44,829 nucleotides of DNA from IMG/VR virus record IMGVR_UViG_3300022821_000034, positions 1-44,829 of that record; one strand, 5' to 3'. Position numbers and translations under genes: made by a program. Shown piece by piece: positions 1 to 44,829 of this stretch (the first letter of the stretch is position 1; each line of letters opens with the position of its first letter). Below the pieces are notes generated by a model. That model was given only the letters and a program-made list of their open reading frames with translations, searched no databases and was not told where the DNA came from. The stretch is from a virus.

Positions 1-325
1 AAATAAAAAAAAAACTAAAAAAATTAAAACAGATAATGAAATACAAGATATTGAAAATTGAATAAAAGAAATATTAGAATCTAATATATTAAAAGAAAGA
101 ACTAAACAAAATAAGATAGAATCTAAAAAAACTAAATTAAAAGAATCTGAAAGTGTGAAAAATATAGATAGTTGAATAGAGAAGACATTGAGTGAATGAA
201 TGTTAAACCCTAATAGAGTAGTTAAAGATATAAAGAATATAAAAAGTAAAACTAAAAATGCTTTAACAGATTTTGAAAAATCATTAAAAAAATGATTTAA
301 TACAGGTCTTTTTAAGAATAAATAA
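1..325 (+). CDS. 3' end of large internal virion/ejection-like protein (continues from 42664)
   Basis: This is the C-terminal part (108 codons including TAA) of the protein that begins at 42664. The frame that is open at the end of the window continues here exactly through the 126-bp overlap: base 44691+n equals base 1+n and the reading frames agree. Four in-frame TGA codons are read as Gly. The segment is very rich in Lys, Asn, Glu and Ile, hydrophilic and probably helical. Joined across the circle, the whole gene would be 784 codons. No recognisable domain is present in this tail. Confidence 0.85.
14..139. repeat. Left copy of 126-bp terminal direct repeat
   Basis: Bases 14-139 are identical to 44704-44829. 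The repeat lies inside one ORF whose frame is preserved across the junction, so it marks a circular or circularly permuted molecule. The length fits a k-mer overlap left by assembly better than a biological terminal repeat. Bases 1-13 differ at four positions from the corresponding 44691-44703, suggesting a strain variant or assembly edge. Confidence 0.95.
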
Positions 326-349
326 TTTAAATATTAAATAATAAAACAA

Positions 350-760
350 ATGAATAGAGTACAACTAACACAAATAGTATTTACAGAAAAAGCAGCTACA
401 TGAACAAAAGCTATAGATGTAAGAGATTTTAGAAATGTTACTTTTTGTTTATCATCAAGTAGTAGTGCAAATTTTACAATTAAGACACAATGAGCATTTG
501 ATATAACTAATGCAGATATAGATAGTGCAATAGACTTTAGTTCAGTAGCTAGTGCATCTAACCCTTGGGAATATGTACAACTAATAAGTTTAAATGATTG
601 AGCTTCAATAGATTGAGATACATGAGTAGCTTTTGCTTGAACTGATGATGTAAGATTATATGAAGTAAACACAAATTGAATAGATTATCTATGATTCACA
701 ATTACAGCATATTCAGCATGAAAAGTAAATGTATATGCAAAATGTTATTCTAATTCATAA
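350..760 (+). CDS. Virion structural protein-like, 136 aa
   Basis: I do not recognise a named family. The 136-residue product has nine in-frame TGA (Gly) codons. It is rich in Ser, Ala, Thr, Asp and beta-forming residues, with no membrane segment. Its composition and style (ATGTKAIDVRDF near residue 20, ending in KVNVYAKCYSNS) are like small beta-rich phage structural or decoration proteins. It lies between the ejection-like gene and the tail-fibre cluster, which supports a virion role. ATG at 350 follows the upstream stop by 24 bases. Function is inferred from context and composition only. Confidence 0.6.
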
Positions 761-771
761 ACCAAAATAGT

Positions 772-1392
772 ATGATAACAGATACACAAAAAAGAAAAAG
801 ATTACAATGAATAGATGAAAAGCTAAGAGAGAGATCACAAGAGCTTTGATTATTGGAATGAGAAATAGCAAGTAAGAAAAAAGTCTTATCAGATATAAGA
901 AATATTATAATAAAAGATAAAGTTATAATAGATTGAAATTTAGAGATTATAGATTGATTAAAATTATCTATAGATGAACTTGATTTACATATAGTTTGTA
1001 AAAGTGATAACTTTGATGAAAGAATAAATAACTATAATCGTTATATAAAAAAACTAAAAACAGAGATATTGAAGTTGGAAGAGAAACTTTTATTAGACAA
1101 GGCTATAGATTTAACTGAAAATAAGAAAAAATTAGACCATCTATTGACAGTTCTTACAAAACAATACTCGTTAAAGAGAAAAGTACAGGTCGAGCTGAAC
1201 AATCAATGGCTTACTATGACAGAACTCGAGAATAAGAAGAAGAGCACAATGAGAACTATGTTTAAGCTCCAAAATGACCTAGAAGAGAAGAAATTATGAT
1301 TAAAGAAGAAAGAAAGGAAGTTAAATCTAAAGAAAGAAAGATTAGATAAATTATATTTAGATTATAAAATAAATAAGAATGTGAAGAAGTAA
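772..1392 (+). CDS. Coiled-coil protein, 206 aa
   Basis: The product is 206 residues with six TGA codons read as Gly. From about residue 85 onward it is almost entirely charged heptad-like sequence rich in Lys, Glu, Leu and Asn, which predicts a long coiled coil. No signal peptide or membrane segment is visible. It starts 11 bases after the previous stop and overlaps the next gene by 14 bases (ATG at 1379), so the two are probably translationally coupled. Its position suggests a virion or assembly factor, such as a fibre chaperone or spacer, but no family is recognised. Confidence 0.6.
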
Positions 1393-2566
1393 TACGGATA
1401 ATCAATTATGTGAAGATAGTGAAGTAATATTATCTTCTATATGAAGTTCTATAACAAGTCGTGCAATGACAGCGACATTATATGTTAGTCCTGATTGAGA
1501 TAATTCTGATTGATCTACATGGGATAAAGCATATAATACAATTAATTCAGCATTAGATAATGCAAGTACCGATGCAAATCATTGTACTTTGATTATGATT
1601 TGACCAAAAGCTACTCCGTACGATATAAATACCAGTTGAACCCCTACACGAACTTGAAACTACGAAATAAAGGGAACTCACAGAAGACGAGCAATAATAA
1701 CAAACACAAACGCAACAGCTGAGTATGTGATGAAATTCACTTGAAAGGTTTGAATAAACGATTTGGCAATAAGTACAGCTTGAACAGTAAATACTATTAA
1801 ATTTACCAATTCAAGTTATAGAATAAGACATTGTTGATTTAATGCTAGTGCTACAACAAGTGCTACAAAAATAATTGATATTGATTGAACTGGTGGAACT
1901 ATATTAGGTTGAAGATTAGAAGATGTAGAAATTATTTGAAATGTAAGTTATTCTACAGGTCTATATATTAATAATGCTAGTATAAATACTTCTAAAGATA
2001 TGAATATACATTTTTGTTTAAATGCAATACATATATTAGATACTGATAGTGATAATAATTATTTTGATATTATTGATATTTGAGGTTGTGCTTTATGACT
2101 TAATATTGATGCTTGAAATTCACAACATTTTTATGATATACATTTTCACGAAAACACTACAAATATAGATGATGAAGTTTGAGATCATCATTATAATGGT
2201 ATTACATGAGAATTTCCAATTTATGTTGAGCCAGAAAATGTTGATTGAATAACAGTGAATTGATGAGATAATACATGGGGTACTGATACTGAAATTAGAA
2301 CGGTAGCAACAGCAACAAAACCGTTTAAAGTTATTTGATATACACTGAATCCGAGTTCAGACGAAAACACAATTATTAGATTTAGTGCTGATAGTTGAAG
2401 TACATTTTTTGAACAAACGATTTTCTCAAGCAAGAAATGAAAAGCAAGTTGAAATGGTGACGCAACTGATTTTATATTTAATGTTTGAACAAAAATTTCT
2501 GCAAGTGTTTACAGTTCTTCAAGTTGAAAAAACGTAAAAGTCCGACTTGATGTACAGGAAATTTAA
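1379..2566 (+). CDS. Right-handed beta-helix (pectate-lyase-fold) tail-associated protein, 395 aa
   Basis: The product is 395 residues. Near residue 30 it carries VSPDGDNSDGSTWDKAY, the entry motif typical of parallel beta-helix proteins (Gly-Asp rich loop followed by W..A...I..A). After it come repeated short strand-turn units rich in Asn, Asp, Gly, Ile and Thr up to about residue 290, then a beta-rich C-terminal part. More than 25 glycines are TGA codons. Such folds form phage tail spikes and depolymerases; no catalytic residues can be assigned here. It overlaps the coiled-coil gene by 14 bases and precedes the fibre genes. Tail spike or adsorption protein is the best inference. Confidence 0.65.
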
Positions 2567-2573
2567 ATAAAAT

Positions 2574-2601
2574 TTGATAATTAAATAAAAATCAGTATAA
2601 T
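2574..2601 (+). promoter_or_regulatory. Sigma70-type promoter, 16-bp spacer
   Basis: TTGATA (2574-2579) and TATAAT (2596-2601) are separated by 16 bases and lie 34 bases upstream of the ATG at 2636. The same 16-bp spacer recurs in the other promoter candidates of this genome. Confidence 0.6.
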
Positions 2602-2635
2602 ATAATAAAGTTTTATAAAATAATCATAATAATAA

Positions 2636-2839
2636 ATGAAAAAAATCTATGACAAGAAAATTGAAGACTTGACTAATGAGTTTAAAGAACTAAACGATTG
2701 AATAATAAAAGACCGTGAAGAGATTAAGACTTATAATCAAGCTATTCAAGAGAGGGTTACAAGACAAGTTCAAATTGAATGAGCAGTTGGAGTTCTAAAC
2801 AAATTAAATAAAGAACTAGAAAAACCAAAGAAGAAGTAA
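2636..2839 (+). CDS. Small coiled-coil protein, 67 aa
   Basis: The 67-residue product is highly charged and helical, with two TGA codons read as Gly. Hydrophobic residues are spaced in a heptad-like way and the tail is KPKKK. It has its own promoter candidate 34 bases upstream and a hairpin downstream, so it may be made as a short transcript ahead of the tail fibre. It could be a fibre-assembly chaperone or a scaffold; nothing in the sequence decides this. Confidence 0.6.
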
Positions 2840-2850
2840 TTTTTGCAAGG

Positions 2851-2874
2851 GGTTACACTATGTAACCTTTTGAT
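2851..2874 (+). terminator. Stem-loop followed by T run
   Basis: GGTTACA (2851-2857) and TGTAACC (2861-2867) pair perfectly around CTA and are followed by TTTT. It lies between the small coiled-coil gene and the fibre gene. It may be a weak terminator or attenuator. Confidence 0.5.
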
Positions 2875-2903
2875 TAAATTATTTATAATTAAATAATATA
2901 ACT

Positions 2904-5900
2904 ATGGCAAGAGTACGAGCAGAATTATCACCTGATGAATTATTAGCACTATGAGAATTAGAATGATTAGCTGATAATTCTGTGATATATAAAGATAATA
3001 CATGAATATTAAAAGAAGTAGCATTAGGTGCAGCTGATACATATTTTAAAAGCAATGGTACTACATGAACACCTACTTTTGAAGCAGTAAGTGCTTGATG
3101 AGCATTTGAAACAACCTCTAACATAACAAGCAATACTCCTTGAGCTTTATGAACAGATGATTTTGTTTTTGGAAGTGATAGTTTAGATGATGATTGAAAT
3201 TCAGCTCATGATAGTAGAATGTTTTTTGATAAAAGTCTTTGAAGTTTTAGAGCTTGAACCGTATATTCTACAGAATGGGATAGTGCTAGTATATGAATAG
3301 GTTCAACAGCTATGGGAAAATCAACAACAGCAAGTTGAAATTATTCATTAGCTATGGGGAAATCAACAACAGCAAGTTGATGATATTCACTTGCTATGGG
3401 ACAAAGTACAACAGCTAGTCAAAATTATGCAACAGCAGTTTGATATTCAACAATAGCTAGTTGAGTTTATTCAACTGTAATGTGATATAGAACGAACGCA
3501 AATGGTACTTCATCTTTAGTAACATGACAAGAATATATAGATAGTAATAATCATATAATTTCAGTTTGATATTGAACTTGAATAACTGATACAACTTGAA
3601 CAGCAATAAGATTAGAAGCAGATTCAGACCAAAACAATACAAAAAAGAAATCAATATATTTTGGACAAACAACAGCACCAACAACAACAACAGACAGATT
3701 ATATAATATAGCATGAGCTTTAACTTGGAATTGAACTGATTTAACAGCATGAGGTTGATGAACACCTACTGATATAACAGTAGCAAATGAAGTAACAGAT
3801 ACAACATGTTTTCCGTCTTTCTTTACTGCAGCAACAGGTGATTTATGACCAAAAACAAATGCTTGATTATCTTTTAATTCGGCAACTTCAATATTAACAG
3901 CTACATGATTTGTATGACCATTAAATTGAAATATAACTGGTGATTGTAGTTGAAACGCTTGAACAGTAACAAATTGAGTTTACACAACAGACTTCCCATT
4001 AAATCAAGATACTACTTGATTATCAGCAACAGCAACAGCACTAGCAACAGCAAGAACAATAGGTTGAGTAAGTTTTGATTGAAGTTCAAACATAGATTTA
4101 CCTTGAGTAAATACAGCTTGAAACCAAGATACTAGTTGAAATTCTTGAACGGTTACTAATTGAGTATACACAACAGACTTCCCATTAAATCAAGATACTA
4201 CATGACTTTCTTGAACAGCAACAGCCTTAGCAACAGCAAGAACAATAGCTTGAGTATCGTTTGATTGAACAGCAAATATATCGTTAAACAATAATGCTAT
4301 AACAAATTGAGCAGGTTACACAACTAACGTTTGAGATGTTACATTAACATGAACACAAACGTTAACAAATAAAACATTAACAGCTCCTATTATATCATCT
4401 ATATCAAATACATGAACTTTAACTCTACCTACAACTACAGGAACACTAGCATTAACAACAGATATAACTTGAATTAATAGTTGAACTAATACAGGTGATA
4501 ATACTATATGCACATCTTGAACAGCAACAACAGCAGTAACATTAGCTACACCAAGAACAATTAATTGAGTATCATTTGATTGAAGTGCAAATATAACAGT
4601 AACAGCAGATGCAACAACACTTTCTTGAACAAGTTTAAAATCTACAATATTAGGTTCAAGTTTAACAAGTGTAGGAACTTTATTAGATTTAACTGTTACT
4701 AATACTATTGTTTGAGATATAAATTGAAATGCTTGAACAGTTACAAATGGAGTATACACAACAGATTTTCCGTTAAACCAAGATACTAGTTGAAATGCTT
4801 GAACAGTAACAAATTGAGTATATACAACAGACTTTCCGTTAAACCAAGACACAACATGATTATCTGCAACAGCAACAGCACTAGCAACAGCGAGAACGAT
4901 TTGATGAGTAAGTTTTGATTGAAGTTCAAACATAGATTTACCTTGAGTAAATACAGCTTGAAATCAAGATACTAGTGGAAATTCTTGAACAGTAACAAAT
5001 TGAGTTTACACAACAGACTTCCCATTAAATCAAGATACTACTTGATTATCAGCTACAGCAACAAAATTAGACACAGCAAGAACAATAGGTTGAGTAAGTT
5101 TTGATTGAACAGCTAATATAGATTTGCCTTGAGTAAATACAAGTTGAAACCAAGATACTAGTTGAAATTCTTGAACAGTTACTAATTGAGTATATACAAC
5201 TGATTTTCCATTAAACCAAGATACTACAGGACTTTCTTGAACAGCAACAAAATTAGAAACGGCAAGAACAATAAATTGAGTATCGTTTGATTGAACAGAA
5301 AATATAACAGTTACAGCAGATGCAAATACTTTAACATGAACAACATTAAAATCTACAGTAATTAATTCAAGTTTAACAAGTGTAGGAACTTTGTTAGATT
5401 TAACTGTTACTAATACAATAACTTGAGATATAAGTTGAAATTCTTGAACAGTAACTAATTGAGTATATACAACAGACTTTCCATTAAATCAAGATACAAC
5501 ATGATTATCAGCTACAGCAACAGCTTTAGCAACAGCAAGAACAATAGCATGAGTTTCATTTGATTGAACAGCTAATATATCATTAAATAATAATGCAATA
5601 ACTAATTGAGCAGGTTACACAACTAATGTTTGAGATGTAACATTAACTTGAACACAAACATTAACAAATAAAACATTAACAGCTCCTGTTATATCATCTA
5701 TATCAAATACATGAACTTTAACGTTACCTACAACTACATGAACACTAGCATTAACTTCTAATATAACATGAACTAATAGTTGAACTAATACATGAGATGA
5801 AATAGTAGCAATATGAACTGAATTAGATACTTGAACAGATGATGTTAAATATGCTTCAGCAAAAGCTATTAAAGATTCTAAAAACGTTCCTAGTGTAGTG

Positions 5901-6323
5901 CCATGAACAGATTGAAATATATTAACTTCTAATTGAACAGATTGGATAAGCGAAACACCAAGTGAATTAACAGTTACTGAAAGTTTTGTAATAGCAATTT
6001 CTGATGAAACAACAGCTATAACAACTTGAACAGCAAAAGTAACTTTTAGAATGCCTTATGCTTTCACAGTTACATGAGTTAGAGCAAGTTTAACAACAGC
6101 TTCTACTTCTTGATTACCAAAGTTTGATATAAATGAGTGATGAACAAGTATTCTTAGTACAGAGATAACAATAGATGCAACTGAATTAACATCTACAACA
6201 GCAACAACAGCTCCAGTAATAAGTGATAGTAGTCTTGCAGATGATGCACAGATTACAATAGATATTGATACAGCAGGTACATGAGCAAAAGGAGCAAAGA
6301 TTTATCTTATAGGACACCAATAA
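2904..6323 (+). CDS. Long tail fibre protein with tandem repeats, 1139 aa
   Basis: Residues about 130-210 carry trimeric-adhesin (YadA-head-like) units of the form AMGKSTTASGxYS. Around residues 289-340 comes the common phage fibre segment DITVANE...TAATGDLGPKTNAG. Residues about 345-950 contain seven copies of NGVYTTDFPLNQDT interleaved with ATARTIxGVSFDGxxNI units and two copies of the TLTGTQTLTNKTLTAP block. The C-terminal ~115 residues (SFVIAISDETTAITTGTAK onward) match a receptor-binding end domain seen in many phage fibres. Glycine is mostly TGA; at three repeat positions GGA replaces TGA (4747, 4973, 5227). The product very probably forms trimers and binds the host surface. Confidence 0.92.
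3940..5770 (+). repeat. Nested tandem repeats inside the tail-fibre gene
   Basis: A short unit of 186 bp (62 codons) recurs, for example ACTTCCCATT at 3991 and 4177. A long unit of 1299 bp (433 codons) also recurs: GCAGGTTACACAAC at 4311 and 5610. The copies keep nearly the same protein sequence but differ at many third codon positions. That pattern fits old duplication followed by purifying selection, or exchange with a diverged relative. Confidence 0.85.
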
Positions 6324-6325
6324 AA

Positions 6326-6976
6326 ATGACATATTTAATTAATCCATATGTTTTCAAGAAAGATAGCACATTATTGACAGGTTTAGATACATATTATAAA
6401 TTTGATAGTAGTACATTAATAACAGATGCTACATGAAATTCAAACACATGAACAAATAATTGAACTACTTATACAAGTAGTTGATTAGTGAATTGAGCTA
6501 GAATATTTGATTGAGCTAATGATTATATAGATGCACCAATTAGACAATGAACAACTTTTACTTTTGCTTTTTGGTTTAAAGCAGATTTAATTTCATCAAC
6601 TTGATTAATTCTAAACAATAATCGTTTAGCTGTTTATTATAATTCAATAGAAAAAATACAATTTGATGATTTTATTGATGATATATTAGTCTCAGCTAAT
6701 ACATATGGTGATCTAGATTGGCATTTAGTTGTTTGTGCTTGTGATAGTTGAACTGCTAATTGATCTTATTTAGATATAGATAATTGAACTGAAAGATTAT
6801 TAGATACACGGTGAACAGTTGCAGCAACTGTAGATTTAGATATATGAAGAAGAACAAATTGAACAACATATTTTAATTGAACCTTAGATTGATTTTGATA
6901 TTGGACTAGAGTATTAACAACAACAGAAATAACCGAATTATGGAATAGTTGAAATTGAAATCAATATCCTTTTTAA
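6326..6976 (+). CDS. LamG/concanavalin A-like lectin-domain protein, 216 aa
   Basis: The product is 216 residues with a single jelly-roll lectin-type domain. The pattern typical of the LamG_3 family is visible: FTFAFWFKAD near residue 90, DLDWHLVVC near 130, LDIDNGTERL, then LDGFGYWTRVLTTTEI close to the C-terminus. Over 20 glycines are TGA codons. It starts two bases after the fibre stop, so it is co-translated with it and may be a fibre-tip or capsid-attached carbohydrate-binding protein. Ligand is unknown. The family assignment is by eye from motif order. Confidence 0.8.
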
Positions 6977-6992
6977 TTTATAAAATATAAAT

Positions 6993-7307
6993 ATGAAAAA
7001 ATACATTATACGAACGGCTATACAAGTCAATCCACAAAGAATTATACACCCTAATACTGATGAGTTTTGGGATTATAATTGAGAATGAGAATTTATTGAA
7101 ACATCTTATTCAGATTGACTAACTTATATTTGAATATTAGATTGAATAGAAACTATACCAGTATCAGTATTTGATTTTAAGTTAGAAGAAAAAACAGAAT
7201 TAGAAATTAACGAAATATTAAATACTTGGTACGATTGAGAAGTACAAGTCAAAGATTTTATATTTACAGATAATAGACCAATAGAAATTTTAGATATTAA
7301 AAAATAA
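6993..7307 (+). CDS. Hypothetical protein, 104 aa
   Basis: I do not recognise this gene. The product is 104 residues, acidic, with seven TGA (Gly) codons and no membrane segment. The N-terminus is basic (MKKYIIRTAIQVNPQRI); the rest is rich in Asp, Glu, Ile and Trp. It sits between the lectin-domain gene and the holin-like genes, so it could be a fibre accessory or a lysis-module protein. ATG at 6993 is 16 bases after the previous stop. Confidence 0.55.
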
Positions 7308-7311
7308 TAAA

Positions 7312-7530
7312 ATGGATACATTTAAAAAAGTACGAAATAACAAACAATTTAAACAGTTCGCTTGGTGATTATTAGATTGTATTCTTGCATATATCTTAGC
7401 AGAATTATGAAGACTACAACCTGAAGCATTATTATGATTAGTTCCATTAATGATAGTAATTACAAAAAACTTAAGACCTTTAATAAAAAGTTTTATAAAA
7501 AAATTAAATAATTATATTAACAAACAATAA
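7312..7530 (+). CDS. Small membrane protein, holin candidate, 72 aa
   Basis: The 72-residue product has a basic N-terminus, then two hydrophobic stretches (about residues 18-32 and 40-52) separated by a short polar turn, and a strongly basic C-terminal tail. This arrangement and the position two genes upstream of the amidase fit a two-segment holin. Glycines are TGA. It begins four bases after the preceding stop and its TAA is one base before the next ATG, so the lysis genes are tightly packed. No family signature is decisive. Confidence 0.6.
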
Positions 7531-7531
7531 A

Positions 7532-7852
7532 ATGACGCATGAATGTAATCAAACCAATAGACTTGTAAGTATAGAAAAATCATTGATAAAGAATGATAAA
7601 GACAATTGTTTAATTTCTCAAAATGTGGAAATGATTACTGACAAACTAGATAAAATTGAGAAAAAACTGGATAACTTTTGTAATTCAGCGACTCAATTAT
7701 TTGTAACTAGATATGAAATAGAAAAAATTGAAAAAGACCAAAAGCAAGATATAGACAAATTGAAGGCTTGACAAGATAAATTTTGACGATGGCTAGTTGG
7801 AATATTATTCAGTATTGTTATGTTATTGATGAGTAAAATTTTTATGAATTAA
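7532..7852 (+). CDS. Coiled-coil protein with C-terminal membrane anchor (holin accessory-like), 106 aa
   Basis: The product is 106 residues. Residues 10-80 are a charged, heptad-like region with repeated KxDKIEKKLD units. Two TGA codons follow, and then one hydrophobic segment near residues 88-104 (WLVGILFSIVMLLMSKIF). A soluble coiled coil with a C-terminal membrane anchor is the layout of XhlA-type lysis accessory proteins and of spanin-like partners. It lies between the holin candidate and the endolysin. XhlA-like is an inference from architecture. Confidence 0.6.
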
Positions 7853-7863
7853 AATAAACAAAA

Positions 7864-8445
7864 ATGAGAGAAATAAATAGAATAGTTGTTCATCACTCGG
7901 CTACTAAACAGCCTAATATTTACAAATGTGTTACTTCTTTTAATAGAAGTCATAAACTAAGATTACACCCTAATCCTAACTGATATTGATATCATATTGC
8001 TTACCATTATCTAATAGGATATGATTGAAAAATCATTAAGACTAGACCGTTAAAAGAAGTAGGATACCATGCATCAAATTTAAAAGTCAATAAAACATCA
8101 ATATGAATTTGTTTAACTTGAAATTTTGACAAAGAGATACCAACAGATGCACAATACAAGGCACTAATTGAGTTGATATTAGAGTTAAAGACTTGATTTA
8201 ATATTACAATTCATTGACATAATGAATTTTCTAATAAAACTTGTCCTTGAACGAATTTTAATATGGATTATCTGAAAAAGGTTATAACTTTTAAAAATAA
8301 AAAGACAGTATCTAAGAAAGATAAATTATTGTTAAATACATTGATGAAAGTAAATTCTTATATACATGATAAATTTAAAGATGATAAGTTAAGAAATTAT
8401 TTACATAAAACTAATGAGTACGTAAAGAATAATTATAAATTATAG
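7864..8445 (+). CDS. N-acetylmuramoyl-L-alanine amidase endolysin (Amidase_2/PGRP fold), 193 aa
   Basis: This enzyme cuts the bond between N-acetylmuramic acid and L-alanine in peptidoglycan and is the likely endolysin. The zinc-amidase pattern is clear: VVHHSA (His10/His11), YHYLIGYDG near residue 47, GYHASN, then HGHNEFSNKTCPG with His117/His119 and Cys127. The Gly of CPG and many others are TGA. The catalytic domain ends near residue 140; residues 140-193 are Lys-rich and may bind the cell wall or membrane. It is the last plus-strand gene before the convergent terminator and follows the holin-like genes. Confidence 0.93.
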
Positions 8446-8449
8446 AATA

Positions 8450-8484
8450 AAAAAAGATAGATATTGCAAGTACCTATCTTTTTT
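8450..8484. terminator. Bidirectional terminator between convergent gene blocks
   Basis: AAAAAAGATAG (8450-8460) pairs with CTATCTTTTTT (8474-8484) around a 13-base loop, giving a stem with an A run on one side and a T run on the other. It separates the plus-strand lysis genes from the minus-strand block and can work in both directions. Confidence 0.85.
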
Positions 8485-8487
8485 TTA

Positions 8488-9021
8488 TTATCTATTCCAT
8501 TTTCATTTATCAAAATCAAAAGTTTTTTTAAATAATGTATAACTAGCCGTATGAAATATAACTATTCATTCAGGATTCATAAATCAAGGAGCTATTTTAC
8601 TACCATTATATTTTAATTCTAGCATAACTCTATCTATTTCTTGTGTATCAAATGTTCTTTTACTTAAAACTGGTACTACTTCACAACATTTAGGTTTTGT
8701 CTTTTCGTCCCGTGTTCAAGTATTAAATAACGCAAACCTTTTTTCATTTAATCAATATGTTCTTTGTATTCAGTTTCAATATCGTTCTCAATAATGATAT
8801 CATTTTCATAATGTTAACAATTCATCTTTATTTGATTCAACTCGTAAAGCAAATCAATAATTATCAGTTTTTTTTCAAGGAGTTATAATTTTATTTCTAC
8901 TTTGTACTTGTATATTATTATTTTCATCAATAATTATACATCAATTAGTTCAATCAATCTTTTCTGTAATTACCATATTTTTTGATAATCTACCAATCTT
9001 TTCAAATTTTTTAAATTCCAT
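8488..9021 (-). CDS. RNA ligase (nucleotidyltransferase, PF09414-like), 177 aa
   Basis: Five nucleotidyltransferase motifs can be followed. TEKIDGTN holds the adenylated lysine (Lys21, motif I KxDG). VQSRNKII comes next, then ALFNTGT as motif III-like, PEGIVIF as motif IV and LFKKTF as motif V. Such enzymes seal RNA nicks through an enzyme-AMP intermediate; phages use them to repair tRNAs cut by host defence. No 5' kinase/3' phosphatase partner was found. At 177 residues it is short for Rnl2 and lacks a C-terminal domain. Eleven glycines are TGA. It is the last gene of the leftward block, next to the terminator. Confidence 0.85.
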
Positions 9022-9048
9022 TATTCTTTAGTTATAGTATTAAAATTA

Positions 9049-9132
9049 TTAATTATCTATTAAATTCATATCTTCATCAGTTAATCAACATCAATATCTA
9101 GTTATTTCTCGTAGTCATTCTTTTTTTGTCAT
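9049..9132 (-). CDS. Very small ORF, 27 aa
   Basis: MTKKEGLREITRYGCGLTDE is the start of a 27-residue product with three TGA codons as Gly. It sits between the repeat-protein gene (11 bases upstream) and the RNA ligase gene. Spacing and composition suit a real small gene, but the length is close to chance. No family recognised. Confidence 0.35.
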
Positions 9133-9143
9133 TGTTGTTTTGT

Positions 9144-9641
9144 CTATGATAAAGCTAATCGTTCTTTTATTATTTCCAATTCTCAATGTTCGCATAAATA
9201 CATTATATTAGGATCTTGAAAATCTTGTCATTTCAATTCTTTTATGTTTTCTAATTTTCAATGTTCGCATAAATACATTATATTAGGATCTTGAAAATCT
9301 CGTCATTTCAATTCTTTTATGTTTTCTAATTTTCAATATTCACTAATACATCTTATATTATGATCTTGAAAATCTCGTCATTTCAATTCTTTTATGTTTT
9401 CTAATTTTCAATATTGGCAAATATATCTTATATTAGGATCTTGAAAATCTTGTCATTTCAATTCTTTTATGTTTTCTAATTTTCAATGTTCACTAATATA
9501 ACTTATATCAAAATCAATATCTCACAATATTTCTTTTATTCTTTCTAATTTTCAATATTTACTAATATAACTTATATCAAAATCAATATCTCACAATATT
9601 TCTTTTATTTTTTCTTGTCTTATTTTTTTGTATTCTTTCAT
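9144..9641 (-). CDS. Ankyrin-like 25-residue tandem repeat protein, 165 aa
   Basis: After a short basic start, the protein is six consecutive 25-residue repeats of the form LENIKELKGxDFQDPNIxYL followed by CEHGK. Each repeat would form a helix-turn-helix as in ankyrin-type repeats, although canonical ankyrin repeats are about 33 residues. The first two repeats are diverged (ILGDIDFDISYISKYGK); the last four are nearly identical at the DNA level, showing recent 75-bp expansion. Glycines at the turn are TGA. Likely a protein-protein interaction module, perhaps directed at a host protein. Its first 80 bases overlap the upstream gene. Confidence 0.75.
9165..9600. repeat. 75-bp tandem DNA repeats
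   Basis: The unit TTTCAATTCTTTTATGTTTT recurs every 75 bases four times (about 9225-9480), with two more diverged units to 9600. It encodes the 25-residue repeats of the gene on the minus strand. Confidence 0.85.
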
Positions 9642-9903
9642 TATTTTTTATTAATTTCAATCTTAAAACTGAATAAATAAAATTTACACATTTATTTGAC
9701 TGCATATTTAGTTTACTTTCTTTATCTTCTCGTAGTTCTCCAATAGTTTCAGTTAGATATTTTATATTTTGGTCTCCACTATCTCCGTAGACTATATTGT
9801 CTAATACTCGCCGAAACACAGTTGAATAATTTAAATTATTAATTTCTTTTGAAATTTCTAATAGTTTTTTTTCTCTATATATTTTTCATTTTTTATAATA
9901 CAT
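9562..9903 (-). CDS. Hypothetical protein, 113 aa
   Basis: I do not recognise this 113-residue, strongly basic protein. Only four TGA codons occur, two of them in the last ten codons. Its last 80 bases overlap the start of the repeat-protein gene in another frame, which may have come about when the first repeat unit was duplicated. An in-frame ATG at 9933 would add 10 residues. The middle part (TIGELREDKESKL) is helical. Function unknown. Confidence 0.5.
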
Positions 9904-9922
9904 TATTATTTTGTTTATTAAT

Positions 9923-10015
9923 CTAAAAACCATTTAGTATTAAATCCCCTTCATCTTCTCTATCTTTTTTCAAAATATCAACTTCTTCTTTTGGTATTTA
10001 TCCATATTTCTTCAT
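9923..10015 (-). pseudogene. Possible 30-aa gene interrupted by one in-frame TAA
   Basis: Read from ATG at 10015, the frame gives MKKYG, a TAA (9998-10000), and then IPKEEVDILKKDREDEGDLI and a proper stop at 9923. The downstream part looks like phage coding sequence. A single change of AAA (Lys) to TAA would explain it. It could also be chance in an AT-rich stretch, or translation could restart downstream. Confidence 0.35.
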
Positions 10016-10034
10016 AGTTATATTATAAATAAAA

Positions 10035-10274
10035 TTAGTTATTTTCAAATATTAATACCTCTTCTAAAATATCTTTTAATTCTCACAATCAAATTAATAT
10101 TTTTTTTTCTATATAATCTGTGTTTGGTCTATCAATTATATAATTTATTATTTGATTAATATCTTCATTAGATACTACCTTTATATGAAAATCACAATCA
10201 CATTCAAATATTTCTCAAGGTCAATTTAATAAACATTCACAATCTTTTGAGTGTTGTCTTATATGTTTTTTCAT
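10035..10274 (-). CDS. Small Cys/His-rich protein, possible zinc-binding, 79 aa
   Basis: The N-terminal third carries HIRQHSKDCECLLNGPGEIF followed by ECDCDFH, an arrangement of two CxC pairs and several His that could bind one zinc. The rest is acidic and helical (DILEEVLIFENN at the end). Four TGA codons are read as Gly. It may be a small regulator or host-targeting protein, but no family is recognised and zinc binding is an inference. Confidence 0.55.
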
Positions 10275-10290
10275 TATTATTTTTATCAAT

Positions 10291-10467
10291 TTATAAAAAC
10301 TTTTTTCTAATATCATCTTCTATTTCATTCCAATTAGCCTTTGTATAAAACTCTATGTCCACTGTTTCTAGTATCTCAACTAAAGATTCCTTACATCTTA
10401 CTTCTACCTCTCAATAACATAATCATACGTCACCGTTCTCATTTAATATGAATGTTATTCTGTTCAT
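10291..10467 (-). CDS. Hypothetical protein, 58 aa
   Basis: A 58-residue acidic product, starting MNRITFILNENGDVGLC, with a beta-rich first half and a helical second half (ESLVEILETVDIEFY). Two glycines are TGA. Its start overlaps the end of the next gene upstream by 13 bases, suggesting coupled translation in a packed early operon. No family recognised. Confidence 0.55.
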
Positions 10468-10679
10468 AAAATATCTCTATTATCGTATAAATCTTTTTGA
10501 TTTCTAAAATAGTCTTCTGTGATTATACTATTTTTAAAACACTCTAATCTAACTTCTGATTTATGATTATCTCATTGTCTAGCTTCCTTTAAACATTCAT
10601 GTAAAGCTTCTTTAAAATCTTTAAGTCTATCAGGAGCAACTGCTTTTAGTGGTCTAACATTAAATTTTTCTTTACTCAT
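10455..10679 (-). CDS. Hypothetical protein, 74 aa
   Basis: The 74-residue product is mixed-charge and mostly helical, beginning MSKEKFNVRPLKAVAPDRLK. Two TGA codons are read as Gly, one in the C-terminal LGTE. It overlaps the downstream gene by 13 bases. No domain is recognised. Confidence 0.55.
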
Positions 10680-10691
10680 TGTTATATTCTT

Positions 10692-10748
10692 TTATCAAGA
10701 TAAAATTATTATTATAATTATTATTATCACTCGCATCGGTATCCACAT
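10692..10748 (-). CDS. Tiny hydrophobic peptide, 18 aa
   Basis: The frame encodes MWIPMRVIIIIIIIILSG and TAA. The run of Ile could span a membrane. The ATG follows the stop of the upstream gene by one base (TAA-A-ATG), the same junction style used by real genes here. Its Gly is TGA. Such a short ORF could still be chance. Confidence 0.35.
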
Positions 10749-10749
10749 T

Positions 10750-10914
10750 TTATTTTTTATCTTCTAAAACTAATTTAATTCTATCAATCTCTGATATTGA
10801 TCTCCGACTTTTTCAAGTCCTTATTCATTGTTCTGTGAAATAATCACATTTATTTCTATAATATATAAAATCTTTATCATCTACTAATATTACTTCATCA
10901 TATTTTTCTAACAT
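10750..10914 (-). CDS. Hypothetical protein, 54 aa
   Basis: A 54-residue product with a beta-rich start (MLEKYDEVILVDDKDFIYY) and a basic helical end (SRRSISEIDRIKLVLEDKK). Two glycines are TGA. It lies in the small-gene cluster of the leftward block. No family recognised. Confidence 0.55.
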
Positions 10915-10925
10915 ATTTTATTTTA

Positions 10926-11279
10926 TTATTTAAAATCTTCTCTACATATTCATTTTTTATAAAAGTCATTTCTATCTAATGATATTAAACATTTAAATAT
11001 ATCAATAGAAACTTCTCATAAAATAGGTCTATGTATATCAAATCGTGTTTGTAATTGTTCTTGTGGTAACTCTGTTCAAAATACAGTATGTAGTGCTACA
11101 TGTACTTCATGACAAAGTCTTTTAATGTTAGCTGATTTATGTACATTAAATCATTTAGAAGAATTTGTCTTAGCGACTAAATGATGATTAGATTCTTTAG
11201 GTCATTTCTTTCTTTTCAACTTTTTCTTTTTTATTTTCTCTCTTCTTGAAATTGCTGAATTAGTGCTGTTTTTTCACAT
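10926..11279 (-). CDS. HNH-like (His-Me finger) putative nuclease, 117 aa
   Basis: After a very basic N-terminus (KIKKKKLKRKKGPK) comes ESNHHLVAKTNSSKGFNVHK and then SANIKRLCHEVHVALHTVF. The double His after Asn, and the spaced His that end in HEVHVALH, resemble the compact His-Me finger of HNH proteins. The usual zinc-binding CxxC pairs are absent. Five TGA codons. DNA binding by the basic tail is likely; nuclease activity is an inference. A non-catalytic DNA-binding protein is the alternative. Confidence 0.5.
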
Positions 11280-11303
11280 AATAGTATTTTATAAAATAAA
11301 ATT

Positions 11304-11453
11304 TTAACTTTTCATAAACTTTTCTAAGTTATTGATCCTTGTTTTAAGTGAAGCTATTTCTTTATAACATAATTCTCTATCATCTTTTAATCATTTAAGA
11401 TTTTCTTTCATTACTTCTTTTTCTGATAATTCATTCTCATTTATTGTTTCCAT
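11304..11453 (-). CDS. Small coiled-coil protein, 49 aa
   Basis: A 49-residue, highly charged helix-former with a leucine-spaced C-terminal half (EIASLKTRINNLEKFMKS). One Gly, a TGA. It may be a dimerising partner for a neighbouring small protein. No family recognised. Confidence 0.5.
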
Positions 11454-11457
11454 TTTT

Positions 11458-11682
11458 TTAATAATATGTATATAAAAAATGCAGTTTAACTAATGTTTCT
11501 AATTTAGGAGTATGCCAAGATAATTTTATAATATCATAATATGTTTGTGCACATATTCCTAAAAGTGTTAGTGCTTCTAATTGTGTTATATAATAATGTT
11601 CTACTCTAAATCTATTTAACTTTCATTTAAGCTCTACAGCGTTCATCTTTAATCAATCATATTCATATACTATATTATCCAT
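11458..11682 (-). CDS. XRE-like helix-turn-helix DNA-binding protein, 74 aa
   Basis: Residues about 32-65 read ITQLEALTLLGICAQTYYDI followed by a turn and TPKLETLVKLHFLY. This is the spacing of a Cro/CI-type HTH: the recognition helix after LGIxxQTYY, and the last helix TLETLVKL. At 74 residues it is the size of a single-domain Cro-like regulator. Two glycines are TGA. It could regulate the early block or the divergent region; no operator can be assigned. Confidence 0.6.
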
Positions 11683-11684
11683 TT

Positions 11685-12224
11685 TTATTTGTTTTTAAAA
11701 TATAAATTTAATAATTTTGAATTTTCTTTTATACTGTCTACGTTCATATTATCAATACTTTTTTTTAAAGTATTATATAAAAATTCTAGTTCCTCCCTTT
11801 CAGTTTCTTTTAATTTTATTTTTTCATTTAATTTATTTAAAACTGTTGTAGTATTACACAATAATTCTCATAACTTTTTTTGTTTATTTTTTGTCATATA
11901 ATAATTATACATTAATTCTTGTGAGTTATTCATTTGTTTATCTTTATTGGTTAAAATTTTATTATTTTCTTTATTTTTTCAATTTTCAATATATTCTCCA
12001 TAATCATATTGAATAGAATATACATCTGAATATCATTCTATAATTTTTAAAAAATATCAATAAGCGTTTGTATAAAAATAATTCAATATCTCTTCTAAAC
12101 TCATATTCTCATAACATTTATAATTTATATCTATTGATTTAATTATTTCTATTTTTAATTTATCTGTTACATATTGCATATCAATCAATATTTTTTCTAT
12201 TACAAATTCTTTTTCGGTTTTCAT
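11685..12224 (-). CDS. Hypothetical protein, 179 aa
   Basis: I do not recognise this 179-residue protein. It is rich in Asn, Lys, Tyr and Ile and mostly helical, with a coiled-coil-like stretch around residues 125-165. Only four TGA codons occur. It begins nine bases before the stop of the repeat gene upstream has been reached in plus coordinates, that is, directly downstream of it in the operon. No motif suggests a function. Confidence 0.55.
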
Positions 12225-12232
12225 TTTATTTT

Positions 12233-12652
12233 TTAGTCATAAAATTTTTTATATTTTTGTCAATTAAGTTCTATTATATCATTATCTTTTTCTAAATCTT
12301 CATAATAGAATTTTTTATATTTTAAATCATTTTCAAATTGAATTTCAATGTAGTCTCAATTAATAAGACTATTATTAAATATAGTTTTTCAATCGAATGA
12401 TAAAGGTTCTCATCATTCTTTTTTAAATAAACTCCATTTTCAATCTTTTTCAAATTGAATTTTAATGTAATCTCAATTAATTACACTATTATGAAAATCA
12501 GTTTTTCAATCGAATGATATAGGTTCTCATCATTCTTTTTTAAATAAACTATATTTTCAATCTTTTTCAAATTGAATTTTAATAAAATTTCAATAATCAT
12601 TATTATGATAAATATCTATCTCTCAATATACTTTTCATTCTTTATAATTCAT
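12233..12652 (-). CDS. WG-like repeat protein, 139 aa
   Basis: Two nearly identical and one diverged repeat of about 36 residues are visible, of the form DYIKIQFEKDGKWSLFKKEG then GEPLSFDGKTIFNNSxING. The KDGKWSLF core resembles the WG repeat (WGLIDKNGK), a beta-type repeat. DNA copies at about 12330-12440 and 12450-12560 are almost identical, so duplication is recent. About 14 glycines are TGA. Likely an interaction protein; its partner is unknown. Confidence 0.65.
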
Positions 12653-12658
12653 TATTAT

Positions 12659-13312
12659 TTAATTAGTTCTAAAATTAAAATCTTTTGTAATATGTACATC
12701 ATTCAACATGCTTAAACAATTCAAAACATTATTATTTCGCCTGCTCTTTGAAGTTGCATATACTGGAGGCTTTCAACCTCATCAAATACTAAGACTTCAA
12801 ATAGTTTGTTTATTCCATAAATATCTATTATTCAAAGTTCTAAATATAGCTTCAAATCATTCTTTTTTTGTGTTGTATGCCCTAGTATCTCAACTATCAT
12901 TGTTTCATACATTTCAATAATTGTGCTTTGTTTTTAGTTCTCTTCATAATGAGCTATCGGCTCGTGCTATACATACTGGTACCTCTAATAATATATTGTA
13001 TTTACTTTCAAATAATACTAAACTTTCATATACTGCTAAGTGTCAATATGTTGCCAACAACTCTTGTATTCTATTCTGTTTGTCTGTATTAATCAATTTT
13101 ACATAAGCTTTACTTGCTCAATTTTCATCTAATTTCCAACCGTATCTGCTCATAGTTCTATTCCATTCGTGAACTTGTCAATCTCATCCTTTATATGTCT
13201 TTGGATACACGTAATCGCTATATTTTTGAAATTCTTCAACTTCATCCTTACTAAAATTATCTATTCATATCTCATCTATTTTTTTTAAAATATCATCATA
13301 TCTTTTTCTCAT
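12659..13312 (-). CDS. Transglycosylase/glucosaminidase-like peptidoglycan hydrolase domain, 217 aa
   Basis: The core, residues about 105-200, reads IARADSSLGR, then KHNYGNVGNNDSGDTRAY, EGFEAIFRTLNNRYLW and YATS...NVLNCLSML. This is the order found in lysozyme-fold transglycosylase-like domains, with Asp where the catalytic Glu usually stands (ADSSLG). A related core with DSSYG and GNVGNND occurs in the virion protein at 39424. The frame stays open upstream of ATG 13312 as far as the A10 run at 13366-13375, with protein-like sequence (VEVINYEPYIQTDLN). The natural product may therefore be a -1 frameshift fusion with the membrane-anchored ORF upstream. Confidence 0.7.
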
Positions 13313-13347
13313 ATTTAAATCTGTCTGAATATACGGTTCATAATTAA

Positions 13348-13719
13348 TTACTTCAACATTATTTCTTTTTTTTTTATAATTTCATTCTTACATCAAGTAA
13401 ACTCAATTCATTTAAATATAGAGTCTTTTTCTTTTAATCTACAATTATTATCTAATTTAAGATTAATCATTATTTGTTTGATCTCTTTATTTTTTTTAAT
13501 ATTTAATTTATATGTAGAAGCGTATAATTTTATAGCTTTATCGTTTTTTATATACTCATCTTGTAGAATTACTATCCTATCTTTAACAATAGGTTTATCT
13601 ATCTCATTCTTTAATGCTTCATTCTTATCAGGAAATGCAGTCATTAAGAGTATAGCTAAAGCTAATATTCAAATAAATAATCAAATTGAATATAATATCT
13701 TTTTATTTGTGTCTGTCAT
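13348..13719 (-). CDS. Membrane-anchored protein, 123 aa; zero-frame part of a possible frameshift fusion
   Basis: The N-terminus MTDTNKKILYSIGLFIGILA runs into LAILLM, a signal-anchor helix at about residues 8-26. A charged, helical extracytoplasmic part follows. In zero frame the protein stops at 13348, seven codons after a run of ten A (plus-strand T at 13366-13375). A one-base backward slip there continues into the transglycosylase-like ORF and would make a 353-residue membrane-anchored hydrolase. Glycines are TGA. Without the slip, function is unknown. Confidence 0.65.
13366..13375 (-). promoter_or_regulatory. Homopolymer slippery site (A10 on the coding strand)
   Basis: Ten consecutive A on the coding strand lie in ATT ATA AAA AAA AAA GAA. 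A -1 shift reads AGA AAT and so on into the downstream frame. Both ribosomal frameshifting and transcriptional slippage act on such runs. A sequencing indel would look the same. Confidence 0.5.
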
Positions 13720-13727
13720 TTTTGTTA

Positions 13728-13847
13728 TTATTTATAATTTAAAATTAGTTTTCATAAATCATTTAAAGTGTTTACTCAATCAACTATATCTTGTATTTTT
13801 TCTTCATTTAGATCAAGCCAATCATAATCTTCAATTTTATATTTCAT
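13728..13847 (-). CDS. Small acidic protein, 39 aa
   Basis: The product starts MKYKIEDYDWLDLNEEKIQD and is 39 residues, acidic and helical, with two TGA codons as Gly. It overlaps the end of the upstream gene by 11 bases and ends nine bases before the membrane-anchor gene. No family recognised. Confidence 0.5.
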
Positions 13848-14010
13848 CTTTACCAGCTAAAAGATAAATTAAATCTTCTTTTAGTTCTTCTAATCTGTAG
13901 TTCCAATTTCTAATTATTTGTTCATCAACTCTATTTCCAGTAGCTTCATTATTATTTAACTCATCTTTAATAATATTTATTTTATATATTATATTTGTTA
14001 TTTCTGACAT
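13837..14010 (-). CDS. Small helical protein, 57 aa
   Basis: A 57-residue helical protein (MSEITNIIYKINIIKDELNN, ending LLAGKDEI) with no TGA; its Gly codons are GGA and GGT. I chose ATG 14010, eight bases after the upstream stop, over the in-frame ATG at 14046, which would overlap that gene. Function unknown. Confidence 0.55.
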   Translation of the reverse strand: MSEITNIIYKINIIKDELNNNEATGNRVDEQIIRNWNYRLEELKEDLIYLLAGKDEI

Positions 14011-14017
14011 ATATATT

Positions 14018-14416
14018 CTAGTTATTATATAAATTATTGAATTCAATATTGGTTACATCTTCTAATACTGCATAAGCTCAAGATTGTTTTGTTAAATCTG
14101 TAGTATAATATTTTTTAGAATAATTTCATGTATTAATAACATATCAATTATATTTTTTTATAATCTCTCATTTATACCAAATAGTATAATATTTTAAATC
14201 TTTTGTAAAATATTTATTATATCATGAATTATCTTTAGCTTCATATCAATCCCATAATTCTATAACATCTATTACTTCATTAAATCAAAGTTTAATAAGT
14301 TTTTGTTTTATTCTTTCTAAAGGATCAACCTTTACAGCTTCTACAATTTGGTTTATAAATTCTTTAGGTAATTCTATTTCTTTTCAATTTAATGTTAATT
14401 TTAATTTATCAGTCAT
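14018..14416 (-). CDS. Hypothetical protein, 132 aa
   Basis: A 132-residue product with an N-terminal segment LKLTLNGKEIELPKEFINQI, a form seen at the start of many small phage proteins, then a Tyr-, Lys- and Trp-rich middle (KYYTIWYKGEIIKKYNGY). Nine glycines are TGA. No catalytic motif. Neighbours are small early genes. Confidence 0.55.
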
Positions 14417-14424
14417 TTTTGTTA

Positions 14425-14658
14425 TTATTTATAAATTAAATAAAGTTTTTTCCAAGTAGCAGGTTCAGGATTATAATTCTTAATTTTTATCATATTATCT
14501 ATTTGTGTTTTAGTAATTTTAAGTTTTATGCAAGCATCAGTTTTAGTTAGATCATTATCAAATAAATAATTATTAAACTTATCTTTTAATACTGCTAAAT
14601 CCATTAATACTCAATGTATCTCGTAAGTAGCAAATTCTTCTTCTTCTTGTGTTGACAT
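14425..14658 (-). CDS. Small HTH-like protein, 77 aa
   Basis: The acidic start (MSTQEEEEFATYEIHGVLMD) is followed by TKTDACIKLKITKTQIDNMI and a last helix ATWKKLYLIYK. The TKTDACIKLKIT...I..M pattern fits a compact DNA-binding helix-turn-helix. Only one TGA. A Cro-like regulator is possible; this is weaker than the HTH call at 11458. Confidence 0.5.
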
Positions 14659-14671
14659 TTTTTATGTTTAT

Positions 14672-14745
14672 AAATTAAAATATATTATAAGCTAACCCCC
14701 ACCAATTAGCTTGGTTTTCCCAACTATTACTCCATACTATTAATT
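14672..14745 (-). promoter_or_regulatory. Structured leader with alternative hairpins
   Basis: Read on the minus strand, TTGG-GAAAA-CCAA is followed by AAGCTAA...TTAGCTT (plus 14692-14715). The CCAA of the first hairpin can also pair with TTGG in the loop of the second, so the two are mutually exclusive or form a pseudoknot. TATAAT follows at once. It lies between the SSB-like gene and the HTH-like gene and could act as an attenuator or protein-binding leader. Nothing else is seen in this gap. Confidence 0.4.
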
Positions 14746-14749
14746 ATTT

Positions 14750-15340
14750 TTAAAATGGTAATGATTCATCTATAGGTTCATCTTTATCACTTTTAGATTT
14801 AACCTCTTCAATTATATTCTCTTTAAATTTTATCTTTTTTAACTCTTCCAATAAAAACTCATTCAATCAATCATAATCAGTTTTAACAAAATCTCATTTT
14901 TTATTTGTAATAATTTCAGTTTTATCTTTTTGTTCTTCATAAGTATATTTCCAACCTATAGGTTTTCAATTGTGTTCTATCCACATAGATTTATACTTTT
15001 TATCATTAATATATAAACTTAATTTTAAGTTTCAAACTTCTCATTCTACATTTAATAAGCTATTGATAAATCATCTAGCTAAATTAGTCCAACTTGTAGA
15101 CCAAATCATTTTATCATCTCAATCTTCAATATGAAATTTAATTAAATTAACTATATTACCCTCATATTCATAAGATCATTCTTCAATCTTAGTAAGTTGT
15201 CAAGAAATAAATTCAGCTTCAGTTTTTTTCCAATCATCTCAATCTTTTTCATTTACTTCAAAATAATGTTTTGGTTGTTCTGCTTTTAATCAAAGTAATT
15301 TAATATAAATAGTGTTTGTACTGTTGTTTCAAAATGCCAT
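14750..15340 (-). CDS. ssb: Single-stranded DNA-binding protein-like, 196 aa
   Basis: The product is 196 residues with a beta-rich N-terminal two thirds (NTIYIKLLGLKAEQ; NLKLSLYINDKKYKSMWIE) that fits an OB fold. A charged linker leads to a short acidic tail ending DEPIDESLPF. That ending copies the acidic C-terminal tip of bacterial SSB (DDDIPF), which recruits replication proteins. About 20 glycines are TGA. Its neighbours are a RusA-like resolvase and, further upstream, the helicase, so it belongs to the replication set. The tail is the strongest evidence; the fold is inferred. Confidence 0.65.
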
Positions 15341-15379
15341 AGTATTTTTTAATAAGGTTATAAAAATTTTAATTTAATA

Positions 15380-15478
15380 TTATTTTGCTTCTTCTAATTT
15401 GATTTCTTTTATTCGTTTCTCCAATATAATATCGTCCATTTCTGCTTCGTATTTATCTTCTGCATATTGTGTAGCCAT
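15380..15478 (-). CDS. Small acidic/basic helical protein, 32 aa
   Basis: MATQYAEDKYEAEMDDIILE is the start of a 32-residue, fully helical product without glycine. It is preceded by one of the two matching leftward promoter candidates (15524-15551), so it begins its own transcript. Function unknown. Confidence 0.5.
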   Translation of the reverse strand: MATQYAEDKYEAEMDDIILEKRIKEIKLEEAK

Positions 15479-15523
15479 AGTGATTTTTAATTAAGATATA
15501 AAATACTTTCTTTAACTACTTCT

Positions 15524-15551
15524 ATCTTACTGATAAAAGATGACAATTCAA
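15524..15551 (-). promoter_or_regulatory. Leftward promoter, shared element (copy 1)
   Basis: On the minus strand TTGAAT (15551-15546) and TAAGAT (15529-15524) are 16 bases apart. The surrounding GTCTTGAATTGT and ATCAGTAAGAT are repeated almost exactly at 18743-18770. It drives the 32-aa gene and those downstream. Confidence 0.6.
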
Positions 15552-15558
15552 GACTTTT

Positions 15559-15978
15559 TTATACTTTCTTTGTTTCTGTTATAGTAATTTCACATCTACC
15601 ATTTCATTTATCATATATAGGTATATGTTGTATCTCTATTCAAATATAATCATCATTATCATCAATTATACATCAGCATTCAGTTAATGCGTCTAAAAAG
15701 AATTTTTGTATGATAGATAACACATTTCCCTTATCTCTTTTTCTCTTATCAGGATAATATAACTGATAAGAGAGTGTTATAATTCATTTAAATTTTAATC
15801 CTTTAAGTTGTGGTTTTATTATCCTTTTATATTCTTTCTTTATGTTATTACTTGTATATCTAAACCGACCTTTATAATAATTTAAATTTAATCATCTTTT
15901 AATAGCTTTAGGCTTTTTTCATTTCTTTTTAATTTTTCATTGTATCATAACATATAATGGACTAGTTATTATTACCAT
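15559..15978 (-). CDS. rusA: RusA-like Holliday junction resolvase, 139 aa
   Basis: The key stretch is YYPDKRKRDKGNVLSIIQKF followed by FLDALTECGCIIDDNDDYI. This is the RusA arrangement: Asp residues before a helix, N/D then LDAL, and the DD that precedes the last strand. RusA dimers resolve four-way junctions and trim branched DNA before packaging. A length of 139 residues is normal for the family. The start is basic, with KKKGKKPKAIKRG likely binding DNA. About nine glycines are TGA. It is grouped with SSB and helicase genes. Confidence 0.8.
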
Positions 15979-15985
15979 TTTTATT

Positions 15986-16153
15986 TTATATTTCTAAAAT
16001 AATTCTATCTCTATTATTGGATAATCTAACAGTCTCTTCTTTATTTCACATCGCTTCAATAAGTCTTAAAGAATTTTCAATAACACTTAAATATCATTGT
16101 AAGATTTTTTTATCAATAGGTTCATAATTAATATTATCCATTTCATTATTCAT
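15986..16153 (-). CDS. Hypothetical protein, 55 aa
   Basis: A 55-residue acidic helical protein (MNNEMDNINYEPIDKKILQG at the start) with two TGA codons. It lies between the RusA-like gene and the DUF1599-like gene, two bases from the latter's end. Start could also be the ATG at 16141. No family recognised. Confidence 0.5.
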
Positions 16154-16154
16154 T

Positions 16155-16529
16155 TTAATTATCGTTAATAGTAAAACCTTTATTATCAAATTTAGTAGGT
16201 ATAGCTTCTATAGAAGAAACTTTTTCGTTTTCACTCTCAATATAAATAAGTAAAATTAATCAATAATTACATAGATCAATCAAACTATCTTTAACCGATT
16301 CAGTTTCTACTTTAGGTGTTCCATTAAGTAAATTAGATATTCTACTAATTTTAAGTAATATAATATTAAATATATTACATTCAGTAGATGTAATTCAGAG
16401 ATGACTAGGTAGTTTCAGACTTTGAAAAGCATCTCTATTTCAAGAATAATCTTGATTTTTACTTTTTACTAATTCTTTCATTTCAATAGTTAATTTATCA
16501 AATCTTTCTATAAATTCTTGTTGTTGCAT
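16155..16529 (-). CDS. DUF1599 / Nmad1-like protein, 124 aa
   Basis: The pattern KNQDYSGNRDAFQSLKL, then LLKISRISNLLNG, PKVETESVKDSLIDLCNYG and a closing hydrophobic helix follows the DUF1599 family (nucleotide modification associated domain 1). That family is an all-helical fold related to MazG-type nucleotide hydrolases, with D/E residues that could bind metal. Proposed roles are in nucleotide or DNA-base modification; none is proven here. Three glycines are TGA. The match is by eye and should be tested with a profile search. Confidence 0.65.
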
Positions 16530-16538
16530 TATTAATCT

Positions 16539-16769
16539 TTAAGGTATAAAATCTGTAAATGTTATTCAATGATGATTACAATGACAATTGCTACAAACTA
16601 TTTCAATATTGTTAGGGTCATATTTCAATTCAGGATATAACCCTTTAGGTTTTATATGTGAAAAGTTTATAGCTTTAGCTTCATATATAAAGACACCACA
16701 ATTAACACAAATATGTTCTCTAGTATCTCGTATTTCTTTAAATACTTTTTTCTGTGATTTTTTGCTCAT
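16539..16769 (-). CDS. HNH endonuclease, 76 aa
   Basis: A compact HNH domain fills the protein: CVNCGVFI (CxxC), INFSHIKPKG (first His), YDPNNIEIVCSNCHCNHH (Asn, then the second CxxC and His). It would bind zinc and cut DNA using a metal ion. HNH proteins of this size occur in phages both as homing-type nucleases and as packaging partners; this one is not near the terminase. Only one TGA, right at the end, so much of it is readable in the standard code. Its start overlaps the next gene by 32 bases. Confidence 0.85.
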
Positions 16770-17019
16770 CTATAATTAATTTTTTAAAACTTTCTTCACT
16801 ATCTTTAGCAAAACCTCTTTCGTAGTCATACCACAATGAAATACATTTATATTTTTTTCATAAAAAAGTATAATCTTGAATAGAAGGCATTTCATATCAT
16901 AAATGTATAACATTGTCTTCATCTTTATATCTTTTTTTAAATATCTTTATATCTTCTTCAATATTTTTAGTAAAAATATATAAAAGATCATCTTCTCTTT
17001 TTATATCTAAAATCTGCAT
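16738..17019 (-). CDS. Hypothetical protein, 93 aa
   Basis: A 93-residue acidic protein starting MQILDIKREDDLLYIFTKNI. Two TGA codons are Gly. Its last codons (DEQKITEKSI) lie over the start of the HNH gene. The same 40-bp sequence recurs 300 bp away as the end of the next gene (DAQKITEKSIL). Function unknown. Confidence 0.5.
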
Positions 17020-17034
17020 TTTTATTTAATTAAA

Positions 17035-17208
17035 TTATAAAATACTTTTTTCTGTGATTTTTTGTGCATCTTTTATTAATTCAAGTTGTTTTTTTAAAAT
17101 AGGTCAATTTAATATTTGTCAAGCCTTTAAATCTTTTTCTTGAAATCAATTACTATAATAATCTCAAAAATGTAGCTGTTGCTTTTTTTTTAGTTGTTCT
17201 AAAGTCAT
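17035..17208 (-). CDS. Hypothetical protein, 57 aa
   Basis: A 57-residue protein (MTLEQLKKKQQLHFGDYYSN at the start) with four TGA codons. It shares its C-terminal DAQKITEKSIL with the downstream gene through a duplicated DNA segment. Its start overlaps the upstream gene by 10 bases. No family recognised. Confidence 0.5.
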
Positions 17209-17540
17209 TTTTCTTTTTGATAAGAATGTAAAAACTTTTCAAGATTATCTAATTGTTTATTAATATAATCTTCATTTTGTACGTATGAATTATCATCTCA
17301 AAAATGAGCTGTATCAAATCAAAAATACCATAGATCATCTTTTTCTAATTTTTCAGGATTAAAATGTGATGAATAAGTAAGTCATCAATGTACATCACAA
17401 TATAAAGCTTCATCATTTCGTAAATCTAAATATTCAACTTCATAAAGTGGGTGATTAGAATTTATACCAATATATCAATTTAAACAATTTAATCTTTCTA
17501 TTTTTTTTATAATCCTTATCATTTTATTTTCTTTTTCCAT
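17199..17540 (-). CDS. Conserved phage-type protein of unknown function, 113 aa
   Basis: The sequence GYIGINSNHPLYEVEY, then CDVHGGLTYSSHF and DLWYFGFDTAHFGDD, follows a pattern common in small hypothetical proteins of phages and prophages (GY..I..xHPLYG, VHGGLTY, WWIGFDCAHAGD). The conserved His and Asp residues could form a metal or ligand site, but I know of no assigned function. Six glycines are TGA. Confidence 0.65.
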
Positions 17541-17542
17541 TT

Positions 17543-17917
17543 TTATTTTTTATAATTAGTAGTTAAAAATTCTATTACTCTTACTTCAGGAATAGTTAAA
17601 TCTTTAATAAGATTAAATGAAGATTTAAATATACATACAGATAATCATATTATTAATACAATTGAAAAAATAAAACCAATCATATTAATAGCTATTTCAT
17701 AATCAGTTTCAAACTTATCTGCTTTAAATCTTTTGTTAGTGATAGATATAATAAAAGAAAGTATAATAATAATTGTTATACAAAATATCAAATAAGATAT
17801 ATCTTGTATAATTAAATAATTGATAAGTCTTCAATATATATCAATAAAATAATCTTTTCATATATCAATTCAAGTAAATAAAGTTTTGTTAAGTGATTCA
17901 ATAGTTTTTGTATCCAT
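17543..17917 (-). CDS. Integral membrane protein, two helices, 124 aa
   Basis: Two hydrophobic segments are clear, at about residues 36-58 (LIIQDISYLIFCITIIIILS) and 78-97 (INMIGFIFSIVLIIGLSVCI). Polar ends lie on both sides. Five glycines are TGA. It may be an early-expressed inner-membrane protein, for example for superinfection exclusion, but nothing in the sequence decides that. Confidence 0.6.
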
Positions 17918-17949
17918 AATAATTTGCTTTAATTTATAAAATATATATA

Positions 17950-17983
17950 CTTGTAATTACACCCCGTTATAAGGAATGTAATT
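17950..17983 (-). promoter_or_regulatory. Leader hairpin upstream of the membrane protein gene
   Basis: TAATTACA (17957-17964) and TGTAATTA (17979-17986) pair perfectly around a 14-base loop. It lies in the 111-base gap between the genes at 17543 and 18029, upstream of the former. It could be a terminator without a clear T run or a leader structure. Confidence 0.4.
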
Positions 17984-18028
17984 ATTTGCTTATACAATCC
18001 TAGAGTACTAATACTACTTTAGGTTTTT

Positions 18029-18508
18029 TTATTCTTTTGAATATAATAGATTGTATTTTTGTACTATTTCTCATGGTAAGAACACTAATCAAGCTTTAAA
18101 ATCTTTTTTTAATTTAGCTTTATTTACTGTCTCTTTTACTGTAGTTTTAATTGTTTTATAACAATCAGTAACATCATCAGTAGTAAAATCTCTAAACACT
18201 CAATCTTCACATTTTTTCATTAATGTTCAACTTCATTTTTTTACTACTTTAATTTTATCACCATTATCATTTACAACTTCTTTATAATTTGTAGACAATA
18301 AATACTTTATAACCTCTTTTTCTGTAGAGATAAGTAAGACTTGATTGTTCTTTTTTTCTTGTTTAAGCTCATTTAATTTTAAAGTTAATGAACTAAGCTC
18401 TAATTCTTTTTTAACCTCCTTAATTCTATCATCAAGTTGGATTCAAGCATTTACTAACGCTGTAGTAGAAAATGCTTTTTTTCTCATAATTAAATCTGTT
18501 TCTGTCAT
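18029..18508 (-). CDS. Hypothetical protein, 159 aa
   Basis: I do not recognise this 159-residue protein. The first 60 residues are helical and coiled-coil-like (LDDRIKEVKKELELSSLTLK). The middle has VVKKGSGTLMKKCEDGVFRD and the end is FKAGLVFLPGEIVQKYNLLY. Seven glycines are TGA. It has the longest leader of the block (279 bases) with several hairpins, so it may be tightly regulated and highly expressed. Confidence 0.55.
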
Positions 18509-18536
18509 AATATTTTTGTAACTAAGATATAAAATA

Positions 18537-18595
18537 TTATAACAAGGGTAATCCTCTAGTGTACTCCTAAGTAACTAATAACCCCCTTGTTATAA
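18537..18595 (-). promoter_or_regulatory. Long leader stem-loop, 12-bp perfect stem
   Basis: TTATAACAAGGG (18537-18548) pairs with CCCTTGTTATAA (18584-18595). The 35-base loop can pair further at its base (GGGTTA/TAACCC on the minus strand). It sits 29 bases before the ATG at 18508. Candidate attenuator, riboswitch-like leader or regulator site. Confidence 0.5.
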
Positions 18596-18596
18596 A

Positions 18597-18707
18597 TGAT
18601 TGTTTAGCGAGATTTACTCCTCGTTAGAAAAAAATAATCACGACTTTAATTTTTCCTAATTTTATTCCTTATTTGATTGTTTAGCGTAGCTTTTCTGCTC
18701 GTTTCAA
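18597..18707 (-). repeat. Two copies of a hairpin-forming leader repeat
   Basis: TGATTGTTTAGCG begins both copies (18597 and 18674). On the minus strand each reads as a small hairpin (CGAG...CTCG in the first) followed by GCTAAACAATCA. They lie in the leader of the gene at 18029 and resemble the hairpin family seen at 21097-22651. Confidence 0.45.
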
Positions 18708-18742
18708 TATTGTTGACACTTTATGGTTATCAACTACTATCA

Positions 18743-18770
18743 ATCTTACTGATTTAAAGTAACAATTCAA
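18743..18770 (-). promoter_or_regulatory. Leftward promoter, shared element (copy 2)
   Basis: TTGAAT (18770-18765) and TAAGAT (18748-18743) on the minus strand are 16 bases apart, within a segment of about 40 bases nearly identical to 15524-15551. It would drive the structured leader and the gene at 18029. Confidence 0.6.
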
Positions 18771-18787
18771 GACCTTTTTATACTTTA

Positions 18788-19057
18788 TTAATATGATTGT
18801 AATTTTATTTTATCTTTTAGTATATCCCTAGATTCTATTATTTTATCATAATTTTTTATGACTTTTGGTTTATCGTTTGATGAGATATCTTTTGTATAAA
18901 TAATTAAAGCAGAATAATAATAATTTTCTAATTTATAATCAGAAGTTATATTGTATTTGATCCCTTGTAATTTTATTCAAGTTTCTAAAAATGAATTTAT
19001 TTGTTTTTCAAAGTCATCATATTGATTATGTGCTATAAATTTTATTTGTGTTGTCAT
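18788..19057 (-). CDS. Hypothetical protein, 89 aa
   Basis: An 89-residue protein with an alternating strand/helix pattern (MTTQIKFIAHNQYDDFEKQI; LENYYYSALIIYT). Only one TGA codon. It lies directly downstream of the helicase gene, and the promoter at 18743-18770 begins within 17 bases of its stop. It may be a replication accessory; no family recognised. Confidence 0.5.
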
Positions 19058-19075
19058 AATATTTTTTTTAATTAT

Positions 19076-19864
19076 TTAAAAATATGTGTCTTCTATTGCT
19101 TCTAAGTATTCACCTTTATCAAAAATAATATTGCTTATTCCATTATTTCAACCTATTGTATCCTTATATTGCATCAATTTAACTTCCTTTTTTATTTCAT
19201 CGTCTGTATTTTCAGGGTCTAGATCCCTCCAAATTTCAACTACTTGTGTAGAATTATCAATAACTTTTTGACTTCATCTGAAAGCTCCAACACCTCATGG
19301 ATAAAATTTTTTATTATCTGATGGTTTTCTTAGATGATGTACTAATATTATACTAATTCTCATACTATTTTTTAGTATTTGTAGACTTCTACTAATATTT
19401 TCAAACCTTACATTCTCGTTATCACTTCAACCTATACAGCCTAAATTATCTATAATAAATAATCTAAATCATTTATCATAACCTAATCTAATGGTCTTCT
19501 CTATTTTTCATATATCAGGATTTTCATTAAATGAAGTTATATTTAATAATAATGGATCAAAACTATTTAATATATTTAGATGTTTTTCATACAATTTATA
19601 TTGTAAATCATTATAGTTTCAAACTTGAAAATCATATTTAGTTATATTGGCTTTCTTTTTTGCTGTCCTAGATAACATTACATTTTCTAACAACTCTAAA
19701 TTAATATAACATATTGGATTATTTTTTAAAGCGTTTTGTCTAGCAAGAAAATAAGCAAACTCTGTTTTTCAAATTCAAGAAAATCATCAAAATATTATTA
19801 ATTCTTGTTCTTCAATCATTCAAAATTTTTCATCTATACATTGTAGTCATCGTGTAAATTTCAT
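19076..19864 (-). CDS. DnaB-like replicative helicase ATPase domain, 262 aa
   Basis: A RecA-fold ATPase with Walker A FGGFSGIGKTEF (Lys33, Thr34), Walker B LFIIDNLG and a later VHHLRKP motif with the conserved His/Arg region. It would form a hexamer and unwind DNA, or be a RadA/DnaB-type helper. At 262 residues it contains only the C-terminal ATPase domain; the N-terminal primase-binding domain of DnaB is missing. Every glycine of GGFSGIG is a TGA codon, strong support for UGA = Gly. The upstream DUF6291-like gene, which ends one base after this start, is probably its loader or organiser. Confidence 0.82.
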
Positions 19865-20554
19865 TTATTTGTTATTATTTATAAAATCTTTTGCTAATCG
19901 TTCTTTTTTAATTTTGAAGAATTTCTCTAATCATCGTTTATTTTTAAGTTCTATATCTCATTTATTATTTACAAAACTTTGATTAAATAATTCTAAATCA
20001 GTAAAGTTTTGTTGATGCTGTTTTGGATTATCTTTTTCATCTTTTCTTATCCAGTTCTGAATTGTTAAATTATAATTTGTATAACTTTTTTTTGTTCTAG
20101 TACAATAATCATTTATTTTATCAATAAATAGGTCAATAGTATTGACATCGTATTTATTTGTTAAAACAGTATATTGAGTTTTGGAAAGTTCAACATGAGT
20201 TCAATATTTAATCTTTACATTATCCTTTACATTATCCTTTACATTATCCTTTACATTTTCCTTTACATTATCCTTTACATTTACATTAACATTTACATTG
20301 CCTTGTGTTTTGCTTCTATTTTGCTTCTGTTTTGCTTCTGTTTTGCTTTTTTTTCAATTCTTATATTTTTTAATATTAGCTTCTAACTGGGGCTTTATTA
20401 ATGTAAAAATTGTTTTACTAATTCAAGTTAATTTCTCTTCTTTAAAATCTAATCCAAAAGAAAATATAGAATTATATATTTCTCATTGATTTTCTTTTGG
20501 TAATTCTTTTATTGCTTCATAAAAACTTCTATAAAAAATTAAACTATCTCTCAT
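19865..20554 (-). CDS. DUF6291-like replication organiser/helicase loader candidate, 229 aa
   Basis: The N-terminal ~70 residues, MRDSLIFYRSFYEAIKELPK then ENQGEIYNSIFSFG and IFTLIKPQLEANIKKYKNGK, match the DUF6291 pattern common beside phage replication genes. A linker of NVNVNVKDNVKENVK type (12-bp DNA repeats) follows. The C-terminal half (LTIQNWIRKDEKDN) resembles the C-terminal DnaD-type segment with YxxxNWI. It directly precedes the DnaB-like gene, so a role as origin-binding protein or loader is likely, though not proven. About seven TGA codons. Confidence 0.72.
20214..20295. repeat. 12-bp tandem repeat inside the DUF6291-like gene
   Basis: TTTACATTATCC is repeated about six times (with TTTACATTTTCC and shorter TTTACATTAACA variants). 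On the coding strand it encodes (K)DNV/(N)VNV units forming a flexible linker. Copy number is likely to vary between strains. Confidence 0.85.
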
Positions 20555-20585
20555 GATATATATTTTTTAAATACTAAAAAAAAAT

Positions 20586-20759
20586 CTAATGTCAAATTAT
20601 AAACTTCATTATTTTATTTATAAGATGTATAGTAAAACTAATCCACCTTGATATATAATGTAATAATACTGCTAATATTATTGGGATCAATGTTATTATA
20701 ACAAATAATCAAATAAAAAGAATAAACAAATTAGTAAATACTTTTATATATTCTAGCAT
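20586..20759 (-). CDS. Small membrane protein, 57 aa
   Basis: One long hydrophobic region fills residues 10-35 (LFILFIGLFVIITLIPIILA and onward), followed by a second amphipathic segment with Arg, Trp, His and Lys. Two glycines, both TGA. It is the first of several small membrane proteins upstream of the replication genes. Function unknown. Confidence 0.55.
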
Positions 20760-20781
20760 TTTTATTTTTAAAGGTAAAAAA

Positions 20782-20934
20782 TTAATCTTTTTTATTGAAA
20801 TCTAAATATATAAGTACAGTTAGTACAAAAAATATAAATAGAAATATAGGAGTTTCAGGTTGATCAAATCAATCATAATGTATTTTACAAGACATTATAA
20901 TTATAAAAAAGGTTATTACGAGTGCTTTTTCCAT
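20782..20934 (-). CDS. Small membrane protein, two helices, 50 aa
   Basis: Two hydrophobic segments, residues 4-16 (ALVITFFIIIMSC) and 28-44 (PIFLFIFFVLTVLIYL), are joined by a polar loop with one TGA (Gly). A hairpin-like inner-membrane peptide is likely. The Cys at the end of the first segment is not in a clear lipobox. Confidence 0.5.
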
Positions 20935-20935
20935 T

Positions 20936-21067
20936 TTATTTATTTAATAAATTAAAAGTTTCTTTTTCTAGTTTCTCTATTTTTTGCAATATTTGTTCTG
21001 TTTTTTCAGGTGACCTTTCAAAGAAATTTTCGTCTTCAAAGTCAAATTGTCAAATTGTATCATTCAT
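20936..21067 (-). CDS. Small acidic coiled-coil protein, 43 aa
   Basis: A 43-residue protein starting MNDTIGQFDFEDENFFERSP and ending in a short leucine-spaced helix. One TGA. It has its own leader hairpin (21097-21135) upstream. Function unknown. Confidence 0.5.
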
Positions 21068-21096
21068 TGTATTTTTTTTAATTATAAAGGTAAATA

Positions 21097-21135
21097 TTGT
21101 ATAGTTATATAGCTTTTGACTGTATAAATAATTTA
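21097..21135 (-). promoter_or_regulatory. Leader hairpin family, copy E1
   Basis: On the minus strand ATTTATACAG-TCAAAAG-CTATATAACT forms an imperfect hairpin followed by ATACAAT. It is closely similar to copy E2 at 21711-21744. The gap 21068-21213 holds this element and a second small hairpin (ACTCTT/AAGAGT at about 21193-21207), and no gene. Confidence 0.5.
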
Positions 21136-21213
21136 AATTAGAGCTGTTAAACTGTTAAGGTGGTAAAACTATCTAATAATAACTTTTAACAACTCTTATA
21201 AAGAGTAATCATT

Positions 21214-21381
21214 CTATCAATCTATGAAAACCAAATGATTGTTTTGATCTTCAAAGTAAATGTAATATTCAATAGGAATTTCACTTTCTGAAGAGAAAGT
21301 GTGGAAGCCCTTATTGTTTAAATATTTATCAAATAAATCGTTATATGTCTTGCTTCATCTTTTTATAATTTGTTTATTCAT
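21214..21381 (-). CDS. Hypothetical protein, 55 aa
   Basis: A 55-residue protein: MNKQIIKRGSKTYNDLFDKY, then a beta-rich half (IPIEYYIYFEDQNNHLVFI) ending in Asp-Gly, with that Gly a TGA just before TAG. It lies between two leader-hairpin regions. No family recognised. Confidence 0.55.
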
Positions 21382-21417
21382 TATAATTTTAAAATAATAA
21401 AGTAAAAAATGTTTTAT

Positions 21418-21681
21418 TTATAATATTTTATCTATAATATTTCATTTAAAGTTGAATAAATAAATTAAATCATAAAAATCAATTTCAAGTAAATCACTGT
21501 AGTCTCTTAATACTTTACTTCAATCTTTTTTATATTTTTCTTGTAAACTTTCTATAAATAGCATGTTTATACTATTCTTTTTATTAAATTTTTTTAATTT
21601 TTTTATTATATCAAAATATTCTTTATTTAAAATTTCGCTTTCACTAGCTAAATTTGTAATTTCTTTTGAAAAATTATTCAT
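21418..21681 (-). CDS. Hypothetical helical protein, 87 aa
   Basis: An 87-residue helical, charged protein (MNNFSKEITNLASESEILNK at the start; LLEIDFYDLIYLFNFKG near the end). Two TGA codons. Preceded by leader hairpin copy E2. No domain recognised. Confidence 0.5.
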
Positions 21682-21710
21682 TTTGTTTTTTAATAATATA
21701 ATAAAAATTG

Positions 21711-21744
21711 TATAGTTACACAGCTTTTGCCTGTATAACTATTT
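21711..21744 (-). promoter_or_regulatory. Leader hairpin family, copy E2
   Basis: On the minus strand AGTTATACAG-GCAAAAG-CTGTGTAACT forms a 10-bp stem with one U-G wobble. The same pair is a C-A mismatch on the plus strand, which favours a minus-strand RNA. It precedes the gene at 21418. Confidence 0.55.
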
Positions 21745-21797
21745 AAAATAAAGACCGTAAAATAATCTACCAACTTTAATAATTAAATGGCGTTTAT

Positions 21798-21944
21798 CTA
21801 CCTGTCTATTTCTAAATAGAGTAGTAATCAGAAATAGACTATAAAAAAAATAACAACTGTAAAAAGTGAGTCGTTCACCGACTCAAAGTTTACTAATGTA
21901 ATTAGGTTAGTAATGATTATTACTAAAAATGATATTTTTTTCAT
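21798..21944 (-). CDS. Small membrane protein, two helices, 48 aa
   Basis: The first segment is ISFLVIIITNLITLV and the second LFTVVIFFIVYFGLLLYL, joined by a polar loop. One TGA. The loop is encoded by a perfect hairpin (GAGTCG/CGACTC) and the second helix lies over a 10-bp inverted repeat (GTCTATTTCT, 21804-21813 and 21830-21839). These DNA structures could also act as regulatory RNA, so the CDS call is moderate. Confidence 0.45.
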
Positions 21945-22036
21945 TTTAGTTTTAATAATAATTTAAAAAATGTTTTTTCATAAAAATATACATTGCCAGT
22001 CCGTTGGGTATATACTTTTATGTAATATTGATTTAA

Positions 22037-22318
22037 TTAGTAGCATACTATGAAACTATCTTCATTGATCCATAATATACTATTATTGTGTTCAAGTTCC
22101 CATTTTTCAATATAATTTCAAGGGTTCCCTCTGTAGTTATCTATATTATATTCTTCTAAATCTTTATATTCTGTGTAATCTCCTCTAATTTCTGCGGTAT
22201 CCAAATTATAATTCGGATCTAGTCATTCTAAATAATCAAATAGAGTACTAGCTCATTCAGTACTGAATGAATCTCTCATCTCATCGATAAAATCATTTTC
22301 ATTTACTTCTTTATACAT
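22037..22318 (-). CDS. Acidic conserved phage/plasmid-type protein, 93 aa
   Basis: The pattern FSTEGASTLFDYLEGLDP then LDTAEIRGDYTEYKDLEEY is shared by many short acidic proteins of phages and mobile elements (FSR.GLEALFDYLE ... D....DYTEY...EEF). Their function is not established. The protein is strongly acidic, 93 residues, with three TGA codons. It has its own leader hairpin (22376-22411). Confidence 0.6.
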
Positions 22319-22375
22319 TTTATTTTTAATAATAGGGTAAAATATTTATATTATTGATTTAACGATGCTTATATA

Positions 22376-22411
22376 TTTTATAGCGAGTACTTTTAAGCCT
22401 CGCTTGTAAAA
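22376..22411 (-). promoter_or_regulatory. Leader hairpin family, copy E3
   Basis: On the minus strand TTTTACAAGCGAG pairs with CTCGCTATAAAA around GCTTAAAAGTA. Copy E4 has the same layout with compensatory changes (C-G to U-A, A-U to G-U). It precedes the gene at 22037. Confidence 0.6.
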
Positions 22412-22412
22412 T

Positions 22413-22556
22413 CTATTTTTCCGGTGTTGTAACCACTCGATTGGTTACATTTTTATCTTTAAAGAAAGTCAGCCAGTATTTTGTTCGATACTGGTATGTT
22501 ACTATTTTTTTACCTTTATATATAAAGATAATTTTTTTGTAATTTGTTTTATCCAT
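22413..22556 (-). CDS. Small basic protein, 47 aa
   Basis: A 47-residue basic protein beginning MDKTNYKKIIFIYKGKKIVT, beta-rich and able to bind nucleic acid by charge. It has no TGA; its one Gly is GGT. It lies between leader hairpins E3 and E4. No family recognised. Confidence 0.5.
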   Translation of the reverse strand: MDKTNYKKIIFIYKGKKIVTYQYRTKYWLTFFKDKNVTNRVVTTPEK

Positions 22557-22581
22557 TTTATTTTTTTTTAATTATAAAATA

Positions 22582-22651
22582 TATATCCACCACATTTTGA
22601 CAGTGGATATATATTTTATAGTGAGTACTTTTTAGGTACCCACTTATAAAA
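22582..22651 (-). promoter_or_regulatory. Leader hairpin family, copy E4, plus a second strong hairpin
   Basis: TTTTATAAGTGGG pairs with CTCACTATAAAA around TACCTAAAAAGTA (plus 22614-22651). Immediately downstream in the transcript, ATATATATCCAC pairs with GTGGATATATAT (plus 22582-22617 region). Both lie in the 99-base gap upstream of the gene at 22413. Confidence 0.55.
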
Positions 22652-22655
22652 TATA

Positions 22656-23222
22656 TTATATTAGATATTCTAAGTTACTATCTAATATATTATTCTTTTT
22701 ATAATGTGAATTGTAAATTTTATACCCCCCACATGATGTCTTCTCTATTGTATCGTAAGCCCAAATATAATTAGACAAATTTTTACAAATAAAAACATTT
22801 AGTCCACTTTTTGGGCATACGGTTTCATACCCATCAAATTTTAATAGTGATTTTAAGTAATCACTATTTCTATTTTTTAATAAAATAGAGATAATTTTTT
22901 TTATAAATTCTTGACATTTTACAATGTCAAACTTTTTTTGTCAATTCATCTCTTTTGGAGCTTTTCTCCAATGGTGATGAATTTCAATAGATGTTTTTTC
23001 TATTGTTAACCGGTATCTTTCCGGAGCTCGACAGTCTCCAGGGTTATGGTTAATTTTCAAATTCTCAATTTGAATTAATCAACTTCAAGTAAAAAAGTGC
23101 TCCCATCATATAGCTTTATATGATGATAAAATCTTACTCAATTTGTTTTGAAGTTGAGTAAGTTTGATAACTTCACTATAAATAGTTAAATTTTTTTTTG
23201 AGTTCATAATTTTTTTTTCCAT
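22656..23222 (-). CDS. Hypothetical protein, first gene of the leftward block, 188 aa
   Basis: I do not recognise this 188-residue basic protein. It contains HNPGDCRAPERYRLTIEKTS followed by IEIHHHWRKAP, and four spaced Cys with a late CGGY. Only four TGA codons are used among eight glycines, and the G+C is slightly higher than its neighbours. As the first gene after the leftward promoter candidate (23261-23288) it should be expressed first after infection, so an early host-takeover or origin-binding role is plausible. Confidence 0.6.
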
Positions 23223-23260
23223 TTTTATTTAATAAGGGGTTAAAAACTTTGATTAATTAA

Positions 23261-23288
23261 AGTATATATATATATATTGATATTGCAA
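23261..23288 (-). promoter_or_regulatory. Leftward early promoter candidate
   Basis: On the minus strand TTGCAA (23288-23283) and TATACT (23266-23261) are 16 bases apart, 39 bases from the ATG at 23222. The spacer is an alternating AT tract. The palindrome CACAATTGTG at 23299-23308, just upstream, could be an operator. Confidence 0.55.
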
Positions 23289-23395
23289 GACTAAATTGCA
23301 CAATTGTGGACTATATTACTATAATACAAGTAAACAAGCCAAAAGAAAATGCATAATTAAATAAGATCTTAACATAATTGTATAAATTCTTGGAC

Positions 23396-23422
23396 CAGTT
23401 AGAACCGTTCGTAATCTAACTG
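23396..23422. other. Perfect 8-bp hairpin in the origin-like region
   Basis: CAGTTAGA and TCTAACTG flank an 11-base loop ACCGTTCGTAA. No T run follows on either strand. It could be a nicking or initiation hairpin or a terminator; undecided. Confidence 0.4.
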
Positions 23423-23683
23423 AATATCATCAGGACACCAAAACAATATCAAAACATTCAATAGTACGATGATATAATTATAACTAAATATCATTCAAGC
23501 CAACAACATAACATACAACAGTATCATTATTATAATAATATTTTTCTTTTTCTTTTCTTTTTCAGTTGATGAATGTTCAACTTGAAAAATAAACGCCTTG
23601 TAATTGAAAAAAGATAACAATGACACCCCAAATTCAACAACAATTCATCATCATCAACAAAATACAACTCAATAGAAATACAA
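23399..23683 (-). CDS. Uncertain ORF, possible membrane protein, 94 aa
   Basis: From TTG at 23683 the frame gives a glycine run (VVFCGGGGIVVEF, all TGA), a basic KEKKKKN stretch, then two hydrophobic segments (IIIIMILLYVMLLAGMIFSY; NYIIVLLNVLILFW) and CPDDIQLDYERF. This looks protein-like. However, there is no ATG start, leucine codons (TTG, CTG) differ from neighbours, and the other frames are also open here. It may be chance in a T-rich strand. Confidence 0.3.
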
Positions 23684-23910
23684 GTAACAACCTTATAACT
23701 TGAATTGATCCATTACATCGATGATGATGAAAGTTACATAAAATATAAATAAAACCCAAATACTTAAAAAGAAATACTGTAAAAATAGCATTGTTAAGCT
23801 AAATACTCACACACTTGAAAATTAATGATAAATCATTATAATGTAGTTTAGTTACGATAACTATAATTATCATAAGTAAAATAATACCTTATAAGTAACA
23901 CCTAACAGGC

Positions 23911-24016
23911 TATACAGTGCTAATGTTTTACTCAGATGATACAGTAATGTTTCACTGTAGTGATACAAATATGTTTTACTGTAGTAGAATGACAATGTAT
24001 TACTACAATGATACAA
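23911..24016. repeat. 24-bp iteron-like tandem repeats
   Basis: GATACAGTAATGTTTCACTG and GATACAAATATGTTTTACTG start 24 bases apart (23938, 23962). A diverged unit and a last GATACAA at 24010 keep the 24-base phase, and a related unit precedes them. Repeats with this phase (about two helix turns) are typical binding arrays for an initiator or repressor. Confidence 0.7.
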
Positions 24017-24070
24017 GGGGGTATGTCCGTTTTTGAGGTTCAAGGGCGGCAAAGTTAATGTAACACTACC

Positions 24071-24150
24071 TACATACGATATCTGTGTTCCAGCAAGCTA
24101 TACATACGATATCTACCTTACAGTAAGCCTTATAAACGATATCAGAGCAA
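24071..24150. repeat. Three 30-bp direct repeats upstream of the small terminase gene
   Basis: ACGATATC recurs at 24076, 24106 and 24136. The first two copies share TACATACGATATCT, then CAGyAAGC; the third keeps AACGATATC and AGCAAG. A 30-base period puts each site on the same face of DNA. Candidates are iterons or the packaging site bound by the small terminase. Confidence 0.7.
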
Positions 24151-24269
24151 GGGTGGGTAGGAAGTTGATAGATTAAAGGGGGGGTATTTTTAAAACGGTT
24201 GTTTCTGTAATTTGTTACGGTGGCGACTTGTATAAGTAAGCAATTTTATAATTATAAAAAGAAATAATA

Positions 24270-24626
24270 ATGGCAAAACTAAAACGGTCAGAAGAAGAAG
24301 TAGAAAAGTTATTTAAAAGGTTATATATCAGGTTAACAAGAGACAAGAGTATACTTTTTTATGGTACATTATTTAATGAGGAGACACTTGATAAGACTTA
24401 CAGTTCAGAGTTAAGGCATAAATTCAAAAATAACAAGATTATATCTGAATATTACAAGAGGACAAAGGGGTTATTAGAGAGTAGGATAGTAGAGAATGCA
24501 GCTAGGGGGAAGATCAATCCAGTATTTGCAATGTTTAACTTAAAGAATAACTATAACTGGCAAGATAAAAGAGAGATAAAACAGCAGAATGATGGGAAGA
24601 TGGAGATAGTAATAAACAAGAAATAG
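24270..24626 (+). CDS. terS: Terminase small subunit, 118 aa
   Basis: The C-terminal half TKGLLESRIVENAARGKINP followed by VFAMFNLKNNYNWQDKREI matches the small-terminase/DNA-packaging gp3-like pattern (A..G..NP..AIF.LKN..GW.DK.E). It would recognise the packaging site and deliver it to the large terminase. It is the first gene of the rightward block and lies just after the 30-bp repeats. Unusually, it has no TGA codon at all: its four glycines are GGT and GGG, and it uses AGG and GGG codons that are rare in neighbouring genes. This suggests recent transfer or a special expression need. Confidence 0.8.
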   Translation: MAKLKRSEEEVEKLFKRLYIRLTRDKSILFYGTLFNEETLDKTYSSELRHKFKNNKIISEYYKRTKGLLESRIVENAARGKINPVFAMFNLKNNYNWQDKREIKQQNDGKMEIVINKK

Positions 24627-24638
24627 AAATATAAGTGA

Positions 24639-24752
24639 ATCAGAGCTTGACATTAAGAAAGTTTTTCTTATAATGGAGTGTAATATAGTGGTTTTATTAT
24701 ATGGTTCAAGCAGATATAGGGCTTAGGCACTCACTTTCTCACCAGCTCTGAT
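24639..24752 (+). promoter_or_regulatory. Nested inverted repeats enclosing a promoter
   Basis: ATCAGAGCT (24639-24647) pairs with AGCTCTGAT (24744-24752); AGAAAGT (24656-24662) with ACTTTCT (24733-24739); GAGTG (24676-24680) with CACTC (24728-24732). The promoter's -35 and -10 lie within the left arm. The pairs are nested in order, as in a long imperfect stem. Confidence 0.5.
24647..24674 (+). promoter_or_regulatory. Strong promoter TTGACA-N16-TATAAT
   Basis: TTGACA (24647-24652) and TATAAT (24669-24674), both perfect consensus, with 16 bases between. The spacer ending GTTTTTCT is shared with the promoter at 30085-30112. Transcription would begin near 24681, over 220 bases before the next ATG. 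Confidence 0.75.
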
Positions 24753-24886
24753 ACATCTTTTATATTGAAAGAGAATAAAATTAAACAGTTCAGCAGTAAT
24801 AGCGACATATTTTTAGAGATAGGGAAATGGTGGTATTACAATATAGTAAGTAATTAAGCCATGGAATGTAATGGTAATTTTTTTTT
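24681..24886 (+). ncRNA. Candidate phage non-coding RNA 1 (about 205 nt)
   Basis: The stretch runs from the start of a perfect-consensus promoter to CCAT/ATGG followed by nine T (24859-24886), a weak terminator-like end. The base composition is less AT-rich than the flanking genes. Parts of the nested inverted repeat (GAGTG/CACTC) fall in the transcript. I tested it by eye for a tRNA cloverleaf and found none. A 25-codon ORF at 24701-24778 is an alternative. It may also simply be a long leader of the gene at 24906. Confidence 0.45.
24859..24886 (+). terminator. Short hairpin with nine T
   Basis: CCAT (24859-24862) and ATGG (24871-24874) form a 4-bp stem, extended weakly by TTA/TAA, then nine T. 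A weak intrinsic terminator or attenuator ahead of the gene at 24906. Confidence 0.4.
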
Positions 24887-24905
24887 AGAAAATAAACATA
24901 TAAGA

Positions 24906-25229
24906 ATGAAAAAAGTTTTAATGATATGATTAGAAGAAAAAGCTATAAAAAAAATATTAAAAGAATATAATATAAAAGATTATTTAATAGTATATATTGA
25001 AAAACCAAATGAAATTCCAAATGAAAAGTTTAATTATATTTTTATAGAAAAATTATCTATGGATAATAATATGTTTGATGAGTATTTAATAAAAAACAGA
25101 TGATGAGATTATTTAGAATGATGATGAGAAATAACGCTCGTAGATAATTATTCTATAAAAACTTATTACAAAAAACCTATAAAAAAATATAATAATAAAT
25201 GATGATATACTTTAAGAGTAAAATATTAG
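24906..25229 (+). CDS. Hypothetical protein, 107 aa
   Basis: I do not recognise this 107-residue protein. It starts MKKVLMIGLEEKAIKKILKE, a strand-helix opening like a Rossmann-type or GIY-like small protein. A glycine cluster follows (NRGGDYLEGGGEITLVDN, all TGA) and it ends KKYNNKGGYTLRVKY. It ends one base before the DNA methylase start, so it is probably co-translated with the methylation genes. Confidence 0.55.
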
Positions 25230-25230
25230 A

Positions 25231-26268
25231 ATGAATTATTGAATACCTTATAAATGAAGTAAAAGCAGATTATGTAAATTTATTATAAAACTACTGCCTA
25301 AAGATAAACCATTACGAGATGTTTTTTGATGATGAGGGGCGGTTTCGTTATGTGCTTTAGATAGTTGATACTTTGATAGAATATATTATAATGAATTAGA
25401 TAATGATATATTCAATTTATTTTTTGATTTGTGTAAATGAAATTTAAACTTATCAAAAATTAAATCTAATTTTATTACTAGAGAAGAGTTTTTTTTAATA
25501 AAAAATAAAGAAAATAAAACGTCTTTAGACCTTGTTTATTTATTGTGTTATAGTTTTGGAAATAATCAAAAAGATTATATGTTTTGAAAAAAGATTGAAG
25601 AGTGGAAGTATTTATTACATAAATTACATTTCAAACAATGAATAAATAATCAACAAGATTTAAATTCTACTTTAAATCAGTTATCAGAAAGCAGAATATT
25701 TAAATGATGATATAAAGTATATTTTAAAATTGATTATAATGATTATAAAAATATAGATAATTTTAGATTAAAGATTAGATATTTTATAAATAAAAGGATA
25801 TTAGATTGAAAAGAGATTTGAGAAGATTATTTAAGAAGCATAATAAATAAAAAAAAAGATAAGACTACTTTAAAATATTGTTATAATCAAAATTTAAGAA
25901 GACTAGAAAGTCTAGAAAGTCTACAAAGACTACAAAGTCTAGAAAGACTACAAAGACTAGAAAGTCTACAAAGACAAGAAAGCCTAGAAAGACTTAAAAT
26001 TTTAAATAAAGATTATAAAGATTTGAATGTCCCTATTGGAGATGTTATATATTGCGATCCACCTTATGAAAACACAAGTTGATATAATGAGTTAAGCTTT
26101 AATATTGATGAGTTTTGGGAACGAGCAGAAGAAAAAAGCAAAACAAACCCTATTTATATATCAAGTTATCAATGAAGACCTTGACGAAAAATTATTAATA
26201 CTTGAAAGAAATCTATAATGAATAAAAATATATCAGATGATAAAACTGAAAAAATATTTTATAAGTAA
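25231..26268 (+). CDS. DNA adenine methyltransferase, D12 (Dam-like) class, 345 aa
   Basis: The class-defining order is present: PYKGSKSRL at the N-terminus, SAM motif DVFGGGGAVSL (residues 30-40), YYNELD, and catalytic DPPYENTSGYN (Asp276). It would transfer a methyl group to N6 of adenine, protecting phage DNA or marking it. Between the target-recognition region and DPPY lies a run of LESLQRL-type 6-7 residue repeats (about residues 228-255), which in the DNA is a repeat of CTAGAAAGTCTACAAAGA. Similar leucine-rich linkers are seen in other phage Dam-like proteins. Three of the four glycines in FGGGG are TGA. Confidence 0.88.
25906..25994 (+). repeat. Short tandem repeat in the Dam-like gene (LESLQRL linker)
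   Basis: AGACTAGAAAGTCTACAAAG-type units of 9 bases (CTA GAA AGT / CTA CAA AGA) recur about nine times. The array encodes a Leu-Glu/Gln-Ser/Arg linker and is probably variable in length. Confidence 0.8.
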
Positions 26269-26280
26269 AGAAAAATAAGA

Positions 26281-27051
26281 ATGAATAGATTGATTAAATG
26301 AGATTGTTTAGAAGAGATGGATAAATTAATAAAAGAATGAGTAAAGGTTGATGCTATAATCACAGACCCACCTTATGGAACTACAGCTTGTAAACGAGAT
26401 AGTGTTATTCATTTTGAAAAAATGCGAGAAAGATTAAATAAACTAATCAAAACTAATTGAGTTATTGTATTGTTTGGTAGTGAGCCGTTTAGCAGTGCTT
26501 TAAGAATGAGTAATATTAAAAATTACAAGTATGATTGGATATGGAAAAAGAATAAACCAACTTGATTTCAACATGCTAAAAATATGCCTTTAAAAGAACA
26601 TGAAATTTTATCAATATTTTCAAAATGAAGTATGGGACATAAAAAATTATTATGAGATAAAAGAATGATATATAATCCACAATGAATAATAAAAATAGAT
26701 AAAATTTCAAAGAGTAGTAAAAATAAATGGTGAACTATCGCTTGAAAAAGACCGTCTCATAAAGAAGAATATTTAACTGAATTTAAAAATTATCCAAGAA
26801 GTACTTTAAATTTTAAATGAGATAGATGATTACACACAACACAAAAACCAGTGCCACTAATGGAATACTTAATAAAAACCTACACAAATGAATGAGAAAT
26901 AGTATTAGACTTTACAATGTGAAGCTGAACGACTGGTGTAGCTTGTAAGAATTTAAATAGAGATTTTATAGGAATAGAGTTAGATGATAAATATTTTAAT
27001 ATAAGTAAAGAGAGAATAGAATGAATAGATTGATTAAATGAGATTGTTTAG
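26281..27051 (+). CDS. DNA methyltransferase, beta class (N4-cytosine/N6-adenine), copy 1, 256 aa
   Basis: IITDPPYGTT (catalytic DPPY, residues 29-32) comes before the SAM-binding LDFTMGSGTTGVACKNLNRDF motif near the C-terminus (quoted in part), the order of beta-class enzymes. TTQKPVPLMEYLI is the usual segment before it. Both glycines of MGSG are TGA. The first ~85 and last ~60 residues are nearly identical to the next gene, but the middle target-recognition region (about residues 85-195) is different. The C-terminus reads on through a duplicated copy of the next gene's start (GIDGLNEIV), a scar of tandem duplication. Confidence 0.88.
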
Positions 27052-27758
27052 AAGAGATGGACGGATTAATAAAAGAATGAGTAAAGGTTGATGCTATAAT
27101 CACAGACCCACCTTACGGAACTACAGCTTGTAAACGAGATAGTGTAATAGAGTTTTGAGCTATGTGGAAAAGGTTGAATAAGTTAATCAAAGATAATTGA
27201 GCTATTGTTTTGTTTGGTAGTGAACCGTTTAGTAGTGCTTTAAGAATGAGTAATATTAAAAATTATAAGTATGATTGGATTTGGGAAAAAGATAAACCTA
27301 CTAATTTTGCACAAGCAAATAGACAACCTATGAGATATACAGAATTAATACATCTATTTTATAAAAAACAACCAACTTTTAATAAAATATTAGAAGAGAG
27401 AGAGGGTAGTGGAAAAAAAAGATATAATTATATTGTTGATAATTCAAAAAGAGTATCTGACCATAATAAGATTATAGATAAACCAAAATTTTATAATAAA
27501 GACTTTAAGAATCCTAAAAATATTCAGAAGTTTTCAACCTGAAGAAGACAAAATTTACAGCACCCAACTCAAAAACCAGTAGCATTAATGGAATACTTAA
27601 TAAAAACCTATACTCTCGAATGAGAAATAGTATTAGACTTTACTATGTGAAGTTGAACAACTGGTGTAGCTTGTAAGAATTTAAATAGAGATTTTATAGG
27701 AATAGAGTTAGATGATAAATATTTTAATATAAGTAAAGAGAGAATAGAATGAAAATAG
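27021..27758 (+). CDS. DNA methyltransferase, beta class, copy 2, 245 aa
   Basis: Same layout as the preceding gene: DPPYGTT near residue 30, a divergent middle (NFAQANRQPMRYTELIHLFY), HPTQKPVALMEYLI, then LDFTMGSGTTGV. It overlaps the upstream gene by 31 bases in another frame and overlaps the large-terminase start by 10 bases. Ends are nearly identical to copy 1 at the DNA level while the target-recognition middle differs. The two enzymes probably methylate different sequences. Unlike copy 1, some glycines in the middle are GGT/GGA. Confidence 0.88.
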
Positions 27759-29083
27759 AACTACCATATAAAATAGTATTAAGACCATATCAAAGTGATG
27801 TATGGAATATGTTTGATAAATTTAAAAGGTTTGTAATGGTTCGACATAGAAGAGCTGGTAAGGATAAAGTTTCTCTACAGCTTCTTATTAGGGGGGCTTT
27901 TGAGAGGGTAGGAGTATATTATTATGTGTTTCCTGAGTATGCACAAGGTAGAAAGATTTTTTGGGATTGAATAGATAAAGATGGTTTTAGAAATATAGAT
28001 CATCTTCCTAAAGCTATGGTTGCTTCTATGAATGAGCATGAAATGAAAATTACTTTTGTAAATTGAAGTATAATTCAGGTAGTAGGAACCGATAGAAAGA
28101 TTGATAATGTTGTTGGAACTAATCCAGTTTGAGTGGTGTTTAGTGAGTATAGTATTCAGAATCCTACATGATGGAATCTTATTAGACCAATATTAAATGA
28201 AAATTGAGGTTGGGCAATGTTTATATATACCCCTAGAGGTAAAAATCATTGATGGGATTTATGTGATATGGCAAAAAGAAATGATAAGTGGTTTGTAAGT
28301 ATAAAGACAGTAGATGACACAACAGATTGAGAGGGTAAGCGTGTTCTTTGACAAAACCAAATAGATGATGAATTAGAAAGTTGAATGACACAAGATTTAG
28401 TAGATCAAGAGTATTATTGTAGCTTTGAAGCAAGTATCCAAGGTGCATATTATTCAATACAGATGAGAGAAGCAAGAGAGTCTAATAGAATTACAAAGAT
28501 ACCAATTGAAGAGGGCTTAGAAGTAAATACCTACTGGGATTTAGGGGTAGATGATTCAACAGCTATACGGTTCACACAACAAATAGGTAAAGAGGTAAGA
28601 ATGATAGATTATTATGAGAATAATTGAGAGGGTTTAGCATTTTATGTTGAGTTATTAAAAAAGAAAGGTTACTTTTATGGAATGCACTATCTCCCACATG
28701 ATGTTGAGGTAGTTGAGTTGGGTACAGGGAAAAGTAGGTATCAAACATTAAAAGAGTTAGGTATATGAAATATAAAGACAGTACCTAGACCAAGACTAAA
28801 AGAACATGCTATAGATGCAGTAAGAAGAATGTTAAAATATTGTTGGTTTGATGAGGTAAGGTGTGAATTAGGAGTAGAAGCGTTAAAAAGTTATCATAAA
28901 GTATATGATGAGAAAAGAAAAGCCTTTTCAAAAGTACCAAAACATGATTGGAGTAGTCATTGAGCTGATGCTTTTAGTTATTTAGCAATAATGGTAGAGA
29001 AAGATTTAACAACAGTAGTAAAAGAGACTAAAGCAAGAAGAACATTTATGAACCCACTTACAGGTGAGATGATTACAAGGTAA
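27749..29083 (+). CDS. terL: Terminase large subunit, 444 aa
   Basis: The ATPase motor and nuclease that packages DNA into the prohead. Walker A is the viral variant RHRRAGKDK near residues 32-40. A Walker B-like segment is VVFSEYSIQNP, and YTPRGKNHGWD is the coupling motif. The nuclease domain starts at TYWDLGVDDSTA with catalytic Asp, and later residues lie in LPHDVEV and HGADAFSYLA. A length of 444 residues is normal for the short terminase families. About 20 TGA codons. Its start lies inside the end of methylase copy 2. A hairpin follows its stop. Confidence 0.93.
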
Positions 29084-29112
29084 AGAAAGTACAATTATGT
29101 ATTGCTTTCTTA
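29084..29112 (+). terminator. Hairpin after the large terminase
   Basis: AAGAAAG and CTTTCTT pair around an inner CAAT/ATTG stem. There is no long T run right after it, so it may slow polymerase rather than terminate fully. The next promoter starts within it. Confidence 0.4.
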
Positions 29113-29129
29113 ATATGGATTTTTATAAT
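29102..29129 (+). promoter_or_regulatory. Promoter TTGCTT-N16-TATAAT
   Basis: TTGCTT (29102-29107) and TATAAT (29124-29129) with a 16-base spacer, 50 bases before the ATG at 29179. Confidence 0.55.
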
Positions 29130-29178
29130 ATAAGTTATAAGAATAGTCAATAGATTTATATTTTAATGATAAGTAAGT

Positions 29179-29841
29179 ATGGCAAGAATATGAGAAAAAG
29201 ATTTATGATGTATAGGTACTACTGTAGATTTAACAAATTTATATCCATCAGTACAACAAAAAGAGAATGAAGTTTTAGACCTTACATGATGAACATGAGA
29301 ATGAGAGACACTAACGATAGATGATTCAGACATATGGACATTCTCATGAAGATTCGTTAACGACACTTTTATCAAAAATAAACAAGAACCAAAAATGAGT
29401 AAATCAAAAGAAGAAAAGATTATATATGAAGTTTTAGAAGAAACTATAAAGCATATGGCAACAAAAAAAATGATTAATGCTTTATCAAAAGATTTAGTAT
29501 ATGCGGAATCATTTACTGGTTCTATATGAGAACCATTGTTTAAAAAATGCCATAATAAAACTTTTAACAACATAATTAAAGAACCAAAAATGAGTAAATC
29601 AAAAGAAATAAGATTTAAAAATTATATGAATGAGTGTGAAGAAGTTGAATTATCTGATATATTTGAAAGAGCTGAAGAACTTGATGAAGCATTAGAAGAT
29701 GAGATAGAGTTAAGAGAAGATATATCACATAAATTAGTAATGTTAAATGAAGGGTTAGAACAAGCTATAAAATATATGGAGATAAAAGATATAAAAAAAT
29801 ATAAAAGAGATCTAGAAGAATTTTTAGATGATAATGAATAA
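29179..29841 (+). CDS. Hypothetical acidic protein with internal duplication, 220 aa
   Basis: I do not recognise this 220-residue protein. The first ~65 residues look beta-rich and structural (GTTVDLTNLYPSVQQ; DDSDIWTFSGRF). At residues 70-79 and 135-144 the sequence EPKMSKSKE occurs twice, encoded by a 28-bp direct repeat (29384 and 29579) that each time includes an ATG. The C-terminal 85 residues are a very acidic coiled coil (DIFERAEELDEALEDEIELR). It may be three modules joined in frame, or the internal ATGs may start shorter products. Virion or head-assembly role is possible from context. Confidence 0.5.
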
Positions 29842-29845
29842 TAAA

Positions 29846-30031
29846 ATGTCAAATCAACAAAACAATAATTGAATATGATTCTTCTGACTGCTTACAATAG
29901 TATTTATAGTATTAAAACTCACTTGATACATTGATTGGAGCTGGTTACGAATTTTCTCACCATTGATAGCCAGTTTAGGGTTGTTTATGTTAGCTTTATT
30001 GATACTTTGAATAGTATTTTACTTTGAATAG
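29846..30031 (+). CDS. Small membrane protein, 61 aa
   Basis: After a short polar start, two hydrophobic segments follow: FFGLLTIVFIVLKLTG and SPLIASLGLFMLALLILGIV, joined by YIDWSWLRIF. The WSW...SPL pattern with two helices is common among small phage membrane proteins of unknown role. An in-frame ATG at 29834 would overlap the previous gene. Five glycines are TGA. A strong terminator follows 8 bases after the stop. Confidence 0.55.
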
Positions 30032-30038
30032 ATTATTA

Positions 30039-30080
30039 TTGAGGTTTTCGATAATTACCGAAAACCTCAACTTTATTTTA
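30039..30080 (+). terminator. Strong intrinsic terminator, 12-bp perfect stem
   Basis: TTGAGGTTTTCG (30039-30050) pairs perfectly with CGAAAACCTCAA (30059-30070), followed by CTTTATTTTA. It ends the terminase operon. The next promoter starts five bases later. Confidence 0.85.
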
Positions 30081-30084
30081 GGGC

Positions 30085-30112
30085 TTGACTTTTGAAAAGT
30101 TTTTCTTATAAC
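30085..30112 (+). promoter_or_regulatory. Strong promoter TTGACT-N16-TATAAC
   Basis: TTGACT (30085-30090) and TATAAC (30107-30112), 16 bases apart. It shares the segment AAGTTTTTCTTATAA with the promoter at 24647-24674, so both may be used by the same polymerase form at the same time. Confidence 0.7.
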
Positions 30113-30118
30113 TAGGAG

Positions 30119-30471
30119 TACATCATAAGTCATTTGGACACTACACTGGCAAAGATGTCTAGAGCGTGACTCTGTAAAGAGTTGTTAACACATGTTTCTA
30201 GCTAATAATAAAGTATTTGTAATCTAATTGATTCATTTATTTGATAATTTTCTTAGTTGAAGAATAATTAAATATAAAATTGACTACATTATTAAACACT
30301 TTCTTATCAGCTAGAAGCGTTCACTATAAAGAGTTATTATTAAAACTAAAAATAACTATTAAACATTAAGAATCTTCTTAATAAGATAGTAGTTATATAT
30401 AAAATCGGTTCAAATATTTTAGAAATAGAATAGTGTAAAAAAGTCGAGTATCTTAGGGTACTTGATTTTTT
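30119..30471 (+). ncRNA. Candidate phage non-coding RNA 2 (about 350 nt)
   Basis: A 488-base gap without a real gene is bounded by its own promoter and terminator. Inside, CTAGA...TCTAG encloses GTG/CAC and ACTCT-GTAA-AGAGT (about 30167-30212), a three-part stem. TTCTAGCT (about 30207) can pair with AGCTAGAA (about 30309). ATTAAGAA-TC-TTCTTAAT lies at about 30365-30382. AGAGTTGTTAA also recurs in the leader of the minus-strand gene near 21200. No tRNA shape is seen. A 16-codon ORF (ATG near 30155) inside is likely chance. A long portal leader is the alternative. Confidence 0.55.
30438..30471 (+). terminator. Intrinsic terminator at the end of candidate ncRNA 2
   Basis: AAAAAGTCGAGTA pairs with TACTTGATTTTTT around TCTTAGGG: 13 bp including two G-U pairs, with the T run in the 3' arm. 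It overlaps the -35 of the portal promoter. Confidence 0.65.
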
Positions 30472-30489
30472 AATTAAAATCATTATACT
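30462..30489 (+). promoter_or_regulatory. Promoter TTGATT-N16-TATACT for the head genes
   Basis: TTGATT (30462-30467) and TATACT (30484-30489) are 16 bases apart, 30 bases before the portal ATG. Because its -35 lies in the terminator stem, it would restart transcription for the structural operon. Confidence 0.55.
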
Positions 30490-30519
30490 AACTATAAATT
30501 ATATATATTATAAGCTATT

Positions 30520-32388
30520 ATGCCAAAGATTAATATTGAGGAAGAAATAAAAAAAGAGAATGAGTTGATGAGCGATAAAGATACTGAAACTTTATTGTAT
30601 TTCAATACAAGGTATAAAGATATGAAAGATCAAAGGTTAAGACATGAACCTGATTTTTATAGATTTGAAAAAATGGTTGATGCTCCTGTACCTGAAAGTA
30701 CAGACTGAAAAGCACAAGTAAATGTAAAGCTAGAGCAAAGTGTACTTGAAATGAGATGTTGATTGATACCAAGTAACTTACCTTATAAAGTTATGCCTGA
30801 TTGATTAATGAATATGGATATACTTGAACCAGCTAAATATGTTATGGATTTTTTTGTTGATAAAGAAAATGTAATAGAAGAAGTTAAAAGGTGGGACTAT
30901 AACAAAGGTAAATATGGTAGTTGAATATTATATACAGGTCTACGATTTGAAACTAGGACATTTAGTGAAGCTATAGAATGAGATGATATATATACACAAA
31001 AAACTAAAGAAAGTAAAAAGGTTATACGACATATTTGAACAATAGAATGGAATATACGGAAAGCATGGTTTGATGAAAGGGCTATACAAATGAAAGAATG
31101 TATGGACGAAATCTTGCAAGAAGATATATCACCTGAAGAGTTTATACTAAGATATACAGATGATAATTGAAAGCAAAAGAAATGATTTAAGTATATTTTT
31201 TCTGTTTGAACATCTACAAATGAGTACACATATTGAAAATCACGTGATAGATATACAGATAATAAAAGAAATGTAGTAATACATCATTATTATAATAAGT
31301 TATCTTGAAAATATTATATAGTAGCTAACGAAAGCTTTGTAATTTTTTCAGGAAAAATGTTAAGTAAGCATTGAGAATTACCAGCACAATTAACACAAGA
31401 GTTTCCAAGAACAGATGATTTATATGGTTATGGGTTTTGTCATAAATGTCAAACATCTAAAGCATATATAAACAATTTATTCAAAGCAGCTTTGGATAAA
31501 ACATGGAACGCTAGTTGAAGTGCTATAATAAATGTATGAAGTGAAAATCAAGATTGAGAATTTTTTCTTGACCCATGAGAAACACAAATTTGGAACTTTG
31601 TTTGATGAAGTTCACAAGTAATACCGTTTCAACCTAATGCAGATACAACACCACATCAGAATATGATGAGATTAGTTGAAGAATGGAATTTAAAACAAAC
31701 ATGAATAAGTATTGACCCACAAGCACTCTTATCAGCAAATACAGCTTTTCAAGCATGATTATTTGTAGAAGAGCAAACAGCAAGATTAAAGGTTAATAAT
31801 GAGATGAGAAATATATGATTAGACAAAGCATTAACATTAATGTTATGTAATATAAGTCAATTTGCACCATATTTGTATGCTGACCATGTGTTTTGAGATG
31901 ATAGCAAGGTTAAAAACTTTAATTGGTTAAAGATTAGGGTAGCAGATATAAAGTACAGTAAAAAAACAAAAAGATTTAAAGATAAGCCAGGTTACTACGA
32001 CTTTTTCGACCTAGATAATAAATTATTCCCTGCTTGAGCTATGATGAGTGTAAGAATAGATACTCCAACAACTCAAACAATAATGAAAAATATAGAGAAG
32101 TGAGTATTAGCTGAACAAATGCAAGCAATTGTTCAAGTATTTCAATTAGACCCTGAACAAGCTAAATCATATGTTGAACCATTAATGCAAAAGATAGTAG
32201 ATGTATATGAAATACCAAATACAAAGATGTATAAGAAACAAGATGAAAATAAAGAACAGATAAACAATATAATTGATTCTGTTAAACTAGCATGATGAAA
32301 TGTTTTACCTCCTAACACTGAATTTGATGATAAATGAACTGGGTTTGAACCAAGTAATGGTTGACAAGGTTGAGTACCACAAGCTTAA
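30520..32388 (+). CDS. Portal protein, 622 aa
   Basis: Placed right after the terminase region and directly before scaffold-like and capsid genes, this 622-residue protein has the mixed alpha/beta composition and size of podovirus portals. Visible segments are DFYRFEKMVDAPVPESTDG, KRWDYNKGKYGSGILYTG, WNASGSAIINVGSE and a helical stretch ending AEQMQAIVQVFQLDPEQAKS. The C-terminus is Gly/Pro rich (GQGGVPQA). Portals form the 12-fold ring through which DNA enters. About 32 TGA codons. The call rests on synteny and size plus general pattern, as portals diverge strongly. Confidence 0.78.
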
Positions 32389-32674
32389 AGAAAGATTTAA
32401 GTATATGAGTGATTTAGAGTTTTTTGTAGATGCAAGAGAAATGAGGTTTATTTCAAAAATGGATTATGAGAAGTTCATAAATTTATTCAAGTTAATAAAG
32501 AATAAATTGTTAAGAGATAGTGTTAAAATAGACACTATAGAGAATTTAAAATACAGAGATTGAGGGATAGATATGTGTGATGTAATTATTAAAACAATAG
32601 CTTCATTACAAATTGATACAAAAGAGTTTGTAGACCCTGAAAGCTGAACAACAAGGAAAGTAGTTAATACTTAA
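32357..32674 (+). CDS. Hypothetical protein after the portal, 105 aa
   Basis: A 105-residue helical, charged protein: KYMSDLEFFVDAREMRFISK, then a middle helix and a conserved-looking end DPESGTTRKVVNT. Two TGA codons. ATG 32357 overlaps the portal by 32 bases; the in-frame ATG at 32405, 17 bases after the portal stop, is an equally good start. Could be a head-assembly accessory; no family recognised. Confidence 0.5.
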
Positions 32675-32701
32675 AATATTTATATCCTAACTCAATATGA
32701 G

Positions 32702-33376
32702 ATGGAAAATACAGATGTTAATGGTCAAGATGATCTAAATAACGAAAAAACAGTTAATTTATCACAACAAGAATATGATAAGTTATTAAAAAAATCAAAT
32801 GCTTTAGACAGTAGCACAAAGGAAGCACAAAAACTACAATGGGTAGATAAGATTAGAAGCAATCCAAAAGAATTTGTCAAGCTATACGATAGCGACAAAA
32901 GGATAGCAGGAGAAGTAGCTGAACATTTTAATAGCATTAGTTGAGATAGTTATACTGTAGAAGACTACTACAAAATGCAGAATCAAGTTTCTGATAATAG
33001 CACAGAAGACATAGATAGTAAAGTTGAAAAACTATTGAATAAAAGAGAAGCAACTAAGGTATATCATGACTTTGAGACTAAAAACGGAATATGAGATGAT
33101 GAGTTTTGAAAAGAATTTAAAGATTTATATCAAGATTTAATTGAATGAAAAGTTCAAAATGCAGAAAATGTAAACAAGTATGCTCAAATAGCAATAAGAG
33201 AGTTAAAACAAACATCAAAGCATTTACAATGATATAAAGAAACAATGGATCAAGTAGAACAAATTTCATGAATTTGAACATCTTGAAGAGCAGTTGATAA
33301 TCAAAGCAATAAAGGTTGATATATAGAAGCCTTGAAAGCACAACATGATTGGAGACAAACATATAAAAGAAAATAA
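32702..33376 (+). CDS. Scaffold-like protein, 224 aa
   Basis: The N-terminus is acidic, Asn/Gln rich and disordered-looking (ENTDVNGQDDLNNEKTVNL); the rest is helical and charged (LNKREATKVYHDFETKNG; YAQIAIRELKQTSKHLQG), and the last residues are basic (WRQTYKRK). That layout, with position between portal and capsid genes, is typical of a scaffolding protein that directs procapsid assembly. About ten TGA codons. No sequence family identified; the call is by layout and synteny. Confidence 0.65.
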
Positions 33377-33402
33377 TATTTATTTAATAATTTAATAAAC
33401 AA

Positions 33403-33810
33403 ATGGGATTCATACCTTTAGAAATACCAAGTGATAAAGTAGTTTTAATCAAAAGTTGAACTGTTTCATCTACAACAATAACAAAATGAGACGCATTAGA
33501 TTGGGATTCAGGTTATTTACAAAGAGCAACAAGTGCATCAACAAATATTCAATATGTAGCATTAGAAGATGTAACAACTGAAGCAGCAGTACATAATGAT
33601 ATTGAAGTATTGAGAACAGAATGAGTAATCTTTAAATGAGAAACAGCATGAGATTCTTCTGCAGCAATTAGAGGAACATTCATTGATTTAACAGACCACG
33701 ATACTCTTAATCAAGCAGCTTCAACAACTAATGTTTTCTATGTAGAAAATATGGAATGAGCAACAACAGATTGAGAAGTAACATGATTTTTCGTTAGAAA
33801 TATAGCATAA
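33403..33810 (+). CDS. Head decoration/cement-like protein, 135 aa
   Basis: A 135-residue, beta-rich protein directly before the major capsid gene. Visible segments are IPSDKVVLIKSGTVSSTTIT, GDALDWDSGYLQRATSAST, DIEVLRTEGVIFKGETAG and FIDLTDHDTLNQAAST. The pattern of a small all-beta protein that handles values such as GDALDxDSGYLxxA is seen in capsid decoration/cement proteins. Ten TGA codons. It would stabilise the expanded head. Confidence 0.6.
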
Positions 33811-33838
33811 ACAATTTTATTTAATAATTTAAAAAACA

Positions 33839-34816
33839 ATGGTTTTAAGAACAAGTGATTATAATAGACTAACACTTAACCAAAATGTAATTGATGAAGT
33901 TTTTAACGATTCAATGGTACAAGCATTAGACAAACAAACATGATTAGAGATTTTTAATGTTAAAATGGACAATAATAAATCTTATACAACTCAATTAAAT
34001 CATTGAGTAAGTGGAATTAAAAGAATTCCAGAATGAGCAACTTATCCACAAGCTTCATGACAAGAGGGTGATTACAAAACTTTCGTACAAGAGAAATATT
34101 GAGTAGATTTTACGGTTACAAAAGAGAACAAAAAGTTTGATCAATATGATGAAGTAGTAGAAAATATGCAATCATTAACAGATGAATGAGCAAACTTAAT
34201 TGATCAATCATTATCAGAAGTATTAGAAAATTGAGCATCAATATCATATACAAATATATATTGAAATGTAGTGTCATCTATTTGAGCAGATTGATTAGCA
34301 TTGTTTTCAGCTTCACATACGAACTGAACAACATCATCTACATACTCAAATATTATAACTGATTGAACAAATACTAATCCAGCATTAAGTCAAAAAGCAA
34401 TAGAAAGAACAATTTCAGAATGATTGCAATATACAGACCCACAGGGAGTAAATAGACCAATTAATTTTGATACAATTCTAGTATGACCAAAACTAAAATG
34501 GTTGGCAGAAAGAATTTGTTACACAGACTTGTTAGCACAAACAGCTAATAATGATATTAACCCATTAAAATGAAAAATTAATGTTAAAGTTTGGAGTAAA
34601 TTAGGATTAACAGCAACAACTGATGATTATTTCTTTATGTATGATTCAAGTAAAGTTGAAAAAACATTAAAAACAATCTTCACACAAATGCCTATGTTAC
34701 AAGCAAAAGATAAATTCTATCCAAATATGGATACACATTATCTTTTTGATTATTTTTATCAATATGGTTTTGTATGGCAAGCATATATTAGACAATCATT
34801 ATGAGATTTATCATAA
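33839..34816 (+). CDS. Major capsid protein (HK97-fold candidate), 325 aa
   Basis: The 325-residue product follows the portal, scaffold and decoration order. It contains segments typical of head proteins of this size: EGATYPQASGQEGDYKTFVQ, a TVTKENKKFDQYDEV-type region, LFSASHTNGTTSSTYSNII, GLQYTDPQGVNRPINFDTIL, and the end FDYFYQYGFVWQAYIRQSLG. The ASHTNG and TILVGPKL segments are characteristic of Mu/HK97-like major head proteins. About 26 TGA codons. A terminator-like hairpin follows the stop, fitting its need for high, separate expression. Confidence 0.85.
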
Positions 34817-34822
34817 ACAAGC

Positions 34823-34850
34823 AAGGGGCTATAAGTCCCTTTCTTTAATA
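34823..34850 (+). terminator. Hairpin after the major capsid gene
   Basis: AAGGGGC (34823-34829) pairs with GTCCCTT (34835-34841), one G-U pair, loop TATAA, then TTCTTTAATATT. Probable partial terminator. Confidence 0.6.
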
Positions 34851-34872
34851 TTTATTTTTTTAAGATAAAGAA

Positions 34873-35433
34873 ATGGCAGAAAAAACATATAGTATGACAG
34901 GTTGATTTATGGATACATCAAATTGATTCAAAGTAGCTTGAATAACTGTTATTGATTCAAGTTGAGAAGTAACTTTGCAATCTGATGCAGTAGCAACAGC
35001 CAATTTAACAGATGAGAGTGTAACTTCTGATAAAATATCAGAAGCAGTAATTAAAGTAGAATCAACTATTCTTACAACAGCACAAGTATTAGCATTATAT
35101 ACAACACCTATATCATTAGTAGCAGCTCAATGAACTTGAACAGCAGTAGTAGTTGATAAAGTAATTGTAGCAACAGATTTTGAAACAGCAGCATACACAA
35201 CTAATACAGATTTAGAGTTTAGATACACAGATTGAAGTGGAACTAAAGTAGCAGCTGATGACACAACAACATTGTTAAGTGCAGCAGATATTATTAATAC
35301 AAGTTGAGGATTAGAAGCCTTAACAGAATTAACACAAAATGCAGCAGTAGTAGCAACAGTATGAACATGAAATGCAGCAGCTTGAGATAGTGATATCAAA
35401 GTTACTGTAGTTTATAGAGTAGTAAGTATTTAA
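34873..35433 (+). CDS. Virion structural protein-like, 186 aa
   Basis: A 186-residue protein rich in Ala, Thr and Val. The first 60 residues are a fibre-like segment (SNGFKVAGITVIDSSGEVTL; ANLTDESVTSDKISEAVIK). The rest is a jelly-roll-like part beginning ILTTAQVLALYTTPISLVAA and GTGTAVVVDKVIVATDF, a form seen in phage head-fibre and structural proteins. About 16 TGA codons. Likely a head fibre or decoration protein. Confidence 0.6.
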
Positions 35434-35460
35434 TATTTTATATGCTAAACCTTAAAAGGA

Positions 35461-35823
35461 ATGCAAACAACTAATATAGATTGGGGAAAATTATATAGAC
35501 AATGAAGAGTAAAAGCAATTTGAGTATCACGAACAGAAGAGGAAGCTTGTTTTATAGCAGTTCATAGATTCGACCAAAAGATAATAAAAAAATTAAGATG
35601 AAATCATACAGTTAGATCAATAGAGAAATATTTAGCAGACCCAAAGCTTTTAGAAAAAGAACAAGCTATAGAAGAGTCTAGAAAGAATAGAGAAAATTGA
35701 GAAGAATTAACTATAGAAGATATGAGAGAAGAGTATGAAGAATTATATAAGAAAGTAACACCTATAAATAAAAAGAACAATTTTGATTGGATACAAAACA
35801 AAATTTTAGAAAAGAAACTATAA
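35461..35823 (+). CDS. Hypothetical protein in the head-tail region, 120 aa
   Basis: A 120-residue, charged helical protein: MQTTNIDWGKLYRQGRVKAI, FIAVHRFDQKIIKKLRGNHT, and a C-terminal NNFDWIQNKILEKKL. Four TGA codons. It ends four bases before the connector-like gene. Could be a head-completion factor; no family recognised. Confidence 0.5.
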
Positions 35824-35827
35824 ATAA

Positions 35828-36718
35828 ATGGCAAATACTCGTGAAGAAATAAGAGAAGAAGTGTATTATATATTAGGTGAGTCTAGTGATAGTACAGAGT
35901 ATACTTCGACAAGACTGAATGATATGATTAACTCATATCAAGATGTTATAATTAAATGATGAATAAAAAGGGAAGACAATAGTCAAACTATTAAAGCTCC
36001 TGACTTAAGATTTATGAGAAAAAAGAACTTCATAGAGTATGTGCCAGTTGTTTCTTTAACTGTTGATGTAGTTATTTGAGATTTAACAATAGATTTTGAT
36101 ACAACTGATTTTCAAGATTCTTGATATTTGAATATTTTGTGAGATGTAATACAATATACATGAAAGACAGCAACACAAGTAACATGAGTTACAGGAATAG
36201 AAATAGGTAAAACAACATGAGATGCAGTAAGACAAATATATAAATTACCTACAGAAGCATGGAAATGATTTATGTTAGAATTTGTAGATTCAAATCAAGT
36301 ATATTCTAATTATAGATGATGATATTTTCTTGATTATGTAGATTATAGAATGGAAAAAGATAAAGTTAGTTTTTATACAATTATTTGAGATAATGAAACA
36401 ACTACAAATCAATTTATAGATATATTTTGATGGAATAGAAAAGATGATAAGTTTATATTTCATTATTACAAGAAAGCAACAACAATGACAGCTGATTCTG
36501 ATGAGAGTAATTTACCTGATGATTATGGTAAATTAGTTATAGCACCAATAGTAGCTTGAAAGATATTATATAACACAGATGAGGTACAAAAATGAGTTGA
36601 GTTGTTAAGTAAATGATATAATGAAATGGAAACAATGTATAATGCTTTTGCAAATATAATAAAAGAATATCAGAAATGAGTTAAAACAAGATGATTTAAT
36701 TTATGAAGTGTTAACTAA
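35828..36718 (+). CDS. Head-tail connector/tail adaptor-like protein, 296 aa
   Basis: The N-terminal REEIREEVYYILGESSDSTE and RLNDMINSYQDVIIKGGIKR is the helical opening seen in many head-tail adaptor proteins, which contact the portal ring. The C-terminal LPDDYGKLVIAPIVAGKILY and helical tail are also typical of that class. The middle is beta-rich. About 24 TGA codons. Its position, after capsid genes and before the large tail protein, agrees. Confidence 0.6.
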
Positions 36719-36721
36719 GTA

Positions 36722-38263
36722 ATGGCTAAAGTAAGATGAATAAATACAGTAGATTTTAATGAAGCATTTAGCAAAGGGCTAATAGATGATTTTGGTAATA
36801 ACAAAATGCCTATAGAATATACTCCATATTCAAGAAATATTAGAATAAAAAATTGAGTTACACATTGAAGAAAATGATTTCATACAAAAGCAGAAAAAAC
36901 AGATTGAACATATAATAGATGAGTAGTAAGTAATAATGATACATTATATACAGTAATAGATAGTGATTTTTTTAGTGTTGATTTAGACACTTGAGTTTAT
37001 ACAAATATAGGTAATTTAGCTAATGATGTAGATCATCATTTTCTTAAATATTGGAAATATACAATCATATTAGATTGAACATGATTACCTTTTGTTTATG
37101 ATTGAACAACTTTAAGTCAGTTAACTACAGATTTAATAGAGGATTGAGCAAATCCTGCATTTTGAGATGTGTTTACATGATTTACATTTGTAGCTTGAAC
37201 ATGAACAAAAAGTAATATACTATATATATCAAGACCTATATTATCAACAAATCAAGAGCGTTGTTATGATTGGGAATGAGCTTGAAGTGATAAAAGAACA
37301 ATGAGAGCAGATATAGTTTGAATAAGAGCAACATTAAGTAAAGTATTTATTTTTACAGAAGAGAGTATAGAATATCTTTCAATAGAAACAGTATCAGATT
37401 GACAATTTGAAACAGTACCTATAGCTTCAAGTGAAGAAGTACCAGTAAATAATAGATGTATAATTTCTGCTTGAGAACAAGTATTTTTCTTATCAAAAGA
37501 CAAAAAGATAAAAACATTAAACTATGTATCAGGAGTAGCAGAACAAGTAGTATGAGATTTATGAAGTGAATGATGAGCTTCTATAGATTGATTCTTATAC
37601 AGATTAGATGATGACCAAAGCGAAGCTTGTGGATATTTTAATAGAAAAGAATGATTTATAAAATGGTTTGTAAAAAGTATGGGTTCATTGAAAAATGATT
37701 TATCCATAATATGGGACTTAAATGAAAAGACATTTGTAATTGATGACAATCATTTCTTCGCAGATGTGGCATTTCATTGATGAGAATATTACGCAGGGAG
37801 CCATATGAATTGAAATATAGTTAATGATGAGAATCGATATGATGATGATTGAGATTGAATAGTTTGGGAGAGATGGACACCTAATATAAGTTTCTGACAA
37901 GCTCTTTCAAGAAAGATGTTTAGAGAGGTATGATTTTGATGACAATATAATGAATTAGCAGATATAAAAGTAGAAGTATATGTAGATGATTCTATAGCAG
38001 CTACAACAACAATAACATGAATAAACACATTAGATTTATGAATATGAAGTGACCCAATATGATTATATGAGATATGAGAATACAATAGATTATTAAAATT
38101 AATAAATTTTGATTGGAAGATAAGTAAAGGTAAACTAAGAAAAAAATGAAAGAGAATACAAATCAAGTTTTCTTGAAATAATTTAGGAAGTGTTTTCTCT
38201 TTAGATTACATGAATATATGACTAATAGCATTATGAGATGTAACTTTATTAAATAAGGTATAA
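36722..38263 (+). CDS. Tail/virion stabilisation-like protein, 513 aa
   Basis: A 513-residue beta-rich protein with about 60 TGA glycines. Repeating blade-like stretches are visible (NNDTLYTVIDSDFFSVDLDT; LGDGTTLSQLTTDLI-like; SGVAEQVVGDLGSEGGASID; LDDDQSEACGYFNRKEGFI). The pattern and genomic place resemble the propeller-type tail hub or DNA-stabilisation proteins (P22 gp10-like) of podoviruses. It follows the connector gene by three bases. Family assignment is an inference. Confidence 0.6.
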
Positions 38264-38268
38264 AAAGT

Positions 38269-39399
38269 ATGGCAACATTTAAAAATAATTATGTATTTCA
38301 ATTTATAAACACTTTAACTGTAAGTGATTCAACTGTAACTATTTCAAATGATTTAGAAAGAAGTTTAGCAGTAAGTTTTACAAATGCAAGTGTAACAATA
38401 GTAGATAGACTTGACAATCCAACTAAAATAGAAAGAACAGTTTGTACAGCAAGTGCATGAACAGTAACATTTAGTTTAAGATGATTAGATCAATCAGAAA
38501 CTAAAACAGAAGTAACAGCATTAAAAAAAGAACGAAGACCTTGAAGTTATGGTTTTGTAACAATGTATGCAAGTGATATGTTTGATAAAGATAATCCTGA
38601 GGCTTTAGTATTCGCAGACACAACAGCAAGGGACACAGCACTATGAGCAGATTGAGCTGCAACAAATGCTTACTTTTGAGTTTATACTACATCAGAATGA
38701 TTACATCGGAATTACAATCTTTCAAGTAATGTTCGGGAATCTGTGGATACATGAACAACTACACCAAATGCAAGCGTAACAGTAGCTTGAAAAGTAGAAG
38801 AAGCAACTGATGCAGAACTATGAGCTTGAACAGAAACATGAGCTACATGAGCAAGATTATTTATTAATCCAGCAAGTACAGTAAAAACAAGTAGTTGAAG
38901 TTGAGATGAAAATAAATTAGCAGTATTAGATGCAACTTGAAAATTAGAAAATTGATTTATAGCTATTACTTGAGAAATAAGATTATGGTCAGCAGCAGCA
39001 GCTCCAACATGATATTTACTTTGTGATTGACTTGCAGTTAGTAGAACAACTTATGCAACATTATTTGCATTAATATCAACAACATATTGAGTAGGTGATT
39101 GAAGTACAACATTTAATATACCTGATTTGCAATGAAATACACCAGTATGAAAAGATAGTTGAACATTTAGTACATTAGGTTGAACTTGATGAGCAGAAAC
39201 ACATACATTAACAGAAACAGAAATGCCGTCACATACTCATACATATAATTGAAATAGTAGTGGTACTTTTAAACCTTGAACAGTTTCATGAGACCAATCT
39301 CAAGATTTTAGTTCAAGAACATCTTGAAGTACATGATGATGAACAGCACATAATATTTTACAACCTTATTTGGTTTTAAATTATATAATAAAATATTAG
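38269..39399 (+). CDS. Tail collar-domain fibre protein, 376 aa
   Basis: The C-terminal third is a phage tail-collar domain: PTGYLLCDGLAVSRTTYATL, STTYGVGDGSTTFNIPDLQG, ETEMPSHTHTYNGNSSG and a last block ILQPYLVLNYIIKY. The two His of PSHTHTY bind iron or zinc in such fibres. The N-terminal 230 residues are beta-rich and probably attach to the tail. About 45 TGA codons, including most of the glycines of this domain. It is separate from the long fibre at 2904, so two kinds of fibre may be present. Confidence 0.88.
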
Positions 39400-39423
39400 T
39401 ATTTATATAAATAGTATAACAAT

Positions 39424-42400
39424 ATGGTCAAAATAGATAAAACAAAGAAATGATTATTCAAAGAAGATGAAATAAATAAACTCAAAACTTGAGTAGAATT
39501 TTGAATATCAGAATGACAGACAAGAAAAGAATCTATAAAGAATGTAGCATGAGAGATAAAGAACTCTTGACAAGAGCAATGATTTTTAAATTCTTACAAC
39601 TGAACTTGAGGTCAAGATGAAGTAATAGCACCTACTGATTTTAAAACAGACTTATCTAAAAAATGATGACTATCAAATGAGCAATTAGCTTGATTAACTA
39701 AAGGTGTTAAATCACAAATTGACCAATGAATGACTAGGGAAGAAGCTATAGCAAAGGTATCAAAAGAATTAAAAGATTCTTGACAAGAAAAATGATTTAT
39801 AGATGCTTATAAATGAGATACATCTCAATGAGATATGTGATGAGATGATGAAACTATTGGAGGTAAATGAATGAGTTGAACTGATTTAGATTGATGAGAT
39901 ATAGTATCTGATGAAGAGTGATCTGTAGTACCTGATGAAACTACAGATGATGATCCTAATTCAATAAATTCTCAATTAAAAAGATTAGAAAATATTGATA
40001 CTTCTAATATGGATAGTAACCAAAAGAAAATAATAGCTGACCAAATTGAGTATTATAAATGATTAATAAGTAAATGAGATAAATTAGAAAATTTAGAAAT
40101 ATGAAAGGCAGCTGATTTTTCTATATATGAATGAAAAGCTAATAATTTAAAAGCTATACAAGATGAATATACATCTTTCCAAGAATTATCTAGAACAGCA
40201 GTTGAAGAATGAGTTGAATTTACTCCTGAATATGTAGCTAAAAAATTTGGTTGGGATATAAAAAAAGCAAAAGACTTTTTCTTATGAGTAAAATGAGCAG
40301 CTAAATATTTAGAGTTAGAAGATTTTGTAACAGAAGATATAACTAATGAATATGATAAAGCTAAAGATACATTAGACACAAATCATGAAAGAAATCAAGA
40401 AGATTATACAACACAAATAGATAGATATAAAGAAGATTTTGATGAAGAAATATCAAGAACAGAAGAAGCAGTACAAAGAGCTAAAATAAATAATGAATAT
40501 ATAAGTGCTTTAAAATGAACAACATATTCAACAAAATGATTAGAGTCTTTAAATTATGCTAACAAACTAGCACAACAGTCTTTAGATGATTTAATTAAAC
40601 AGAAAGACAGGACTTTAGAAGATGTACAAAAGAACCTTGTTAGAATGAATGATAATTATATAAAAACAAATCAAGATTTAGAAGACCAATTACAACAAAA
40701 TATAAATATAGCACAAAATAACTTCTTATTGGAAGTACAAAAAATGCAAACTAAGTATTGAGAAGCTACAGATGAAACATATGAAGAGATAAATAAACTA
40801 GCAACAGTATTTCAAAAGAATGTTGAAACATTTAACACAAATACAGCTGATAAAACACAACAAAACTTTAGTAATTATATGAAAGTAAGAGACCAATTAT
40901 TTGATGAGAATAAATATAAAACAGAACAAATTGATAGTGCTATATCTACATTTAGTAAATCAGAATCACAATATAACACAACTATTTGACAATTATCTGA
41001 TTATGCTAAATCTAATAATTTAACACCATTACAATTTGATTGATTATATAATACTATAATTACAAATACAGCAAAAAGATTAGATGACCAATATAAAGAT
41101 TTAGGTTTATGAACAGTTAATTATGATAAAATAGTAGATTGAATTAATAGTTGAAAAACAGGTTTACAAATACAAAATGAGATATTAAGCGACCCTAAAA
41201 CTAAAGAATTAATAGATGATGAAGATGAAGATGAAGATAAAAAAACATTTAAATACTTACCATTTGGTGATGAATATTGAACTAAAATGTATAAGGTTTA
41301 CGATAATGATTGAGAATATGTAAAAACTGTATGAGATAATTGAGAATCAATTTGATGATGATGATCTTTTGACCAAGATATATTTAGTTATAAAGGTAAA
41401 GTTAATTATACAGAACAACCATGAGTAACTAAGAATACAACTTGATTATCTTATAGTTGATTTGAAAGTGATATACAATCTGATATTGATAGAATAAATC
41501 CAAATTCTGGAATAACATGAAAAATGATAGAAAATATATGAAATGATTATTGAGTTAATCCTAGTCGAATAGCTGCAATAATTAGAAATGATAGTAGTTA
41601 TTGAAAGAATTTATATTCTAAAAATAATTTTGGTAATGTATGAAACAATGATACATTAGTCTCAAGCTGATTACCTTGAGTTGAGTTTAATTCTACTGAA
41701 CAAGGTATAGAAGCAGTAGCTAAAAATCTTAGAGATAGAAGTGATTTATTTAGAAATAAGTTTAATAGAGATTGAAGTTTTAATGAATTAATAACAAATG
41801 CTTGAAACTCTTATTGATGACCTTATATGACATCAACAAACTGACAAAAAACAACTACAGAAATACAACAACAATTAGATAAATGACAACAAGAACAATG
41901 AGAAAAAGAAAAAAACCCTATAACATTTAATGATTTAACTGATTTTCAAGTATATTTTAAATCTTGACAACAAAATTATCCATGATACATTAATGCTTTA
42001 GTAACTAAAAGAGATGAAGAACAAGCTAAATTTAAGTTTATAAATAAATATCAAAAATATGTAGATGAAAATTGATTAGATTGATTAAAAGAAGTTGAAA
42101 ATGGTACAATACTACCGTCTTCAATGGTTAAATTATTAACAGATGGTCAATGATTCCCTAAGTTATTAGAAACCTTAGAAAGGTATACAGATGATCCTAA
42201 TGTTTCTTTTGATCCAATATTAGCTTGGATGAGAGCTTGGAGCCCTTTTGCTAATTATGATGTAGCTCAATTAACAGCTAAATCTGAATTAGATTTAGCA
42301 CAACAACTTATTTGAAAGTTTTTAGAATGATGAAAACTTACAGATGCAGATTATAGTAAATATGATTTTATAGTACCTAAGTTAAAAAATACAACTCAAT

Positions 42401-42657
42401 TAGCTAAAAATAAAATAAAGAATTTAGCAGAGACATTAAAAGATAAAGCTGATTCTTATTTAACTAATTTAGAAGCTGCGTGATATGATACAACTAATTT
42501 ACAAATAGCTTGGGATAAAGAATGAGAAAGTGAATCGGAAATTAAAACATATAAAGATAAAAATTGAAACGATATAAAATATGAAACAAATAAAGAAAAT
42601 ACAAATATTCAAGCATTAGATGATTCAGATATTAAGAAATTTTATAAAAATAATTAA
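39424..42657 (+). CDS. Large internal/ejection-type virion protein with transglycosylase-like domain, 1077 aa
   Basis: Residues about 140-600 are long acidic coiled coils (ADQIEYYKGLISKGDKLENL and so on). Around residues 690-790 is a lysozyme-fold transglycosylase-like core: NPSRIAAIIRNDSSYGK, NNFGNVGNNDTLVSSG and EQGIEAVAKNLRDRS, again with Asp in place of the usual Glu. The C-terminal 250 residues are helical. A giant helical protein with such a domain, next to the tail genes and before another giant, fits an ejected internal protein (T7 gp16-like role) that opens the cell wall during DNA entry. Over 80 TGA codons. Confidence 0.75.
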
Positions 42658-42663
42658 AAAATT

Positions 42664-44829
42664 ATGGCTAATGTATATAATCCATGAAATCCATTAACTA
42701 GTGTTTTTTCACCTAAAAGTCAAAAATGAGTTGATAATAATGTTAAAAATATCGATACTAATGTTAATAATAGTTCTACTACTGATATGGTAAAATCAAA
42801 AGAAATAGATGTAAATAATATTACAGTTCCTGATACTAGGAAAGTATTACCTATGACTATTGCACCTTGAAAAGAAGATTCTTATCAAAAATGATTAGAT
42901 AATCAAGTTAATATTGACACCAAAAATGAAATAAATAATCAATCATTACCTGAAGTTAAAATGGCAAAAACTCTACATTGATTAACAGTAGATGAAGAAA
43001 CAAAAATATTTAATTATGCTAATTCACTTAATTTAGCTAATGAAGATGATTTTCTTGAAGTAGTACATGATAAATATAATGCTATAAGAGCTGGTAAGAA
43101 TAAAAGATATTCAGAAGAAATGCAAAAAAAGAAAGATAAAGAATATGAAGAATATGAAACAGATAAATATAAAGCAGAAGAGCAATCAATGTTTGAATGA
43201 GCTTGAGATTTAATAAAATGAGTATGACAAACAGCTGTTAATTTTTATGAATCACATCAACAAATAAGTAAATGATTTGGTAATTTGTCTGATAAAGCTG
43301 CATTATGAGTAGTTAATTATGCTAGATGAATTATATGAAAAGAACCAGTAGAAAATACAAACAATATACAATCAACAGTACAAGAAGATTTATTAGATAT
43401 GTGAGAATGAACATTTAATGAAGTATTTACTATTGTAGCTCCTTACTTCACTATATGATTAAATACTATAGCACAAACTCCTAGATGACAAGAATCTTTA
43501 GAATATATTTGAAAATGATTTCAAAAATGATGAGAATATATAAATAAAATAGAATGATTAAAACAAATTAGAGATGGATATTCAGATGAAGATAAAAAAA
43601 GATTTGATTGATTTATAGCATGATTAGCTATGTTGTGAATATTTAAATGAGCAAAACCATTAACTAGCTGATGAAAATCACTTATTAAGAATACATTCCA
43701 AAAAACAATATGAATGTTACCTGATGATGTAAAAACAACAATGTGACAATTTGTTAAAAGTTATAAAGATATAAAACTTAAAGATATATGAACTAAATTA
43801 GATAATATTTTAAATGATTTAATACCATCAAAGTCATGAGAACCTACAAATCAATGGCTTAAAATGAAAAATAAAGCAGTTGAATGAATTAAATCAGCAT
43901 ATAAAAATATTGAAAATTCAAAAACTTTTTCTGAAATGAAAACTTGATTAGATAGTTCTACAAAGATAATTAAAAAATCATTAGATAAAGAATTAATGAA
44001 AGACACTAGTAAATATAAAATACAAGATACTATAAAAGCTGTTTGAGAGAAGACATATAATTATGTAGAATTATGATTAAAATCATTAGAAGAACTATCA
44101 AAAGTTTGAATTAAAGAAAAGTTAGGTTTAAAAATAGAGTGATGGAAAACTAAATTTGAAAATGAATGATTAAATAGATTCGAAATAAATGAAATAGCAA
44201 AAGAGTTAGCAAAACAAAAAAAGACTTTTAATGAATATTGAGATAAATTAAAATGAAATTGAGCTACTGCTAGTGAAAGTATAAGAGCTTGAATAAAGGA
44301 TTTTGTAAGAAATTGATGAAATCTTGAAAAAATAGATAGTGCTAAATTAACAAATTTAGATAAAACATGGAGTAATGAGATAGCAGCAAAAACTTTAATA
44401 GAAAAAATGGTTAATGAAGCTGCTGTAGATACACAAAGAGCTAGAATGATATGATGATCTTTCAGAAATGTTGCTAGAAATGTGTTATCAAATGTTGTAG
44501 ATTTTGCTTCATTTTGATATTCAAGAGCTATATTATTTAAGATTGGTAAAATATTAAAAGTATGATGATCTAAAAAACCTAGTATATTAGAATTACAAAA
44601 TTGATTACAAGATAAATTAAATCAATATAAAAATTTAATTAAACAACAAAAAAATTATAATTGAAAAATTAATAATAAAATTAAATTAACACCTAAAGAA
44701 AACACTAAAAAAATTAAAACAGATAATGAAATACAAGATATTGAAAATTGAATAAAAGAAATATTAGAATCTAATATATTAAAAGAAAGAACTAAACAAA
44801 ATAAGATAGAATCTAAAAAAACTAAATTA
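42664..44829 (+). CDS. Large internal/ejection-like protein (partial here; continues at 1-325)
   Basis: The first 722 codons are open to the window end; joined to 1-325 the protein has 783 residues. The N-terminal 100 residues are disordered-looking (Asn, Asp, Val, Ser). Then come helical segments with glycine-rich hydrophobic stretches (AALGVVNYARGIIGKEP; FTIVAPYFTIGLNTI; DGFIAGLAMLGIFKGA) that could insert in a membrane. The last third is Lys-rich coiled coil. With the preceding gene it forms a pair typical of podovirus ejection proteins that build a channel across the envelope. About 60 TGA codons. Function is inferred. Confidence 0.65.
44704..44829. repeat. Right copy of 126-bp terminal direct repeat
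   Basis: Identical to bases 14-139; see the left copy. Removing one copy gives a circle of about 44,690 bp. Confidence 0.95.

Follow-up and report, generated by a model that had tools for sequence, protein, structure and literature searches.

In the 44,829-nt window analysed here, an entire IMG/VR virus record, we identified a putative self-contained noncoding RNA gene (30085-30472) between the terminase and head operons. On balance, the sequence makes it moderately probable that this unit is such a gene and is expressed in parallel with the terminase operon. It has a promoter of its own (P2, predicted), a terminator of its own on the coding strand (T2) and no protein-coding frame. A leader RNA of the kind known from phage lambda and a relic acting at the DNA level are the main rival explanations, whereas a packaging RNA is unlikely.

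The gap and its flanking genes

A near-identical 136-bp repeat is found at both ends of the window, which on this basis is probably a complete phage genome. Its GC content is 25%, and genetic code 25 (TGA = glycine) is required, as long genes show up only under that reading; in seven large genes, TGA accounts for 209 of 277 glycine codons. Gracilibacteria and Absconditabacteria, as well as many phages infecting them, read their genes with code 25 (PMC10746230), and the genetic code leads us to presume a host from one of these two groups. Early genes run leftward from 23222 to 8488 and include an RNA ligase gene (8488-9021, minus strand; phrog_548, 2.6e-25), while late genes run rightward from 24270 through the genome end to 8445. 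Two neighbouring DNA methylase genes (26249-27753) form a tandem duplication with stretches of 87-93% identity.

The gap spans 488 bp (30032-30519) without a gene under code 25. It is the largest of the late half and the second largest of the genome, behind the divergent promoter region (23223-24269, 1047 bp), in agreement with an earlier sequence-only reading that had called it large for such a packed genome. The same reading had proposed about 350 bases with several stems and no real gene; indeed, no plus-strand open reading frame within 30075-30519 exceeds 34 aa (code 25), the longest, of 34 aa, beginning upstream of P2, and the whole RNA region shows a folding z-score of -4.5, in part owing to the terminator. 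On its upstream side, the gap borders on the final terminase-operon gene (29828-30031). The large terminase subunit TerL is 50% identical to that of Podoviridae sp. ct3Et533, and family scans assign the terminase to the ordinary TerS/TerL kind. Downstream lies the portal-position gene (Table 1), whose product gave no family hit in profile scans, does not align to the proteins found at that position in relatives, and yielded an uninformative AlphaFold model (pLDDT 31). Used as queries, the portal-position and capsid proteins retrieved no relatives from viral or genomic collections.

Table 1. Coordinates of predicted features in and around the gap
Feature	Position	Strand	Description
Class promoter	23473-23499	-	In divergent early/late region
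Class promoter	23815-23842	+	Upstream of small-terminase-like gene; motif 23814-23840
P1	24647-24674	+	TTGACA-16-TATAAT, 12/12 consensus bases; upstream of methylase-terminase operon; class site 24646
TerL, large terminase subunit	27749-29083	+	444 aa (code 25); phrog_2, 5e-24
T1	30039-30070	+	Intrinsic terminator, 12-bp stem then CTTTATTTT; closes terminase operon; z -6.0
P2	30085-30112	+	TTGACT-16-TATAAC, 10/12 consensus bases; class CTTGA-N17-TTATA
Predicted noncoding RNA	30119-30472	+	About 355 nt; ends placed according to P2 and T2
6-bp hairpin, GUAA (GNRA) tetraloop	30168-30183	+	Mean pairing probability 0.90; stabler on + than -
Rod, imperfect 50-bp hairpin	30192-30320	+	Pairing probability 0.93-0.96 in main stems, 0.71 at tip
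17-bp hairpin	30352-30396	+	z -4.0; pairing probability 0.96
T2	30438-30471	+	Intrinsic terminator, 15-bp stem (30438-30452 / 30457-30471), 3 G-U pairs, U tract; z -6.9
P3	30462-30489	+	TTGATT-16-TATACT; same class (site 30461); before portal-position gene; overlaps T2
Portal-position gene	30520-32388	+	622 aa (code 25); identity from position and size only

Promoters and terminators around the gap

The -35 hexamer of P2 begins 14 bases past the T1 stem and about five past its U-rich tail. Both the strong terminator at the end of the terminase operon and the near-consensus promoter five bases after it had been proposed from the letters of the sequence, and both were borne out. P2 escaped a stock promoter scan, since that scan accepts only -10 hexamers ending in T. 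When the gap region was compared with its own genome, the single other match (24642-24673) turned out to be promoter P1. P1 and P2 have AAAGTTTTTCTTATAA in common, are alike between -35 and -10 and both carry GGAGT just downstream of the -10 hexamer; a 28-nt pattern made from P1 matched P1 itself and, at one mismatch, P2, where no match is expected by chance.

Aligning P1, P2 and P3 gave the motif CTTGA-N17-TTATA, which occurs at seven sites in the genome against 0.58 expected, a number reached in 0 of 100 shuffles. Without the three promoters that defined the motif, four sites against 0.58 expected are left as independent evidence. Spacings from 12 to 22 other than N17 gave 0-3 sites each, and five of the seven class sites fall into intergenic DNA, which makes up only 10% of the genome (P = 2e-4). 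The sites at 23473 (minus) and 23814 (plus) lie in the divergent region, as would be expected of promoters, and the latter has AAATCATTATA in common with P3. Of the 12 sigma-70 hexamer bases, P3 has only 9. Upstream of the small-terminase-like gene, iteron-like repeats (23920-24160) with three copies of a ACGATATC motif could serve as an origin or as a packaging site. In 353 genomes of the Gracilibacteria class, no match to the pattern with the P1/P2 spacer was found, so that it is a property of the phage. A looser promoter pattern searched in viral contigs matched only two contigs of a single phage with standard-code genes, and these matches were judged to be chance.

T1 folds on both strands. 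T2, in contrast, is strand-specific, with -15.1 kcal/mol on the plus and -4.2 kcal/mol on the minus strand, since its G-U pairs exist on the plus strand alone. The sequence-only reading had thus rightly placed a terminator here and rightly described its 3' arm as overlapping the portal promoter (P3), while its stem measures 15 bp instead of the 13 bp given. Self-attenuation through alternative pairing appears weak: the best leader duplex with a T2 arm reaches -7.4 kcal/mol, and no leader sequence competes with T2. As P3 belongs to the same class, the portal-position gene need not rely on P2. With the RNA unit and the head operon each having a promoter, a self-contained RNA gene is favoured over a plain leader. 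This lends support to the earlier suggestion of a separate RNA that has a dedicated promoter and terminator, P2 and P3 being separate members of the promoter class. For the roles of a sponge or a late-switch regulator raised in the same reading, the evidence speaks neither for nor against.

The late leader of phage lambda (6S RNA) consists of a strong promoter, a short noncoding leader and the intrinsic terminator tR', followed by the late structural genes. Promoter, leader, intrinsic terminator and structural genes follow in the same order in the window, so that P2 might be the true promoter of the head operon and T2 an early stop that a phage factor later permits polymerase to read through, as in antitermination by Q (PMC7171158). 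The stretch and GGAGT shared by P1 and P2 are consistent with this, as is the fact that P1, too, is followed by about 200 noncoding bases with a weak hairpin and a U tract (24858-24887). That leader, however, shows no unusual structure (z +0.9), and, unlike lambda, the window has a second promoter of the same class between the terminator and the portal-position gene. PHROGs and Pfam scans of most early proteins recognised no Q protein or other antiterminator, although many of these proteins are orphans, and one may have been missed given that the three Q families have no sequence in common. Taken together, we regard a lambda-like late leader as an unlikely account of the gap.

Predicted fold and comparison with relatives

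We scanned the genome without bias in steps of 136-nt segments; two peaks fell within the gap (-4.6 each, the second including T2), ranking 6th-7th on the plus strand and at the top of the late half. The z-score of the rod itself, -5.5 (30187-30322), is flattered by boundaries chosen afterwards. The gap region is structured beyond chance, yet the strongest structure of the genome lies elsewhere, in a 650-nt stretch at the start of the early operon (22590-23240, minus strand; z -12.6 on the minus and -10.2 on the plus strand). This stretch is overlapped by a 188-aa open reading frame (22656-23222) that has no relatives in phages or the 353 genomes, and it could be a coding region that is itself structured, or else a large RNA. 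An operator-like palindrome, TTGACATT-TTAC-AATGTCAA, is located at 22910-22944.

Relatives were sought through conserved TerL motifs with TGA for glycine, and one more (L019) came from a separate search; a first recoded-TerL pattern had returned only one unrelated standard-code contig. The resulting set comprises 17 recoded relatives, plus one contig (L144) with a single in-frame TGA, and a few of them nearly duplicate one another. In each of the 15 recoded relatives whose junction is visible, the next large (portal-position) gene begins 19-62 bp after TerL, and the cassette is absent. The sole relative with a gap after TerL, L144, has a reading frame there and not an RNA. The cassette sits exactly where the head module of the window ceases to resemble that of its relatives. 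Because of its absence from the 15 relatives and the unalignable portal-position protein, the cassette, together with the open reading frames 29179-29841 and 29828-30031, is lineage-specific and lies at a module junction. Structured gaps before packaging genes occur in two recoded relatives (L118:3182-3407, z -4.5; L120:5714-5960, z -3.2), with no sequence kinship to the RNA of the window.

This placement would also suit an explanation at the level of DNA, in which the inverted repeat at 30192-30320 is a site of recombination or insertion, or a former mobile element, at the module junction, with any RNA a mere by-product. Scores on the minus strand (-5.3 at 30182) are as good as those on the plus strand, and the rod has nearly the same energy on both (-31.1 vs -30.9 kcal/mol), as a DNA inverted repeat would, so that the rod alone is no proof of a role at the RNA level. 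On the other hand, the repeat lies between a suitable promoter and a terminator specific to one strand, the plus strand clearly gives the GNRA hairpin and T2 greater stability, and no second copy of the repeat was found in the genome. We therefore consider such a relic rather unlikely.

Searches for homologues of the RNA region, the 353 genomes and the recoded relatives included, found none, hence no covariation; the 353 genomes, all from the class to which one recoded Gracilibacteria genome belongs, gave nothing but short AT-rich matches, which were judged to be chance. Around the best matches in these genomes there were no CRISPR-like arrays, leaving a mimic of a host CRISPR repeat unsupported, and a 12-nt antisense match at the helicase start codon is at chance level in this AT-rich genome. 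The Rfam search proposed in the sequence-only reading matched no family: none of the covariance models, GOLLD, ROOL and packaging RNAs included, reached its gathering score or E ≤ 5. A packaging RNA had likewise been suggested. For one of the phi29 type, assembling with portal and motor ATPase, nothing speaks apart from a location flanked by the terminase and portal-position genes, and a promoter resembling that of the terminase operon; the ordinary TerS/TerL terminase, the absence of the cassette from 15 relatives with similar TerL and the lack of an Rfam packaging-RNA match make it highly improbable.

Known phage RNAs and a possible role

The most abundant transcript of vibriophage ICP1, as shown by RNA-seq, is a noncoding RNA of about 800 nt from a large gap without open reading frames beside late genes (PMC7567579). 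It resembles the RNA of the window in being noncoding, in its location in such a gap near late genes and in having no assigned role, but is longer and was seen by RNA-seq, whereas the roughly 355-nt RNA described here is predicted from sequence. The packaging RNA of phi29, a phage-encoded RNA of 174 nt, goes with phi29-type motors. It is likewise noncoding, whereas the RNA of the window is longer, unrelated and encoded beside an ordinary two-subunit terminase. GOLLD and ROOL are structured phage RNAs of unknown function, longer than about 650 nt, often located near tRNA genes and represented by Rfam models (PMC12286853). The RNA of the window is also structured and phage-encoded, but it is smaller, has no tRNA nearby and matches no Rfam model.

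Under the preferred reading of a self-contained RNA gene, a polymerase, presumably that of the host, would start at P2; a phage RNA polymerase was not seen among the proteins scanned. The transcript would fold into the GNRA hairpin, the 50-bp rod and the 17-bp hairpin and end at T2, with the head operon initiating separately at P3. The near-identity of P2 and P1 makes joint expression of the RNA and the terminase operon probable. Our best guess for the function of the RNA is that of a trans-acting, stable structured RNA with a protein or a second RNA as its binding partner. Polymerase halted at T2 would incidentally sit on P3 and may delay the head genes. More speculatively, and with a low probability in our view, this could be a new class of phage RNA: trans-acting, 355 nt long, bearing a 50-bp rod and produced in concert with the terminase operon of a TGA = Gly phage, with termination on top of the promoter of the head operon setting the time of the switch to head production.

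Little is known about transcription in phages that read TGA as glycine. This analysis yields a testable promoter motif, a map of transcription units and one well-delimited candidate RNA gene, which, if real and needed by the phage, would represent a structured RNA that is specific to phage and belongs to no Rfam family.
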